From assembly GCF_001485215.1 (NCBI RefSeq), contig NZ_BBWW01000001.1, positions 1,116,001-1,180,000 on the forward strand: a stretch of 64,000 nucleotides of DNA. Reading direction: 5' to 3'. Under the pieces are notes generated by a model. It was not told the origin of the DNA. It did no database searches and worked only from the letters and a program-made list of their open reading frames with translations. The translations under genes were made by a program, and so were the position numbers. Numbering within the stretch: position 1 is the stretch's first letter; each line of letters opens with the position of its first letter. This document shows positions 1 to 64,000 of the stretch, piece after piece. This DNA is from Leptolyngbya sp. NIES-2104. Lineage in GTDB: Bacteria > Cyanobacteriota > Cyanobacteriia > Leptolyngbyales > Leptolyngbyaceae.

Positions 1-500
1 TTTTCCGGTGTTTTCGTCTCGACATATCCCCATCGATTCGTAATCCGATGCACATGAGTATCCACGCTGATATAAGGCTGTTGGCAAGCAACTCCCAAAG
101 CGAGATGAGCACATTTCACACCAATTCCTTTGAAGCTCATTAACACTGCTTCATCGGCTGGTAGCTCTCCTGCATAGTTCATCAAGATTTGATTCGCGAT
201 CGTATGAATCTGTTGCGCCTTTTGCTCTGGATAGGTACAGTCACGAATCAATGTTTCAATCTGTGCGGGGGTGAGTTGCGCGATCCCCTCTGGTGTTCGA
301 GCTTGCTCAAACAATCGACGCGACACAGGTAAGCTCACTTCGTCGTAGGTTCTCACCGAAATTAAACAGCTAATCAATTGTTCAAACAGCGAAGTATAAC
401 CATCTTCATAGAGTTCAAACATCGCAGCTTTTGGTAAAGTGCTGACCGCATCACGAACGCGATCGAACACAGCATCGACATCAAACGGCAGTTTTTCCAT
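1..500 (-). CDS. nth: Endonuclease III (Nth), 3' end cut by window edge
   Basis: Base-excision repair DNA glycosylase/AP lyase that removes oxidised pyrimidines. The minus-strand frame is open from the ATG at 500 to the window edge, giving about 166 N-terminal residues; no stop is seen. The helix-hairpin-helix contains GIGVKCA with the catalytic-type lysine near residue 129, followed by VDTHVHRI with the catalytic-type aspartate near 147. These are the two active-site landmarks of the Nth family. The C-terminal cysteine cluster for the 4Fe-4S would lie outside the window. It starts 51 bp from the divergent ruvC, so two DNA-repair genes share a short promoter region. Family call from motifs, strong; the end is unseen. 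Confidence 0.85.
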   Translation of the reverse strand, partial: MEKLPFDVDAVFDRVRDAVSTLPKAAMFELYEDGYTSLFEQLISCLISVRTYDEVSLPVSRRLFEQARTPEGIAQLTPAQIETLIRDCTYPEQKAQQIHTIANQILMNYAGELPADEAVLMSFKGIGVKCAHLALGVACQQPYISVDTHVHRITNRWGYVETKTPE

Positions 501-551
501 ATTCTGATAGTTCGAGTGTATTATGAAAATCTAAAGTGAAAGGCAATTCAA

Positions 552-1040
552 ATGCTAACGTTACAAGGAAAAGTGATTTTAGGCATCGATCCTGCGATCG
601 CCACCATCGGATATGGTGCAATTCAAGATGATCATGTCTTGGACTATGGCGTAATTGTGACTCCGGCAAAGTCCTCAATCTACGATCGCCTAAAGCAAAT
701 TCACGATGATATTTGCGAACTCTGTCAGATTCTCAAGCCCGATGTCGTTGCGCTAGAAATGCCTTTCTTTAGTCGCGAAATGACGAGCGCAAACAAAGTT
801 CTGAGAGCTTTGGGCGTGATCGAACTGGCTTTGGGTGAGTGTGGTTTATCTGAGCCAATCTTTCTCCATCAATCACAGGTGAAAGCTTCCGTTGCAAAGT
901 ACGGAGCGCAAAAGTCCGAAATTCAGCAAGCGGTGATGATGATTTTTGGACTAGATGCGCCACCGAAGCCCGATGACGCGGCAGATGGATTAGCGATCGC
1001 GTTTGCGGCTCAATCCGGTGCACGAGCGAACGTCAAGTAA
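552..1040 (+). CDS. ruvC: Holliday junction resolvase RuvC
   Basis: Dimeric endonuclease that cuts Holliday junctions after RuvAB branch migration. The 162 residues match the usual RuvC length. The RNase H-like acidic residues are visible: D13 in GIDPA, E69 in VALEMPFF, and D142/D145 in PDDAADGLA near the C-terminus. The first residues are slightly longer than in E. coli RuvC. It is divergent from nth. The ATG at 552 is the only reasonable start before the beta-strand holding D13. High confidence. Confidence 0.93.
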   Translation: MLTLQGKVILGIDPAIATIGYGAIQDDHVLDYGVIVTPAKSSIYDRLKQIHDDICELCQILKPDVVALEMPFFSREMTSANKVLRALGVIELALGECGLSEPIFLHQSQVKASVAKYGAQKSEIQQAVMMIFGLDAPPKPDDAADGLAIAFAAQSGARANVK

Positions 1041-1059
1041 CTCTTTCAGGATTTGCAAT

Positions 1060-2250
1060 CTATTTTGAAGCAAGAGTTGTTTGAATGATCTTGAGTGCTG
1101 TGTCTTGTGTTTCTTTCAACAAGCGCGGTTCAACCACTTTATCGCCCGGTGAATGATAGTTCGGGTCTTTGCCCCGGAAAAAGAACAAAGTTGAAACATT
1201 CTTCGATCGAAAAGAGGCATGATCACTGCCACCAAATCGGCTAGATTGAACATTACCTGAAACGGATTGCGCGATCGCGCTCATTGTTCCTGAGCCATCG
1301 AGCAGTAATCGATCGTTTACACCAACCATGTCGAAGTTCAACATCGCTTTCAATCCTGAGAGAAATTGGGGAGTCGCTCGATCGACAAATGCTTCCGATC
1401 CTTTCAAGCCATCTTCCTCACCATCGAACGCCATAAACCAGATTTGATTTGCTTCTGGTGATTTCGACAGCGATCGAGCAATGCCTAGTACAACCGCAGT
1501 TCCCGAAGCGTTATCATTCGCACCTGGAGAATTTTCAACTGAGTCAAAATGCCCGCCAATGATTAATTTCGGCTGCGTGACATTCGGTAAATGAGCAATC
1601 ACATTTCGCCCTAGAGCATTCGGTTGAGCTTTCACGGTTAAGGTCGCTTGTGCATTCGTTTTTTGGGCTTGCTCTAGTAACGGTGTTCCAACTTCTTGAG
1701 ACAGTGACGCGGCTGGAATCGGAGAAGCTCTCAGCAACATTCCGCGAACGTTTCCCGGTTGATTGTTCACGATCAGAATCCCAATCGCACCTGCCGCCGC
1801 TGCATTTTCGATCTTCTGAATGAATTGAATACCGCCCCGTTGAACGATCGCAATGTGATTTTTCACATCCACAGCTTTGAAGTCTTCAGGCTTGCCATAG
1901 TTCGGAACGGCGACCAGTTTCCCAGAAGGCGTTCCTGGAACAGATCGCACCATTGCCCAAGCATTGATCGTTTTTCCATCGATCGAGACAGTTGAGCCGC
2001 CATCGAAAAATTTCGGATAAGTAAACGTCTGAACTTCTACTTGATAGCCCAGCTTGCGATATTGATCAATCAAATATTCGCTGGCGCGTTCAGCGATCGG
2101 AGTTCCGGCGACTCTGGGACCTAGATTGACGAGGGCTTGTACATCTGCGAAGAGGGGATCAGCGGCAAAAAGGGAATGGGTTAACGTTGCGATTAGGAAA
2201 GCGATCGTCATTCCAAGCCAGATTCGAGAGCGACGAAACCGAAAAAACAT
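1060..2250 (-). CDS. Secreted M28-family zinc peptidase with PA domain
   Basis: Predicted exported aminopeptidase. I place the start at the ATG at 2250 (396 aa): it opens a good signal peptide (basic FRFRRSR, hydrophobic stretch, then SLFAAD, with likely cleavage before ADP). The longer open frame upstream runs through the hli terminator and codes nothing recognisable. A PA-like insert occupies roughly residues 80-170. The M28 metal ligands are present in order: GGHFDS, GANDNASG, DGEEDG, NFDMVG and SDHASF. Substrate is unknown. It is convergent with ruvC (19 bp apart) and downstream of hli on the same strand, but separated from it by a terminator. Confidence 0.85.
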   Translation of the reverse strand: MFFRFRRSRIWLGMTIAFLIATLTHSLFAADPLFADVQALVNLGPRVAGTPIAERASEYLIDQYRKLGYQVEVQTFTYPKFFDGGSTVSIDGKTINAWAMVRSVPGTPSGKLVAVPNYGKPEDFKAVDVKNHIAIVQRGGIQFIQKIENAAAAGAIGILIVNNQPGNVRGMLLRASPIPAASLSQEVGTPLLEQAQKTNAQATLTVKAQPNALGRNVIAHLPNVTQPKLIIGGHFDSVENSPGANDNASGTAVVLGIARSLSKSPEANQIWFMAFDGEEDGLKGSEAFVDRATPQFLSGLKAMLNFDMVGVNDRLLLDGSGTMSAIAQSVSGNVQSSRFGGSDHASFRSKNVSTLFFFRGKDPNYHSPGDKVVEPRLLKETQDTALKIIQTTLASK

Positions 2251-2315
2251 GGGATTTTCAGGAGGTGAGGACTTTTCCAGCTTAAACGACGGAACTTTTA
2301 CCTGAATTGAGCCAC

Positions 2316-2348
2316 AAAAAATCGGGTACCTCAGCAAAGAGATACCCG
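2316..2348 (-). terminator. Rho-independent terminator of the hli gene
   Basis: On the minus strand a stem CGGGTATCTC / GAGGTACCCG (one mismatch, TTTGCT loop) is followed by TTTTTT. It lies 44 bp after the hli stop and ahead of the M28 peptidase start. Confidence 0.75.
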
Positions 2349-2391
2349 CTAGACTAGCTTTCAAGGTTGACCAGAATTTAGAGGAAAAACA

Positions 2392-2571
2392 TTACATCAG
2401 ACCCAGGAAGTGAAGCGTTCCACCACCCGTCAAGTATTCCGTAGCCAAAGCAGCGACAAAGCCGAGCATCGCAAACCGACCATTCCACAGTTCAGCTTGC
2501 GGAGTGAAGCCAAACTTCCAAGCGTTACGATCTTCGATCGCCGTTGCAGTCATTTTTTGTGTGTCTTGCAT
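2392..2571 (-). CDS. High-light-inducible (Hlip/Scp) protein, 59 aa
   Basis: Small thylakoid protein with one chlorophyll-a/b-binding helix. The frame reads 59 residues from the ATG at 2571 to TAA. The generic CAB helix signature E-x2-N-x-R-x-A-M-x-G is present (E27, N30, R32, A34, M35, G37 in AELWNGRFAMLG). Such proteins bind chlorophyll and carotenoid and protect photosystem II and chlorophyll synthase under excess light. The leader carries a near-consensus promoter (2605-2633) and the gene ends in a terminator, so it looks monocistronic. High confidence in family; the exact Hlip class is not assigned. Confidence 0.92.
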   Translation of the reverse strand: MQDTQKMTATAIEDRNAWKFGFTPQAELWNGRFAMLGFVAALATEYLTGGGTLHFLGLM

Positions 2572-2604
2572 GGTTAGTACTCAGAAACGCATTAGCTACA
2601 AAAT

Positions 2605-2633
2605 ATATTAACGAATGTAACGAAAAGTGTCAA
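2605..2633 (-). promoter_or_regulatory. Sigma70-type promoter of hli
   Basis: Minus strand: perfect -35 TTGACA (2628-2633), 17-bp spacer, -10 TAATAT (2605-2610). The start of transcription would lie about 25-30 nt before the hli ATG. Inference from consensus only. Confidence 0.65.
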
Positions 2634-2757
2634 AGGATTAAGCGAATCGTAAGCATTGATACATAACGCTTATTCTTCCGACTGAGATTCGGTGAGATGT
2701 TTCAACAAATGATCAACTTTCATCGTTAGAAAGTCCCCCGCTTCTGGATATAGCGAT

Positions 2758-4215
2758 ATGATGAAAGCGATTGATTATTGTAAAGAATCATCAATGATTG
2801 TTTCTGACACTGGCTTCCGCAAACTCAAAGACTCGATCGTCGAAAAGCTTTTCTTCGGTCACGAGCCATCGGCTGAATTGATTGCAATCCTCTTGGTCTA
2901 CTTTGTGCAGGGGATTCTCGGTTTGGCGCGACTAGCGGTGAGTTTCTTTCTCAAGGATGACCTGCATCTCAATCCGGCTGAGGTGTCCGCGCTTTTGGGA
3001 GTTGTGGCGCTGCCGTGGATGATTAAACCGCTGTTTGGGTTTATCTCCGACGGATTGCCGATTTTTGGATATCGTCGTCGTCCGTATCTAGTGTTATCGG
3101 GTTTTTTGGGCGCGATCGCTTGGGTGCTTTTAGCAACAGTCGTGCATTCGGCTTGGGCGGCAACGCTGGCGATTTCACTCGGATCGCTTTCGACCGCGAT
3201 CGCAGATGTAATCGTGGATTCGCTCGTGGTTGAGCGGGCGCGAGGAGAATCGGTCAGCGGGGCGGGATCGCTTCAGTCCTTGACTTGGGGCGCGGCGGCA
3301 GTCGGCGGATTGATCACGGCATATTTCAGCGGAGCGCTGCTTCAGCACTTTGACACCCGCACAATTTTCTTGATTACCGCAACGTTTCCGTTGATTGTGT
3401 CTTGTGTTGCTTGGCTGATTGCAGAATCGCCTGTCACTGAGAAAGCGAATTGGTCGATCGTCGGGGAGCAGTTAAAACAGCTTAAACAAGCGGTGACGCA
3501 AAAATCGATTTGGTTGCCAACGGCGTTTTTGTTTTTGTGGCAAGCGACTCCGAGTGCAGAATCTTCATTTTTTTACTTCTCAACGAATGAGTTGGGATTT
3601 GAGCCGGAATTTTTAGGACGAGTGCGACTGGTGACAAGTCTTGCTTCGGTCGTTGGAGTCTGGGTATTTCAGCGATTTTTGAAAGCTGTACCGTTTCGAG
3701 TCATTTTCGGCTGGTCTACGGTGATTTCAGCGGTGTTGGGACTTTCGATGCTGTTGTTGGTCACGCATACGAATCGGGCATTGGGAATTGACGATCGCTG
3801 GTTTAGTTTGGGCGATAGTCTGATTCTGACGGTGATGGGACAGATTGCGTTTATGCCTGTGTTGGTTTTAGCAGCAAGACTCTGCCCACCGGGAGTGGAA
3901 GCCACTCTATTCGCTTTGTTAATGTCAGTTGTGAACCTATCAGGGCTAGTGTCGTATGAGTTTGGAGCGTTGTTAACCCATTGGTTAGGCGTGACCGATA
4001 CGAATTTCGATAATCTCTGGATTTTGGTGCTGATTGCGAATTTGAGTACGTTGTTACCTTTGCCGTTGTTGGGATGGTTGCCTGCGGCGGATGCGACGAG
4101 TCCGAGTACAGAGGCTCACTCGGCGTTGGAGGCTGATCCGGCGAAACCGATCGGGCAGGCTTTTATGCCGAACTTGGTATCGGTCAGTGCGGGAAAGGAA
4201 ACGGCGGGTGAGTGA
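2758..4215 (+). CDS. BT1-family folate/biopterin-type MFS transporter
   Basis: Polytopic membrane carrier, 485 aa, of the folate-biopterin transporter family found in cyanobacteria, plastids and kinetoplastids. The family hallmark between helices 2 and 3 is visible: PWMIKPLFGFISDGLPIFGY followed by RRRPY. About 12 hydrophobic segments follow. The C-terminal ~35 residues are polar and not membrane-spanning. The start is uncertain: the ATG at 2758 has no clear Shine-Dalgarno, and an ATG at 2794 is an alternative; both precede the first helix. The relative Slr0642 and its plant homologue transport folates; the substrate here is inferred. Confidence 0.85.
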   Translation: MMKAIDYCKESSMIVSDTGFRKLKDSIVEKLFFGHEPSAELIAILLVYFVQGILGLARLAVSFFLKDDLHLNPAEVSALLGVVALPWMIKPLFGFISDGLPIFGYRRRPYLVLSGFLGAIAWVLLATVVHSAWAATLAISLGSLSTAIADVIVDSLVVERARGESVSGAGSLQSLTWGAAAVGGLITAYFSGALLQHFDTRTIFLITATFPLIVSCVAWLIAESPVTEKANWSIVGEQLKQLKQAVTQKSIWLPTAFLFLWQATPSAESSFFYFSTNELGFEPEFLGRVRLVTSLASVVGVWVFQRFLKAVPFRVIFGWSTVISAVLGLSMLLLVTHTNRALGIDDRWFSLGDSLILTVMGQIAFMPVLVLAARLCPPGVEATLFALLMSVVNLSGLVSYEFGALLTHWLGVTDTNFDNLWILVLIANLSTLLPLPLLGWLPAADATSPSTEAHSALEADPAKPIGQAFMPNLVSVSAGKETAGE

Positions 4216-4267
4216 GAGGTTGATGAGAAGGGATTTTTAGAAAATAAAGAAAAGGTACGGGTAGGAA

Positions 4268-5788
4268 ATGCAAGGGTTTCAGCTTTTTGAACATGCGGTG
4301 ACAGTGCCAACTCGATCGTATAACACTCAAGAATGGCAGCGGGGATATCGATCGCTCCATGAAGAATACGATTACTGGATTGATGAGATTGAAGGTGAGA
4401 TTCCTGGTGAATTGAACGGGACGCTGTTTAGAAATGGTCCGGGACAGTTTGAGGTCAATGGAGAGCGGTATCAGCATCCGTTTGATGGGGATGGGATGAT
4501 TAGCGCGATCGCATTTCACAACGGACGCGCTCACTATCGCAATCGGTTTGTTAAAACTGAAGGTTATTTAGCAGAACAAAAAGCGGGGAAAATCCTCTAT
4601 CGCGGCGTGTTCGGGACTCAGAAGTCTGGAGGCTGGTCAGGGAACGCTTTTGATGTTCGGACTAAGAATATTGCAAACACACAGGTGATTTACTGGGGCG
4701 GAAAGCTACTCGCGCTGTGGGAAGCGGCTGAACCGCATCGCCTTGACCCAAAGACTTTAGAAACGCTTGGCTTAGAGTACTTTGATGGCAAGTTAGGAAA
4801 AGGTGCACCGTTTGCGGCACATCCTTGGATTGATCCCGCTAGTAAATTCGATGATGGAAAGCCTTGTTTGGTCAATTTCTCGATCAAGGCTGGCTTGTCT
4901 TTTACGATCGCAATTTACGAACTCGATCTTGATGGCAACATCATTCGCCAGCATGATTATCCGGTTCCTGGATTCGCGTTTATTCACGACTTCGCCATCA
5001 CACCGAACTACTGTATTTTCTTCCAGAATCCGGTCAAGTTTAATCCATTGCCCTTTTTGTTTGGACTACGATCGGCAGGCGAATGTATCAAGTTCCAACC
5101 TGCTCAACCGACAAAAGTTCTAATCATTCCGCGTGATCCAGCGATTAAAGCGAAACCTCAAGTTCTCGAAACCCCTTCAGGCTTTGTCTTCCATCATGCG
5201 AATGCGTTCGAGCAAGATGGCAATATTGTGATTGATTCTGTCGCTTACACGAACCTGCCTTCGGTTGAACCTGGAGCAGATTATCGAGAAACAGAGTTTG
5301 ATGCCCTTTCGCCAGGTCAACTGTGGCGATTTCGGATGAATTTAGAAACGGGAACCATCGATCGAGAATTGCTCGAAGAGCGGTGCTGTGAGTTTCCTTT
5401 TATTCATCCAGCGAAAGCAGGACGACAACACCAATACGTTTATCTTGCGGCGGCTCACTTAGAAACTGGAAATGCTCCACACCAGGCGATTCTCAAGATC
5501 GATGTGGAAACGGGAGCGCGTCAGATTCGGAGTTTTGCACCGAGCGGATATGTGAGCGAACCTGTGTTCGTGCCGCGTGGGAAGGCTTCAGAATCGGGAC
5601 TGTACACAGAACTGAGCGGGGATGAAGATGATGGCTGGTTGATTGCAACGGTGTTTAATACAGAACGCGATCGCTCTGATATTGTGATCGTCGATGCGAA
5701 GGATCTAAGCGTGGTTGCAACGCTTCATCTGAAGCATCACATTCCTTACGGTTTACACGGAACATTCACGCCCCATTACTTTGAATAA
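4268..5788 (+). CDS. Carotenoid cleavage oxygenase (apocarotenoid 15,15'-oxygenase type)
   Basis: Non-haem iron oxygenase of the RPE65/CCD seven-bladed propeller family, 506 aa. The four iron-binding histidines expected of the family are seen near residues 185 (AAHPWID), 240 (FIHDFA), 309/310 (FHHANAF) and 497 (GLHGTFTP). Length and spacing resemble Synechocystis ACO, which cleaves apocarotenals to retinal; the actual substrate cannot be read from sequence. The start at 4268 follows a weak AGGAA. It lies 52 bp after the BT1 carrier and may be cotranscribed. The carotenoid ketolase gene crtO lies elsewhere in the window (22.7 kb). Confidence 0.88.
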   Translation: MQGFQLFEHAVTVPTRSYNTQEWQRGYRSLHEEYDYWIDEIEGEIPGELNGTLFRNGPGQFEVNGERYQHPFDGDGMISAIAFHNGRAHYRNRFVKTEGYLAEQKAGKILYRGVFGTQKSGGWSGNAFDVRTKNIANTQVIYWGGKLLALWEAAEPHRLDPKTLETLGLEYFDGKLGKGAPFAAHPWIDPASKFDDGKPCLVNFSIKAGLSFTIAIYELDLDGNIIRQHDYPVPGFAFIHDFAITPNYCIFFQNPVKFNPLPFLFGLRSAGECIKFQPAQPTKVLIIPRDPAIKAKPQVLETPSGFVFHHANAFEQDGNIVIDSVAYTNLPSVEPGADYRETEFDALSPGQLWRFRMNLETGTIDRELLEERCCEFPFIHPAKAGRQHQYVYLAAAHLETGNAPHQAILKIDVETGARQIRSFAPSGYVSEPVFVPRGKASESGLYTELSGDEDDGWLIATVFNTERDRSDIVIVDAKDLSVVATLHLKHHIPYGLHGTFTPHYFE

Positions 5789-5851
5789 AGTTCGCTCTTT
5801 TTCACTGGAGCTTCGTCAACGATAATCAGAAGTATCATTCTCGGTTTTTCT

Positions 5852-7081
5852 ATGGCTGTTGATATTCTGATCTTGTCGAATGCTCCGGGAGAATTGGCGA
5901 CTTGGGTCAAGCCGATCGTGCGAGAACTGAGAGCGCAACTCGGTTCAGAGCCGCGAATTTCGGTCGTTTTATCTCCCTGTCCAAATGCGAGTGGACAAGA
6001 GGCAGAAATTGCTCGGAGCTATCCAGAGGTCGATCGCGTTCAATCCGCCGATCATTTTTTCTCATTTTTGCTTTGGGGAAAAACGGCGGAGAATTGGAAC
6101 TGGCACGATCGAGGAGTGGTGATCTTCCTGGGTGGTGATCAGTTCTTTCCGGTGGTGATTGGCAAACGGTTGGGATATTGCACTGTGATTTATGCGGAGT
6201 GGGACGCGAGATGGCACCGATGGATTGATCGCTTTGGTGTGATGCGATCGCAGATTGTCGATCGTGCTCCAGAACCGTTTAAGCACAAAATGACGGTGGT
6301 GGGGGATTTGATGGCAGAAGTGCAAACCCAACAATCTGAACATTCATCAGAAGAATTGATCGGATTGCTTCCCGGATCAAAGCCTGCAAAGTTAACTCAA
6401 GGCGTGCCGTTAACATTGGCGATCGCGGAACACATCAAGCGCGATCGTCCTCAAACTCGCTTTGTGATTCCAGTCGCACCGACTTTAGATTTACAGAGTT
6501 TAGCAAAGTACGCTGATCCAGCACAAAACTCGATTCTGCCGTTGATGGGCAATGTTTCCGCCAAATTAGTCGAGGGCGATCGACCGTATTTGGAGACGCA
6601 GAATGGACTATCGATCGAGCTTTGGCAATCTAAAACCGAGCGAGTTCCGGTTTATGAATTGCTGTCTCAATGTCGATTATGTTTAACCACGGTTGGAGCC
6701 AACACCGCAGAACTCGGATCGTTAGCCGTTCCGATGATTGTTTTATTACCGACTCAGCAACTTGACGCAATGCGGGCTTGGGATGGCTTACCTGGCTTGC
6801 TTGTGAACCTTCCGGGAGTGGGTTCTAGAATTGCAAAAGTGATCAATGGTGCAATGCTCAAACGATTAGGATTGTTGGCTTGGCCCAACATCTGGGCGAA
6901 AGAAATGATTGTTCCGGAGTTGCTTGGAGAGTTAGAAGCAGAAGAGGTTGCTAAATTAGCGATCGACTATCTGGATCATCCTGAAAAGCTTGAACAAATG
7001 CGCGATCGACTCAGACAAGTTCGAGGAGAACCTGGAGCCGCGAAGAAACTTGTCTCGATCGTGGTTGAAGAACTTAACTAG
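5852..7081 (+). CDS. LpxB-like (lipid-A-disaccharide synthase-related) glycosyltransferase
   Basis: 409-aa protein of the cyanobacterial family related to lipid-A-disaccharide synthase. It opens with ILILSNAPGELATWVKPIV, the nucleotide-sugar fold start of that family. A second Rossmann half contains LLPGSKPAK and a TTVGANTAELG loop typical of the donor site. It is longer and more divergent than true LpxB, and no other lipid A genes are nearby, so a lipid A role is not assured. It lies 63 bp after the carotenoid oxygenase. Confidence 0.8.
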   Translation: MAVDILILSNAPGELATWVKPIVRELRAQLGSEPRISVVLSPCPNASGQEAEIARSYPEVDRVQSADHFFSFLLWGKTAENWNWHDRGVVIFLGGDQFFPVVIGKRLGYCTVIYAEWDARWHRWIDRFGVMRSQIVDRAPEPFKHKMTVVGDLMAEVQTQQSEHSSEELIGLLPGSKPAKLTQGVPLTLAIAEHIKRDRPQTRFVIPVAPTLDLQSLAKYADPAQNSILPLMGNVSAKLVEGDRPYLETQNGLSIELWQSKTERVPVYELLSQCRLCLTTVGANTAELGSLAVPMIVLLPTQQLDAMRAWDGLPGLLVNLPGVGSRIAKVINGAMLKRLGLLAWPNIWAKEMIVPELLGELEAEEVAKLAIDYLDHPEKLEQMRDRLRQVRGEPGAAKKLVSIVVEELN

Positions 7082-7246
7082 CCTTGATTCACAAATCGCT
7101 CAAATTATTTCAGAACATGTAGAAATCTCTAGACTGATGAGTTTTCCTCGTTCTTACTTTAAGCTATAGAACAATGTGTTAGTACGCTGAGCCATTTTGA
7201 ACGAAACCCGGTAGTCTGTGCCCTTCAATCAAACGGTGAAGTCGAT

Positions 7247-7804
7247 ATGAATGTAAATTTGCCACCTGATGTTGATGTGCGGAAGTCAACCAACTGGATT
7301 ATTGCACTCAGCATTGCTCTCATTGTGCTTGGAATTCTTGCAATTCTGCTACCAGGAATCGCTTCAGCGTTCTTTACCTCAGTGATTGGGTGGATCACGC
7401 TTATTAGTGGTGCTGTCATGATTGTACAGTCGTTTCAATCGAGACCTGTGCGCGGATTTTGGCTGAACTTGATTACTGGAGTGCTTTATGCGATCGCAGG
7501 AGTCTACATTCTGTTTAATCTCCGTGATGCAGTCTTAGCGCTCACGTTCGCTTTTGGGATCTTGTTTATCGTCGAAGGAATCTACACGATCATCATGGCG
7601 TTTGTGCATCGATCGGGGCATCGAATGTCTTGGTTTGTTGCACTCAATGGAATTATCACCTTAATTTTGGGGATCATGGTGCTGAATCGATTTCCTTACA
7701 GTGCGATTTGGTTGATTGGACTTTATGCGGGCATTAGTTTGCTAATGACGGGGAGTTCTTTACTGACGGCGGCTCTCGTGGCTCGACGCGCTGCGGGATC
7801 TTGA
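7247..7804 (+). CDS. HdeD-family (DUF308) membrane protein
   Basis: 185 residues with about six short hydrophobic helices in three repeated pairs, as in DUF308/HdeD proteins. The N-terminus has a polar ~15-residue leader (MNVNLPPDVDVRK) before the first helix. HdeD of E. coli is tied to acid resistance; in cyanobacteria the role is unproven. It lies 45 bp ahead of a YihY gene on the same strand, suggesting a membrane/stress pair. Confidence 0.8.
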   Translation: MNVNLPPDVDVRKSTNWIIALSIALIVLGILAILLPGIASAFFTSVIGWITLISGAVMIVQSFQSRPVRGFWLNLITGVLYAIAGVYILFNLRDAVLALTFAFGILFIVEGIYTIIMAFVHRSGHRMSWFVALNGIITLILGIMVLNRFPYSAIWLIGLYAGISLLMTGSSLLTAALVARRAAGS

Positions 7805-7849
7805 GATATTTGCAGCTATGATCCAGACATCGCCCTGATGTTCTGAACG

Positions 7850-8746
7850 ATGCTGAACTATCTTCGATCGAGAATTTTGCCCTCAAAACCCGCACAGTTA
7901 CTCATTCAAACTGGAATGAAGTGGGATAAAGATGATTGTCCAGGAATGGCAGCTTCTTTATCGTACTTTGCGCTGTTTTCCTTGTTTCCAATGCTCTTGG
8001 TGTTGCTGAGTGTACTCGGTGCGTGGATTCGTCCGGGTTCAGCAGAGTTTCAACAAATCCAAACCGCAGTCGAACAATTTCTACCGCCCGAAGTGCATGA
8101 TCTGATCGAATCGACCGTGATTGCGCTCAATCAAAATAGTGTCGGGGCTGGAATCATTGGATTTAGCCTTCTGATGTGGGCTGCGAGTTCGGTGTTTGCA
8201 ATCTTGAGACATTCGGTAAACAAAATTTGGCGATCACCAGAAGAAGCGCCTCCGAATCGATCGATCCCCAAGCTCATTTTCTTCTTTATCGCCAATCGCT
8301 TATTCTCATTCGTTCTAGTTCTTGGAACCGGGTTAGTTCTCGTTGCTGCTCTTGCGACTAACATTGTAATTCGAGCGGTTGTCCAGCTTGTTGAAGCGTT
8401 TCCGTTGCTTCGGATTGATCAATTAAAACTCGATCGAGGACTTCAAGCAGGTTCGGCTTTTTTCATCTTGTCGATTACGCTCTGCATTCTATTTAAGACT
8501 CTGCCCACGATTCGAGTGAGTTGGAATGATGTTTGGCTGGGAGCATTGCTAACGGCTGGTTTACTGGTGGGATTGCAACAGTTGGTGAGTAATAGTGTAA
8601 TCTCAATTGGCAGCCACTTTCTCTCTTATGGCGTGGTGGGGAGCGTGATGATTTTGCTGCTGTGGATTTTTCTCACTGGTCAGATTTTTCTATTTGGATG
8701 TGTGTTTACCTATACTTATGCTCATTTATTCGGCAGTCGTCAATGA
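7850..8746 (+). CDS. YihY/BrkB-family inner-membrane protein
   Basis: 298-aa membrane protein with the family layout: an N-terminal amphipathic part with CPGMAASLSYFALFSLFPML, then further helices. The run FLSYGVVGSVMILLLWIFLT near the C-terminus is the typical last signature. Function is not settled for the family (once called ribonuclease BN in error). No further partner than the preceding HdeD gene. Confidence 0.85.
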   Translation: MLNYLRSRILPSKPAQLLIQTGMKWDKDDCPGMAASLSYFALFSLFPMLLVLLSVLGAWIRPGSAEFQQIQTAVEQFLPPEVHDLIESTVIALNQNSVGAGIIGFSLLMWAASSVFAILRHSVNKIWRSPEEAPPNRSIPKLIFFFIANRLFSFVLVLGTGLVLVAALATNIVIRAVVQLVEAFPLLRIDQLKLDRGLQAGSAFFILSITLCILFKTLPTIRVSWNDVWLGALLTAGLLVGLQQLVSNSVISIGSHFLSYGVVGSVMILLLWIFLTGQIFLFGCVFTYTYAHLFGSRQ

Positions 8747-8843
8747 TTGGAAAAGAGCAAACTTTCTTAAGACATTCCGCCTCCTGAATTAAATCCGATA
8801 AATTCATATCAGTGCAAATTCAACGCCATTCAGGGGTAGTTGT

Positions 8844-11603
8844 ATGACGATCGAGAATCAACGGTTAGAAGATGCCCAGACGAAGAAAGTAGACTGGTAC
8901 AAATGGGGTCCATATCTTAGCGAACGTCAATGGGGAACTGTGCGAGAAGACTATAGTTCTGATGGCAATGCGTGGAGCTATTTTCCTCATGACCATGCTC
9001 GATCGAGAGCCTACCGCTGGGGTGAAGATGGGTTAGCGGGCATTACTGACAATCACAACTTACTCTGTTTTGCTCTGGCACTCTGGAACGGCAATGATCC
9101 CATCTTAAAAGAGCGATTGTTTGGATTGACTAATAGCGAGGGCAACCACGGCGAAGATGTCAAAGAGTACTATTTCTACCTTGACAGTACGCCAACTCAT
9201 TCGTACATGAAGTATCTCTATAAGTATCCCCAAGCCGCATATCCTTACGAAGATTTGGTAAAAACGAACGCTCAGCGGAATCGCTATGAATTAGAGTACG
9301 AGCTATTAGATACCGGGATTTTTGATGACGATCGCTATTTTGATGTGTTCGTCGAATACGCGAAAGCAGATGCTGAAGATGTTTTAATCAAAATCAGCAT
9401 TGCGAATCGTGGATCTGAAGCGGCTCCGATTCATGTGCTACCAACCGTCTGGTTTCGGAATACTTGGTCTTGGGCAGATGGGGGTGCGAAACCGACTCTA
9501 ACGAAGCTTGAGGGCACTGGAAACAGTGTTGTTCATGCTCACATCACAGATACATTGCTGGATCAATACGTTCAAGATTACTACTTCTATTGTGATGGTG
9601 TTGTGCCGCTGTTATTCACCGAGAATGAAACGAATAATCAGCGATTGTTCAATTCCACAAATGAGCATCCTTATGTCAAAGATGGCATCAATCAATACAT
9701 TGTGCAGGGTGACAAGGCTGCGATTAACCATGCTGGAACAGGGACAAAAGTTTCGCCACACTATGAAATCACCGTTGGAGCGGGAGAAACAAAGGTCATT
9801 CAACTCCGACTAACAAAACGCGCTCCAGATGAAGTAGGTGATCCGTTTGGTGATAGCTTTGAGCAGACTTTCGCCACTCGGCTGCAAGAAGCAGATGACT
9901 TCTACAGTACAGTGATTCCACCAGCGGTTTTAGCAGATCCCGATCGAGCAAATGTGATGCGGCAAGCTCTCGCGGGCATGATGTGGACGAAACAATACTT
10001 TTTCTATGATGTGGATCAATGGCTGAGAGAGCGTGGAATCACACCTTGGACAGTCGTTCATGAGCGGAAACATGTGCGGAATAATGAATGGTTCCACATG
10101 TGCAATGATGATGTTGTCTCAATGCCCGATAAGTGGGAATATCCCTGGTATGCTGCCTGGGATCTAGCGTTTCATGTGATTCCGATTAGTTTGGTTGATC
10201 CCTGCTTTGCGAAAGATCAATTGATGTTAATGCTGCGGGAAGATTATCTACATCCGAATGGTCAGATTCCTGCTTACGAATGGAACTTTAGTGATGTTAA
10301 TCCTCCGGTTCATGCGTTCGCAACTTGGGAAATTTATGTGCGCGATCGCGAAAGAAACAACGGCAAAGGCGATATCGATTTTCTTAAATATGCTTTCTCT
10401 AAGCTATTGATTAACTTCACTTGGTGGGTGAATCGCAAGGATGAAGGCGGTAACAATATCTTCCAAGGTGGCTTTCTCGGACTTGATAACATTGGCGTGT
10501 TCGATCGCAGCGCGCCTTTACCAACCGGAGGCTATCTCGATCAAGCAGATGGAACGGCATGGATGGCATTTTTCAGTCAGCGAATGTTTCAGATCGCGAT
10601 CGAGCTTGCTCTACATGATCCTTTGTACGAAGATTTTGCAACTAAATTCTTTGAACATACGATGTGGATCGCGGGCGCAATGGATCGCATTGGAGACAAC
10701 AAAGACGAACTTTGGGACGAGGAAGATGGCTTTTTCTATGATGTTTTGCACTTCCCCAATGGAGACTCTACCCGCCTAAAAGTGCGATCGATGGTTGGAT
10801 TGTTGTCATTAATGGCGATCGCAGTTTTTCCGAGTGAAGCTTTTGCGAGACTTCCACGGTTTAAAGAAGCTGCCCAAAAGTTTATGCTGCAAAATCCTGA
10901 ACTGACTCAGAACATTCACCTTCCGACTCAGTTGGGTGAACGAAATCGCTTGATGCTCTCGATTTTGAATGAGAACAAACTGCGGCGAATTTTGGAAAAA
11001 ATGCTTGATGAATCTGAGTTTTTGAGCGACTACGGGGTTCGATCGCTGTCTCGCTATCATCAAGACAATCCTTACATCTTCTACCATCAAGGGCAAGAAT
11101 TCAAAGTGAGCTATGTTCCGGGAGATTCGACTTCGGGGATGTTCGGTGGTAACTCGAACTGGCGCGGTCCGGTATGGATGCCTGTGAATTTTTTGTTACT
11201 ACGATCGCTGCTTCAAGTTTATAGCTACTACGGTGATAGCTTTACCGTGGAATGTCCAACGGGTTCAGGCAACTATCTCAATCTTTTTGAGGTGACAAAA
11301 GAACTGAGCGAACGTTTAGTTCGTATCTTCGCCAAAGATTCGTCGGGTCGTCGTCCGGTCTATGGCAGTGCTGAGAAGTTCCAAACCGATCCCCACTGGA
11401 AAGATTTGATTCTGTTCTATGAATACTTCCATGGTGACAATGGTGCAGGGATTGGAGCAAGTCATCAAACCGGATGGACAGGCTGCATTGCTCGTGTTAT
11501 TCAAGCACTCGGATATTTCACCCCAGAAACGGTGCTAGAGACGGTTACACCTGGAGAACTTTCTAGATATCAGTCCGAAGAAACTTTGCAATCTGTGATC
11601 TAA
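8844..11603 (+). CDS. MGH1-like (GH63-type) glucosidase
   Basis: Large cytosolic-looking protein (919 aa, no signal peptide) of the MGH1/GH63 (alpha/alpha)6 glycoside hydrolase group. Recognisable parts: an N-terminal beta-rich part with EDYSSDGNAWSYFPHDHAR, the segment MCNDDVVSMPDKWEYPWYAAWDLAFH (a typical active-site aspartate region), and a C-terminal stretch with NSNWRGPVWMPVN and HQTGWTG. Related enzymes act on glucosylglycerate, mannosylglycerate or short alpha-glucosides; substrate here is unknown. The start has an AGGGG 8 nt upstream. First of three tightly spaced genes, with 4 bp to the SMP-30 gene. Confidence 0.85.
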   Translation: MTIENQRLEDAQTKKVDWYKWGPYLSERQWGTVREDYSSDGNAWSYFPHDHARSRAYRWGEDGLAGITDNHNLLCFALALWNGNDPILKERLFGLTNSEGNHGEDVKEYYFYLDSTPTHSYMKYLYKYPQAAYPYEDLVKTNAQRNRYELEYELLDTGIFDDDRYFDVFVEYAKADAEDVLIKISIANRGSEAAPIHVLPTVWFRNTWSWADGGAKPTLTKLEGTGNSVVHAHITDTLLDQYVQDYYFYCDGVVPLLFTENETNNQRLFNSTNEHPYVKDGINQYIVQGDKAAINHAGTGTKVSPHYEITVGAGETKVIQLRLTKRAPDEVGDPFGDSFEQTFATRLQEADDFYSTVIPPAVLADPDRANVMRQALAGMMWTKQYFFYDVDQWLRERGITPWTVVHERKHVRNNEWFHMCNDDVVSMPDKWEYPWYAAWDLAFHVIPISLVDPCFAKDQLMLMLREDYLHPNGQIPAYEWNFSDVNPPVHAFATWEIYVRDRERNNGKGDIDFLKYAFSKLLINFTWWVNRKDEGGNNIFQGGFLGLDNIGVFDRSAPLPTGGYLDQADGTAWMAFFSQRMFQIAIELALHDPLYEDFATKFFEHTMWIAGAMDRIGDNKDELWDEEDGFFYDVLHFPNGDSTRLKVRSMVGLLSLMAIAVFPSEAFARLPRFKEAAQKFMLQNPELTQNIHLPTQLGERNRLMLSILNENKLRRILEKMLDESEFLSDYGVRSLSRYHQDNPYIFYHQGQEFKVSYVPGDSTSGMFGGNSNWRGPVWMPVNFLLLRSLLQVYSYYGDSFTVECPTGSGNYLNLFEVTKELSERLVRIFAKDSSGRRPVYGSAEKFQTDPHWKDLILFYEYFHGDNGAGIGASHQTGWTGCIARVIQALGYFTPETVLETVTPGELSRYQSEETLQSVI

Positions 11604-11607
11604 AATC

Positions 11608-12483
11608 ATGACCGTTCAAATCGTTTTTGATGCTCGTGCCCGTCTGGGAGAGTGTCCTTTGTGGAATGTCGATCGACAACAATTGTTCTGGGTCGATGCT
11701 TACAATCATCGGGTGCATCAATTTGATCCAGCAACCGGGCAGGATCGGTTCTTTGATGTCGGTGATATTGTTAGCGCGATCGCGATTGTCGATCGCGATC
11801 GATTACTGCTGGCATTACGCGATCGATTGGCTTATCTCAATGTTGAATCGGGTGAAGTGACTGCGTTCTATCAGTTTAATTTTCCTTATCCGAACACACG
11901 CTGTAATGATGGTAAGTGTGATGCTCAAGGGCGTTTCTGGATTGGAACCGTGAGCGAAACGGCGAAACAGGCAGAACTCTATCGTTATGATCCAGATGGC
12001 TCGATTCGAGTGATGGAAACTGAGCTAACCATCTCGAATGGATTAGGCTGGAGTCCCGATCGATCGACGTTCTATCTAACCGATTCGGCTCCTCACAAAA
12101 TTTATGCTTATGATTTCAATGCTGAAACAGGAACCATTCAAAATCGGCGGACGCTGATAGATTTGTCTAGTGAAGCGGTTGAACCGGATGGATTATCGAT
12201 CGATACTCAAGGCAACATTTGGACAGCGCTTTGGAATGGGTGGTGCGTTGCTTGTTTTGACGCTGCTGGAAAAGAACTCGATCGTATCAACCTCCCGGTA
12301 CAGCGTCCAACCAGTGTGACGTTTGGAGGCTCAAACCTATCAGATCTGTACATTACTTCAGCTTCGGTTGGATTGAGCCAGAAAGAAATTCAGCAAGGAT
12401 TCAATGCAGGGGATTTATTTCGTCTATCAACAAATGCTCAAGGAATTCCGAGTCATGCGCTTAGTTCAGCAATAATAGAATAG
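11608..12483 (+). CDS. SMP-30/gluconolactonase-family protein
   Basis: 291-aa six-bladed propeller of the SMP-30/Gnl/LRE family, which hydrolyses sugar lactones with a bound divalent metal. Visible signatures: ARLGECPLWNVDRQQLFWVD at the N-terminus (metal-ligand glutamate), TRCNDGKCDAQGRFWIGT, LTISNGLGWSPD and EPDGLSIDTQGNIW (metal-binding Asn/Asp loops). It starts 4 bp after the glucosidase stop, so the two are surely cotranscribed. The context suggests the pair processes a sugar or sugar acid; exact compound unknown. Confidence 0.88.
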   Translation: MTVQIVFDARARLGECPLWNVDRQQLFWVDAYNHRVHQFDPATGQDRFFDVGDIVSAIAIVDRDRLLLALRDRLAYLNVESGEVTAFYQFNFPYPNTRCNDGKCDAQGRFWIGTVSETAKQAELYRYDPDGSIRVMETELTISNGLGWSPDRSTFYLTDSAPHKIYAYDFNAETGTIQNRRTLIDLSSEAVEPDGLSIDTQGNIWTALWNGWCVACFDAAGKELDRINLPVQRPTSVTFGGSNLSDLYITSASVGLSQKEIQQGFNAGDLFRLSTNAQGIPSHALSSAIIE

Positions 12484-12504
12484 CCATTTCCAAAAGAGGT
12501 GTTT

Positions 12505-15243
12505 ATGCTGCCAAGCGTATCAGAGCGTCAAATGAATGGAGTTCGCTGGATACTCACCATTGGGTGGCTACTGGTCATTGCTTCTTTGTTCTATGATCCT
12601 TGGTCTGCTGCATTAACTGAACCCAATCACCCTTGGAGTCCATTACGGATTACGGACGAATGTGTCAAAGTTCAAGGTCAATGTCTACCACAGCAGCCTT
12701 ACCCATTAGGTGCAACCTTGTTTTGGGGCGCGATCGTACCGTCTGGAATTTTCATCCTCTTAGTCTTCGGACATGAACTCTGGCGGCGCATTTGTCCATT
12801 ATCGTTTCTGTCTCAGATTCCACGCGGTTTAGGACGACAACGGCAGTTCAAGCACGAAAACAAAAAGACAGGTAAGGTTCGATACGAACTCGCGAAGGTT
12901 AAAGCGGATTCTTGGTTAGGACGGAACTATCCGTATGTGCAGTTTGGCTGGTTGTTTGTTGGGTTGTGTGGGCGAATTTTGTTTTTTAATGCCGATCGCT
13001 TAGTCCTGGGTGGTTGGCTAGTATTTACGATTTTGGCAGCGATCGCAGTCGGTTACTACTACGGCGGCAAATCTTGGTGTCAGTACTTTTGTCCAATGGC
13101 TCCGGTGCAAACAATTTTTAGTGAGCCGAGAGGGTTAGTTGGCACTAAGGCACATATGAGTGATAGCCGCATTACTCAGTCGATGTGTCGAACCGTTCAG
13201 CCTGATGGGAATGAGCAAAGTGCTTGTGTCGCTTGTCAGAGTCCTTGTATTGATATTGATTCTGAGCGGACGTACTGGGATGGCTTGAACAAACCCGAAG
13301 AAACATTAATTCGATACGGTTATGTTGGTTTAGTCGTTGGCTATTTCCTGTATTACTATCTCTATGCTGGAAACTGGAACTATTACTTTTCTGGGATTTG
13401 GAATCGCGACCCAAATCAGCTTGCAGCGTTGATGAGTCCGGGATTGTATCTATTTGGGCAGGCGATTAACATTCCCAAGCTATTTGCAGTTCCGTTGGTG
13501 CTGGGTGGATTTACAGCGATCGGCTATTACGCTGGAAAATTCATCGAGCAAGGCACCAAATCCCGTTTACAAAAACGTTCTAAACTTCATCCTGATATCA
13601 TTCGCCATCGTATTTTTGCAATTTGCACGTTCAGCGTTTTCAATTTCTTTTTCTTCTTTGCAGGTCGTCCTTTAATTGGATTGTTACCGATTTGGGTGCA
13701 AACTCTGTTTGATGTTGCGCTGGTTTTTCTCAGTACGCTGTGGCTCCAAAAAACTTGGCGACGCAGTCCGGATCTGTATTCGCGTGAGAATTTAGCAAGC
13801 CGATTCCGCAAACAGCTAGAAAAGCTCGATTTGAATGTTTCACAGTATCTGGATGGTCGATCGCTCGATGATCTCAATACAAACGAAGTGTATGTTCTGG
13901 CGAAAGTGCTTCCGGGCTTTGGTCGCGAACAACGACATGAAGCCTATAAAGGCGTAGTACAAGAAGCATTGGCTGAAGGTTATGTGAACTATTCGAGCAG
14001 CTTAGAAGTTCTACAGCAAATGCGTCAGGAGCTTGGAATTTCCGACGATGAACACCGAGAAGTTTTAGAAGAATTGGGAGTCGAAGATCCAGAACTGTTG
14101 AACCCCGATCGCAAATGGTCACTCGAAAATCAGATTCGTCTTAGCGGCTATCAGAAATCACTAGAACGCTTAATGCGTCTACAACAGAGCCAGCCTGATC
14201 TGGCATCAATTCAAGCATTACGGTGCGAGTACTCAATCACACCGCAAGAAGAGGCATGGATTTCGTCTGGATTAGCTCCAGATGTCAGCAACGCTCAGAA
14301 AGCAGAAGAGTTACTGGCTCGATTGCGGCAATGGGTGGAGTGCGATCAAGCTTTAGATTATCCAGAACTACAGGAACACGCTGCTGTTCTTAAAGTTCTG
14401 CATACCAGCGTCGAACGCAAGCAGGAATTGATTGTGCGATCGCTACTCGATCTTTTATCAACCCTGCAAAATCCGATGTCGGTTGCTCAATCGTTGAAGC
14501 AGCTTTCTCCCGAAGTTGTTACAGCAGTTCTCAAGCGCGAATCCTGGAAAAATCTGCGTCCCGAAGTGGCTCAGTTGCTTGCTCAACCTGGAAAGCCACG
14601 AAGCTCTGTACAGCTTCCGACACAGGACGTTGTGAGTTATTTAGAACTCCTGTTAGATCACTATAATCCTCTCGTTCATGCTGCTGCACTCTTTCTAATT
14701 GCTCAACTGCATCCCGATCGAGTGCAAATTCGCGAGACTGATCCGCCTTTCGTTCAGGACACCGCAAAACAATTGTTGGCTTTGCCGTCCTCTCCATCTC
14801 TTTCCCAGCTTCCAAAGCTAGAAAAGTTTGTGCATCTATTTAATAGTGATTTCTTCGATCGCATTCACACCGATACACTCATGGCGTTAGGCGATCGAGC
14901 AACGGTCAGAACGTACAAAACAGACGACACGATCACCGAAGCGGGTGATACTTGCCGAGAATTGTTACTGCTAATCGAAGGTGATGCGAATATTCAATAT
15001 CAATCTGGGAATGGAACCCGCACCGAGCAGCTTCATCCTGGACAGATGTTAGATGAATTAGAAGTGTTAACTCACAGCAATTCGGAAAATACGATCGTAG
15101 CTGCCAGTAAAACGACTCGAATTATTGCGATTCCGGTCGATGCTTTGGACGACTTGCTGGACAGCGATCGCAATTTTGCCCGCCGAATTCTGGAACTAGA
15201 AAGCCGCCAACTTCAACGATTGGTGAAAGCTGGACAGGTTTAA
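12505..15243 (+). CDS. Membrane polyferredoxin fused to a cyclic-nucleotide-binding domain
   Basis: 912-aa multidomain protein. Residues 1-430: about six or more membrane helices carrying cysteine motifs of the NapH/NosR/CcoG type, namely CPLSFLS, CQYFCPMAP and a cluster C-x12-C-x2-C-x3-C ending CVACQSPCIDID. Residues ~440-770: soluble, helical, HEAT-like region. Residues ~780-912: a cNMP-binding (CAP_ED) domain with DTITEAGDTCRELLLLIEGD. There is no HTH. I chose the ATG at 12505, not the GTG at 12499, because AGAGG lies 5 nt upstream. It sits 21 bp after the SMP-30 gene and faces a Crp/Fnr regulator gene. Function unknown; a membrane redox or ligand sensor is an inference. Confidence 0.72.
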   Translation: MLPSVSERQMNGVRWILTIGWLLVIASLFYDPWSAALTEPNHPWSPLRITDECVKVQGQCLPQQPYPLGATLFWGAIVPSGIFILLVFGHELWRRICPLSFLSQIPRGLGRQRQFKHENKKTGKVRYELAKVKADSWLGRNYPYVQFGWLFVGLCGRILFFNADRLVLGGWLVFTILAAIAVGYYYGGKSWCQYFCPMAPVQTIFSEPRGLVGTKAHMSDSRITQSMCRTVQPDGNEQSACVACQSPCIDIDSERTYWDGLNKPEETLIRYGYVGLVVGYFLYYYLYAGNWNYYFSGIWNRDPNQLAALMSPGLYLFGQAINIPKLFAVPLVLGGFTAIGYYAGKFIEQGTKSRLQKRSKLHPDIIRHRIFAICTFSVFNFFFFFAGRPLIGLLPIWVQTLFDVALVFLSTLWLQKTWRRSPDLYSRENLASRFRKQLEKLDLNVSQYLDGRSLDDLNTNEVYVLAKVLPGFGREQRHEAYKGVVQEALAEGYVNYSSSLEVLQQMRQELGISDDEHREVLEELGVEDPELLNPDRKWSLENQIRLSGYQKSLERLMRLQQSQPDLASIQALRCEYSITPQEEAWISSGLAPDVSNAQKAEELLARLRQWVECDQALDYPELQEHAAVLKVLHTSVERKQELIVRSLLDLLSTLQNPMSVAQSLKQLSPEVVTAVLKRESWKNLRPEVAQLLAQPGKPRSSVQLPTQDVVSYLELLLDHYNPLVHAAALFLIAQLHPDRVQIRETDPPFVQDTAKQLLALPSSPSLSQLPKLEKFVHLFNSDFFDRIHTDTLMALGDRATVRTYKTDDTITEAGDTCRELLLLIEGDANIQYQSGNGTRTEQLHPGQMLDELEVLTHSNSENTIVAASKTTRIIAIPVDALDDLLDSDRNFARRILELESRQLQRLVKAGQV

Positions 15244-15260
15244 GCGATCGCACACCCAAA

Positions 15261-15291
15261 ATTCGGGAATCTCAAACCGAGATCCCCGAAT
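15261..15291. terminator. Bidirectional hairpin between convergent genes
   Basis: Stem ATTCGGG-a-ATCTC / GAGAT-c-CCCGAAT with loop AAACC. It is followed by CCTTTAATCTTT on the plus strand and by TTTTGGG on the minus strand. It lies between the polyferredoxin/cNMP gene and the Crp-family gene, and probably ends both. Confidence 0.55.
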
Positions 15292-15321
15292 CCTTTAATC
15301 TTTCACAGCAACCAGCCCGAT

Positions 15322-16038
15322 TTAATTCGCGTTCAGTTTTCCTTCAGCGCGGCTTAATACCGAATCCGTTGGCAAACACAGCAAATTATCGCCCTGCGTC
15401 CGAATCATTCCTTTCTGCCGCAGCTTACCCATCAAGCGAGTAACCGTCACACGAGTTGAACCGATCGCGCTTCCGATCTGAGCATGAGTCAGCGGAAATG
15501 GCAGGCAATACCCTTCGTCCGTGGGTTCACCGTACTCTTCAATGAGCAAAGTTAAAAATCCGAGCAATCGATCGATCGTGCGACGCTGACCCAAAGTGCT
15601 CAACCACAGTAATTTCCGCTGATGCTGATACCGGAACGCATCCAGCACTTCCCGACGGAAATGGGGCCAATTATCCAAATCGTGCCAGTACATCCACACA
15701 ACCGAAGTTTGATCCACATGAGCATAAGCTTGCAGTGTAAACGGCGATTGCGCCACAATTTCAAACGGTTGACCCGTACCCACAAATCCTAAAAATGCCT
15801 CTTCTGGGCTGATCCGAGCCAGCCGAGTCGCATTTCCACCCGTTGCATTCACTTGAGCCGTTCCAACCAATCGAACTGCACCCTTCTGCACGAGATACAG
15901 CAGACCTGGACGAGTCGGAACCCGTTCATCTTTACTGAAATTACGAACGCGATAATGTTCTTGCGCCCAATCGATAATTCGTTGCCAAGTCAGGAACGGG
16001 CGAGCAGCATCGGAATTCTGAGGTGTGACTGAGTACAT
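15322..16038 (-). CDS. Crp/Fnr-family transcriptional regulator
   Basis: 238-aa regulator with an N-terminal cyclic-nucleotide-fold (residues ~25-140, GLLYLVQKGAVRLVG) and a C-terminal winged HTH. The recognition region AIGSTRVTVTRLMGKLR is almost identical to that of NtcA, but the sensor half differs strongly, so this is a paralogue and not NtcA itself. The effector is unknown; the loop with VNATGGNATRLARISP lacks an obvious cAMP-phosphate cassette. It converges on the polyferredoxin/cNMP gene. Confidence 0.88.
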   Translation of the reverse strand: MYSVTPQNSDAARPFLTWQRIIDWAQEHYRVRNFSKDERVPTRPGLLYLVQKGAVRLVGTAQVNATGGNATRLARISPEEAFLGFVGTGQPFEIVAQSPFTLQAYAHVDQTSVVWMYWHDLDNWPHFRREVLDAFRYQHQRKLLWLSTLGQRRTIDRLLGFLTLLIEEYGEPTDEGYCLPFPLTHAQIGSAIGSTRVTVTRLMGKLRQKGMIRTQGDNLLCLPTDSVLSRAEGKLNAN

Positions 16039-16204
16039 AAGTTAATAGGCTGTTGGAGAACAGTGGGACTTTGACAAGCGCTGAGTGATCAGCGTGATTG
16101 CAAAAAATCCAAACAAACCAGGCGATCGCGCTTTTTGGCGTGGTAGGTTTCTTACAATCCCGTATCTTACGAGATCATACGTAGAAATTTGCGGTTTGCC
16201 AGTG

Positions 16205-16219
16205 AGATCACGGTGATCT
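16205..16219. promoter_or_regulatory. Perfect 15-bp palindrome, possible operator
   Basis: AGATCAC-g-GTGATCT lies in the 212-bp divergent region between the Crp-family gene and the DALR gene, about 30 bp before the latter. Dyads of this kind suit dimeric HTH regulators. It does not match the textbook NtcA site (GTA-N8-TAC) or Crp site (TGTGA-N6-TCACA). Pure inference. Confidence 0.25.
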
Positions 16220-16250
16220 TTACAGAAATAAGCATAAATCGCTGGTAAAT

Positions 16251-17147
16251 TTGAACTTTTTGAACCGAAAACGATCCCATTTCAGAGCTTCAACCGTAAT
16301 TACAGTGAATTGTAACCTACCGAAGATCACTTATCCTAGGCTTCGCACATTGTTACTGGCAAGAATTTGTGAGGCAATCACCCGTAAGACGGATGTCGAA
16401 GTAGCGATCCTCTCAGATTTGCAGCCAGATTCTGAGTTTTTCCACCGAAACTCTATCATCAAAAAAGTTAGAAATCATACTTCAATCGCCCGCTATCAAT
16501 CGTCGATCGCGCTTCAGTTTGGGGCTAGATCCACGCAAATTCAAGAAAAAGTTGCAACTCAGATGAGGCAGCTTTCTTCTATTTCTTTGGTAATGGATTT
16601 AAAAACGATACTTCTACGTGATCTCACGATCAGTACGACTAACATTGGGCTTCTAGAGTTTGAGTTTGGCGATTGGGCGATCGCGAACTGGCTACAAACG
16701 GTTTGGGAGAGTTGCTCGATCGAAACCGATTTTAATTCAGCTTTTTCGCCCGCTTTGACGCTCTCAGAAAATTCTCATATTTTCTTTTGCCAGTACACCT
16801 ATTCGCGATGTAGTGCGCTTCTTCGTCTCACAAATCTACCGAATGACATAGGTCAAACAGTAGAAACATGGCTTAACGATAAAAAACTTTTATTAAGACA
16901 AGAACGATCGCTGATTGAACAAATCATTTCAACGATCGACGAATGGGAAGACAAACCGCCACTAGAGTCCGCAATTGCGCTGAGCCAAACCTTTCAGAAT
17001 TTTTATCAGTCCTGCCAGATCGTGAAGTATGAAGCGGTTGATCGTCAAATCGCACAATGTCGATTAGCTTTAGTAATGATTACTCATCGGCTTTTGAAAC
17101 AGCTTTTAGAGCAAGGATTAGGCGTTTTAGCACCGGAAACCCTTTGA
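16251..17147 (+). CDS. Stand-alone DALR anticodon-binding-domain protein
   Basis: 298-aa protein without any aminoacyl-tRNA synthetase catalytic core. Residues ~180-298 follow the DALR helical domain that binds the anticodon in arginyl-tRNA synthetase: QYTYSRCSALLRL, a middle helix pair, SQTFQNFYQSCQIV, and the typical end with LALVMITHRLLKQLLEQGL. The N-terminal half is unassigned. The first start codon in frame is TTG at 16251, with a GTG at 16305 as alternative; no ATG exists before residue 105. Cyanobacteria carry such proteins, but I know of no function. Divergent from the Crp-family gene. Confidence 0.72.
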   Translation: MNFLNRKRSHFRASTVITVNCNLPKITYPRLRTLLLARICEAITRKTDVEVAILSDLQPDSEFFHRNSIIKKVRNHTSIARYQSSIALQFGARSTQIQEKVATQMRQLSSISLVMDLKTILLRDLTISTTNIGLLEFEFGDWAIANWLQTVWESCSIETDFNSAFSPALTLSENSHIFFCQYTYSRCSALLRLTNLPNDIGQTVETWLNDKKLLLRQERSLIEQIISTIDEWEDKPPLESAIALSQTFQNFYQSCQIVKYEAVDRQIAQCRLALVMITHRLLKQLLEQGLGVLAPETL

Positions 17148-17225
17148 GAATCAGGAGCACAAGTTAGCAAGAGATGTCACAGTATTGTCACCTGATCGTC
17201 ATAACGAATTTTTATCACTCAAAGG

Positions 17226-17254
17226 GTGACAATCCTATGGAAGCCGCTTATAGT
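17226..17254 (+). promoter_or_regulatory. Promoter of candidate small RNA
   Basis: GTGACA (17226-17231), 17-bp spacer, TATAGT (17249-17254); each box matches the sigma70 consensus at five of six positions. The expected start is about 17260-17262. Confidence 0.55.
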
Positions 17255-17260
17255 ATTGGA

Positions 17261-17330
17261 GTGTGAGGAGCGAACCAGCTAAGGACACCGAGACGAAACA
17301 CGGCCAGTCGTCGGTGTCCTTTCTGATTTT
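17261..17330 (+). ncRNA. Candidate ~70-nt small RNA with intrinsic terminator
   Basis: Intergenic transcript unit with its own promoter (17226-17254) and a terminator hairpin. The stem AGGACACCGA / TCGGTGTCCT (17282-17291 and 17311-17320) is followed by TTTCTGATTTT. The 5' single-stranded part begins GTGTGAGGAG, the exact complement of CUCCUCACAC, the conserved core of the cyanobacterial small RNA Yfr1. No coding capacity beyond a 9-codon frame across the promoter. Its 3' end touches the stop codon of the opposing HAD gene. I do not recognise it as a named family. Alternatively the hairpin may only terminate readthrough. Confidence 0.5.
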
Positions 17331-18180
17331 AAAGTAGGAATTTTTCGATCGCAGTCGCTGCCCCGTCCACTTCAACCGAGGGCGCAACCCAAGTCGCCAC
17401 TTCCTGAACTCCTTCCGGCGCATTTCCCATCGCAACCCCAATTCCGGCGTACTGAATCATTTCGAGGTCGTTGAAGTTATCCCCGATCGCCATGACATTT
17501 TCTGGTTTGAGATTCAGAAGTTCCTCGGCTAAGTATTTCACCGCAGTTCCTTTATTTGCAGCGGGATTCGTCGCCTCGAAGAAGGTCGCTACCGATTTCG
17601 TTAAATAAAGTTCAGCAGGCGTGTACTGTTTTTGCAGCGAACCCAGCAGAGAATTAATCAATTCCGTGTCATCACTGAGTGCAAGGACTTTTGTCGTTTC
17701 CATGTCAAGCGTCGATCGCAAATCGCCCACTTCAATCGGAGTAATTCCGCTGCGTTGCGTGTAAGCGATCGTCTCCGGAGACATCGATCGGACGTACAGA
17801 TCGTCATTGATATAGAAATGAACCGACAACAATTCACGAAGTTTTGGTTGCTCAAAATAATCGAGCAGTTCCAATACTTGCGCCTTCGGAACCGACCAGC
17901 GGCGTAAGACTTTTCCACTTGCTGGATCTTGAATCCATGCGCCCTGATAAGCAATTAACGGTAATCTTGATCGCACTGTCTCATAGAATCGCAGAGCAGA
18001 ACGATACATCCGCCCGGTCGCGATCGCGATTTGGATGCCATTGTTCTGTGCTTTGGCGATCGCTTGTAAGACAGGTTCGCGGATATGATTAGATTTGCCT
18101 GCGATCGTTCCGTCAATGTCTAGAACTAATAATCGAATTTCAGAGTGCTGCATATATTTTTTGCGATGATTCCTCTTCAT
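17329..18180 (-). CDS. Cof-type HAD-IIB phosphatase
   Basis: 283-aa sugar- or nucleotide-phosphate phosphatase of the HAD superfamily. Motif I DIDGTIAGK (nucleophile Asp near residue 20), motif II ATGRM, and motif III/IV NKGTAVKYLAE ... GDNFNDLEMIQYAG are all intact. The C2B cap lies between. Two starts are possible: ATG at 18180 (AAGG about 8 nt upstream) or ATG at 18153. Divergent from the CDF gene with only 22 bp between start codons. Substrate not predictable. Confidence 0.87.
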   Translation of the reverse strand: MKRNHRKKYMQHSEIRLLVLDIDGTIAGKSNHIREPVLQAIAKAQNNGIQIAIATGRMYRSALRFYETVRSRLPLIAYQGAWIQDPASGKVLRRWSVPKAQVLELLDYFEQPKLRELLSVHFYINDDLYVRSMSPETIAYTQRSGITPIEVGDLRSTLDMETTKVLALSDDTELINSLLGSLQKQYTPAELYLTKSVATFFEATNPAANKGTAVKYLAEELLNLKPENVMAIGDNFNDLEMIQYAGIGVAMGNAPEGVQEVATWVAPSVEVDGAATAIEKFLL

Positions 18181-18202
18181 CGTTCTACCTTAGAAGCGCG
18201 TT

Positions 18203-19150
18203 ATGGCTGAAGTCAGAAATCAAAAAGGAATCAGTCGTCAGATTTTATTGATCACACTTTGGCTAACGCTGCTGATGTTGGTGGTGAAAGTGGGTGCAGC
18301 TTGGGCAACGAGATCTTTAGCGATCGTGGCGGAATCGCTGCATACGGTGATCGATGGTTTTAGTACGGTTCTGAGCCTGATCGCAATCTCGGCTCCAAAT
18401 CGTCAGACCGGGCGGGAAGTCTGGGGACACGGACGATTAGAAACGGGACTCGCTCTATTACTGGTGGCATTGCTGGGATTTGCGGGATTGAGTTTACTGA
18501 GTGTGGCAGTTGGACAACTCGCGATCGATCCCGCTTTGCGAACGGTTCCCGCGACTCGGATGCGGTTGTCAGTGATTGGCTTACTCGGAGTCGTTTATGC
18601 TGCCAGTCTTGGACTTGCATTATTTGAGCGGAAAGTTTCGCGATCGCTCGATAGTTCTGTTTTGAAATTAAACGCCCGTCACATTCTTCAGGATGCTTGG
18701 CTCACAGCGTTTTTACTCGTTGGACTGTTCGGAATGTGGGCGGGCTATGCGTGGTTTGACTCATTTTTGACGATCGTCATGGTGCTGACGGCTGGATTAA
18801 GCTGCTGGCGTGTGTTGAATTGGCAGCTACCGTTGATGGTGCGACAAGTCGCGATCGCGCCTGAAGCAATTGGTCAGATCGTGCGACAGATTCAGGGCGT
18901 GACGCAGTGTTATGAAGTGCGATCGCGGGGAATTGTCGGACGGCAGGTGTTTGTCGAAATGCGCGTGATCGTGCATCCCGAATTTCTAGGGGCAAGTGAC
19001 TGGATCGTTGAGGAGATTGAAGGAGCGATTCGCGATCGATATGGTCCGGTGCAGGTGATGATTTTTATCGAGGAAGCACAGGATGAATTGCAGCATCCTT
19101 TTGAGCAGATGCGATCGGATCAGTCGAGTCGTGAAATCGATTGGAGTTAG
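18203..19150 (+). CDS. Cation diffusion facilitator (CDF) transporter
   Basis: 315-aa inner-membrane metal/H+ antiporter. Six helices in the first ~215 residues, with the metal site pattern AESLHTVIDG in helix 2 and the loop signature WGHGRLETG. The helix-5 site reads HILQDAWLT. A C-terminal cytosolic ferredoxin-like domain follows (IVGRQVFVEMRVIVHPEF). H and D in helix 2 suit zinc-type CDFs, but the substrate is inferred only. The TAG stop lies in the first bases of a MITE-like inverted repeat. Confidence 0.87.
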   Translation: MAEVRNQKGISRQILLITLWLTLLMLVVKVGAAWATRSLAIVAESLHTVIDGFSTVLSLIAISAPNRQTGREVWGHGRLETGLALLLVALLGFAGLSLLSVAVGQLAIDPALRTVPATRMRLSVIGLLGVVYAASLGLALFERKVSRSLDSSVLKLNARHILQDAWLTAFLLVGLFGMWAGYAWFDSFLTIVMVLTAGLSCWRVLNWQLPLMVRQVAIAPEAIGQIVRQIQGVTQCYEVRSRGIVGRQVFVEMRVIVHPEFLGASDWIVEEIEGAIRDRYGPVQVMIFIEEAQDELQHPFEQMRSDQSSREIDWS

Positions 19151-19358
19151 AGGGTCTTTGAATCGGTATGGAGAGCTTCTTCGCTTCGATTGCATCCCGC
19201 CCTGAAATGAATTTCGGGCTAATCGGCGAAAGTCTACTGAAGTAGACTTAGAGTAACTTTCAAGCTCTTAGTCCATTTTTAATGGACTTGCGCCAATTAG
19301 CCCGAAATTCTATTTCAGGGCGGGATGTGGCATTGACGACAAAAATTCAAACATTCTC

Positions 19359-19361
<3 letters not shown>
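19147..19361. repeat. MITE-like nested inverted repeat, copy A
   Basis: About 210 bp. Outer ends TTAGAGGGTCTTTGAAT and, on the other strand, TTTAGGAGAATGTTTGAAT. A second, stronger inverted pair CATCCCGCCCTGAAAT / ATTTCAGGGCGGGATG lies at 19193-19208 and 19312-19327. Two small internal hairpins, GTCTACTgaAGTAGAC and GTCCATTtttAATGGAC, lie in the centre. There is no coding sequence. The left end supplies the TAG of the CDF gene and the right end supplies the TAG of obg, so the element exactly fills the gap between two convergent genes. Confidence 0.75.
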
Positions 19362-20429
<1,068 letters not shown>

Positions 20430-20629
20430 TTATGTTAGAGAATTTTGAGGTCGATCGACAGTCACACTTTATCAATCGACTGGTGTACACACAACAAAAT
20501 TTTATTCTGAGACGCACGAAAAACTTCGATCGAACGCCCGTCGCCTCAGAAATTCATTGCCGTCGAGATAGGCGACAATACTCGATATCGGCTAAAATCA
20601 CGGCACTTGTTCCCCTATATTGACTTCTT

Positions 20630-21499
20630 ATGCCTAACCGTGCGCTACTCCTGGTCAATCGCAATGCTCGTAAAGGTCATGAGCAGCTAGAAGCAGCCAT
20701 TCACCAGCTAGAAACTTTGGGATTTGAGCTGGTTGAGGCTCCGATCGACCGTCCAACACAGTTACCGCAAACGATTCGAGAATATCGCGATCGCGTTAAT
20801 CTCGTCATTGTTGGCGGCGGCGATGGAACCCTTAATGCAGCCGTTGAAGGATTGGTCGAAACTGGATTACCGCTCGGAATTTTGCCGCTTGGAACCGCGA
20901 ATGATTTAGCCAGAACGCTTGGACTTCCAGCAACCTTGCTCGAAGCCTGTCAAGTGATTGCAAACGGTAAAATTCAAAAAATTGACCTCGGTTGGGTAAA
21001 TGGTAAGTATTTTTTCAATGTTGCCAGCTTAGGATTGAGTGTGCAGATTACACGCGGACTCACGAAAAGCGCAAAGAAGCGATGGGGAGTGTTAGCGTAT
21101 GCGGCAACTGCAATACAGGTTTTGTGGAAGTCGCGACGATTTAAAGCGGAGATTGTGTGTGATGGTCGATCGCAGAAAGTGAAAACCGTTCAAATTGCAG
21201 TTGGGAATGGTCGCTACTACGGGGGCGGAATGGCAGTCGCGGAAGATGCCGCGATCGATGATCAACGGCTCGATCTCTACAGTCTCGAAATTGATCATTG
21301 GTGGCAAATGGCGTTAGCGCTTCCTGCCTTGCGCCGGGGAACTCATACGCAATCTCGCTGGATTCAATCTTGGCAGGGGAAAGAAATTTTCGTCTATGTG
21401 CCAAAATCCAAAGCCATTAACACCGATGGCGAAATCACAACTACCACTCCCGCGCATTTTAAGGTTGTTCCGAAAGTGCTTTCTGTGCTGGTTCCTTAG
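20630..21499 (+). CDS. YegS/DagK-type lipid kinase
   Basis: 289-aa diacylglycerol-kinase-like enzyme that phosphorylates lipids with ATP. N-terminal RALLLVNRNARKG, the nucleotide-binding GGGDGTLNA near residue 63, and LPLGTANDLARTLG are the family signatures. It is convergent with the FTR1 gene; the last 41 bp of the two coding regions overlap. Lipid substrate not known. Confidence 0.88.
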   Translation: MPNRALLLVNRNARKGHEQLEAAIHQLETLGFELVEAPIDRPTQLPQTIREYRDRVNLVIVGGGDGTLNAAVEGLVETGLPLGILPLGTANDLARTLGLPATLLEACQVIANGKIQKIDLGWVNGKYFFNVASLGLSVQITRGLTKSAKKRWGVLAYAATAIQVLWKSRRFKAEIVCDGRSQKVKTVQIAVGNGRYYGGGMAVAEDAAIDDQRLDLYSLEIDHWWQMALALPALRRGTHTQSRWIQSWQGKEIFVYVPKSKAINTDGEITTTTPAHFKVVPKVLSVLVP

Positions 21500-22367
21500 T
21501 GGGATTGAGGCTTTGGAGATATAAGCTACCAACTGTGATCAAGAAGCTGAAATATGCGATCGCTTCGAGCCAATACAAGCGATCGACATAGCCAAATAAA
21601 GTATGTAAAATCACACCCGGAAATTGTTTCTGAGGCAGCACTTTAGAAGCATCCCAAATCAAGCCACCGAGAAAGCAAGAACTCGGCTCAGAAACACAGA
21701 GATTCGCAAACTCAGAATTTAACTGAGACAAGATTGCTAAGCTTTTATCAAAATGGGCTAACACCCCAATTACTAAGCCCGAAACAATCAACAGCAAGAA
21801 CACTCCCATCACTTGGAAGAACTGTTTCAGATTGATTTTCACACCCAGCTTGAAGAGTAGAATTCCAATCACGATCGCGCCTGTCAATCCGCCTATTGCA
21901 CCAATCACAGGCGACGAACCTTGCTGAAACTGTGCGGCAATAAACACCACCGTTTCAAATCCTTCGCGTAGGACAGCAAAGAAGATTAGTCCAAACACTC
22001 CCCAGCCTGCATTCGTTTGCATGGCTTGATCGATTTCGCGTTCGACTTCGCCCTTGAGCGATTTTGCTTGTTTGGTCATCCAGATCAGCATCCAACTGAG
22101 AAGCGCGATCGCAATCAATCCAAAGATCGCTTCAAGCAGCGGTTTGAATACAGGTGCATAGAGATGATTAGAAGCATCTAAACTGCCCAACGTCCAGATA
22201 AACACAATTCCTACAGCAACACTAGCGACAATTCCCGCTGCAATGCCGCCATAAACCCAGGAATTGAGATTCGATCGACCTGCCTTGCTCAAATACGCTA
22301 GGACAATTCCGACGACTAGCGCAGCTTCTACCCCTTCTCGTAGCGTAATCACAAATGTCGAAAGCAT
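21459..22367 (-). CDS. FTR1/EfeU-family iron permease
   Basis: 302-aa, seven-helix high-affinity iron permease. Both ferric-binding motifs are visible: REGVEAAL in the first helix (residue ~10) and REGFETVVF in the fourth. No EfeO/EfeB-like partner lies next to it. Its 3' end overlaps the lipid kinase gene by 41 bp. A MITE-like repeat (copy B) lies just upstream of the start and may separate or carry its promoter. Confidence 0.88.
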   Translation of the reverse strand: MLSTFVITLREGVEAALVVGIVLAYLSKAGRSNLNSWVYGGIAAGIVASVAVGIVFIWTLGSLDASNHLYAPVFKPLLEAIFGLIAIALLSWMLIWMTKQAKSLKGEVEREIDQAMQTNAGWGVFGLIFFAVLREGFETVVFIAAQFQQGSSPVIGAIGGLTGAIVIGILLFKLGVKINLKQFFQVMGVFLLLIVSGLVIGVLAHFDKSLAILSQLNSEFANLCVSEPSSCFLGGLIWDASKVLPQKQFPGVILHTLFGYVDRLYWLEAIAYFSFLITVGSLYLQSLNPTKEPAQKALSEQP

Positions 22368-22397
22368 AACCCGTACATTGAAAAACTATTGACCATT

Positions 22398-22600
22398 TTA
22401 GAGCGTGTTTTAGAATCTCTCGCTTCGTTCGCTCCCGCCCCGGAATAGAATTCGGGGCTAACAGTGCGAAGTCCTTTGAAAAGGACTGAAGAGATTGCGT
22501 TTGGCTTTTAGTCCCCTTCAGTGGACTTCGTTTTGTTAGCCCCGAATTCCATTCCGGGGCGAGTCAGCAACGCAGCGAGAAGGCTTTAAAACACATCCTA
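22398..22600. repeat. MITE-like nested inverted repeat, copy B
   Basis: About 200 bp. Ends TTAGAGCGTGTTTTAGA and, on the other strand, CTAGGATGTGTTTTAAA. Inner arms CGCCCCGGAATAGAATTCGG and CCGAATTCCATTCCGGGGCG. Central hairpins GTCCTTTgaaAAGGAC and GTCCccttcagtGGAC. Same architecture as copies A and D. It fills most of the 334-bp divergent gap between the FTR1 gene and crtO. The remaining ~100 bp before crtO hold no feature I can name. Confidence 0.75.
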
Positions 22601-22701
22601 GAGCGATCGAGCTGTCAGGCAGCAAATTCCTAACTTAAGAGTGAAGTCCTTGAATCGAATTTTGTTCAGGATAAGCAAGGGCGGGTTTTTGGTATTGCGA
22701 T

Positions 22702-24399
22702 ATGAACAGTTACGATTTCATTCTGATTGGTGCGGGACATAATAGCTTAGTGTGTGCTGCTTATTTGTTAAAAGCAGGCTACAAAGTCTTGCTACTCGAA
22801 AAAAATGCGTTTCCGGGTGGAGCAGCGACGACAGAGCCATTGATGCCAGACGTGGTATCAGGATTTAAGTACAGTCCTTGCGCGATCAACCATCTTTTTA
22901 TTCATCTTGGTCCGGTTGTGCGCGAATTAGAACTCGAAAAATATGGCTTAGAGTATCTTTGGTGCGATCATGTGGTGTTCTGTCCGCATCCTGACGGCAA
23001 GTATTTCTTCGCTCATCGATCGGTGGAAAAAACTTGTGAAGAAATTGCTCGATACAGTCCGCGTGATGCCGAGAAGTATGCCGAGTTTATTGATTTCTGG
23101 CAGCGAGTGATTGGATTCCTGACTCCGACATTTAATGCACCGCCGAAATCGATCATCGATATTGTCAGCAACTATGATGTTGCTAAGATCAAAGATTTCT
23201 TCTCGTTAGTCGGTTCTGCGGATGAAACTTTGGATTTTGTTCGATCGATGTTCACAAGCCCGATCGACATTATTGATGAGTACTTTGATTCAGAATTCCT
23301 CAAAGCTCCGTTAGCTCGACTTTCTGCCGAACTCAGTACACCTCCTTCACAAAAGAATATGGCAGTGGGTTCGATCATGATGGCGATGCGGCATAATCCG
23401 GGAATGGCACGTCCTAAAGGAGGAACGGGCGCACTGGTCGATGCTTTAGTGCGATGTGTGAAAGATTTGGGCGGCGAGATTAAAACGGATTCACCCGTGA
23501 AAAGCCTGCTCATCGATGACAATCAAGCCGAAGGAGTTCGACTGACCAATGGTCAGGAATATCGTGCAGAACGGGGTGTGATTTCGAGTTTGGATGCTCA
23601 GCGATTGTTCTTGCATTTAGTTGATCCGAGTGATGTAGACAAGGCTGATCCGAAATTACGCGATCGAGTGGCTAGACGCATTACTAACCACAATGAAGCC
23701 ATTCTAAAAATCGATTGCGCCTTGTCTGAAGCACCCAAATTTATTCATCACAATCATCAGGACGAATATCTTATTGGATCAGTGCTCATTGCTGATTCGG
23801 TGACTCAGGTTGAACTCGCACACACTGATCCGAACATTGGTCGAATTCCGATCGATGATCCATCGATGTATGCGGTCGTTCCAACGATGCGCGATCCGTC
23901 ACTGGCTCCAGAAGGTCAGCATGTTCTCTGGATTGAATATTTTGTGCCTTATCAAATTGCAGGCGCTGAAGGAACCGGACTCAAAGGAACAGGCTGGACA
24001 GAAGAACTAAAAAATCAAGTCGCAGACAAAGTTCTCGATAAGCTGGCGGACTATGCTCCGAATGTGAAATCATCGATTTTGGCGCGAAAACTTGAAAGTC
24101 CGCCTGAACTCGAAGAACGGATCGGAGTTCTCAAAGGAAACTACTATCACTTAGATATGACCTTTGATCAAATGATGTTTTTCCGACCGTTACCAGAGCT
24201 TGCGAACTATAAAACCCCGATCGAGAATCTTTATCTCACGGGAGCCGGAACCCATCCGGGCGGTTCGATCTCTGGAATGCCCGGACGGAACTGTGCACGA
24301 GTGATTTTACAACAAGAGCGATCGCTGTCTCATGCGCTATCAAATGCAGGTGATTCGATCAAATCTGCCGCACAATCACTGTTTCGCATTGCGGATTAA
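22702..24399 (+). CDS. crtO: CrtO-type beta-carotene ketolase
   Basis: 565-aa FAD-dependent oxidoreductase of the phytoene-desaturase-like CrtO family, which introduces keto groups into beta-carotene to form echinenone/canthaxanthin. FAD dinucleotide motif GAGHNS at residues 10-15, then LLEKNAFPGGAATTE. Middle segments PRDAEKYAEF, RPKGGTGALVDAL and NNEAILKIDCALS-like sequence agree with Synechocystis CrtO, as does the end TGAGTHPGGSISGMPGRNCA. The CrtO call rather than CrtI rests on this overall agreement. Convergent with a histidine kinase gene; the stop codons overlap in TTAA. Confidence 0.85.
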   Translation: MNSYDFILIGAGHNSLVCAAYLLKAGYKVLLLEKNAFPGGAATTEPLMPDVVSGFKYSPCAINHLFIHLGPVVRELELEKYGLEYLWCDHVVFCPHPDGKYFFAHRSVEKTCEEIARYSPRDAEKYAEFIDFWQRVIGFLTPTFNAPPKSIIDIVSNYDVAKIKDFFSLVGSADETLDFVRSMFTSPIDIIDEYFDSEFLKAPLARLSAELSTPPSQKNMAVGSIMMAMRHNPGMARPKGGTGALVDALVRCVKDLGGEIKTDSPVKSLLIDDNQAEGVRLTNGQEYRAERGVISSLDAQRLFLHLVDPSDVDKADPKLRDRVARRITNHNEAILKIDCALSEAPKFIHHNHQDEYLIGSVLIADSVTQVELAHTDPNIGRIPIDDPSMYAVVPTMRDPSLAPEGQHVLWIEYFVPYQIAGAEGTGLKGTGWTEELKNQVADKVLDKLADYAPNVKSSILARKLESPPELEERIGVLKGNYYHLDMTFDQMMFFRPLPELANYKTPIENLYLTGAGTHPGGSISGMPGRNCARVILQQERSLSHALSNAGDSIKSAAQSLFRIAD

Positions 24400-25448
24400 T
24401 TTCTAAATGGCAGCGTGACTGTAAAAGTACTTCCGCGATTCGGGGTACTTTCAACAGTGATGCTGCCACCGCAAGCTGAGACTAACTGCTGCACGATCGC
24501 GAGTCCCATTCCAGTCCCAGGAATCGTTTCAACATTCGAGCCGCGATACAACGGCGTGAAGATTAATTCTCGATCGCGTTCTGCAATTCCAATGCCCTGA
24601 TCCCGAATCTCAAAAATCATCTCATCTAAATTGCAAGTCACACTGAAATGCACAATGCTTCCACGATTAGAGTACTTCACGGCATTGTTCAGCAAGTTCA
24701 CGAGAATTTGCCGCAAGATCATTTCGTCGAACTCAATGATCGAATTTACAGATTGATGCGTGAAACGAATATTAGCATTGCAATTCAGTTGTTCGACTTC
24801 AAAAATTAGCGCAGTGCAAAATGCTGGGAGATCAATCCAGCTTGATCTGAACGAAAGATTTCCAGATTGACAGCGACAGAAAAGAGAAGTTCGATCGAGA
24901 AACTCTGCCATTCGTTGCACTGAATTTCGCGCTAGAGATAAATGATCAAGTTTTTGAAGCGATCGCTCCGATAGTTCTTCTTGCTCTATCAACTCAATCC
25001 AGTCGAGCGTGATTAACATCGTACTTAGCGGCGTTCGCAGTTCGTGATCGACTGTATGCAGAAGCTCAATTTGTTTTTGATTGTGATTTAATTGCTGAGC
25101 TAATTTAATTTGCGTTTGATGCTGATGCAGCGTTCCACGAATTGCGGTATCGAGCACTGTTTCTTGATAAGGATTCGTGAGATGAGGAAAATCAACAGAA
25201 AGGTTCATCTGCTGATTTTCTGGATTGAAACAGAGTAACGGCAACTCAGCCGACTCGATCGCGTCAACTGTTTCACTTTCGATGACTTGGTGATCGAGCA
25301 ATACAATATCAGGCTGTTCAATCTCGATGACGGTCGATAAATTTTCTCGTGCCACGATCGTTTTATAACCCAAACGCCGCAAGCGATACTTCAAATCGAG
25401 GCTGATCCAAGACTCTTTTGCAATGACCAAAACTTTGACGATCGACAT
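24396..25448 (-). CDS. Histidine kinase with N-terminal receiver-like domain
   Basis: 350-aa cytosolic kinase. Residues 1-~105 form a receiver-like fold (VKVLVIAKESW, QPDIVLLDHQVI) that lacks the acidic pair and conserved lysine region of a working receiver. HisKA follows with VDHELRTPLS, then HATPase with N-box LLNNAVKYS, G1 DQGIGIAERD and G2 GTGMGLAIVQQL, all intact. No transmembrane segment. I prefer the ATG at 25448, where the receiver fold begins; the frame is open to an ATG at 25484. Divergent from its likely partner regulator, 44 bp away. Confidence 0.82.
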   Translation of the reverse strand: MSIVKVLVIAKESWISLDLKYRLRRLGYKTIVARENLSTVIEIEQPDIVLLDHQVIESETVDAIESAELPLLCFNPENQQMNLSVDFPHLTNPYQETVLDTAIRGTLHQHQTQIKLAQQLNHNQKQIELLHTVDHELRTPLSTMLITLDWIELIEQEELSERSLQKLDHLSLARNSVQRMAEFLDRTSLFCRCQSGNLSFRSSWIDLPAFCTALIFEVEQLNCNANIRFTHQSVNSIIEFDEMILRQILVNLLNNAVKYSNRGSIVHFSVTCNLDEMIFEIRDQGIGIAERDRELIFTPLYRGSNVETIPGTGMGLAIVQQLVSACGGSITVESTPNRGSTFTVTLPFRN

Positions 25449-25492
25449 ACAATCTAAATCCGTCTGGTTCGCGCCCCTCAGCATACAAAAAA

Positions 25493-26581
25493 ATGCGCCT
25501 CTTATTTGTCGAAGATGATGCCGAATTCGCTCAACAACTCAGTCGAATTCTCAAACAACATTACACAGTGGACATGGCGACAGATGGCGAAACTGCTTGG
25601 GAATGGTTGCAACTTGTAAACTATGATGCGGTCATTCTGGATGTAATGTTGCCAAAACTGAACGGTGTCCAACTTTGTCAACGAATTCGAGCCGCAGGAC
25701 AACAAATTCCGATTTTATTGCTCACAGGGCAAAGTACGATCGACGATCGCATCGTTGGACTCGATGCCGGAGCCGATGATTATCTCATCAAACCTGTGGG
25801 ATTTCAGGAGGTTCTAGCGCGGTTAAGAGCTTTGTTGCGTCGTTCACCGACAATCTCGCCATCCCGGTTGGAATGGGGAAATCTTCAGCTTGATCCGGAG
25901 CGACATCGAGCCACATTTGAAGGAAAAACGATCGCGCTGACATTAAAAGAATATTTATTACTGAAGCTATTTTTGCGGCGCGGGGATTGGGTGCACAAAC
26001 ACACAGCAATCTTAGAGCAGCTTTGGAATCTCGATTGTGATTTACCCAGTGAAGAGGCGGTTCGAGCGCATGTCAAAGGATTGCGTCGAAAGCTTAAAGC
26101 AGTCGGAGCCGGAGAATTGATTGAGACAGTGTATGGGGTCGGATATCGTCTTAATTCGGCTTATCTCACTCCAGCGCGATCGCAACAAGCAACCGTGTTG
26201 ATTGTTTCAGAACCAGAAAATGCGGCACTGATGACACAGCTTTTAGAACCTTGTGGACTCTCGATCGCAGTGTCGATCGAGCCTGCCGCATTGCTCAAAA
26301 CGCTCGATTTGACTCAACCGAATTTACTCATTCTGGCGGCGGACGCGGTTGGATTGAGTCGAATGATGTTGTGTCAAGTGGTGAGACGCGATCGACGCTG
26401 GAATTGGTTACCGATCGTGTTAGTGATGGCAACGACTGATCCAGAAGTAATCAATCAAGGATTTGCAGCGGGAGCCGATGATTTTATACATGATCCCGTA
26501 ATCCCAACTGAATTGACAAATCGAGTGTTGAATCGACTAGAACGGGTGCGACAGTTGCACAAACGATTCCATGCAGGCTAA
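25493..26581 (+). CDS. OmpR-family response regulator with extra C-terminal pseudo-receiver
   Basis: 362 aa. Receiver 1 (1-120) is complete: EDD acidic pair, phospho-Asp in VILDVMLPK, T in LLTGQ, K in YLIKPVG. A winged-helix OmpR DNA-binding domain follows (130-225, ending ETVYGVGYRLN). Residues ~235-350 form a second receiver-like fold in which the phospho-acceptor position is Ala (LLILAADAV), so it should not be phosphorylated. Probably partner of the divergent kinase. Convergent with a methyltransferase gene; stops overlap in CTAA. Confidence 0.85.
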   Translation: MRLLFVEDDAEFAQQLSRILKQHYTVDMATDGETAWEWLQLVNYDAVILDVMLPKLNGVQLCQRIRAAGQQIPILLLTGQSTIDDRIVGLDAGADDYLIKPVGFQEVLARLRALLRRSPTISPSRLEWGNLQLDPERHRATFEGKTIALTLKEYLLLKLFLRRGDWVHKHTAILEQLWNLDCDLPSEEAVRAHVKGLRRKLKAVGAGELIETVYGVGYRLNSAYLTPARSQQATVLIVSEPENAALMTQLLEPCGLSIAVSIEPAALLKTLDLTQPNLLILAADAVGLSRMMLCQVVRRDRRWNWLPIVLVMATTDPEVINQGFAAGADDFIHDPVIPTELTNRVLNRLERVRQLHKRFHAG

Positions 26582-27453
26582 ATCATCGATCGACGTTGTG
26601 CAATCACATACAAATTGGCAGCAAATTGATTTAACAACCAGGTTTTTTCTGCTAGATGATTCAATCGATAAATCTGGCTCAACATTGGAGTTAACACTCG
26701 CGCAAACGTCGAACCTGATGTGTAGCCGAACGATGCAAACGAAGGCAGCACTTGATGATAGCCAGATTGCACTGGCACAAATCCGGTGTGCAGCAACATC
26801 CGACGAATTTCTGACAGAGAATACAATCGCTGATGAGGTGCCACTTTAAAGAAATTGCGATTGAGAAATTCTGTGTAGGATAAGTGATTGGGCAAAAAAG
26901 TAATAATCAAATACCCATCTGGCTTGATCGTGCGGTAAAGCTCTTTCAGCGATTCAAAATCATTCGCAACATGTTCTAGAACGCCGCTACTAATCACCAC
27001 ATCGAAGTAATTATCCTCATACGGCAATTGATACGGATGCGTCAGTTGCGAGTAAATCAAGTTCGATCGCTCAGCGAAGATGCCAAAGTCCCCTTCAGCA
27101 ATATCACAGCCATGAATCTCGATCGCTTCATCTGCAAGCTGCGATCGAATCATAAATGCCGTCTCAGCACTCTTACAGCCCCAATCTAGAAATCGGTGCT
27201 GCCCTTCTAGATACGGTTTGAACAGATCAAACGCTTCAATCCGCCGTTGCAGCATCGGAAACGATTCGAGATTTTCGGGCAAATCCAAAGATTTCGATCG
27301 AGCTTCCTCTTGATAAAGCTGAACTAGTTTCTGGCTGAGTTGCATAAGTTGAGGGGTGAAAGTTTCAAAGATCGCTTCACTACGATTAGAGCAAGCTTCG
27401 CTGATCCACATCTTCCAAATGGTAGAAGTACGGTTATTACGACTAATGAGCAA
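26578..27453 (-). CDS. Class I SAM-dependent methyltransferase
   Basis: 291-aa protein with a Rossmann methyltransferase core: motif I FLDWGCKSAET near residue 88, acidic HGCDIAEGD, and DVVISSGVLEHV (type-11 methyltransferase motif with LKELYRTIKPDGYLII after it). The first ~60 residues are helical and variable. Substrate cannot be told. It stands between the two-component pair and a small photosynthesis-type gene, with no operon partner on its strand. Confidence 0.78.
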   Translation of the reverse strand: MLISRNNRTSTIWKMWISEACSNRSEAIFETFTPQLMQLSQKLVQLYQEEARSKSLDLPENLESFPMLQRRIEAFDLFKPYLEGQHRFLDWGCKSAETAFMIRSQLADEAIEIHGCDIAEGDFGIFAERSNLIYSQLTHPYQLPYEDNYFDVVISSGVLEHVANDFESLKELYRTIKPDGYLIITFLPNHLSYTEFLNRNFFKVAPHQRLYSLSEIRRMLLHTGFVPVQSGYHQVLPSFASFGYTSGSTFARVLTPMLSQIYRLNHLAEKTWLLNQFAANLYVIAQRRSMI

Positions 27454-27522
27454 TTTGCAAATTTTGACAAGTTTCTGTTACATTAGTTTACAGAAAGAAA
27501 CAGAACGTTACAGGAGGTTCCA

Positions 27523-27756
27523 ATGGTCATTCTGATTAGTCTTTTTGTCGTTGGCTGGGTGGCGGTTGCTCTGTTGGGTTCGATGACGTATTTTCTCGGC
27601 GAACAAAGCAAGCCGATCCATGCGCGAAACTGGCGATCGGAGTCTTTTGAGAAGCTTGCAGAATCGATTACTGGAACCTCGATCGATTTTGGCACTCGCG
27701 TTCCTGCATTTGATGTGACAGATGCGTATGCGAGCATGAACCTGCCGACGAAATAA
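27523..27756 (+). CDS. Small single-helix membrane protein, possibly Psb35-like
   Basis: 77 residues with a strong AGGAGG 6 nt before ATG. One N-terminal membrane helix (residues 2-25, LISLFVVGWVAVALLGSMTY), then a soluble tail with FGTRVPAFDVTDAYASMNLP. Layout and size recall Psb35 (Ssl2148 in Synechocystis), which stabilises the CP47 module with Hlips during PSII assembly. I make that link from memory of the family's shape, not an alignment. A terminator follows, so it is monocistronic. Confidence 0.6.
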   Translation: MVILISLFVVGWVAVALLGSMTYFLGEQSKPIHARNWRSESFEKLAESITGTSIDFGTRVPAFDVTDAYASMNLPTK

Positions 27757-27790
27757 GTTTGAATGTCTTGACTACTCTCTTCTAGGCTTG

Positions 27791-27819
27791 CCCTTTGCGA
27801 CGATCGCAAAGGGTTTTTT
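27791..27819 (+). terminator. Rho-independent terminator
   Basis: Stem CCCTTTGCGA / TCGCAAAGGG around a CGA loop, then TTTTTT. Ends the small membrane-protein gene at 27523-27756; the opposing GH25 gene stops 8 bp beyond. Confidence 0.85.
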
Positions 27820-27827
27820 ATGCCTAT

Positions 27828-28823
27828 CTACTGCTGTCTCCAGCGTCGAGCAAAATCATCCAGCACCGACTTCGGAATCTGACTTTGTAACCATTTCAAA
27901 GCCGCATCTTGATGTGCCGCTCCTCGATAAGACTTACATACATTGACTAAATCGAGCGAGGCTGGAAACGTGGGCGAAGTCGGATTTGGAGTCGGAGTTG
28001 GAGTGGGCTTCGTGGCTTGCAGTGCCGCCCAAGTTGCTGCGCCAACAATACCATCCGCTGCTAAATTCTTCGATCGCTGAAATGCAATGACTTGAGCCTT
28101 GGTTTTCGGACCAAAATCACCGTCAGGCGTTCCGATATCAAAGCCTTGCGATTCTAGTAACGTTTGCATCTCTTGAACAACATTCCCTTCAAAGCCTTGT
28201 CTTAATGGAATGCGACCTTTTAACAGCTTTTGTAACCCATCCAAATCGCCATTAAATTGGTTTAAATCGACGTTGCCTGCAATCCCGCGTAACGTGCCCG
28301 ATTCAGAATATTGGTGAAATGTCCAACGGCTCCAAGTCGCAGGAAGGTAAGGCGATCGTGTTCCAAAATTCGCTACCCACAGCGGATACTCAGAAAATTG
28401 CTTCGGATTGCCTAACTTATCTTCCCAAAACACCGGAAACGTATAGAGAATCGGTTTTCGTCCGGTTTTAGCTTCAACGATATTTAACCATTGCAGAGCA
28501 CGATCGATCACCGTTGCCGCGCTTAATCCATCATCGATTTCGAGATCGAGTACCGCAGGCAGATCGAACGCCTCGATCGTTTGTACAGTTTGTAAAAAGT
28601 TATTTGCCTGAGTCGCCGGATCGCGACCGGGGCGGAAAAAGTGATACGCACCTCGGACGATTCCAACCGATCGCATTCCTGACCAGTTCCGCGTAAATTT
28701 GTCGTCTCGGCTGGTTGCTCCCTCGGTCGCTTTCGCGAATCCGTAGAAGACACCTTGACTGGCGACCGTTGCCCAATCGACATTTTCCTGATAAGCCGAA
28801 ATATCTATCCCTAAAAGAGCCAT
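27828..28823 (-). CDS. GH25 lysozyme with peptidoglycan-binding domain
   Basis: 331-aa muramidase. Residues 1-~185 form a GH25 barrel: GIDISAYQENVDW and the catalytic DLEIDDG segment (VLDLEIDD). Residues ~205-265 form a PG_binding_1 domain (FGPKTKAQVIAFQRSKNL, DGIVGAATWAAL). A Pro/Thr linker then leads to a conserved-looking C-terminal ~40 residues ending WLQSQIPKSVLDDFARRW. No signal peptide is visible (MALLGIDISAY), so export, if any, needs another route or phage-type release. No phage genes are nearby. Confidence 0.88.
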   Translation of the reverse strand: MALLGIDISAYQENVDWATVASQGVFYGFAKATEGATSRDDKFTRNWSGMRSVGIVRGAYHFFRPGRDPATQANNFLQTVQTIEAFDLPAVLDLEIDDGLSAATVIDRALQWLNIVEAKTGRKPILYTFPVFWEDKLGNPKQFSEYPLWVANFGTRSPYLPATWSRWTFHQYSESGTLRGIAGNVDLNQFNGDLDGLQKLLKGRIPLRQGFEGNVVQEMQTLLESQGFDIGTPDGDFGPKTKAQVIAFQRSKNLAADGIVGAATWAALQATKPTPTPTPNPTSPTFPASLDLVNVCKSYRGAAHQDAALKWLQSQIPKSVLDDFARRWRQQ

Positions 28824-28914
28824 AATTCAAACCTTGAAATTTTGCTAGTAGGTACACATTCACGATCGCGGATCGGGATTCCCCAAGTTTGTCAAAGATT
28901 ACCCGCACAGACGA

Positions 28915-29811
28915 TTAAATTGCTTGAGCGATTCGCTCACTTAAAATTCGATTTCCACTCGGACTGAGGTGAATATGATCGCGGTAAAGGGTCTGTGGGT
29001 CAGATGATTTGAAAATGCTGAGGAAATCGAGAAATTGAATCTGCTCGGTTTGCGTCATCTCGGTTAAACGCTGACGAGCTGTGATTTCGTAATCCCGCGA
29101 TCCGGTGGTTAATTCTCGTAACAGTGGAGTTATTGTTAAGACGAACTTTGCGTTGTTTTGGTTCGCAATGTCCCGGATTTGCCGAATTGCGTCTAGATTG
29201 ATCCCGACTCGATCGCCGCCTTCCGCTTGAATTTGTGTTAATTCAGCGGGCAGTTTCGGAGCGGGTAAAAGATAGCGATCGAGCACTTCCCAAATGGCGC
29301 TTGGCGGTTTGCGATCGGGATAATTGCGATCGCGTCCGACTCCTAATGCAGTTGGAGGTGTGCCAAATAAATCATCGGTGTTAATCACTAAGACAATCAC
29401 ATCCGCGTGAAATGTCCCAAATCGTTTGAGGTACGCAAGCTCATTTCGAGGCGACCAGGAATTCGCAGACGCATTTAGGACTTCCAAATGATTGTTTGAG
29501 CGGGCGATCAATTCAGAAACAGTATCTTTTTGATCCGTCCACCATCCGCCATTGATAATCGAATCGCCAATCATCAGAACGCGCTTGGTGCTCGGTTTTG
29601 GGGTGAATTTGGGCGATCGCATTGCGTATTCATTGATTTCGATGCGGTTGCCGAATCGTTTGACCGATTGATTTGGAGCCAGCAAATAGCCGATTTCAGC
29701 ATCACCTAAATAAAGGAGCGGATTGCCAAAACCGAACAAAATTCTAAGGGTGAGTTCTAGGAGAATGAGCGCGATCGAGAGAATGACGATCGCGATTCCG
29801 ATCCAATTCAT
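28915..29811 (-). CDS. Membrane-anchored SGNH/GDSL hydrolase
   Basis: 298-aa protein with one N-terminal helix (IGIAIVILSIALILLELTLR) and an extracytoplasmic SGNH hydrolase domain. Catalytic blocks: GDSIING (Ser), an Asn block NASANSW, and DHIHLSPSGN (Asp/His). Such enzymes deacetylate or modify surface polysaccharides or lipids; substrate unknown. It follows the GH25 gene's start by about 90 bp on the same strand (upstream), possibly one unit. Confidence 0.8.
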   Translation of the reverse strand: MNWIGIAIVILSIALILLELTLRILFGFGNPLLYLGDAEIGYLLAPNQSVKRFGNRIEINEYAMRSPKFTPKPSTKRVLMIGDSIINGGWWTDQKDTVSELIARSNNHLEVLNASANSWSPRNELAYLKRFGTFHADVIVLVINTDDLFGTPPTALGVGRDRNYPDRKPPSAIWEVLDRYLLPAPKLPAELTQIQAEGGDRVGINLDAIRQIRDIANQNNAKFVLTITPLLRELTTGSRDYEITARQRLTEMTQTEQIQFLDFLSIFKSSDPQTLYRDHIHLSPSGNRILSERIAQAI

Positions 29812-29895
29812 CCGGGGTCTGAGTAATTTTCCTTACCATATTGACCGCTATTGACTGAATTGATGCAGAAATTCTCCAAGGTCGAAATCATTACT

Positions 29896-29923
29896 TTGGC
29901 TTATCAGGGTCAAAAGATAAAAT
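29896..29923 (+). promoter_or_regulatory. Possible promoter of the 46-aa gene
   Basis: TTGGCT (29896-29901), 16-bp spacer, TAAAAT (29918-29923). Leaves a leader of about 75 nt before the ATG at 30007. Confidence 0.4.
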
Positions 29924-30006
29924 AATGCTTGAGAAAGAAGGGGGATCAAAAATTCCTGATTAGCCTGGATGTAGAGTCACCAAGTCGTTATGTTGGAGTG
30001 CAAATT

Positions 30007-30147
30007 ATGTCAGACCTGAATCGCGGCATTATGAAATTTGACGGTGCAGATAAGCCGATCGTCGTTGGAGCTTCTGCCACCTTGATTTTAGGGAGTATTG
30101 CTGTGCTGATTTTATGGGCACTGAAATCCGCATATCTGCTCGGTTAA
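30007..30147 (+). CDS. 46-aa single-helix membrane protein, unknown
   Basis: Starts MSDLNRGIMKFDGADKP and carries one clear membrane helix (residues ~18-42, IVVGASATLILGSIAVLILW). GGAG lies 8 nt before the ATG and a terminator follows, so it has the complete layout of a real monocistronic gene. Size and form suit a small thylakoid subunit, but I cannot match it to a named Psa, Psb, Pet or Ndh peptide. A longer in-frame start at 29929 lies over the promoter region and has no Shine-Dalgarno. Confidence 0.65.
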   Translation: MSDLNRGIMKFDGADKPIVVGASATLILGSIAVLILWALKSAYLLG

Positions 30148-30168
30148 GCTATGGTTTACTCAAAGATT

Positions 30169-30197
30169 GAGAGCTTACAGTCCGTAGGCTCTTTTTT
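30169..30197 (+). terminator. Rho-independent terminator
   Basis: Stem AGAGC-t-TAC / GTA-g-GCTCT followed by TTTTTT; ends the 46-aa gene 22 bp upstream. Confidence 0.7.
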
Positions 30198-30240
30198 AGT
30201 ACAGAAAGTAAGTCTTGTAACGATTGAAATCAATTGATCT

Positions 30241-30290
30241 TCAGCCCCCTTTAGTGGGCTTCGCATCGTTAGCCCACTAAAGGGGGCTGA
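30241..30290. repeat. Perfect 20-bp inverted repeat, short relative of the MITE-like family
   Basis: Arms TCAGCCCCCTTTAGTGGGCT (30241-30260) and its exact complement (30271-30290) around TCGCATCGTT. Its inner part (CACTAAAGGGGxCT, TTCGCA) matches the central hairpins of copies B and D, but the outer ends TTAGAGG/GTTTGAAAA are missing. Confidence 0.7.
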
Positions 30291-30330
30291 ATGGGTCCGA
30301 AGCGAAGAGACTGATCGAACTCACAGCAAA

Positions 30331-30369
30331 TTAAAACAAAAAAGCGATCGCGGTTCATGCGATCGCTTT
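30331..30369 (-). terminator. Rho-independent terminator of frr
   Basis: Minus strand: stem AAAGCGATCGC / GCGATCGCTTT (built on a HIP1 octamer in each arm) followed by TTTTTTGTTTT. Lies 18 bp after the frr stop. Confidence 0.8.
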
Positions 30370-30386
30370 TCTCTTTCAATCAAACA

Positions 30387-30935
30387 TTAAACCGTCGTAA
30401 TGTCCTTCTCTTTCTCTGCCAAAACCTTTTCAACTTCAGCAATATACTTATCAGTCAACTTCTGAATTTTCTCCTGAGTGTCACGAGCTTGGTCTTCAGA
30501 AATTTCCTTATCTTTCTCTTGTTTCTTCACCGCATCGACTCCATCGCGCCGAATATTTCGGATCGAAACCTTTCCCGCCTCCGCATACTTCGCCGCCAAC
30601 TTGACCAATTCCTTGCGTCGATCGCTCGTCAGCGGTGGAATATTCAACCGAATCGATTGACCGTCATTATTCGGCGTTAAACCGATATCAGATAGCGAAA
30701 TCGCCTTCTCGATCGAGTTCATCGCGCTGCGATCGTACGGTTGAATTTGAATCGTGGTCGAATCCGGAGTAGAAATATTTGCCAACTGTTTCAGCGGCGT
30801 TTCTGTACCGTAATACTCAACGGTGATCTTGTCGAGCAAACTTGAATTTGCACGACCCGTCCGGATTGTATTGAAATCCCGGCGAACTGCATCGATCGCC
30901 TTTTTCATATGGTCTTCAACATCAGCAAACTTCAC
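30387..30935 (-). CDS. frr: Ribosome recycling factor
   Basis: 182-aa factor that splits post-termination ribosomes with EF-G. I choose the GTG at 30935: it gives the standard length and the standard beginning ([10 protein letters not shown]), and GGAGG lies 5 nt upstream. The ATG at 30950 would swallow that Shine-Dalgarno. Core signature [17 protein letters not shown] and [19 protein letters not shown] are intact. It overlaps the end of pyrH by 14 bp, so its ribosome site lies inside pyrH; translation is surely coupled. Confidence 0.95.
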
Positions 30936-31650
30936 AAAAACCTCCGACAATGGTTCCGATAGATTCTCCTGTGACTGCCCGCTTCACATTTCCGCGCACA
31001 GACAAGTCAAATACGATTATGGGGATATCGTTATCTTTGCACAATGCGATCGCTGTGCTGTCCATCACCTGCAAATCCTGCATTAAAACGTGCGAGTAAG
31101 TTAAACTCTGGAACCGTTTCGCCTCTGGATTTTTCTTCGGATCAGAATCGTACACCCCATCTACCTTTGTAGCTTTAAACAGTACTTCTGCATTAATCTC
31201 AGCGGCTCGTAAAGCAGCGGTCGTGTCTGTTGTAAAGAACGGATTCCCTGAACCCGCACCAAAGACCACCACTCTGCCTTTTTCCAAATGCCGAATCGCT
31301 CGACGGCGGATATACGGTTCCGCCACTTCTTGCATCGCGATCGCGGTTTGGACTCTAGTTTGAATGCCGATTTGCTCTAGCGCATCTTGCAGCGTCATGG
31401 CGTTCATCACTGTGGCAATCATCCCAATATAGTCAGCGGTGGCGCGTTCCATGCCTGCGGCTGCACCCTTAATTCCCCGGAAAATATTTCCACCGCCGAC
31501 CACGATCGCGACTTGAATTCCTTCGTTCACGAGTTCTGCCACTTCTTCAGCAATGCCATGAACGACGGCAGGATCAATCCCATACGATAGCTCTCCCATC
31601 AGAGCTTCGCCGCTAAGTTTGAGCAGAATCCGCCGATACGTGACTCCCAT
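30922..31650 (-). CDS. pyrH: UMP kinase
   Basis: 242-aa bacterial uridylate kinase that forms UDP for nucleotide and cell-wall synthesis. KLSGEALMG at the N-terminus, [10 protein letters not shown], and [13 protein letters not shown]-like substrate loop are visible. The pyrH-frr order is the common bacterial arrangement, here with a 14-bp overlap. Very secure. Confidence 0.95.
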
Positions 31651-31737
31651 GTATTTTTTTGTCGATAGTTGTTTCCAACTAAAGATAGCAGTTGATCGGA
31701 ATTTTGTGACTGTTTTGGCGATCGAGTCCCAACTTTT

Positions 31738-32625
31738 TTACACTTGTGCAAACTCTAAAATAAACTGGGCAGTGAGTTCAGGTTTTTCAAGATGGGGAAC
31801 GTGTCCGCATTGGTCGATCCAGATTAATTTGCTGTTTGCGATCGCGCTTTCAAACCGTGCTGCATCTTTCGTTCCAAGGATTTGATCCGAATCGCCCCAA
31901 AGAATCAATGTCGGGCAAGAAACCGCAGAAATTCGATTGCTCAAAAAGTTATAGCCACCACTTTTTGTAAAAGCAATTAAAGCCTCATTCCAGCGAGAAA
32001 GTTTTAAGTGCAAAGCCGCACAGAGTTCTGCATCTTGAGTGACGAAGCTTGGATCACAGTAAGCTTTGAGGCTGACACTTCTCCGTACATTCGGTTTTCT
32101 AAGAAATTCGGTTGCGAGATAGCCTAAAGGCGGAATGAGAAATTTACCGATCGCAGGTCCCGCTGCAAAGCCTGCACTATCGAGTAACACAAGTTTTGCG
32201 ACTGCATCAGGATGTGAGAGGGTGAAATCGATCGCGGCTGCCCCTCCCATGGATGCCCCGACTAGAATCACAGGTTGAGCAATCTTCTCTTTCCAAAAAT
32301 CATAGAGGTGAGTTTTGATCGCGTCTGGACTAAATGGAAGGCTCTTCGGTCGATCGGTAAATCCAAATCCTAGTAAATCGACAATCCAAGTATCGTGACG
32401 CTCTGCAAGCTTGGGTAACAATCGCCGAAATTCAAACACTGAACTATCGAAGCCGTGAAGTAAAAGAATTGGAGTGCCGCCTGTGCCTTGATGCACATAG
32501 GCGGTTTCGACGGGTTCTAGGCTGATCGAGGTTGAAATGGGCGATCGACGAATTTCACGAGCGAGCGCGATCGACGTTTCTTCAGTGAGTTGAGCAACTT
32601 CAGACGGTAAAAAGCTTTCAAACAT
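31738..32625 (-). CDS. Alpha/beta-fold hydrolase
   Basis: 295-aa hydrolase. Oxyanion-hole segment LLHGFDSS, nucleophile elbow VGASMGG (Ser near residue 125), acid in LWGDSDQI and base in CGHVPHLE complete the triad. I begin at the ATG at 32625; a TTG two codons upstream is an unlikely alternative. Cyanobacterial and plastid relatives are often linked to pigment or lipid turnover, but no substrate can be given. Confidence 0.82.
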   Translation of the reverse strand: MFESFLPSEVAQLTEETSIALAREIRRSPISTSISLEPVETAYVHQGTGGTPILLLHGFDSSVFEFRRLLPKLAERHDTWIVDLLGFGFTDRPKSLPFSPDAIKTHLYDFWKEKIAQPVILVGASMGGAAAIDFTLSHPDAVAKLVLLDSAGFAAGPAIGKFLIPPLGYLATEFLRKPNVRRSVSLKAYCDPSFVTQDAELCAALHLKLSRWNEALIAFTKSGGYNFLSNRISAVSCPTLILWGDSDQILGTKDAARFESAIANSKLIWIDQCGHVPHLEKPELTAQFILEFAQV

Positions 32626-32726
32626 TATCAATACAAGGTGTGCGGCTTCTGAATCATTGTAAAACGATGTTTGCGCTTACCTTGCAACCGTGGACTGAAT
32701 CAGCTTTGTTCTCAGCATTTATTGAA

Positions 32727-32930
32727 TTACTGATTGGGAAATTTACATTTAACTTCGATTTTAAAGTACCCTTCGCTTGTTGCTTCAGCTAGAAAGGGAA
32801 TGCCCGTTTTACCACCAATTTTTAAGCCGAATTTTAAGTTGACTTCCTCGATGTGCTCTGTGCTGAAGTTTTTGAAAGCTCCGATCCCACAGAACTGATT
32901 CGCGATCGACTTGATGCAGACGGCAACCAA
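32727..32930 (-). pseudogene. Remnant of a Trypco1 (trypsin-co-occurring domain 1) gene
   Basis: About 68 residues. The part EEVNLKFGLKIGGKTGIPF...YFKIEVK fits the C-terminal half of the CU044_2847/Trypco1 domain (EVEVxFGLKLSxxAGxxIA...NFKVTLxW). The usual N-terminal half is missing: the frame is closed by TGA at 32943-32945, the only start is TTG, and the upstream DNA belongs to another gene. Best read as a truncated relic in a 326-bp gap; a short functional gene is less likely. The domain is found in predicted conflict and signalling systems. Confidence 0.45.
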
Positions 32931-32972
32931 AGCTCTGTATACTCAAGCTAGAACATCGTGAAACTTCGAGCA

Positions 32973-33257
32973 ATGGCTGAAATTCTAACTTGGGAGCAAA
33001 TAACCCAAAGATTTCAAGGAGAGTGGCTTCTCATTGTAGAAGCTGAACTTGATGAACAGATGGGAATCATTCAAGGTCAAGTCCTAGCTCATTCTTCAAA
33101 CCAAGATGACATCTACAACGCACTCCCACTGAGACAAGGACGCTCAGCCTCGATCGAATACGTTGGCGAAATGCCAGAAGATCTTGCCTTTATCCTATCC
33201 TATGAGTTCACGAGTCATCTACCCACTTCAGCGATCGGGAAACCTTCTCTTTCTTAG
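32973..33257 (+). CDS. Hypothetical protein paired with a retropepsin-like gene
   Basis: 94 residues from the ATG at 32973 (a GTG at 32958 is also possible). Contains ILTWEQITQRFQGEWLLIVEAELDE and later GRSASIEYVGEMPED. I know this kind of small protein only as an upstream neighbour of clan AA aspartic protease genes in cyanobacteria, where it may serve as partner or antitoxin; no function is established. Its end overlaps the protease gene by 56 bp. Confidence 0.6.
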   Translation: MAEILTWEQITQRFQGEWLLIVEAELDEQMGIIQGQVLAHSSNQDDIYNALPLRQGRSASIEYVGEMPEDLAFILSYEFTSHLPTSAIGKPSLS

Positions 33258-33608
33258 AGCCAGCGTTAGCGGAACAAACAATGACTCAATCAGAGTTCGC
33301 CTTCTCGTTGATACAGGCTCTCTAGCTACACAACTCTCCCGCTCAAAGTTTTAGAAGATTTAGGCTATGTCCCAAGCACTGCTACAACTCAAATCTCAAT
33401 CATGACGGCTGGAGGGATGAATCGCGCACCAAGCCTTCCGGTTTTAGCATTTAACTGTCTGGGTCAAACTTTTACTGACTTGTCGATCGTTGTACTCAAC
33501 CTCCCTTTTAGTCCATTAATGAGTGGACTACTTGGCATGGATGTCCTTTCTCAGATTGGTGCAATTCTCGACATTCAAAAGGCAGAAATTACCCTAATGC
33601 GTTCATAG
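33202..33608 (+). pseudogene. Retropepsin-like (clan AA) aspartic protease, frameshifted
   Basis: The first frame gives MSSRVIYPLQRSGNLLFLRA... and the active-site strand RLLVDTGSLAT (D-T-G), then runs into TAG at 33352. A second frame continues at once with PLKVLEDLGYVPSTATTQIS, TAGGMNRAPSLPVLAF and the closing LLGMDVLSQIGAILD. Removing two bases (or adding one) near 33329-33334 joins them to one ~135-aa retropepsin monomer. Either a true inactivation, a programmed event, or a sequencing error. It starts inside the preceding small gene. Confidence 0.65.
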
Positions 33609-33788
33609 CGGAGTCTACCACTTTCGCCACCACCCCACAATTGACAACCCTGAATAATCGAGAAGCGCGGCTTAAGATTGGTAAATCGAGCGAATTGACC
33701 ATTGGATAGAGGAGCAAGACGCGATCGCTATCTAATATAGTTCGGCTAGATTAATAAATTGCTTCAGATCGCAATTGGAGAAATCACG

Positions 33789-34748
33789 ATGAAATATCGC
33801 AAGCTAGGCAGTAGTGATCTTAACGCTTCGGAGATCATTCTTGGATCTTGGTTAACTTATGGCGGGGGTGTAGAACGCCAAAATGCAGAAGCCTGCATTC
33901 ACAAAGCGTTTGATGTTGGAATTAACTTTATCGATACGGCGAATGTGTACGCACGCGGCGCAGCGGAATCGCTTTTAGGAGAAGTATTGCAGGGTGTCGA
34001 TCGCGCTTCTTACATTTTGGCAACGAAGGTTTACTTTCCGATGTCAGATGTCGATCGAGGTTTATCCGCCGCACAAATTCACAAACAGATTGATGCTTCC
34101 CTTCAGCGATTAAAAACCGATTACGTCGATCTGTATCAATGCCATCGCTATGATACGAACACACCGCTAGAAGAAACAATGGAAGCTTTGACCGAAGTTG
34201 TACGTCAAGGAAAAGCTCGATACATTGGTTTTAGTGAGTGGAACCCGTCACAAATTCAAGCGGCTTTGAATCTGCCGAATGTTGAGAAGTTTGTGTCGAG
34301 TCAGCCTCAGTATTCGATGTTATGGCGCAAACCGGAAGCTGAAGTGTTTCCGCTGTGTGCGGCAAACGGGATTGGTCAGATTGTTTGGTCTCCGCTGGCT
34401 CAAGGGGTGTTAACTGGAAAGTACAAACCGGGTGAAGCGATTCCGAAAGATTCTCGTGCAGCAAATGATCAAATGAACGGATTTATGAATGATTTGCTCA
34501 ACGATCGCATTTTAACCGCAGTTCAGGATTTGAAGCCGATCGCTGGAGAGTTAAACATCTCAATGGCGCAGCTTGCTCTGGCGTGGGTGCTTCGAGATGA
34601 GCGGGTTACAGGTGCAATCATTGGCGCGAGCCGTCCAGAACAAATCGTTGATAATGCTGCGGCTTCGGAGGTGACATTGAGCGAAGCGGAGTTGAAGGAA
34701 ATCGATCGTATTCTTGAGCCAGCTCTATCTTCTGCATTGTCTCACTAA
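33789..34748 (+). CDS. Aldo/keto reductase (AKR6-like)
   Basis: 319-aa NADPH-dependent carbonyl reductase. Catalytic tetrad: D in FIDTANVYARG, Y in NVY, K in ATKVYF, H in YQCHRYD. IGASRPEQI near the C-terminus forms the cofactor loop. Overall form resembles voltage-gated K+ channel beta-subunit-like AKRs. Start chosen at the ATG at 33789 with GGAG 8 nt upstream; the open frame to TTG at 33759 has none. Monocistronic; a hairpin follows. Confidence 0.88.
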   Translation: MKYRKLGSSDLNASEIILGSWLTYGGGVERQNAEACIHKAFDVGINFIDTANVYARGAAESLLGEVLQGVDRASYILATKVYFPMSDVDRGLSAAQIHKQIDASLQRLKTDYVDLYQCHRYDTNTPLEETMEALTEVVRQGKARYIGFSEWNPSQIQAALNLPNVEKFVSSQPQYSMLWRKPEAEVFPLCAANGIGQIVWSPLAQGVLTGKYKPGEAIPKDSRAANDQMNGFMNDLLNDRILTAVQDLKPIAGELNISMAQLALAWVLRDERVTGAIIGASRPEQIVDNAAASEVTLSEAELKEIDRILEPALSSALSH

Positions 34749-34760
34749 TCAAATTCAAAT

Positions 34761-34787
34761 AGAGCAGGTACAAGTTCTACCTGCTCT
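34761..34787 (+). terminator. Hairpin after the aldo/keto reductase gene
   Basis: Perfect 10-bp stem AGAGCAGGTA / TACCTGCTCT with CAAGTTC loop, followed by the weak tract AAAATTATT. The rest of the 220-bp gap up to the ALDH gene is AT-rich and holds nothing I can name. Confidence 0.5.
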
Positions 34788-34968
34788 AAAATTATTACTA
34801 GTATCGGATTGAACCAAAAAGGATTGCAGTTTTACTTAGTTTGTTAAAACAAACTAATGATTAATTACCATCAAATAAAACTATTGTTAATTTGCTACTT
34901 AGACGACAAATTGCTAGCGCGTGAGTAAATTACTGTTTGGGCATTCCTAGACATAAACATTTGACCTT

Positions 34969-36660
34969 ATGACTGATATCTTAGTAAGCCAGACCGCGAC
35001 GATTCCGACTCGTCAGCGGTCCACTTGGTATTTTCCTCTTACCTCTGGGTATGATCCAGTTCCTGCTTCGATGATTAGTAAGCGCTATACGCTACTAGAT
35101 GCAGAAGCTAAAGTGAAAGACCCCAGTTTGTACCTACTTGAATCAACGATTAATCGTCGTTCCAATCATTCATTAGCAGGTCTGCCTGTCGTTGCTCAAT
35201 GGGATATTGTTGCAGATGATGCTCTAAATCAACTGGTTCAATCCCAACTTCAGAAGGCTCAAGTTGCAACTCAGGCGCTTCGCCGAATTCCATTAGAAAC
35301 CAGAATTCAAATCTTGCAAGATTTTGGTACAAAGCTCCGAGCACAGTACGCAAAATGGCGTACTTTGACTGTGCAGGAATCTTACGCCTACAATGCCTTC
35401 TTAGCAAGCCTTGACGCAGTGCTTGAAACCTTTCAATCTAATTACTTCGACTTGATTAGCAATGTACTACAGCCAATCTCAAAGCTGGGATGCAATGCTC
35501 GGCTAGAACATGTACCGCAAGGGGTCATCGGAGTCATCAGCCCGCAGAACTCTTCATTTCCAATGTTGACCCAAATTTTGCATGGAGCCTTTCTATCGGG
35601 CAATGCGTTGCTGATTAAGCCTCCACATCGATTAGCGATCGTGGCTCTGGCATTAGTAGATGAGTTCAACCAAGTGTTAAAGGATTGGGAGATGCCGAAT
35701 CATTTGGTCAGCACCGTTGTGCATCCCAATCATCAGAGCATTCTCGATTCATGGTTGGGATTAAAGGGCGGCAGTCGAATTGATAATCTAGTCTTTATCG
35801 GTAATTCAAAGCGCCGTTCTGAAATCATTCAGTCCTGTCAGCAAGCAGGAATCTACAACCCGATTATTGAGCTAGAGGGAGTAGATTCTGCTTATGTGCA
35901 TCATGATTTAACTCCTGAGCAACTCAGCAGAACAGCGTGCTTGCTTGCCTATGCTAAGAATGCAGCTTCAGGACAATTCTGCATCAGTTTGAAGCGATTG
36001 TATGTTCATCCTGATGTCTACGAACCCTTGATGACAGCATTACGAACTGAATTCCAGCGCTATAGACCAGGTTCACTGCGAGAAGATGATCCTTACGTTC
36101 TAGGTCCTTCTTCACTCCCGCACAAACTGCCAAGTATTGTTGATGCCTTTGAAGCAGCAGGAGCAACGACGACTGTGGGTGGACGACGATTGAACTATCA
36201 AGGGCAACCTGACCCTGATGGAATTTACATTGAGCCAACCTTATTTGAGGGTGTTGATCCGACGAGTGAGTTACTAAAGGAGGAAATTTTTGCGAATGTG
36301 CTTCCCGTTGTGAAGACAAATGGCAACTTGGCAGACACGATCGAGCACATGAATCAGTGCCCATTTGGTCTGAGAGGAACTGTTTTTGCTCAGGATAAGG
36401 AGGTCATTGAAGAGATGCGTCATCGGCTGAATGTTGGCACAGTGGTGATTAATGGGAACCCGCTGGACTTTAGCATTCAGATTGCTGGCGGGCGAGGAGC
36501 TTCGACTTTAGATCAACATGCTCGAATTTGGGCGATCGATTTGTCGCTGCGACAGGTTGTGACCGGAGATCGAGGAATTAGAGATTTGGCAGACATTCTG
36601 CAGATTCCTGAAGTACTCCCATTACTAGAGCACAAGGTTATAGCAGCAGATCTGCTCTAA
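34969..36660 (+). CDS. Aldehyde dehydrogenase superfamily protein
   Basis: 563-aa enzyme that oxidises (or CoA-acylates) an aldehyde with NAD(P). Catalytic Cys338 in SGQFCISLKR and the general base Glu in PIIELEG (301/303) are present; the oxyanion Asn is in SPQNSSFP. The first ~65 residues are an extra N-terminal part. The catalytic motif GQFC with its longer N-terminus differs from typical betaine-aldehyde dehydrogenases, so the substrate is open. Convergent with mutL, 4 bp apart. Confidence 0.85.
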   Translation: MTDILVSQTATIPTRQRSTWYFPLTSGYDPVPASMISKRYTLLDAEAKVKDPSLYLLESTINRRSNHSLAGLPVVAQWDIVADDALNQLVQSQLQKAQVATQALRRIPLETRIQILQDFGTKLRAQYAKWRTLTVQESYAYNAFLASLDAVLETFQSNYFDLISNVLQPISKLGCNARLEHVPQGVIGVISPQNSSFPMLTQILHGAFLSGNALLIKPPHRLAIVALALVDEFNQVLKDWEMPNHLVSTVVHPNHQSILDSWLGLKGGSRIDNLVFIGNSKRRSEIIQSCQQAGIYNPIIELEGVDSAYVHHDLTPEQLSRTACLLAYAKNAASGQFCISLKRLYVHPDVYEPLMTALRTEFQRYRPGSLREDDPYVLGPSSLPHKLPSIVDAFEAAGATTTVGGRRLNYQGQPDPDGIYIEPTLFEGVDPTSELLKEEIFANVLPVVKTNGNLADTIEHMNQCPFGLRGTVFAQDKEVIEEMRHRLNVGTVVINGNPLDFSIQIAGGRGASTLDQHARIWAIDLSLRQVVTGDRGIRDLADILQIPEVLPLLEHKVIAADLL

Positions 36661-36664
36661 CTGA

Positions 36665-38299
36665 TTACTCTAGTCCATGACTTTTACCAATTACCCAATG
36701 TCGCTTGAAGAATCGCGCCAAACTGGACTCCTCCAGCGATAGATAGATCGGGCGACCATGCGGACAGGTGCGCGGATTGCGGGTTTTCTGCCATCGATCG
36801 ATTAAACTTTGCATTTCGTCGATCGACAATGGAACCCCATTCCGAATCGCACTTCGACAAGCGACTGCCACCTGTGCCGCCTGCAAATCTCCACCTAAAC
36901 TCAGTTCGATCAAGGCATCTCTACAGTCTTCCCGTTGCGCCAAAAGTTCAGGAGTCGATCGCACTGCCCACAATTGCTCACCAAATGGATCAACTTCGAT
37001 CCCAACCCGTTGCAGTTGTTCGACTTGAGAAATCGATAGTTGATTTAGCACGATCGCAGGTTCAAGTGGGATGATTTGCCAGCGATCGCTAATCTCTTCA
37101 AACAAGATTCGCTCATGTGCGATATGTTGCTCAATCAGCCACATTCCTGATGAATGTTCTGCCAGAATGTAGCGATTGTGAACTTGAGTCAGTGCTTTGA
37201 GAAATGAAAACTCAGGTTCAGGCACAATTTCACGCTGCACATGATAGCCAGCATCCGATTCAGCAGCTTTGATCAATTGGCTCACTTGTGAAGTGTAAAG
37301 ACCTTCAGGAACAGTCTCAGGATTGATTCGGAGGGCTTGAGCGATCGCAGTTTTCACCTGCTCTTTCCATTCATCCAAATTATGCAAATACACTTCCGCT
37401 TTTGCAGGATGGCGATTCCAATCAATATGTTCGGGTGCAAGTTGCAGATGGATTAAACAGATGGGATGTCGATCGCGGGGTAATGTTCTACGAAATGCTC
37501 CTAAAATCGTTTGTTCTAGCTCTGGAAACTGCACAAACCGACCATTCACAGCAACTTTCACCCAATCGGGTCGATGTCGATGAGCGCGATCGGGCAATCC
37601 TAGTACTAAAGAAATTGCAGCCGATTGAAGCTCGGCTAGATCTTCAATTCGCACATCTTTCAACAGTTGCGGTAGTAAATCTTTCGCAGAGTTCCCCGCC
37701 CAGAGATTGAACCATAATCGATCGTTTTGATACACCTGCCAAGTAATTCGCGGGTGAGCTAATGCAATCTGATAGATGGTTTGCTGAACGGCTTTTAATT
37801 GTTGCGAAGTCGAAGGTAAACCCTCGCGTCTCGCTTCCCAGGTTTCAAATAAGCGATCGACAATCACGATCGTTCCAGGCGCGATCGCAACCGATTCCAC
37901 TTGATCCGCTTCTCCATCCGTTCGATAAGTCACTTTCCAGCCCGGTTCTAAAGCTGTTCGACTAAGAATCTCTAAGTTTGAGAGTTGCGCTAAACTGTGC
38001 AGCGCTTCCCCTCGAAATCCCAAGCTGTGAATTTGGAAGAGATCAGCGCGATCGCGAATCTTGCTCGTACTATGCGGCTGTGCAGCTTTCCGCAAATCGT
38101 CTAAACTGATTCCTGCGCCATTGTCCGCGACTCTGATCCGCCATTGATCCGCCCATACAGAAACGGTGATCCGAGTGGCTCCGGCATCGATCGCATTTTC
38201 AACGAGTTCGCGCACGACTGCCGCAAGTGAATCGATCACTTCTCCGGCAGCGATTAAATGAACAACGTCGATCGGTAGTGGCTGTATCTGATGTCCCAT
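36665..38299 (-). CDS. mutL: DNA mismatch repair protein MutL
   Basis: 544-aa GHKL ATPase coordinating mismatch repair. ATP site motifs ELVENAIDAG, DNGAGIS and GFRGEALHS are complete. The C-terminal dimerisation/endonuclease part has LIEQHIAHERILFEEI where the endonuclease family has DQHA-x2-E-x4-E; the first acid is Glu, not Asp. CPHGRPIYL near the end is the conserved metal-site segment. The linker is short, which explains the modest length. Confidence 0.93.
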   Translation of the reverse strand: MGHQIQPLPIDVVHLIAAGEVIDSLAAVVRELVENAIDAGATRITVSVWADQWRIRVADNGAGISLDDLRKAAQPHSTSKIRDRADLFQIHSLGFRGEALHSLAQLSNLEILSRTALEPGWKVTYRTDGEADQVESVAIAPGTIVIVDRLFETWEARREGLPSTSQQLKAVQQTIYQIALAHPRITWQVYQNDRLWFNLWAGNSAKDLLPQLLKDVRIEDLAELQSAAISLVLGLPDRAHRHRPDWVKVAVNGRFVQFPELEQTILGAFRRTLPRDRHPICLIHLQLAPEHIDWNRHPAKAEVYLHNLDEWKEQVKTAIAQALRINPETVPEGLYTSQVSQLIKAAESDAGYHVQREIVPEPEFSFLKALTQVHNRYILAEHSSGMWLIEQHIAHERILFEEISDRWQIIPLEPAIVLNQLSISQVEQLQRVGIEVDPFGEQLWAVRSTPELLAQREDCRDALIELSLGGDLQAAQVAVACRSAIRNGVPLSIDEMQSLIDRWQKTRNPRTCPHGRPIYLSLEESSLARFFKRHWVIGKSHGLE

Positions 38300-38400
38300 C
38301 CTTTCAGTTTACAAAATTGAAAGAGTTGTGTGATTTGCGGGGGAATTTGTGCGATCGCGGTGTATCAATAAGACAAGTCCCCCTCACCGCTTGAATTCTC

Positions 38401-40536
38401 ATGGTTTTTGATCCCGGCTTGATTGTAACCACAGAAGTTCTCAAGAAACTGACCACGCTCGTTCTTGACACCGCTTGGAAACAGGGCGGTCACGCGATCG
38501 ATAAACAGAAACAGCAGAAGATCGAAAGCGCCGTCCGAGAATATGTCCAAACGTATGAAAAGCGCCATTGCAGCTTGAAATATGATTGCTTGCGAATGGA
38601 TAATTCGCTGACGTTAGAAGAAATTTACACCGATGTACAGGTTTTGAATACTCGCGAGAGTCGCCGTTTTGAATCGCCTGAAGCGTTGAAAGAACTGTTT
38701 CTAGGGACGGGGCGAGGATTTGCCTTCGAGAAAACGACTCGTGAAGAAGGCATCGCAGTGGCGAACCTTGAACCTCGGTTGATGGTGTTGGGAAGTCCGG
38801 GAATTGGGAAATCGACGTTTTTGAGGAAAGTGGGACTAGAAGCGCTGAAGTGGCAAACTGCGAGGTATCGGCATGAATTGATTCCGGTGTTTATCGAGTT
38901 GAGGCAATTTGGCGATCGACATTCAGAGATCGAGTCATTGATCGCTGATGAGTTTGAAACGTGCGGATTCCCAGACCCGGAAGGAACGACGCGGAAACTT
39001 TTGCTGGCAGGGAAGTTGCTGATTTTGTTGGATGGATTGGATGAAGTACCTACGGCTTATTGTGATCGGGCGATCGAGCAGATTGATCGGTTTGTCGATC
39101 GATATGACAAAAATCGCTTTATTGCCTCCTGTCGAATTGCTGCATATAAAGGCGGATTTCCCCGCTTCAAAGATGTGACAATGGCGAACTTTGACGATGA
39201 GCAGATGGAAACGTTTGTGCGCCAGTGGTTTAGACGAGAGCCGAAGATAGCTGATCAATATTGGGAATTGCTCAAGAGTTCAGACTACAAAGCGGTAAAA
39301 GAATTAGGGCAAACGCCGTTACTGCTAACTTTGCTTTGTGCAGTTTATGACGAATCGCAGAGTTTACCGAAGCAAAGAGCCGCGTTGTATGGTGAGGCGT
39401 TGGAAGTTTGGTTAAAGAAATGGGCAGCAGAACGACGAGTGCATCGTGATCCGATCTATCAAGAATTGAACCTTCAGCTAGAACAAGTTCTGCTATCTGA
39501 GATTGCTTATCAGAGCTTTGCAGAAGATCAATTGTTTTTCTCAAAGCGAGAACTGACAGAACAAATTCGAGCTTTTCTCGTTAACAATCTCAATGCACCG
39601 AAGCATCTCGATGCACAAGCCACGCTGTATGCCATTCAAGTGCAGCAAGGAATCTTAGTTGAACGGGCTAGAGATACTTTCTCGTTTTCGCATCTGACCT
39701 TCCAGGAGTATCTGACCGCTCAATATATTGTTGATGAGCAGCAATTAGAAGCGTTAGTTACGAATCATCTAACTGATTTCCGTTGGCGTGAGGTTTTTCT
39801 ACTAGTCGCAGGCTTACTGAGAAATGCTGATAAGTTGCTGGAGCTTATGGAACGTAAAACACAAGAAATCATCAGTTCGAGTATCAATGTCTGTGGACTA
39901 GTAATATGGTCAAACTTAATAACAGCAAACACTGAGAGTGCTTGTAGCCCAATCACCAAGCGTGCTTTGGCAATCTTTCTTGCTTTATCATTCGATAAAA
40001 CTCTTCAACAAAGCCGCGCTCTTAAATTGGTATCAACGCTGGATAAATCTCAAAGGCTAGAGCAAATCTGCGAACTTACTAATAACTTAGCTCGAAAGTT
40101 TATCGAGTATCGTTCTCTAAGTCCAGTTTCAAATACTGATAACTCTATTGAAAACATTCATGAGATTGCTCATGTTTTATTTGGAAAGCTTGAAGAAATA
40201 AAAATTTTTGAAACTAAGTTTAGCAGTTCGCATTTTTTCCAACAGCAACCTTTACAAGAAACCCGAATTACTGGCTCTGCTGAAGAACGACCCTTTAAAT
40301 CTCTTAAAGAGTTTGAAGAAGATGCCAATTTCGTCTTAGACAATTGGTGTATTCAGCTTCGACTACCACCTGAGTGGGCTGACTTAGCTCAATATGATGT
40401 TTATCCTTTGCGAGATTACCTCTACGCCAACGAGTTGATGATTCGCTGCAAAGAAGCTGCCTTGCGAGTATCGCCGCAGGTGTGGAACGCGATCGAATCC
40501 CGAATGCTAACGATCAGCGATAATGAAACCATATAA
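38401..40536 (+). CDS. NACHT-domain (NLR-like) STAND ATPase
   Basis: 711-aa protein. Residues 1-~120: helical N-terminal domain of unknown fold group. NACHT domain: Walker A GSPGIGKST (131-139), Walker B LLILLDGLDEVP (D211, D214, E215), then ASCRIAAYKGGF (sensor-1 type). Winged-helix/NACHT-associated part FSHLTFQEYLTAQYI near 430. The C-terminal ~250 residues are helical and end WNAIESRMLTISDNETI. No LRR, TPR or WD repeats and no recognised nuclease or TIR effector. Bacterial NACHT proteins (bNACHT) include anti-phage defence members; that role here is inference. The last codons recur twice downstream (see repeats). Confidence 0.85.
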   Translation: MVFDPGLIVTTEVLKKLTTLVLDTAWKQGGHAIDKQKQQKIESAVREYVQTYEKRHCSLKYDCLRMDNSLTLEEIYTDVQVLNTRESRRFESPEALKELFLGTGRGFAFEKTTREEGIAVANLEPRLMVLGSPGIGKSTFLRKVGLEALKWQTARYRHELIPVFIELRQFGDRHSEIESLIADEFETCGFPDPEGTTRKLLLAGKLLILLDGLDEVPTAYCDRAIEQIDRFVDRYDKNRFIASCRIAAYKGGFPRFKDVTMANFDDEQMETFVRQWFRREPKIADQYWELLKSSDYKAVKELGQTPLLLTLLCAVYDESQSLPKQRAALYGEALEVWLKKWAAERRVHRDPIYQELNLQLEQVLLSEIAYQSFAEDQLFFSKRELTEQIRAFLVNNLNAPKHLDAQATLYAIQVQQGILVERARDTFSFSHLTFQEYLTAQYIVDEQQLEALVTNHLTDFRWREVFLLVAGLLRNADKLLELMERKTQEIISSSINVCGLVIWSNLITANTESACSPITKRALAIFLALSFDKTLQQSRALKLVSTLDKSQRLEQICELTNNLARKFIEYRSLSPVSNTDNSIENIHEIAHVLFGKLEEIKIFETKFSSSHFFQQQPLQETRITGSAEERPFKSLKEFEEDANFVLDNWCIQLRLPPEWADLAQYDVYPLRDYLYANELMIRCKEAALRVSPQVWNAIESRMLTISDNETI

Positions 40537-40549
40537 AGCGCGATCGAGG
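40489..40549 (+). repeat. 3'-tail repeat, copy 1 (end of the NACHT gene)
   Basis: The last 16 codons of the NACHT gene plus the following AGCGCGATCG. The core GATCGAATCCCGAATGCTAA and the trailing TAAAGCGCGATCG recur at 41278 and 41847, downstream of the two small gene pairs. Confidence 0.6.
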
Positions 40550-40557
40550 AAACCAAC

Positions 40558-40827
40558 ATGAACGATCGAGAACAGCTTCTTCAAGAACTGGAACAAGCCC
40601 CAGACGAACTCATCGTCGAGATCTTAAACTTTGTGCGATCGACAAAAGCCCAGCAAACTGAACTTCCATCTAACATCACTCCGATTGATGTTGCTGAACT
40701 GCAAAAGCAAATTCCTACCACTCCTGAAGCGCGATCGCGCCGTCTTAGAGAATGGGTTGCCAGTCTGCCACAAGACAGCCCAGGACTTCCAGACGAAGCG
40801 ATGCACCGAGATACTATGTACGACTGA
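40558..40827 (+). CDS. DUF2281-like antitoxin of a PIN toxin
   Basis: 89 residues. The N-terminal helix ELEQAPDELIVEILNFVRS is typical of DUF2281-type antitoxins; the rest is polar and probably disordered until bound to toxin. GAGG precedes the ATG. It overlaps the PIN gene in TGATG, the usual layout of type II pairs with the antitoxin first. It begins 21 bp after the NACHT stop, so it may be cotranscribed with NACHT. Confidence 0.75.
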   Translation: MNDREQLLQELEQAPDELIVEILNFVRSTKAQQTELPSNITPIDVAELQKQIPTTPEARSRRLREWVASLPQDSPGLPDEAMHRDTMYD

Positions 40828-41276
40828 TGCCGCAATACCTTCTAGATACCAATATTCTTTTGCGCCTCAGTGATCCGAACGCAGTTCTCAATGCACTTGT
40901 TTTAGATACGGTCGATCGCTTAGTTTTGCAAGGTGATTCCTGTGTGATCACCGCTCAAGTCCTAGTTGAGTTTTGGGTAGTTGCAACTCGTCCAGTTTCA
41001 GTGAATGGACTCGGCTGGACAACTGAGCAAACTCGCATCAGAATTCAACAACTTCTGACTCAATTCGCTCTCCTACCAGAAACCGAAGCGATCTTTACAA
41101 CTTGGTTAGACCTCGTAACAACCCATCAAGTGATGGGAAAACGCACTCACGATCTACGTCTCATCGCCGTAATGTTGGTCTACAACATCACACATTTGCT
41201 CACGCTGAATCCCCGCGACTTTCCCAATAATATTGGAATCACGATCGTACAGCCTCAAGATCTGTTAATTCCATGA
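40827..41276 (+). CDS. PIN-domain toxin (VapC-type)
   Basis: 149-aa ribonuclease of the PIN family. Acidic active-site residues: D7 in YLLDTNILLRL, E in LVEFWVVATR, D in KRTHDLRLIAVM, and NPRDF near the end. The start is the ATG overlapping the antitoxin stop; an upstream in-frame ATG at 40752 lies in the antitoxin frame and is rejected. Type II toxin that would cut tRNA or rRNA when free. Followed at once by copy 2 of the NACHT tail repeat. Confidence 0.85.
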   Translation: MPQYLLDTNILLRLSDPNAVLNALVLDTVDRLVLQGDSCVITAQVLVEFWVVATRPVSVNGLGWTTEQTRIRIQQLLTQFALLPETEAIFTTWLDLVTTHQVMGKRTHDLRLIAVMLVYNITHLLTLNPRDFPNNIGITIVQPQDLLIP

Positions 41277-41277
41277 A

Positions 41278-41355
41278 GCGATCAAATCTCGAATGCTCAC
41301 TGTGCAAGATTAAAAACGTAATCGTTTCTCCCAATTTCTTATCAAAATCAGATTA
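41278..41355 (+). repeat. Degenerate copy 2 of the NACHT gene 3' tail
   Basis: Translated in the phase of the NACHT tail it reads AIKSRMLTVQD, a stop, then KRNRFSQFLIKI. The DNA matches copy 3 closely over the whole length with one 3-bp gap. It is followed by TCAAAGCGCGATCG, as in copy 1. Lies between the PIN pair and the DUF4258/DUF2283 pair. Confidence 0.65.
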
Positions 41356-41383
41356 GTCGTTAATCAAAGCGCGATCGTCCAGA

Positions 41384-41653
41384 ATGGAAAAAGAGATTCG
41401 ATTCAGTGAACACGCGATCGCAAAACTACAAATCTTGCAGGAAATGAACATTCCACTCACAATCGAATTCATCGAAGCAATCATTCGATCACCCGATCAG
41501 CTTGAAATTGCAGAAGATGACAAACGGATTGCTCAAAAACAACTCGACGATCGCCGAGTTTTGAGAGTGGTTTATCGAGAATTTGCAGCATTCGCCTTCG
41601 TTATTACACTTTGTCCAGGAAGGAAATCAAGACATGCAAAAGATTCGCTATAG
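41384..41653 (+). CDS. DUF4258-family small protein (toxin-like)
   Basis: 89 residues: RFSEHAIAKLQILQEMNIPL, then DDRRVLRVVYREF. This is the DUF4258 fold, a RelE/ParE-like small domain often found beside DUF2283. Its last 20 bp overlap the DUF2283 gene. By analogy with RelE folds it may be the toxin half, but this is not proven for the family. Confidence 0.7.
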   Translation: MEKEIRFSEHAIAKLQILQEMNIPLTIEFIEAIIRSPDQLEIAEDDKRIAQKQLDDRRVLRVVYREFAAFAFVITLCPGRKSRHAKDSL

Positions 41654-41837
41654 CCCCGATGTAGATGCTTTGTTAATTCAAGTATCAGATGAACCGATTT
41701 CTCACGCTGAAGAGGATGGACAGATGATTTTGCACTATTCAAAACAAGACAAGCTCGTTTTGATTGAGATTCTAGAGGTGCAAAAATTTATCGCAGCCGG
41801 AGATGATCCTCAGATGATAATGACCCCTGAGCATTAG
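41634..41837 (+). CDS. DUF2283-family small protein (antitoxin-like)
   Basis: 67 residues, MQKIRYSPDVDALLIQVSDE and LVLIEILEVQKFI: the full DUF2283 signature. I start at the ATG at 41634, with AGGAAGG upstream; the longer frame from 41583 lies within DUF4258. DUF4258-DUF2283 pairs are common in cyanobacteria and are thought to be toxin-antitoxin-like. Confidence 0.75.
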   Translation: MQKIRYSPDVDALLIQVSDEPISHAEEDGQMILHYSKQDKLVLIEILEVQKFIAAGDDPQMIMTPEH

Positions 41838-41846
41838 ACAGATAGA

Positions 41847-41925
41847 GATCGAATCTCGAATGCTCACCGTGCAAGATTGGCAGGATCGCGATCGTTTCTC
41901 CCAATTTCTTGTCAAAATCGGTTAA
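41847..41925 (+). repeat. Degenerate copy 3 of the NACHT gene 3' tail
   Basis: Open in the NACHT phase: IESRMLTVQDWQDRDRF then SQFLVKIG and TAA at 41923, followed by AGCGCGA. It begins 9 bp after the DUF2283 stop. It may preserve the original, longer C-terminus of the ancestral NACHT-type gene. No start codon with a ribosome site, so not a gene by itself. Confidence 0.65.
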
Positions 41926-41937
41926 AGCGCGAATTTA

Positions 41938-42309
41938 TCAATCTTCTAAAATGGCATCGATTTGATCTGCCAATGTTAGTGGATCATACGGTTTTGTAAT
42001 CACGGCTGCGATCGCAAATTGAGTGAATTGCCGACGATCTGAAGCTTGAGCTTTCGCCGTTAATAAAATCACAGGAATGTTCTGGGTGACTGGGTTAGCT
42101 TGAAGTTGTTCAAAGGTTGCTAAGCCATCCATATCTGGCATCATCACATCTAAAAGAACTGCATCGGGTTGCTCGATCGCGGCTTTTTTCAGTCCTTCGG
42201 CACTTGAGCCAGCAGTTAGCACTTCCCAACCTCGCGCAATCTCTAAACAAAGCTGCGTCGCTTCCCGAATGTCCGGTTCATCGTCGATAATTAAAATCCG
42301 TTTAATCAT
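41938..42309 (-). CDS. Stand-alone response regulator receiver
   Basis: 123-aa CheY-like receiver without output domain. DDEPD acidic pair, phospho-Asp in VLLDVMMPD, T in LLTAK, K in ITKPYDP. It starts 2 bp after the stop of the preceding GAF/PAS kinase, so it is the kinase's natural phosphate acceptor. Probably acts through protein contacts or a relay. Confidence 0.9.
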   Translation of the reverse strand: MIKRILIIDDEPDIREATQLCLEIARGWEVLTAGSSAEGLKKAAIEQPDAVLLDVMMPDMDGLATFEQLQANPVTQNIPVILLTAKAQASDRRQFTQFAIAAVITKPYDPLTLADQIDAILED

Positions 42310-42311
42310 AG

Positions 42312-44888
42312 CTATGACTGATTTGAGAAGACTGGAATGGTGAAGTAAAACGCACTCCCTTCACCGAATCGACTTTCAACCCAGATTTTTCCGTCGTGCT
42401 GCTCAACGATCTCGCGGCAAATGGTCAGTCCTAATCCAGTTCCACCCTGTTGCCGAGAATTTGAAGCATCGACTTGCTGAAAGCGATCGAAAATCACATC
42501 TAGCTTATCTTCAGGAATGCCAATCCCTTGATCTTTGACACAAAACCGCACATAGGCTCCATTTTCCTGATGTCGTCTGCGTTTGCGCTGTGAATCCACA
42601 AAATCAGCCGTGAGGGAAACGGTCGATCGAGCCGGAGAAAATTTAATTGCATTGCTCAAAAGATTAGTTAGGGTTTGAATAATGCGATCGGGATCTGCCC
42701 AAAGTTGCGCTGCGATCGAGGTCACAGATAAAGTAATTTCCTCACGTTCTGCCATTGCCCGCATTGCATCAGCGGATTGCACCATGAGATCAGCGGCATT
42801 ACAGCGCCGTTTATCCATTGCAACTTTGCCAAACTTGATGCGCTCAATGTCCAGAATGTCACTAATCAGACGCACTAATCGATTGGTATTTGAATAAGCA
42901 ATTTCTAGCATTCGCTTGCTTTTATCCGGTCGATCGTCGAGCATTCCAGTCGATAGCAAACCGAGCGTACTCCGAATCGAAGTCAAAGGCGTTCTCAGTT
43001 CATGGCTCACAATTGAGACAAATTCATCTTTCATCTGCTCAATCATTTGGCGTTCCGTGATGTCTTTGAAAACGATCACCGCTCCCACAATCCGATCACA
43101 TTCCCGAATCGGACTACTCACATACTCGATCGGAAACGTGGAACCATCTCGCCGCTGAAACACATCGCCGTTTCGATGTTCGATCGTGCCTTTTCGCAGC
43201 GTTGTATGAATCGGACTATCCGCTAATAAATAAGGAATGCCATCGGATTTGGAATGCTTCAAATAAGTGTGCATCCATTGACCCACGAGATCATCAACTT
43301 CGTAGCCCAACATCTTTGCAGCCGTGGAATTGACAAAGGTAATTAAGCCTTGAGCATCAATTCCATAGATACCATCCCCGGCTGAATTTAAGATGAGTTC
43401 ATTTTGATGGCTCAATCGTTCGATCGAAGCTTCCGCCCGCTGGCGCTCCTCAATGATGAACTCTCGTTGTTCAATCTGTCTGACTAGCTCTTCGTTTGTA
43501 CGTTGCAGCTGCATTGTGCGTTGTAAGACACAGCGCTCTAAGTTGGAATTAAGCGTAGCAAGTTCGACTTCTGCTTTTTTGCGGCGTTTCACATCGCGTT
43601 TGAGATGAGCATTGAGCGATCGCACTCTTTGATACAATCCCCGCTGATGAATCGCCAACGCAAATACATGACTCAAGGTATGAGCAAGTTCGCGATCGAA
43701 GACTGTCCAAGGCTGTGATTGATTGCTTCTAAGTTCTTTCCAGGTTTCAAACGATAGCCTGGGTAACCGTTGCCGGGGGTCGCCCTGATCTAGCTTTCCT
43801 GCCCAAATTCGTTCAATGTCGATCGCGCATCGAAACACACTCAGATACCCTAATGTTTGCTGACGATACTGAATCGGAATCACGAGCAGGCTCCGCAGAT
43901 TCGCGCTGATCAATGCTGTTGATAGTTCTGCTGGCATTTCAGAGCGATCCACCTGATTAATCAGCCACACGCCTTCACTTTTGGGTTCAAGTTCTAGCCA
44001 GGTTTGCCAGAGTGGATGTTGCTCCAACAGAGTTGGAAAAGCAGATCGATCGAAGCCATTCTGTAAACTAGAAAGAACAGGTTGTTGTCCTTCTACAAAA
44101 AATTGAGACGCTTGATGGACTCCTTGTGGAAAGATATAAAGCCGCCCTCCAACCCCTTGAAAAGCTTGAATTACTTGCTCTAATGCTTGCTGAAGCTGCA
44201 TCTCAGGCAGTGCATGAAGCAAAGATGTGATTTGATTAATCGTAGCTTCTTGAGCCGCATAGCGACGAGTTTCTTGAAGAATATTAGCTTGAACGATCGC
44301 AATCGAAACCTGATCCGAGATCAACTGCATAATCTGTAGTTCTGTCTGTGTAAACCGACGCGGTTCACAATGATGAGAAACGAGCAAGCCCCATAGCTCT
44401 TCTTGTGCAATGATAGGAACGACTAACGACGATCGAACTCCCAGTGCGGTGAGATATTCAATATGACAAGGATCAGCCACTCGAAAGCGTAATTCTTCCT
44501 CGATCGTCGCCCCATCGCTTTGTTCAAGGAGCGGACTGACCCCGATTTCCTGAGTCAGCACATCGACAATCGATCGCTGTCGCACTCTTAAAAAGAGTTC
44601 TCTTGCTTCGGGTGGAATATCTTCTGCGGGAAACCAATGATTGAGCAAAGACGGTAATCGCTGATGATTAATCGCTTCTGCCACGACTTCACCGCTTCCG
44701 TCTGTGTCAAACCGATAGATTTTGACGCGATCAGTTTGCAGAAAAGCCCGGACTTCAGCAACCGTTGCGTTTAGAATGATCGGGAGTTCTAACGAATGGC
44801 GAATTCGATTGATCATGCGGTGCAACAGCACTGCAAAGGCGGTTTGTTGGGCTTCTGAGAGGTGTGGAGTGGAGGAGTTAGAAAACAT
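42312..44888 (-). CDS. Cyanobacteriochrome-like GAF-GAF-PAS histidine kinase
   Basis: 858 aa, soluble. GAF1 (~residues 30-205) has the bilin-attachment pattern Cys141-His142 in DPCHIEYLTALGVRSSLVVPI and FPAEDIPPEARELF, as in phytochrome-type and cyanobacteriochrome GAFs; a covalent bilin is therefore likely. GAF2 (~215-410) lacks it. A coiled coil precedes a PAS domain (~495-610, ending VIVFKDITERQ). HisKA SHELRTPL near residue 625 and HATPase with LLSNAIKFS, DQGIGIPED and GTGLGLTI are intact. First part of a light-sensing operon with the receiver 2 bp downstream. Confidence 0.87.
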   Translation of the reverse strand: MFSNSSTPHLSEAQQTAFAVLLHRMINRIRHSLELPIILNATVAEVRAFLQTDRVKIYRFDTDGSGEVVAEAINHQRLPSLLNHWFPAEDIPPEARELFLRVRQRSIVDVLTQEIGVSPLLEQSDGATIEEELRFRVADPCHIEYLTALGVRSSLVVPIIAQEELWGLLVSHHCEPRRFTQTELQIMQLISDQVSIAIVQANILQETRRYAAQEATINQITSLLHALPEMQLQQALEQVIQAFQGVGGRLYIFPQGVHQASQFFVEGQQPVLSSLQNGFDRSAFPTLLEQHPLWQTWLELEPKSEGVWLINQVDRSEMPAELSTALISANLRSLLVIPIQYRQQTLGYLSVFRCAIDIERIWAGKLDQGDPRQRLPRLSFETWKELRSNQSQPWTVFDRELAHTLSHVFALAIHQRGLYQRVRSLNAHLKRDVKRRKKAEVELATLNSNLERCVLQRTMQLQRTNEELVRQIEQREFIIEERQRAEASIERLSHQNELILNSAGDGIYGIDAQGLITFVNSTAAKMLGYEVDDLVGQWMHTYLKHSKSDGIPYLLADSPIHTTLRKGTIEHRNGDVFQRRDGSTFPIEYVSSPIRECDRIVGAVIVFKDITERQMIEQMKDEFVSIVSHELRTPLTSIRSTLGLLSTGMLDDRPDKSKRMLEIAYSNTNRLVRLISDILDIERIKFGKVAMDKRRCNAADLMVQSADAMRAMAEREEITLSVTSIAAQLWADPDRIIQTLTNLLSNAIKFSPARSTVSLTADFVDSQRKRRRHQENGAYVRFCVKDQGIGIPEDKLDVIFDRFQQVDASNSRQQGGTGLGLTICREIVEQHDGKIWVESRFGEGSAFYFTIPVFSNQS

Positions 44889-44895
44889 AAGCGCA

Positions 44896-45321
44896 CTAGG
44901 AGTTTAGGGCAGTAAGGAATTGGACAAGGCGCGATCGCTCTAACTGATTGAGAATGTATTGAACTAATCCAGAAGCCGCGATCGATTGATCTAACAAACG
45001 ATTTGCGTTCACTGAGAAAGCTTTTTCCAGCATCTCAAGATTGTGGTGAATACTAAAAAGAACAATCAGAATCTGATTCCAATGTGGGGCACTGCGAATC
45101 ACTCCCTCGACAAATGTTGCAATACATCGCCAGACTGCTTCTCCGCTTGTGGCAATGTCGATCGCATCGTTTTTAACTGTTTCTAACGTCTGCACAGTAC
45201 AATCATCTTTCACACGCAGAATTCTCATACGATGAACTCCTTCTGCTGATTGCAACAGCACACTAAAAATCAAACGGCTCATACCGGATTGATCTGTCGT
45301 ATTAACAGATTGATTCGGCAT
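44896..45321 (-). CDS. Hypothetical 141-aa protein, first gene of the GAF kinase operon
   Basis: Not recognised. Mostly helical, no membrane segment; starts MPNQSVNTTDQSGMSRLIF, with an internal ATG 13 codons on. The end LVQYILNQLERSRLVQFLTA faintly recalls the last helices of effector-associated (death-like) domains, a weak guess. It ends 7 bp before the kinase gene, so it is almost surely cotranscribed with kinase and receiver. Confidence 0.6.
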   Translation of the reverse strand: MPNQSVNTTDQSGMSRLIFSVLLQSAEGVHRMRILRVKDDCTVQTLETVKNDAIDIATSGEAVWRCIATFVEGVIRSAPHWNQILIVLFSIHHNLEMLEKAFSVNANRLLDQSIAASGLVQYILNQLERSRLVQFLTALNS

Positions 45322-45480
45322 CAGACGCGCACCACTTAACGAGCATTATCTATAAAATTATGAGCTTATGTCACATCCATTTATAGAAGTTTGTATTTTT
45401 AGATATTTCTTGATGATTAATGAGTCAACACTCTCATAAGTAAGATATGGCGAAACGCGATCGATCTATTCTACAAAACG

Positions 45481-47628
45481 TTAGCGATCGCGCAACATTT
45501 CTACCTTGAGTTCCCCAAATTTCGGACTCCACCAGCCTTTCTCAGTTTGAAAATAAACAACATCCTTATGTTTCGTCTCTCGTCGTGCTTTGGCATCAGA
45601 GCAGCGTAATAGCAGTTTCGTTTGACCGTCTTTTTGATAAGAATATTGCTCTAGAAGCTTCTGACAAACAGGACAAGGCACTTCGGTTAATTTTGACGCA
45701 GTTTGAGCTGCTGATTTTGCTTGTGGTATCTCCCATCGCTTGCTGTACTCTGACCAAAACAGTACAACATCTGTACATTCTTCGACACACTTGAGAAAGT
45801 ACTTCTTTTTGAGTTTGGCACTCTTGATTTTTGCGAGGGGTTTCTGACAGTTTGGGCAGCGAGTTTTAGAGCGTTCTACAGGCTTTTCAGAACGAGGGGT
45901 AGGGCTGAGATATTGCGGTAGAACTCGTTCGGCTTGGAGTAATGCAGGCTGAAAGTAAGCTGCATTCCAATTCGTGAGATAGTGTTGCCAGTTTTGCTCA
46001 CCTTCTGCGATCGCATCTAACGACCCTTCCATCTGGGCTGTAAATTCCGATCGCACTAAGTCCGGTAACGCATCAGAGAGAAAGCGATCGACTTCTAACC
46101 CTAAAGCGGTCGGTTGCAGTACGCTTTTAAGAACTTCCACATACTGCCGATCTTTCAAGGTTTGAATCGTTGGAGCATAAGTGCTCGGTCGCCCAATGCC
46201 TTGCCGCTCCATCACTTGCACTAATTTTGGTTCACTATATCTAGGGGGCGGCTGAGTTTGCTTTTGTTCGTGTGCGGCTTGAGTGAGCGTTAGCGGCTGA
46301 TTGACTTGAACGATCGGGAGTTCTACATCCGTACTCAGATTGTTCCAATACTTGCTGTAGCCTGCGAATTCGATAACTTGCCCTTTTGCTTGCCAATTGA
46401 TGTTGCCCGATCGCGTTAGAATTCGGGTCTGTCTCACTTTTGCAGGCTGGCATTGAGACGCGATCGCACGTTTCCAAATCAACACATACAATGCAAATTC
46501 ATCACTGGATAGTTCAAGCTTTAATTGCGCTGATGCACGAGTGATATCAGTGGGACGAATCGCTTCGTGTGCTTCTTGAGAGCCTTTGACTTTACGATGA
46601 TGCGTAACTTTTTGCGGCACATTGTCTGGATCGTGTTCGATTAACCATTGTCGCGCTGCCGATCGATACTCTGGACTGAGTTCAATGCTATCGGTTCGCA
46701 TGTAGGTAATATGTCCTGCCTCATACAAGGACTGTGCGACCTGCATTGTTTTTTCTGGGCTGAACTTAAGGCGTGATCCTGCGGCTTGTTGCAAGGTTGA
46801 AGTTACAAACGGAGGGGGCGGAGTGCGATTGATTGTTTTTCCCTCGATCGACAAAACTCGATGGGGAAATGCCTGAGCTTGTTGAACGAGTCGATCGGCT
46901 TCAGTCTCACTCAAAACGCGAGTCGATTCGGGAGCTGTCCGCTCTCCGTTTGGCGTTGCATCATCAGCGGGTGTGGCATCTGTTTCAGTGGTTTCTGAAC
47001 CATGATAAAAAGCTCGAAAGCCTTCTGCATAGTCCACGAAAACACTCCAATAGTCCTGAGGAACAAAAGCTTCGATTTGACGTTCTCGATCACACAAAAT
47101 ATGCAGCGTTGCACTTTGGACACGCCCCATTGATTTTGCTCCGTTTTGCAACTTCCAGAGCAAGGGGGAACCTTTGTAGCCGACCAACTTATCAAGTACA
47201 GTGCGGCACAATCCAGCATCCACTAAATTTTGATTGATTGTTCTAGGATTGGCGATCGCTCGTTTTACCGCAGCAGGCGTAATCTCGCTATAAACTACGC
47301 GCTGAGGTTGTCTCAGGTTTAAGGCTTGTTGTAAATGCCATGCGATCGTTTCCCCTTCTCGATCGTCATCGGTGGCTAGAAAAACAGTTTTGACTTTCTG
47401 AACAGCGGATTTGAGTTGAGCGATCGTTTCTTTACCGCGACTGCCTCTGGGAACAAATCGACACTGAACTTTTCCCGATTCAAGCTCAAACCCTAATGAA
47501 TCGATACCATCATTCGCTAATTCTCGAACATGTCCCATACTGGCTTTTACGAGCCAATCTGAACCCAAAATCTGACTCAGTTTTTTTACTTTGCCGGGAC
47601 TTTCGACAATTAGCAGCTTTGTAGGCAT
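45481..47628 (-). CDS. topA: Type IA DNA topoisomerase (TopA-like, short form)
   Basis: 715-aa enzyme that relaxes negative supercoils. TOPRIM with E9 in LIVESPGK and the triad TDDDREGE (87-91). Catalytic Tyr309 in ITYMRTDS. The C-terminus has two zinc-ribbon-like modules, CPNC...CVEEC and CPVC...CSD. It is clearly shorter than the ~880-900-aa TopA usual in cyanobacteria, so it may be a second paralogue. Monocistronic. Confidence 0.85.
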   Translation of the reverse strand: MPTKLLIVESPGKVKKLSQILGSDWLVKASMGHVRELANDGIDSLGFELESGKVQCRFVPRGSRGKETIAQLKSAVQKVKTVFLATDDDREGETIAWHLQQALNLRQPQRVVYSEITPAAVKRAIANPRTINQNLVDAGLCRTVLDKLVGYKGSPLLWKLQNGAKSMGRVQSATLHILCDRERQIEAFVPQDYWSVFVDYAEGFRAFYHGSETTETDATPADDATPNGERTAPESTRVLSETEADRLVQQAQAFPHRVLSIEGKTINRTPPPPFVTSTLQQAAGSRLKFSPEKTMQVAQSLYEAGHITYMRTDSIELSPEYRSAARQWLIEHDPDNVPQKVTHHRKVKGSQEAHEAIRPTDITRASAQLKLELSSDEFALYVLIWKRAIASQCQPAKVRQTRILTRSGNINWQAKGQVIEFAGYSKYWNNLSTDVELPIVQVNQPLTLTQAAHEQKQTQPPPRYSEPKLVQVMERQGIGRPSTYAPTIQTLKDRQYVEVLKSVLQPTALGLEVDRFLSDALPDLVRSEFTAQMEGSLDAIAEGEQNWQHYLTNWNAAYFQPALLQAERVLPQYLSPTPRSEKPVERSKTRCPNCQKPLAKIKSAKLKKKYFLKCVEECTDVVLFWSEYSKRWEIPQAKSAAQTASKLTEVPCPVCQKLLEQYSYQKDGQTKLLLRCSDAKARRETKHKDVVYFQTEKGWWSPKFGELKVEMLRDR

Positions 47629-47816
47629 AGTTCAAAGGAGTACGATCGCTCATTATAGAACATATGATCCTATTCTATTTCTTTTCCCGCAAATGTAAAA
47701 ATGATTTGCTCTCTGTTTCAAGGTTGAAATAATCGTCGATTTTCAGCGGTATCACTATCATATTTTATTGTTCTAGTTTAATAAAACGCCCTTCTTGGAA
47801 AACTTTTTGGAATTAC

Positions 47817-49298
47817 ATGATGTCTACCAATCCGTTGTTGTATCAGGTCAACACTCGCGTCTGGATACAATTGCTCTCGAATCAATTGAACCGTCCCGCA
47901 ACGTTAGATGATATTCCAGATACCGTTTTAGATGAATGGGTCAGCTTAGGGTTCGATTGGGTTTATTTTCTAGGCGTTTGGCAGATGGGAGAGGCGGGAC
48001 GAAGGGTTTCTCTGTCTAATCCAGAGTGGGTCGAGGAGCATCGACGATCGTTAGTAGACTTGTGTGATGACGATGTGTGTGGATCGTGTTTTGCGATTAA
48101 GAATTATGTCGTGAGCGATCGCATGGGTGGGAATGCAGCGGCAGCAAGATTGCGCGATCGACTCCACGATCGAGGACTCAAACTGATGCTCGATTTTGTC
48201 CCAAATCATATGGCTCCTGACCATCCGTGGGTGCAGATGTATCCTGATTATTTTGTTCACGGAACTGAGGAGTTACTGGTACAACAGCCGCAAAACTACT
48301 GTCGAGTTGCTGGAGAAATCTTAGCTTACGGGCGCGATCCTTACTTTGCGGGATGGTGTGACACGCTCCAACTAAACTATGGAAACCCTGCACCTCAAGC
48401 GGCAATGATGGGCGAATTGCTGAATGTCGCTCAGTTGTGTGATGGAGTGCGGTGCGACATGGCGATGCTGGTTTTGCCCGAAATTTTCCGCAATACTTGG
48501 GGGATTGAAGTCGAGCCGTTTTGGGAAACTGCGATCGAGAAAGTGCAACATCAGCATCCGGGATTTGTGTTCATGGCAGAAGTGTATTGGGATATGGAAT
48601 GGACACTGCAACAACTCGGATTCGATTACACGTATGACAAGCGATTGTACGATCGATTACTCGAACAACAGGCTGAACCTGTTCGCCAGCATTTTTTAGC
48701 AGATCTGAACTATCAGAATCGGTCTACTCGATTTTTAGAAAATCACGATGAACCTCGTGCGGCGAATGCGTTCCCCTTGGAAGTTCATCGAGCGGCTGCG
48801 ATCGTGACCTTTCTCTGTCCGGGTCTACGGTTTCTACACCAGGGACAGCTAGAAGGGTTTAAACATAAAATTTCGGTACATGTTCAGCGGGGTCCTGTTG
48901 AAGCGATCGCTGAAGAACCCAATCGCTTTTACCGCCAGCTACTCGCTTGTTTGCAGTCTCCCGTTTTGCGATCGGGTCGTTGGCAACTTCTGAACTGTAC
49001 TGCTGCTTGGGAAGGTAACTCAACCTGGAGAGATTTTATTAGCTTTGGCTGGGAAGATGATGAACAGAATCGAGTCTTGGTCATCGTTAACTATGCATCT
49101 CATGCGAGTCAGTGTTATGTCACGCTACCTTATTCTGATTTAGCAGGTCAGACCTATCTACTTAAGGACTTTATGAGTTTAACAATCTATGAGCGTCCTG
49201 GTGATAGTTTAGTCTCTGGTCTTTATTTTGATATGCCTGCATGGAGCTACCATGTGTTTGAACTTTGTCCGAACACAGGTAGTACTCAGCAGGCTTAG
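47817..49298 (+). CDS. GH13 alpha-amylase-family enzyme
   Basis: 493-aa cytosolic glycoside hydrolase. Conserved regions: DFVPNH (I), GVRCDMAML with nucleophile D214 (II), FMAEVYWD with acid/base E255 (III), and FLENHDEPR with D311 (IV). A beta-sandwich C-domain closes the protein. The substrate (glycogen, maltodextrin, sucrose or a glucoside) cannot be fixed. ATG-ATG start; both suit. It converges on the exopolysaccharide genes 8 bp away but need not belong to them. Confidence 0.87.
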   Translation: MMSTNPLLYQVNTRVWIQLLSNQLNRPATLDDIPDTVLDEWVSLGFDWVYFLGVWQMGEAGRRVSLSNPEWVEEHRRSLVDLCDDDVCGSCFAIKNYVVSDRMGGNAAAARLRDRLHDRGLKLMLDFVPNHMAPDHPWVQMYPDYFVHGTEELLVQQPQNYCRVAGEILAYGRDPYFAGWCDTLQLNYGNPAPQAAMMGELLNVAQLCDGVRCDMAMLVLPEIFRNTWGIEVEPFWETAIEKVQHQHPGFVFMAEVYWDMEWTLQQLGFDYTYDKRLYDRLLEQQAEPVRQHFLADLNYQNRSTRFLENHDEPRAANAFPLEVHRAAAIVTFLCPGLRFLHQGQLEGFKHKISVHVQRGPVEAIAEEPNRFYRQLLACLQSPVLRSGRWQLLNCTAAWEGNSTWRDFISFGWEDDEQNRVLVIVNYASHASQCYVTLPYSDLAGQTYLLKDFMSLTIYERPGDSLVSGLYFDMPAWSYHVFELCPNTGSTQQA

Positions 49299-49306
49299 AA
49301 AGAGCA

Positions 49307-50482
49307 TCAATTAACTAAGCTATTCAGAGCGATCGTAGGCTTGAGATTTTGAAGTGCTTGGTTCACTTCATGCAAAAATCGAGCTTGTCGATCGCGATAC
49401 CATTGCTGAGATTCTTCTAGATCTTCGATCGAACAATTCATTCCAACAGCAGCGATCAACTGTTGAGCAAATTGCTGGGGCTGATCCGCGATCGAGACCG
49501 TTCGAGGTGGATTCGCAATCCCTCTGAGTGCAGTCGAGGTGCCGACAATATGCGAACCCGATGCGATCGCGTCTAAAGTTTTGATCTGAATGCCGCCGCC
49601 GCTCAAGGTTGGAATCGCCATGACTCGCGCCTGCATCATAAAGACTTTCGAGTCTTCGACAAATCCGCGATAGTGAATGTTCGGATAGCTTTCAGTGATC
49701 CAATCGGCTCCACGACCTGCAACATGCACGCTCAAAGAAGGCGGCAATAGTGGATAAACCGTTTCCAAAAACCAGCGCAATCCCTCTTCGTTCGGTTTCC
49801 AAGACCAGCTTCCAATAATGCCAATATCAAACGCTTTCGGAATCGGTTCAGCTTGAAGATTTGCAAAACTTGATGGTAAGCTTAATGTCCTCGCATTCGT
49901 AAATTGAGCAAAATAGTTCGTATCATGCTGCGTTAATGTCCAAACTTCTTGAGCAGCAGAAGCAACCCTTGCTTCTAGTCGTTTGATGAGCTTTGCTTCA
50001 CGGCGATAAACCCATTTTGCCAGCCGATTTTGCGATCGCTCATAGTGTTGCCGATAGATCTCATGCTCTAAATTGTGAGCAATCAAAGCAATTTTAGGAT
50101 GCTTAACTACATCGAGTAACCATCCAATCTGAGCATGATCAATCACGATCGCATCATACGATTGTGTGTTCAACAAAGACTGCACTCGCTTGATATAGTC
50201 GCTAGAAATATACTTTGCTGATGAATAAGGCAAGCGTTTAATCACACTGAACGCAAACCAGCCGAGCGCTTTGAGTTTGGCTTGCTTTGTTTCGACCGAG
50301 CGTTCAGACACTAACACCTCATGCGGTGCGATGTGTAATTCACCATCTTCTTTTCGCCCATAGCCGAGCACCGTCACGTCACAGCCATTATGCTGAAGTG
50401 CTTCGATAATGTTTTGGGAAGCAACTTCACTGCCGTGCAGCTTTCGAGCAGGCAGAACCGTTGTAAGAACTAGAACTTTCAT
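49307..50482 (-). CDS. GT4-type glycosyltransferase
   Basis: 391-aa enzyme with two Rossmann domains. N-terminal KVLVLTTVLPARKLHGSEVA binds the acceptor; the C-terminal half has GSWSWKPNEEGLRWFLE and the donor-site loop PTLSGGGIQIKTLDAIASG. I begin at the ATG at 50482, because the frame upstream opens with TTG. Last of four minus-strand exopolysaccharide genes. Confidence 0.85.
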   Translation of the reverse strand: MKVLVLTTVLPARKLHGSEVASQNIIEALQHNGCDVTVLGYGRKEDGELHIAPHEVLVSERSVETKQAKLKALGWFAFSVIKRLPYSSAKYISSDYIKRVQSLLNTQSYDAIVIDHAQIGWLLDVVKHPKIALIAHNLEHEIYRQHYERSQNRLAKWVYRREAKLIKRLEARVASAAQEVWTLTQHDTNYFAQFTNARTLSLPSSFANLQAEPIPKAFDIGIIGSWSWKPNEEGLRWFLETVYPLLPPSLSVHVAGRGADWITESYPNIHYRGFVEDSKVFMMQARVMAIPTLSGGGIQIKTLDAIASGSHIVGTSTALRGIANPPRTVSIADQPQQFAQQLIAAVGMNCSIEDLEESQQWYRDRQARFLHEVNQALQNLKPTIALNSLVN

Positions 50483-50499
50483 TGTATTGATCAATCGAG

Positions 50500-51807
50500 T
50501 TATGAACCTTTGAGGTTTACAGCAGAAAGAGTCGGCGCTAATGAGGGCGCGGAAGAATTACCATCGTTTAAGCGATCGTCAATTTTCTGACGGCGATACT
50601 GAATCGCGATCGAAGTGGCAAACGCAACATACAAACTCCACAATGCGCTCCCAGTCCCGACGCTCAAACTATCCGCAAAACTGAGCAGCGAAGTCAGGAC
50701 TAAAGTTTGAAGTACCCAGAAGATCTCGACAGTCTTCTGCCGCAGCATCAAGTAAGTTGCTCTGAAGAATACGGTGACCAAGCTAATCAAGTAGAGTGCT
50801 AGTCCCACAATTCCTAGCTGCAAGAATAAATCTATATAGCCATTGTGAGCATTAAAACGAATTCCTAATCGGTAAGTATCATATGCCCAGGTTTGAGTCA
50901 AGATTTGATGCGCCGCGCTCGAAGTCCAAAAAGCGGCATAGCCATGACCGAACCAAAAATGCTCCATTCCTTTGTAAAGCATCATGGTCCAAATCGGTAG
51001 CCGTCCGTTGAATTCGAGGTTCTTACCAAGTACATCGACAACAATGAATCGCAGGTTCACAAAAATGAGAAGTCCGACCATCAAGCTGACAATCAAAATG
51101 AGGGCAACACTGACGACGCGAGTTTTGTAGTACTGCTTCACAATGCCGAGAAAAGGAAGTAGACACAGCGTAATTAAGAGGGAAGCGAGTGCAGTCCGAC
51201 CTCGACTAAGCAGCAAGAGTGTAAATGCGATCGCACAAAGTCCCCACAGCAATCCACGCCAGCGCGGACGACTCAAGCCCAGTAGCATCAGGGTCAAGAC
51301 TGCAAATGCCATGTTCGACGCAAACAAGTTCTTGAACCCAAAAATTCCTTTCCAAACTCCCACAGATTCCCCAGTCGTCTCAATCCCATAAGCTGGCAGT
51401 GCTATCCCCACCATCAAGCTCAAAATCACACTGATCGCTAAGATTCGAGCCAACATCATCATCTGACCGGATAGCCCAAAGCGCACCGCGAGATAAACGC
51501 CGAAAATTCCGGCTCTGAGAAAGGCTTTTGGCTCATCTGCTGTAAATTCAGGTGCAACCGACCAAAGAATCGAGACCACCGACATCACATGCAAAAGTAA
51601 CAGAGGAATATCTCTGGTCATTCCAAACAGGAGTTGCCGCCAACAGCCGGAGATCAAAATCAGAACGAAAAGCAGCGGGTAACTCAGCGCATTCGCGATT
51701 CTAACTCCGACCGGAGGAAGAGCAACACCGAGAAAATAGATGAGATAGAGTCCCACCAACCACGGCTCTAGTTTCAGGGCTAAAAGGTGTAAATCTCTGA
51801 GTTTCAA
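50500..51807 (-). CDS. O-antigen ligase/Wzy-type polymerase
   Basis: 435-aa membrane protein with about 11 helices and one large outer loop (residues ~255-330) containing FGHGYAAFWTSS and FNAHNGYIDLFLQLG. This Wzy_C pattern (GxGxx, HNxxL) is typical of O-antigen ligases and exopolysaccharide polymerases. It lies between two glycosyltransferase genes, 17 bp upstream of the GT4 gene at 49307, so a role in joining repeat units is likely. Confidence 0.83.
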   Translation of the reverse strand: MKLRDLHLLALKLEPWLVGLYLIYFLGVALPPVGVRIANALSYPLLFVLILISGCWRQLLFGMTRDIPLLLLHVMSVVSILWSVAPEFTADEPKAFLRAGIFGVYLAVRFGLSGQMMMLARILAISVILSLMVGIALPAYGIETTGESVGVWKGIFGFKNLFASNMAFAVLTLMLLGLSRPRWRGLLWGLCAIAFTLLLLSRGRTALASLLITLCLLPFLGIVKQYYKTRVVSVALILIVSLMVGLLIFVNLRFIVVDVLGKNLEFNGRLPIWTMMLYKGMEHFWFGHGYAAFWTSSAAHQILTQTWAYDTYRLGIRFNAHNGYIDLFLQLGIVGLALYLISLVTVFFRATYLMLRQKTVEIFWVLQTLVLTSLLSFADSLSVGTGSALWSLYVAFATSIAIQYRRQKIDDRLNDGNSSAPSLAPTLSAVNLKGS

Positions 51808-51854
51808 GGCTTTGTCTCCTGTTCTTCTGTCAGTCTTTTGCGATCGTCTCCGGG

Positions 51855-53114
51855 CTATCGTCGGTTTCGGGCTTGTCGGACTTCTTCAAACAGCGATCGA
51901 TATCGATGGGCTTGTCGGGCGTAGGTGAATTCTTGTTCAACTTTTTCCCGACTGCGTGAACTGAGTTGCTGGTGCCGATCCGGGTTCTCGATCGTCCAAG
52001 CAATCCCAGTCGCTAAGTCATCAATCCAGTACGGTTGCGCGAGATATCCGGTCTTCTGATGCTCGATCAAATCGGGCATTCCACCAATCTCAAACGCGAC
52101 ACAGGGTGTTCCACAAGCCATCGCTTCCATAATGGTGTTGGCGAGATTCTCCTGCATTGATGGCAAGATGAACACATCCGCAGCCGAGTAGAGCAGTGAC
52201 AGCGATAAATCGTCGCGAAACGATCCCATATAGTGAACGTTCATCCCGAATTCTGGAGGGTTTTCAGGTCGATCGGCTCCGAATACCACCAGCTCTAATT
52301 TGTCACCCCATCCCGACTGAGCCAAACTTTGTAGAGCAGGCTGCAACAGATGAAATCCTTTGCGCGGGTCACTCGTGCCTGCGGTCGCTCCAAACAACGC
52401 TAAATGTTTATCTTGGGGCAACCCTAGAGCTTCACGGGCAAAAGTTGGATTGATCGGACGATAGCGCGTAGTATCAATTCCATTCGGAATCACCTCAATT
52501 CGCAAATCTCGAAATAAAGAACTCGATCGAGCAGAGTCCGCTAACCATTGACTCAATGCGACGATCGTTAAATCCGCAGATTTCCAAGCTTTAACTTTTC
52601 GCTGCCAAATCGATCGAGATAAATCCTGGGCTTTTTGACTTTGAAGCTGGGGGCAATTTCCGCAAGATTTCATGTAGCGATCGCACTGATTCGTATAGTG
52701 ACAACCACCCGTAAACGCCCACATATCATGCAGCGACCACACGATCGGGCGATTGAGTTTCGCGATCGACTCAATCCGAACAAACGCATCATTAACCCAA
52801 TGTAAGTTAACGACATCTGGATTCAATTGCTTAACCTGAGATGCAAAATGCTCTGGCAACCATTGAACTGAAAACGTCGCCTCTTGCCGATTCTTGTAGC
52901 GTTTCAGCGGCAACGCATCAAAGGTCAGTCTAGCTCTAGCAAGTCCCTGTGAAACTTGAGTTTTTGGAGCAATCACCGAACGATCACCGCTCGTTTTGGA
53001 CTGCACCAACATCTGAGACGAAACACCGCTCGATCGCAATCCTTGATGCAATCGGTAAGCGGCGCGTGCTGCACCACCATCAATATCGTGACTACTGGCA
53101 ATTAAAACGTTCAT
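51855..53114 (-). CDS. GT4-type glycosyltransferase
   Basis: 419-aa transferase. Start MNVLIASSHDIDGGAARAAY is the glycine-rich acceptor loop. Middle part has VWSLHDMWAFTGGCHYTNQC with a four-Cys cluster C...C...CGNCP, a common variant among exopolysaccharide GT4 enzymes. Donor part DVFILPSMQENLANTIMEAM (E-x7-E pattern) and GGMPDLIEH. 47 bp ahead of the polymerase. Confidence 0.87.
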   Translation of the reverse strand: MNVLIASSHDIDGGAARAAYRLHQGLRSSGVSSQMLVQSKTSGDRSVIAPKTQVSQGLARARLTFDALPLKRYKNRQEATFSVQWLPEHFASQVKQLNPDVVNLHWVNDAFVRIESIAKLNRPIVWSLHDMWAFTGGCHYTNQCDRYMKSCGNCPQLQSQKAQDLSRSIWQRKVKAWKSADLTIVALSQWLADSARSSSLFRDLRIEVIPNGIDTTRYRPINPTFAREALGLPQDKHLALFGATAGTSDPRKGFHLLQPALQSLAQSGWGDKLELVVFGADRPENPPEFGMNVHYMGSFRDDLSLSLLYSAADVFILPSMQENLANTIMEAMACGTPCVAFEIGGMPDLIEHQKTGYLAQPYWIDDLATGIAWTIENPDRHQQLSSRSREKVEQEFTYARQAHRYRSLFEEVRQARNRR

Positions 53115-53276
53115 TGCGCCTCCAAGAGTGTTGCAATGTCCTGGTTCAATAGCCCTTTTGAATTTTGTAGCGCGATCGTCTTGAGCTTGCTCAAGGGACT
53201 CATCACTAGATTTTTTGATGCAACTCGCTGCGTCTCCATATCTACCCTATTCAAGTCAATCTGTGTTCGAGAAGCC

Positions 53277-54740
53277 TTAATACGCGCCTGTTTTTTGCAG
53301 TACGACTCGAATCGTTTGCAAAATAATTTTCAAATCCAGCCAAAGCGACCAATCCTTGATGTAGACCATGTCCAGCCGCAGAACATCCTCAAAGTTATCA
53401 ATGTTCGATCGACCTGAAACCTGCCACATTCCCGTAATTCCAGGTAAAACTGCATGGCGAATATAGTCATGCTCTGAAAACTTCTCCACATCTCGCAGGG
53501 GAAGGGGTCGCGGACCAACAAAGCTCATTTCGCCGACCAGAATGTTGAACACTTGTGGGAGTTCATCTAAGCTGTAGCGCCGTAAGAACTTTCCGACACG
53601 AGTAATGCGCGGATCATCTTTCATCTTGAACAGCACCCCATCCCGATTCTCGTTCTTGCTTTCTAGCTCTTTTTGCAGTTCAGCCGCATTCACAACCATC
53701 GTACGGAACTTCCAGACTTTGAACGGGCGGTTCTGTAAGCCGATTCGAGTCTGACGGAAAAAGATCGGTCCTGGAGAATCCAGCCGAATCAAAACTGCAA
53801 TGATGGTGTAAAGCGGAAATGTTAGCAATAGAAATGCAACAGAGGCAATAAAGTCAAAACATCGCTTAACCTGAAATTCGATACCTGAAATCGTGGGAGG
53901 TGCAAAGGTCGCCGTATACAATTCCGGCATCTGCCAGATCTGCGACTCCTGAACCGGATTCGAGATTAGAACACAGATGTGCAGTGTAATTCCCGCATTC
54001 CGAAGGTCCCAATAAATCAGCATGAGTTCCCTTGCAGGCAACTGAGTACAGAGGAAGACTTCACAAACTCCTAACTGCTTTAGTCGCCGAACTGTCGAAG
54101 CGCGATACTCATCGCTCAATTGCTGCGGCTCATTCCAGCCGCTCACCGTGTAGTGATGCCTCCGTCCCAGAACAGGTACAACGCGCTTAGCTTGATCAGG
54201 TTGACAAAAGATAAAGATCGGGTGCCGAACGACTCCCACTTGGCGCACACTCTGAATCGACCAGTGCATCATAAATCGGCTGGCGATCGTCAGCACGATG
54301 CTCAATCCAGTAAACCAAGCAAACGGAAGCAGTAACCTGGCTTGTGAAGGATTCGGCAGCAGCGTTGTTAGCGCGATCGCACTATGTACCAGCAGTAATG
54401 TCGTCATCACCTTGGTCGCGTCTCGCCAGCCTTCTCCTTCTCGATACAGTCCGACCACGCTGAACACGCCGATCGTCAAAAATGCAGTCGGCAAATAGGA
54501 AATTACCCGATCCTCGATATGTAGGGACACACTGAGATCGGTGCCACTGACCTGTGCAATTTGCCACGCGGCATACATCAGCGACAGATCTAGCACCAGC
54601 AACAAACAGATCCGTATCCAGCCGACAAAACTACCTTGACGGAATTGAAAAGATACCGGGGAGCGAAGATCTCTGGCACGGGACTCTGAAACAGTCGCGG
54701 TATGCTTTAGTGATTCGGGGGGAGAAACTTGAAAAGCCAT
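53277..54740 (-). CDS. Polyprenyl-phosphate sugar-1-phosphate transferase (WbaP/CpsE type)
   Basis: 487-aa initiating enzyme of exopolysaccharide synthesis: moves a sugar-phosphate to undecaprenyl phosphate. Four N-terminal helices, a degenerate Rossmann middle (CoA-binding-like), a fifth helix FDFIASVAFLLLTFPLYTI, and the catalytic domain with RLDSPGPIFFRQTRIG, FKVWKFRTM, RYSLDELPQ and GPRPLPLRD. Start chosen at the ATG at 54740; the frame upstream to 54788 is unlikely. First gene of the minus-strand polysaccharide set. Confidence 0.88.
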   Translation of the reverse strand: MAFQVSPPESLKHTATVSESRARDLRSPVSFQFRQGSFVGWIRICLLLVLDLSLMYAAWQIAQVSGTDLSVSLHIEDRVISYLPTAFLTIGVFSVVGLYREGEGWRDATKVMTTLLLVHSAIALTTLLPNPSQARLLLPFAWFTGLSIVLTIASRFMMHWSIQSVRQVGVVRHPIFIFCQPDQAKRVVPVLGRRHHYTVSGWNEPQQLSDEYRASTVRRLKQLGVCEVFLCTQLPARELMLIYWDLRNAGITLHICVLISNPVQESQIWQMPELYTATFAPPTISGIEFQVKRCFDFIASVAFLLLTFPLYTIIAVLIRLDSPGPIFFRQTRIGLQNRPFKVWKFRTMVVNAAELQKELESKNENRDGVLFKMKDDPRITRVGKFLRRYSLDELPQVFNILVGEMSFVGPRPLPLRDVEKFSEHDYIRHAVLPGITGMWQVSGRSNIDNFEDVLRLDMVYIKDWSLWLDLKIILQTIRVVLQKTGAY

Positions 54741-55394
54741 AAGTGTTTGAAACGCACAAAGATAAAACCGATCGGAGTGCCGCATCAACTAAGGTAGGCA
54801 GCAGAGTGCGAAGTGAGGCAACCCTAAGATATAGAAAAACGAGATTTCTGCAAGAATCGAAAAAGCTAGAGCGCTTTTGTCAATCCCTACGTGTGTATAA
54901 TCTCGACACCTATAAACCGGAACGTTGATGGAAATACCCCAGCAAATTCTGGAGGATGTATTCGCTTCTTTAAACGTTCTGATTACGCTGAATCTTAATA
55001 TGCTGAGCCTAGAAGTCGCAAAGTAGGCTTCATCGTTGCTTTACGTGACTTTACACGCAGAACTACGCAAAAAAAACAAATGTAACAGTGCAAATACGCA
55101 GAAAAATACGTGATCCCCCAGATAGATTGCGTTATGTCATCTGGTTACCTCAGCATAGTCAAATGGTCCTGATGCTTATTAATATTGGATTTTCTGAAAA
55201 TCACTCTAGTTCTCCGTATGAGTATAGGCTCATTGAGAACGCGTAAAAATAATTCAACCAATCTCAGTAAAAATACTGGATGTGTAATTTTATGCGTCTT
55301 GAAGTCAGCGTAAAATTCCAAAGAAAGGATTGCAACATCTCAGGGAAACTATTTAGACTCCTGAACATTTAGTGTCACAGCAAGACGAGACCAC
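54741..55394. other. 654-bp divergent non-coding region of the polysaccharide locus
   Basis: No convincing gene. AT-rich compared with its surroundings. Contains a perfect TATAAT at 54895-54900 on the plus strand and two close copies of ACGCAGAAxTACG at 55057 and 55095. Lies between the divergently transcribed sugar transferase and epimerase genes, so it must hold at least two promoters and probably regulator sites. Confidence 0.5.
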
Positions 55395-56453
55395 ATGAAA
55401 GTATTGATTACTGGCTCTAGTGGCTTGATCGGTTCAGAAGCGGTGGAATACTACGATCGCACTGGACATCAGGTGATTGGAGTAGACAACAACATGAGAG
55501 CAACCTTCTTTGGCACCCAGGGTGATACTCTGTGGAACCTAAAGCGGCTGCAAGACGGAACCTCTCAGTTTCTGCATTACAACATCGATATCCGCGATCG
55601 AGAAAGCGTGTTTGAGCTATTCCAGGCGCACACTTTCGATTTGATTATTCACTGTGCGGCTCAGCCTTCCCATGATAAAGCCTGTCAGATTCCTTTACTA
55701 GATTTTGAAGTCAACGCTCTGGGAACCGTAAATCTACTCGAAGCGACTCGCCAGTTCTGCCCGGAAGCCGTCTTCATTCACATGAGCACCAACAAAGTCT
55801 ACGGAGACTCACCGAACGAGATCCCACGGGTTGAATTGGAGAAACGGTACGACTACGCAAATCCAGAAGATTTTCATGGAGTTGCTGAAACTTGCAGAAT
55901 CGATCGCACCTTGCACTCGCTGTTTGGCGCATCGAAGACAGCAGCAGATGTAGTCGCTCAAGAGTACGGTCGCTACTTCGGGATGAAAGTGGGTGTGTTT
56001 CGGGGAGGTTGCTTAACCGGACCTTCACATTCTGGAGTCGAGCTTCATGGATTTTTGTCTTATCTGGTGAAAGTTGCACTGACGGGCAGAACTTACAAAG
56101 TTTTTGGTTATAAAGGTAAGCAAGTCCGCGACAACATCCATAGCTACGATGTGATTCAAGCGTTTGAAGCATTTCGTCGCAATCCTAGACCTGGTGAAGT
56201 CTATAACCTGGGTGGAGGACGCGAAAACAGTGTCTCGATGATGGAAGCCTTCGATTGGGTCGAATCGATCAGCGGTCGCAAGGTGGACTGGGTTTATGTT
56301 GAGGAAAACCGCATCGGCGATCACATCTGCTATATCTCTGATTTACGCAAGCTGAAGTCACACTTCCCAGAGTGGAGCATCACTCGCAGTCTGTCAGACA
56401 TCTTTGAGGAGATGGTGGCAGCAGAGGTCGATCGACTTGCAGTGACCGTATAG
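55395..56453 (+). CDS. NAD-dependent epimerase/dehydratase (CDP-paratose/tyvelose epimerase-like)
   Basis: 352-aa extended short-chain dehydrogenase acting on a nucleotide sugar. NAD loop TGSSGLIGS (residues 6-14), [33 protein letters not shown]. At the YxxxK position the sequence is [10 protein letters not shown], i.e. Phe in place of the catalytic Tyr. [12 protein letters not shown] and [16 protein letters not shown] follow as in the CDP-tyvelose epimerase group. First plus-strand gene of the polysaccharide locus. Confidence 0.83.
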
Positions 56454-56748
56454 ACGATTAGGGCGGGTAACAGTTAAACGCAGCATCTACGATGATTTCA
56501 ATTGAAATCGAGTAAACGCAAATGGATATCTCAGAGAAAACGGCTTGTCTGCTCATCAACAGCGATAAGGGGCTTGCATCCGTTTTGTTCAAGCATCAGG
56601 AAGCAATCATCGACTTGAAATGGCACCGTTCTGTTTCACCTTCAGCAGCGAGATCGTCGTTCTTGAAGGTGAGCAGGTAATGTGTGCAATTGCTCCTGCA
56701 TGTAGGTTCATCAAACAAAAACGCTGCGAAAGTTGAGGCATTTAGGTT

Positions 56749-58111
56749 ATGACAGAACGGTATGCGATGCGATCCACGGAGAGTCCACAACCTGAACATC
56801 AAGATCGATTTATGATCTTCGATTTGGATGCACGGGGACATCATCCTGGATATATTCAGCATTTGGTGAAGTATTGGTGTGAAAATGACCTGCCAGGGCA
56901 TTTAGACGTGCTGGTGTCTCAGGTTTTCATCCAAAGACATCCACACATTGTTGCACTGGCGGATCAGCGTCCGAATATTCGGTTTGTCTCGATCTCGAAG
57001 TCGGAACAAGCAAAGCTTGTCAGCAGCGATGATCTTGGCAGTTCATTCAAGGGACGAATTATTCGAGCATTCCAGGAGTGGAAGATTGTTCGCAAATATG
57101 CGCTTTCACTAGGAACCACGCACATCTTTCTGATGTACCTCGATCGCGTTCTACTTCGCATGGCGTTAGGTGTGAAGCTGCCTTGTGCGATGAGCGTGAT
57201 TTACTTTCGTCCGCTCCTGCACTATGCAGTCTTTCCGAACTATAGTCTGGAAGGTAAAGAGGGCTTCTGGCAATGGCGCGATCGCGTCTGTCTTGCTCGA
57301 TTTTTGCCGCTTGCCAAACTGCAAACGGTGTTCTGCCTCGACCAATTTGCTGTAGACTACATCAATCAAGTGTACAACACGACGAAAGCGGTTCATCTTG
57401 CTGATCCCGTCCAGCGGTACAATCACACCGATGTAGAAGCTGAGGCATTGAGAACTCAGTTAGGCATCGAACCGGGTCGGAGCGTTTTTCTGATGTTTGG
57501 TGCATTGGAAAACGATCGTAAAGGATTGAAGGAGACTTTAGAGGCGATCGAACAATTGCCGCCTGCACTGTGTCGGCGCATGACGATTCTACTCGCGGGA
57601 ACCATTACTGGAGAAGCGCGGGAGCAGCTCGAAGCTCGAATCGCTGAATCGGATGCGATCGCATCCGATTCAGGTTGTGACTCAGTTTGGCTTTGTTCCA
57701 GATGAAGCAATTCATCCCTACTTCCAAATTTCTGATGTGGTGCTCGTTCCCTATCAGCGCCACATCGGAATGAGCGCCATTTTAGTGCGAGCAGCAGCGG
57801 CTCAGAAACCCGTTCTAGCATCAGATTTTGGTGTGATCGGGGAACTGACTCGACGCTATCAGCTAGGACTCACTGTGGATGCGTCCTCGTCAGAGGAAAT
57901 CGGTCAAGCCATGATGCGGTTCCTGCTAGAGATTCCTGGTGAACTGTGCAATCCTGTGAAGCAAAAGCAATTTGCTGACCACAACACTGCTCAACAGTTC
58001 GCGAGTCAAATCTTTCAAGCGTTGTACAACCCTCCTGCTTCACGCGGTTCTCGATCGCTCAATTCACAAGCAGTTGATTCGCCACAACTCAGTAACTCTC
58101 GGAGACTATGA
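56749..58111 (+). pseudogene. Glycosyltransferase (family 1/4 type) split by a frameshift
   Basis: Frame 1 (56749-57705) encodes the acceptor half and part of the donor half: FMIFDLDARGHHPGYIQHLV and VFLMFGALENDRKGLKETLE. It then reads into TGA. From about 57653 the +1 frame continues the same domain, HPIQVVTQFGFVPDEAIHPYFQISDVVLVPYQR and ASDFGVIGELT, to a stop at 58111. Dropping one base near 57652 restores one ~450-aa enzyme. The shift lies in a perfect 26-bp palindrome. True mutation, phase variation and sequence error all remain possible. Its last codon overlaps the next gene in ATGA. Confidence 0.75.
57646..57671. repeat. Perfect 26-bp palindrome at the frameshift
   Basis: GAATCGGATGCGA followed by its exact reverse complement, with the HIP1 octamer GCGATCGC in the centre. 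It lies exactly where the glycosyltransferase reading frame shifts. Confidence 0.85.
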
Positions 58112-58902
58112 ATACTGTTACTTCAGCTCAAGAACGATTTGAAGAGATAGTCCTCTTAAAGACCCGGTTTCACAAACTGACCGTTCAGGATTTGATTAGT
58201 TGCATTGTTAAATCGGCGCAAATTAACCAGAAAACAGTGGTTGCCAATGTCAACGTACGAGCGATGAACTTTGCTTGCTCTAAGCCTTGGTATCGCCGTT
58301 TCATCAATCAGTCTGATTATGTGTTTTGTGATGGGTTCGGAGTCTTGCTGGGTGCAAAGCTGAACGGTTATGATGTATGCTCTTGTCATAGAATGACTTG
58401 TCCCGATTACATCGAATCTCTTGCAAAAGCTTGTGAACAGGAAGGCATTTCACTATTCTTATTAGCTGGTAAACCCGGAGTAACCGATCGAGCGATCGAC
58501 AAACTCAAAGCGATCGCGCCGAATCTAAACATTCAGGGTCATCATGGTTACTTTGCTAAAACAGGCTCAGAAAACGAAGCTGTAATCGAGCAAATTAACC
58601 GCTTCAAGCCTGATGTTTTATATGTTGGGTTTGGAATGCCGCTGCAAGAACAGTGGATCGTTGATAATTTCGATCGGGTTGATACGCGAGTATTTCTGCC
58701 ACTGGGAGCCTGCTTGGATTTTTACACTGGAACGGTCTACCGTGGTCCTCGCTGGCTCACAGACATGGGACTTGAATGGTTAAGCCGACTGATTACCAAG
58801 CCTGGACAACTGTGGCAGCGCTATATCTTGGGCAATCCTTTATTTTTATCCCGTGTTCTAATCGAGTCGTGCAAAAAACGTTTAGGTCTAAGCAAGCTCT
58901 AG
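58108..58902 (+). CDS. WecG/TagA/CpsF-family glycosyltransferase
   Basis: 264-aa transferase that adds a second sugar (for example ManNAcA or a related unit) to a lipid-linked first sugar. Signatures: VFCDGFGVLLGAK, ACEQEGISLFLLAGKPG, LYVGFGMPLQEQWI and LGACLDFYTGTVYRGPRWL. The ATG overlaps the stop of the split transferase gene, so the two are translationally coupled. Fits the initiating WbaP-type enzyme on the opposite strand. Confidence 0.88.
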   Translation: MNTVTSAQERFEEIVLLKTRFHKLTVQDLISCIVKSAQINQKTVVANVNVRAMNFACSKPWYRRFINQSDYVFCDGFGVLLGAKLNGYDVCSCHRMTCPDYIESLAKACEQEGISLFLLAGKPGVTDRAIDKLKAIAPNLNIQGHHGYFAKTGSENEAVIEQINRFKPDVLYVGFGMPLQEQWIVDNFDRVDTRVFLPLGACLDFYTGTVYRGPRWLTDMGLEWLSRLITKPGQLWQRYILGNPLFLSRVLIESCKKRLGLSKL

Positions 58903-58985
58903 GCTTGATGCTGCTTTGAACCAATAACCCCCTCAATCTACTCATTCTTTCATTCACCGATTCCGTGTTCTTCGATGAGGTTCTT

Positions 58986-59936
58986 ATGCTGAAAACGCAA
59001 ACTCTGAGTACTGTTAAGGTTGTTCGTGATCCCTATCCTCATATTGTGATCGACAACTTTCTCGATGATGATCTAGCAGAGCAAGTCGAGCACGAATTCC
59101 CCCGTCTCGATGAAATGCCTCGCCACTCTCCTGACTATCAATTGCTCGATGGCTGGCACTCGAATCCCCAGGATGCGGTGATTGCGAATCGTCCGGGGTT
59201 GAAGCAACTGTTTAAACATCTAGAATCTGCGGAATTTAGAGCGCAGTTGCAGGAAGTGTTTGGAATTGAGCAGCCACTGTACTGTGATCCAGAGTATCAA
59301 GGTGCAGGACTGTTAGCAGCGAAGAAAGGTGGAGTGCACAAAATTCACCGCGATCGCAATCGTCACCTGACCACGCACTTCTATCGCCGTTTAACCTTGC
59401 TGGTTTACTTCAATGTTGGCTGGAAACCGGGCTACGGTGGAGAAATCAGTTTATGGGACAAAAAGATCCAACGCAGCACTGATCTGCCACCTTTGTTTAA
59501 TCGCTGTGTAGTGTTTGAGAACACGCGCCACGCTTATCACAGCGTCGCAGATGTGACGATGCCAGAAGGAATGATCCGCAAGGCAGTTAATTTCTACTAC
59601 TACACTGAAAGACCTGCACCTTCTGAGCGTCATACTCACGTTTACAATACTGAGTTCTTTGCTTCACCAGGAGAGCGGCTGAAGTTTTGGCGATATGTGG
59701 CGACGACTCGGTTTCCGGTGCTGTTGATTGATACGACAATTAACCGCAATGAGATCGCTGCTAGATTTCTGCAAAAGACTGGATTAAGAGCATTTTGGCT
59801 GCGATCGCTCGCTGCGGTCTTCAAAGTGACTTCGCCTAGAAAGTACAACAAACTTTTGAAATCTGACCGCTGGAATTTATTCCAGAAGCCGAATCCTAAG
59901 TTGATTCAGTATTGGAAAGACCATAACCGAGCTTAG
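58986..59936 (+). CDS. 2-oxoglutarate/Fe(II) dioxygenase (prolyl-4-hydroxylase-like)
   Basis: 316-aa enzyme. Iron and co-substrate residues: H-x-D in HKIHRDRN, distal His in HAYHSV, and Arg in MIRKAVNFYYY. The beta-helix core lies between (YFNVGWKPGYGGEISLWD). Relatives in polysaccharide and peptide clusters hydroxylate or oxidise surface sugars or proteins. I use the ATG at 58986, which has GAGG 5 nt upstream; a GTG at 58965 is weaker. The TAG stop lies in the first bases of MITE-like copy D. Confidence 0.82.
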   Translation: MLKTQTLSTVKVVRDPYPHIVIDNFLDDDLAEQVEHEFPRLDEMPRHSPDYQLLDGWHSNPQDAVIANRPGLKQLFKHLESAEFRAQLQEVFGIEQPLYCDPEYQGAGLLAAKKGGVHKIHRDRNRHLTTHFYRRLTLLVYFNVGWKPGYGGEISLWDKKIQRSTDLPPLFNRCVVFENTRHAYHSVADVTMPEGMIRKAVNFYYYTERPAPSERHTHVYNTEFFASPGERLKFWRYVATTRFPVLLIDTTINRNEIAARFLQKTGLRAFWLRSLAAVFKVTSPRKYNKLLKSDRWNLFQKPNPKLIQYWKDHNRA

Positions 59937-60146
59937 AGGGCGTTTGAAAAGTATCGTTGATCGCGCTCACCCGCCCCGGAATAGAATTTCGGGCTGACTG
60001 TGCGAAGTCCACTAAAGGGGACTAAAAGCCCATCGATTAACTCTTCAGTCCTTTTCAAAGGACTTCGCACCGATAGCCCCGAATTCCATTCCGGGGCGAA
60101 TCCGAACGAAGCGAGGAAACTCTTATCCTTTTCAAACATCCTCTTA
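59933..60146. repeat. MITE-like nested inverted repeat, copy D
   Basis: About 210 bp, flanked by TTA on both sides. Outer ends GAGGGCGTTTGAAAAG and, on the other strand, GAGGATGTTTGAAAAG. Inner arms CGCCCCGGAATAGAATTTCG and CCCCGAATTCCATTCCGGGGCG. Central hairpins GTCCACTaaaggGGAC and GTCCTTTtcaAAGGAC. The best-preserved member of the family. It supplies the TAG stop of the dioxygenase gene. The rest of the 322-bp gap to the xylanase gene holds only its leader. Confidence 0.8.
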
Positions 60147-60258
60147 GGCTAGGTGAAATCGATCGACGAATCACAAGCTCAAAATTCGTCGATCGACCAT
60201 TGTTGGGTCAGCTACAGAAGAGCACCGAATTCTGGTTCATTCAATCAGGAGACAAACG

Positions 60259-61404
60259 ATGAAACTGTCAAGAAGACAAACATTGCAGCTTGGTTTCGGT
60301 GCGTTTCTGGGTGCAGGTTGCGCTCATGACATGAGTCAAGTCACAGGTTTAGCCCTTAGCGAACCCCCTAAAGATTTTCCCGTCAAAGGACAGCTCAGCT
60401 TAAAACAACGTGCAGCCGCAAAAGGCATCATCTTCGGGGCAGCAGGCAACTATCAAGCGCTGACTCAAGACACAGACTATGCTCAAGTGTTTGCTGAAAA
60501 TTGTGGCATGTTAGTGCCCGAAAATGAATTGAAATGGGCAGCATTGCGACCTTCACCCGATCGCTTTGACTTCACGAGCAGCGATTGGTTAGCGCAATTT
60601 GCAAAACAGCACGGAATGTTATTTCGAGGACATACCCTCGTCTGGAATCAATCCAATCCGGAATGGTTGAAAGACACCACAGCCCAGAACGCGGAGCAAG
60701 TGTTGATCAAGCACATCGATACGGTCGTGAAACACTATGCAGGGCGAATTCATTCTTGGGATGTGGTAAACGAAGCGATCGCAGCAGACTGGAGCAAGCG
60801 AGACGACAGACTTCACTTCACGACTCAATGGTTCAAGCTACTCGATAAAAACTACATCGATATTGCCTTTAAAGCAGCAGGGGCGGCTGATCCCAATGCC
60901 ATGTTGGTCTACAACGATGGCTATCTCAATTATGATACTCCTCACGATAATGAAGCGAGAGCCGCAGTTCTCAAATTGCTGGAATGGCTGAAATCTCGGA
61001 ATGCGCCGATTCACGCTTTGGGAGTTCAGGGACATTTAGATGCAGCAGACAAGCGATTTAATCAGAAAAAATTCAGAGATTTTCTCAGCGAAGTGGCAGG
61101 AATGGGACTGAAGATTCTGCTCACGGAATTAGATGTCAGCGATCGCTATCTTCCCGCTGATCTTGAAGTGCGCGATCGTGCAGTTGCTCAAACGTATGAG
61201 GAATATCTTTCGGTTGCGCTGGATGAACGAGCAGTGATTGCAGTTCTCACTTGGGGAATGAGCGATCGCTATACGTGGCTCACAAACTATAGTCCACGTT
61301 CTGATAAGTTGCCTGTGCGCGTCCTGCCGTATGGCGCAGATTTACGGCGAAAATTAGCGTGGAATGCGATCGCTCGTGCGTTTGATGCGGCTCCTAAGCG
61401 TTAG
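60259..61404 (+). CDS. GH10 endo-1,4-beta-xylanase, predicted lipoprotein
   Basis: 381-aa retaining xylanase. N-terminus MKLSRRQTLQLGFGAFLGAGC combines a twin-arginine motif (R5-R6) with a lipobox ending at C21. Catalytic acid/base E172 in WDVVNEAIA and nucleophile E290 in LLTELDVS; VPENELKW and HTLVWNQ line the substrate cleft. GGAG lies 8 nt before ATG. Convergent with the ferredoxin-domain gene; stops overlap in TTAG. Confidence 0.9.
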   Translation: MKLSRRQTLQLGFGAFLGAGCAHDMSQVTGLALSEPPKDFPVKGQLSLKQRAAAKGIIFGAAGNYQALTQDTDYAQVFAENCGMLVPENELKWAALRPSPDRFDFTSSDWLAQFAKQHGMLFRGHTLVWNQSNPEWLKDTTAQNAEQVLIKHIDTVVKHYAGRIHSWDVVNEAIAADWSKRDDRLHFTTQWFKLLDKNYIDIAFKAAGAADPNAMLVYNDGYLNYDTPHDNEARAAVLKLLEWLKSRNAPIHALGVQGHLDAADKRFNQKKFRDFLSEVAGMGLKILLTELDVSDRYLPADLEVRDRAVAQTYEEYLSVALDERAVIAVLTWGMSDRYTWLTNYSPRSDKLPVRVLPYGADLRRKLAWNAIARAFDAAPKR

Positions 61405-62084
61405 ACCGAGACGAGACTAGGAGCAGGTTGAACTTCAGTGAAGGGTTCAACCGCGACGGGTTGCTTAACAGGTTCGATCGCAGGTGCAAAATGTTCGTCG
61501 ATTAGCGTCGGAACATCTTTTGGATCGAGTTTAGTGTAGCGAGTTTTCCCCGGCATGAAGACAACAGGAACTTTACCACACGCTTTCATACAGCCTGTTC
61601 CTTTGACTTGAATCTGATCGTCGAGTCCGCGATCGCTCAGTGCCGTCTCGATCGCTTTGCAGACTGCTTTTCCGCCCCGCTTCATGCAGCTTGATTTCTG
61701 ACACATCAGGATCGCTTCTTTCCCAGCCTTTTGAGGTTTTGTGGAACTGGGAGCGACGGAGGCTTCGAGCGCTGAAATCGAAGTCGGTTGAATCCAGTAG
61801 GCTTTGAATTTTAGCGTGTTCGTTTTGCGATCGAACTTTTGCCAGCCACCGACTTGAATTTGTTCTCCGGGAAGCAAGGTTTGCTGTAGGGAAGCCTTCG
61901 CTTGTTTCGTCATTTTGATGGAAAACTCACCGTCTGAAGTCACGATTAAAAGGCGCTTGATCTTGTAGCCCTCTTTGAAGACGTAACCGAGAAACTGACC
62001 GGAGAAGCGAAATTCGCCAGATTGGTGATCCTGCGTCATGGTTTGATCTAAAACGACAACTGGGTTATTGCTAAAGATATTCAA
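61401..62084 (-). CDS. Protein with C-terminal thioredoxin-like 2Fe-2S ferredoxin domain
   Basis: 227 aa. Residues 1-~105: an unassigned beta-rich domain (FSGQFLGYVFKEGYKIKRLLI, LLPGEQIQVGGWQKFD). Residues ~122-205: thioredoxin-like [2Fe-2S] domain with Cys in MCQKSSCMKRGGKAVC and GTGCMKACGKVPVVFMPG, like the NuoE/HoxE small subunits. Electron partner unknown. The family is common in cyanobacteria as a single gene. Confidence 0.82.
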   Translation of the reverse strand: MNIFSNNPVVVLDQTMTQDHQSGEFRFSGQFLGYVFKEGYKIKRLLIVTSDGEFSIKMTKQAKASLQQTLLPGEQIQVGGWQKFDRKTNTLKFKAYWIQPTSISALEASVAPSSTKPQKAGKEAILMCQKSSCMKRGGKAVCKAIETALSDRGLDDQIQVKGTGCMKACGKVPVVFMPGKTRYTKLDPKDVPTLIDEHFAPAIEPVKQPVAVEPFTEVQPAPSLVSV

Positions 62085-62216
62085 TAACCTCTGAAAACTA
62101 ACATACTCGAACTTGATCCCTTTTGCAAATACTTCTCATTAAAAAAGTTACGATACTCCGTAAAAAATCCCCGCCCCGATCGCTCAAGACGGAGATAACC
62201 ACGATTTAAATCTTTC

Positions 62217-63635
62217 TTAAACTCGAACTTCCACAGCCGCTTTACTCGGTTCCAACGGCAAGAACAACGTAAACACTTCACCCTGTTCTGGGCGCTGTCG
62301 GACAATTAACTTACCGCCTAGAGCCTGAAAAATATTCTTAGTAACATTCAGGTTCAGGCTCAAGCTGCCTGTTTCCGGTTGGAACATCAAGACTTGTCCT
62401 AGGGATTTCAAGAGCGGCATTCGGTGAGCACGATCGACATCTTCTTGTGCCTGCGGTTGAAGCTGTAATTTCAATTGATGTCCGGCAAGCGACACTTCTA
62501 CCTGAATCGAGCCGCCAGAGGGTAAACTTCTTGCCGATCGTTCGATCAAACTCGTTAACGCTTGATCCAACATCGTCGGATCGCTCATTACTGACGGAAT
62601 GTGCTGCGGCAAAATCACATCAAGCGTAAGATTGCGCTGATTGGCTTGTTTCTGCCAGCGAGGAATGCTCTGCTCTAACACTTCCTCTAGCGAAGTGGTC
62701 GCAAGAGCGGAAACCTTCGTAGCAGAAGTCTCAAGTTCGACCGCATGGAAAATCAGGTTAAAGCGATCGATCTGTTCGCTGCATTCTCGATCGATGATTT
62801 CCAACCGCTTCACCACATCTGCTGGCAAGTCTTTTCGCCGCAAGAGTAGCCGCGTCAATGTCCGAATCGTCGTTAATGGCGTACGAACTTCGTGCGAAAT
62901 CGCTTGAAGTAATTCCACATCTGCACCCGCCAACACATCAGAGGCTGGGGTTTGTAGCGGACGGGGGTCGCGAATTCTGCGCTTTTCGGGTTCTGCGATC
63001 GGGTCGGGCAAATAACTCAAAAGTGCATGAGTGAACTGAGACACCAACTTGTATTTGGGTTCGACAGGCTGGAAAGTTTTGTAGAGTTGATCGATCGCTG
63101 GAAGTTGAGCGGGATTCATCAAGACCACCCGCAATCTGAGGTTTTGCCAAGCGCGATCGACAACTTCGGGATCAAAGGAAAACAGAAACGTGGGATCACC
63201 AGAAGCGTTCTCACCTTGCACCATCAAGACACTGAATTCGCGAGTCAACGCCAGACAGAATGGCTCAGACGCGAGGGGATCACCGGGGAGTAATGTCAGA
63301 GTTTTTTCGGTTTCACACATTGCGGTAGCGCCGTCAGCGGATGGCAACTGGAAGGGAAAGCCCGCAAACATCGAATTGGGCGTGAAGAGCCAGGAAGAAA
63401 TATTGGGAAGATCTTCGGGATTGCTGAGAACGGGCAGGGGAGCAGAGAAAATGGCTCCACCGTCAGAAGTGGATTGTAGAAGTGCTTCGAGAGCAGCGAT
63501 CGCGCCAAACCATTCTCGCTCACTTCGCAACTGGCGAGCGGCAACGGAAATGGGCGTTTGCGTTTCTAGAATCGTCAGAGTTTCACCACTGGCGACGAGA
63601 ATTTCACTTAAGGTTGGGAAGATCCACTCAGACAT
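62217..63635 (-). CDS. Histidine kinase with degenerate ATPase domain
   Basis: 472 aa, soluble. The N-terminal ~215 residues form a sensor domain (starts MSEWIFPTLSEILVASGET; LYKTFQPVEPKYKLVSQFT near its end), DICT-like in feel but not assigned. HisKA box ISHEVRTPLTTIR is intact near residue 247. In the ATPase domain the N-box Asn is replaced (LTSLIERSARSLP), and no DxGxG (G1) motif is seen where LQPQAQEDVDRAH stands; LNLNVTKNIFQALGGKL remains of the G2 region. It may act as a phosphatase, scaffold or relay protein rather than a kinase. Confidence 0.8.
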   Translation of the reverse strand: MSEWIFPTLSEILVASGETLTILETQTPISVAARQLRSEREWFGAIAALEALLQSTSDGGAIFSAPLPVLSNPEDLPNISSWLFTPNSMFAGFPFQLPSADGATAMCETEKTLTLLPGDPLASEPFCLALTREFSVLMVQGENASGDPTFLFSFDPEVVDRAWQNLRLRVVLMNPAQLPAIDQLYKTFQPVEPKYKLVSQFTHALLSYLPDPIAEPEKRRIRDPRPLQTPASDVLAGADVELLQAISHEVRTPLTTIRTLTRLLLRRKDLPADVVKRLEIIDRECSEQIDRFNLIFHAVELETSATKVSALATTSLEEVLEQSIPRWQKQANQRNLTLDVILPQHIPSVMSDPTMLDQALTSLIERSARSLPSGGSIQVEVSLAGHQLKLQLQPQAQEDVDRAHRMPLLKSLGQVLMFQPETGSLSLNLNVTKNIFQALGGKLIVRQRPEQGEVFTLFLPLEPSKAAVEVRV

Positions 63636-63790
63636 AACACGACTATCACTGCGACTTACTTAGAGCGTATCGATTTTCTGGAAATAAGGAAGATCGTAGA
63701 ACCGTACCGTATGAGAGGCAATCTCCGAAGACGGTGGATTTTGAGATTTCGGATTAGGCTAGAGATACCCCCTGATCTTGTATTTCGCTC

Positions 63791-64000
63791 ATGGATTGGC
63801 AAGAAATTTCTGGCAATTGGGTGCTTGTGCCCGATCGACCGATCGCAATTATTCATTTTCTCGGTGGTGCGTTTGTCGCCACTGCTCCACAATTAACGTA
63901 CCGCCGTTTGTTAGAGTTTCTCGGTGATCAAGGCTACTTAATTGTGGCTACGCCGTTTGTTAATACCTTTGATCATATAGAAATTGCTAAATCGGTGCTG
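63791..64000 (+). CDS. DUF1350-family protein, 3' part cut by window edge
   Basis: 70 residues visible: starts MDWQEISGNWVLVPDRP, then IIHFLGGAFVATAPQLTYRR, the conserved opening of DUF1350, an alpha/beta-hydrolase-like family of cyanobacteria and plastids. The HFLGGAF block takes the place of an oxyanion loop. Function unknown. The frame is open to the end of the window. Divergent from the histidine kinase, 155 bp apart. Confidence 0.82.
   Translation, partial: MDWQEISGNWVLVPDRPIAIIHFLGGAFVATAPQLTYRRLLEFLGDQGYLIVATPFVNTFDHIEIAKSVL

Follow-up and report, generated by a model that had tools for sequence, protein, structure and literature searches.

A Yfr2-family small RNA gene in Leptolyngbya sp. 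NIES-2104 whose predicted 5′ end is complementary to Yfr1

The block at positions 17226–17330 of the analysed window, a stretch of 64,000 nucleotides from the genome of Leptolyngbya sp. NIES-2104, was found to contain a gene for a small RNA (sRNA) of the known Yfr2 family and not for Yfr1. Very probably, this gene is free-standing and is transcribed from a sigma-70-type promoter into an RNA of about 70 nt, the 5′ end of which would pair with and titrate Yfr1. An earlier note on this DNA had proposed a Yfr1 sponge or antagonist at this place, and the proposal is supported by a plus-strand match to the Rfam family RF01701, the conservation of homologues, compensatory changes in the stem, a predicted strong pairing with Yfr1 of the same genome and published binding of Yfr2 to Yfr1 (PMC6778093, PMC6974561). 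Both the family and the sponge role are already known from the literature; the apparently new details are the subtype, the conservation of its position and an extended match to Yfr1. The features of the locus, in window coordinates, are as follows:

17226–17231, plus strand: −35-like hexamer GTGACA (direct reading, promoter scan)
17249–17254, plus strand: −10 hexamer TATAGT, after a 17-nt spacer from GTGACA and 7 nt ahead of the predicted RNA start
17261–17330, plus strand: Yfr2-family sRNA, subtype A (RF01701 match, blastn homologues)
17261–17270, plus strand: anti-Yfr1 motif GUGUGAGGAG (DNA GTGTGAGGAG), predicted single-stranded 5′ end, perfect complement of Yfr1 CUCCUCACAC
17271–17278, plus strand: invariant spacer CGAACCAG (homologue alignment, predicted fold)
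17281–17321, plus strand: hairpin with an 11-bp stem, a 1-nt 3′ bulge (G), a 3-bp apical stem GAC:GUC and the 12-nt loop GAAACACGGCCA (compensatory changes)
17320–17333, plus strand: T-rich tail TTTCTGATTTTAAA, presumed termination zone (conserved in homologues)
15322–16038, minus strand: Crp-family regulator gene, retained at many loci upstream of the sRNA
16251–17147, plus strand: gene for a 298-aa protein with a C-terminal DALR anticodon-binding domain only, resembling the end of an arginyl-tRNA synthetase
ending at 17329, minus strand: Cof-type HAD gene, convergent with the sRNA gene

The hexamers GTGACA and TATAGT, read directly where the earlier note had placed them, were the only sigma-70-like promoter pair that a scan of 321 bases brought up (10 of 12 positions matching; shuffle mean 0.2). 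As in other members of the Yfr2 family, the sRNA thus appears, at the level of sequence, to have a promoter of its own, and this promoter is kept in homologues: of 142 distinct homologous loci, 87 had TGACA between roughly −45 and −25 relative to the RNA start, and the final T (−8) and the first T (−13) of the −10 element were conserved in 83 and 78% of the 142 homologues, respectively. The region upstream of the −35 element (17175–17220), containing TGTCAC repeats and ATAACGAATTTTTATC, was also conserved in close relatives; located about 45–60 nt before the RNA start, these sequences are possibly a regulator site or an UP element. From the sequence we infer a 5′ end at 17260–17262 and a 3′ end at about 17325–17332. 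The earlier description of a hairpin with a T-tract held for the hairpin, which was read directly as AAGGACACCGA-GAC-(12-nt loop)-GTC-G-TCGGTGTCCTT, but only roughly for the T-tract, since the tail TTTCTGATTTT is T-rich. No terminator was called by the terminator scan, because the 12-nt loop exceeds the limit of the scan (8) and the tail is not a clean T run; the presumed terminator after the hairpin was called by eye. In the predicted fold, CAG in the spacer is able to pair with CUG located 3′ of the main stem.

The covariance model RF01701 (“Cyano-1”) matched 17257–17327 on the plus strand with 38.8 bits (E 5e-5 on 801 bases), against a gathering score of 41 bits. Rfam at the gathering threshold gave nothing across the whole window, and the match surfaced in an E-value search. 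The shortfall is a matter of score convention and not a structural feature; the three apical pairs, the 12-nt loop and the 1-nt 3′ bulge of the RF01701 topology are reproduced in the window RNA. The window locus ranked second in the genome-wide search with this model, and a second Yfr2 copy was detected at C1:2678388–2678460 (50 bits). The third and fourth candidates (20 and 17 bits) were not accepted as Yfr2. A stretch at C1:2479104–2479153 containing GTGTGAGGAGT (17 bits) lacked a matching hairpin by eye and is probably a chance occurrence. A scan of viral contigs for Yfr2-like sequences gave one match, which falls within a coding sequence of a phage contig and was likewise regarded as chance.

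Cyano-1 has been identified as the Yfr2 family motif (PMC8400943); an identity of Cyano-1 with PsrR1/SyR1 was considered and rejected, as no paper linking them was found in the literature searched. Sye_sRNA1 of S. elongatus, which is about 200 nt long and located near psbD or cobB, was rejected as well. The layout described for the Yfr2 family comprises an unpaired conserved 5′ end, a conserved 12-nt loop, a long stem and one bulged base near the loop (PMC2662882), and all of these were found here: GUGUGAGGAG was present in 30 of 30 fetched homologues and was predicted to be mostly unpaired, and the fold and the covariation supported the long stem, the conserved loop and the single-base bulge. 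The window RNA therefore resembles Prochlorococcus Yfr2–Yfr5, Synechocystis Yfr2a–c and RF01701 in its unpaired 5′ motif, own promoter and length of about 70 nt, as well as in a 12-nt loop that contains GAAACA.GG and caps a long stem, the single bulged nucleotide of which is next to the 3-bp apical stem.

Conservation of the block in relatives, to which the earlier note had pointed as a check, was confirmed by blastn: of 58 related whole genomes, 54 had a homologue. Both GTGTGAGGAGCGAACCAG and GAGACGAAACACGG were common to all 30 fetched copies, and scanning named genome records with an exact pattern gave at least 118 stretches, including sequences from Nostoc, Calothrix, Crocosphaera, Thermosynechococcus, and Gloeomargarita. 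Among the matches listed was a record titled Candidatus Gracilibacteria, presumably a binning error. Two tandem subtype-A copies about 300 nt apart were seen in one genome (G017; L029, 1508–1575 and 1807–1874, minus strand). The 10-mer GTGTGAGGAG occurred once in the window versus 0.06 times expected, and since the 6.39-Mb genome contains 15 exact copies of it, it cannot support the case alone; judged from its sequence conservation, the complete block is not a chance occurrence. The stem showed a covariation score of 0.248 compared to 0.143 in shuffles, with none of 500 shuffles reaching 0.248. In the hairpin stem, 99.3% of cells were paired and both sides were changed at four pairs, a count that is not above shuffles (93 of 500 reached four); seven of the 14 stem pairs never vary and are therefore uninformative for covariation.

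The perfect 10-nt complement to the Yfr1 core CUCCUCACAC that the earlier note had described was recovered at 17261–17270, and comparison with Yfr1 of the same genome showed 10 of 10 matches in the core and 14 of 15 in an extended alignment. The predicted duplex continues past the core, with GAAC of the spacer opposite the Yfr1 GUUC beyond a single C.A mismatch, and GUUC was located directly ahead of ACUCCUCACAC in 29 of 30 Yfr1 loci of the relatives plus this genome. For GAAC and GUUC to pair, two base pairs at the foot of the Yfr1 5′ hairpin would need to be opened. Co-folding of the window RNA, the 5′ end of which is predicted to be mostly unpaired, with Yfr1 of the same genome gave a gain of −21.6 kcal/mol versus −7.1 ± 2.6 kcal/mol when the first 18 nt were shuffled (equalled by none of 500 shuffles). 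It dropped to −6.8 or −9.8 kcal/mol when UCCU of Yfr1 was changed to AAAA or UGGU, substitutions that abolished Yfr1–ppa binding in published work (PMC6778093). Yfr1 was present in 55 of 56 genomes searched. Yfr2 of other species is a short RNA of high abundance, and high light or nitrogen limitation induces it. A DNA Res 2018 study reportedly dealt with regulation of Yfr2 by the GntR regulator PMM1637.

Based on these comparisons, we infer that the window copy is transcribed and acts on Yfr1 in vivo. The sigma-70-type promoter would give rise to an RNA of roughly 70 nt starting at or beside GUGUGAGGAG, and its unpaired 5′ end would pair with the CUCCUCACAC core of Yfr1, which is likewise unpaired and is encoded at another locus of the genome. 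This pairing would titrate Yfr1 and thereby release Yfr1-repressed mRNAs, and the conserved 12-nt loop on the bulged stem would probably contact a further partner, either mRNA targets or a protein. Given its homology, the window RNA most likely acts on Yfr1 as Yfr2 does in Prochlorococcus and Nostoc. Yfr2 was reported to pull down Yfr1, to block the Yfr1–ppa interaction and to cancel Yfr1 repression of a PMM1121-GFP reporter in Escherichia coli (PMC6778093). Nostoc Yfr2 was shown to bind Yfr1 in EMSA and was proposed to be a Yfr1 trap under nitrogen deprivation (PMC6974561).

Two readings without a Yfr2-type RNA were considered. The minus strand contains CTCCTCACAC at 17270–17261 and might accordingly encode Yfr1, or an RNA like Yfr10, which carries the same CUCCUCACAC motif (PMC6778093), would therefore also be a partner of Yfr2 and is thus the opposite member of the pair. 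However, RF01116 (Yfr1) had no match at the locus on either strand with E up to 10, the genuine Yfr1 of this genome was located at C1:2779857–2779921 (53 bits), and the orientation of the conserved promoter, 5′ start and downstream tail is that of a plus-strand gene. The earlier judgement that a minus-strand Yfr1 is less likely therefore agrees with the genome-wide search, and this reading is regarded as highly improbable. Yfr1 is the partner of the window RNA by complementarity and differs from it in having the complementary motif, another structure and another locus. Equally improbable is the absence of any sRNA, with a chance GAGGAG resembling a Shine-Dalgarno sequence and a hairpin that terminates the convergent Cof-type HAD gene. 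The 15 genomic copies of the 10-mer would fit such an origin, and the minus-strand HAD gene ends at 17329, so that the hairpin could serve its 3′ end, but near-invariance was seen across the phylum even at loci where no HAD gene was detected alongside, and the block has both an RF01701 match and an upstream promoter. The Shine-Dalgarno reservation of the earlier note could be set aside, as no plus-strand ORF of at least 60 aa was found just downstream and GAGGAG is part of an invariant 18-mer of a structured RNA.

A more serious alternative, which we consider possible but less probable than titration of Yfr1, is that the Yfr2-type RNA acts mainly through direct mRNA pairing or protein binding by its 12-nt loop, with Yfr1 pairing being secondary or Yfr1 regulating Yfr2. 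The loop GAAACACGG and the spacer are as invariant as the anti-Yfr1 motif, 302 mRNAs were pulled down with Prochlorococcus Yfr2, and Yfr1 was shown to shield Yfr2 from RNase E in the same work (PMC6778093). On the other hand, the match to Yfr1 was kept in every homologue examined, and an mRNA was out-competed by Yfr2 for Yfr1 in vitro (PMC6778093). Titration of Yfr1 is thus preferred; since the spacer and the loop are conserved beyond the needs of the 10-nt Yfr1 core, sponging probably accounts for only part of the function.

The Yfr2 copies found by blastn and RF01701 in relatives were divided into two subtypes by the apical stem in the search expressions, and the difference in this stem is therefore descriptive. 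In subtype A, to which the window copy belongs, the apical stem was GAC:GUC and the core was followed by CGAAC in 151 of 151 copies examined, 118 of which came from a pattern fixing the spacer while the other 33 were free of that constraint. In subtype B, the apical stem was GUC:GAC and the spacer varied, GAAC being found at the corresponding place in 1 of 26 copies. The window copy thus differs from the other Yfr2 copies found here and from Synechocystis Yfr2a–c, for which published primers imply GUC:GAC (PMC2662882), in its apical stem, its invariant CGAACC spacer, its conserved position and an RF01701 score that for this subtype is mostly just below the cut-off (34.9–42.1 bits over 18 other loci, three of them above it). 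No description of subtype A, the invariant CGAACC with its extended complementarity to Yfr1 or the conserved position was found in a non-exhaustive literature search, and a search with subtype-A sequence strings gave no cyanobacterial paper among the matches listed.

With own-genus duplicates removed, and independently of the apical-stem definition, a shared flanking homologue within about 1.5 kb was detected for 173 of 276 locus pairs of subtype A (63%) versus 8 of 231 of subtype B (3.5%). A convergent Cof-type HAD gene was located 3′ of subtype A at 78 of 127 loci with enough sequence, a Crp-family regulator gene upstream on the opposite strand at 54 of 78, and homologues of the 298-aa DALR protein, in which no catalytic part was detected, upstream at 73 of 148. 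The scores of the Crp-family regulator of the window were well under the NCBIfam cut-offs for NtcA and PtrA, and the protein presumably resembles DevH/LtcA; the literature search found no paper mentioning Yfr2 together with devH. Genes for yfr2 have been described at unconserved loci (PMC6778093, PMC2662882), a statement that needs qualification, since the window-type copy keeps its neighborhood. We tentatively suggest, as a rather unlikely possibility, that subtype A forms a branch of Yfr2 with a function of its own: a nearly invariant anti-Yfr1 RNA, present at a single locus and retained in much of the phylum next to the genes for a Crp-family regulator and a Cof-type HAD phosphatase. The 14 of 15 match of this RNA with a fixed central mismatch might then tune stability or processing of the Yfr1 duplex, and the variable subtype B copies might serve other roles or conditions.

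As a very conserved subtype of Yfr2 is mostly missed at the Rfam cut-off for Cyano-1, annotated copy numbers of Yfr2 are probably too low. The Yfr1–Yfr2 pair, studied mainly in Prochlorococcus and Nostoc, is now placed in this cyanobacterium with both partners mapped, and the fixed neighbors and fixed C.A mismatch of subtype A lead to simple, testable questions.
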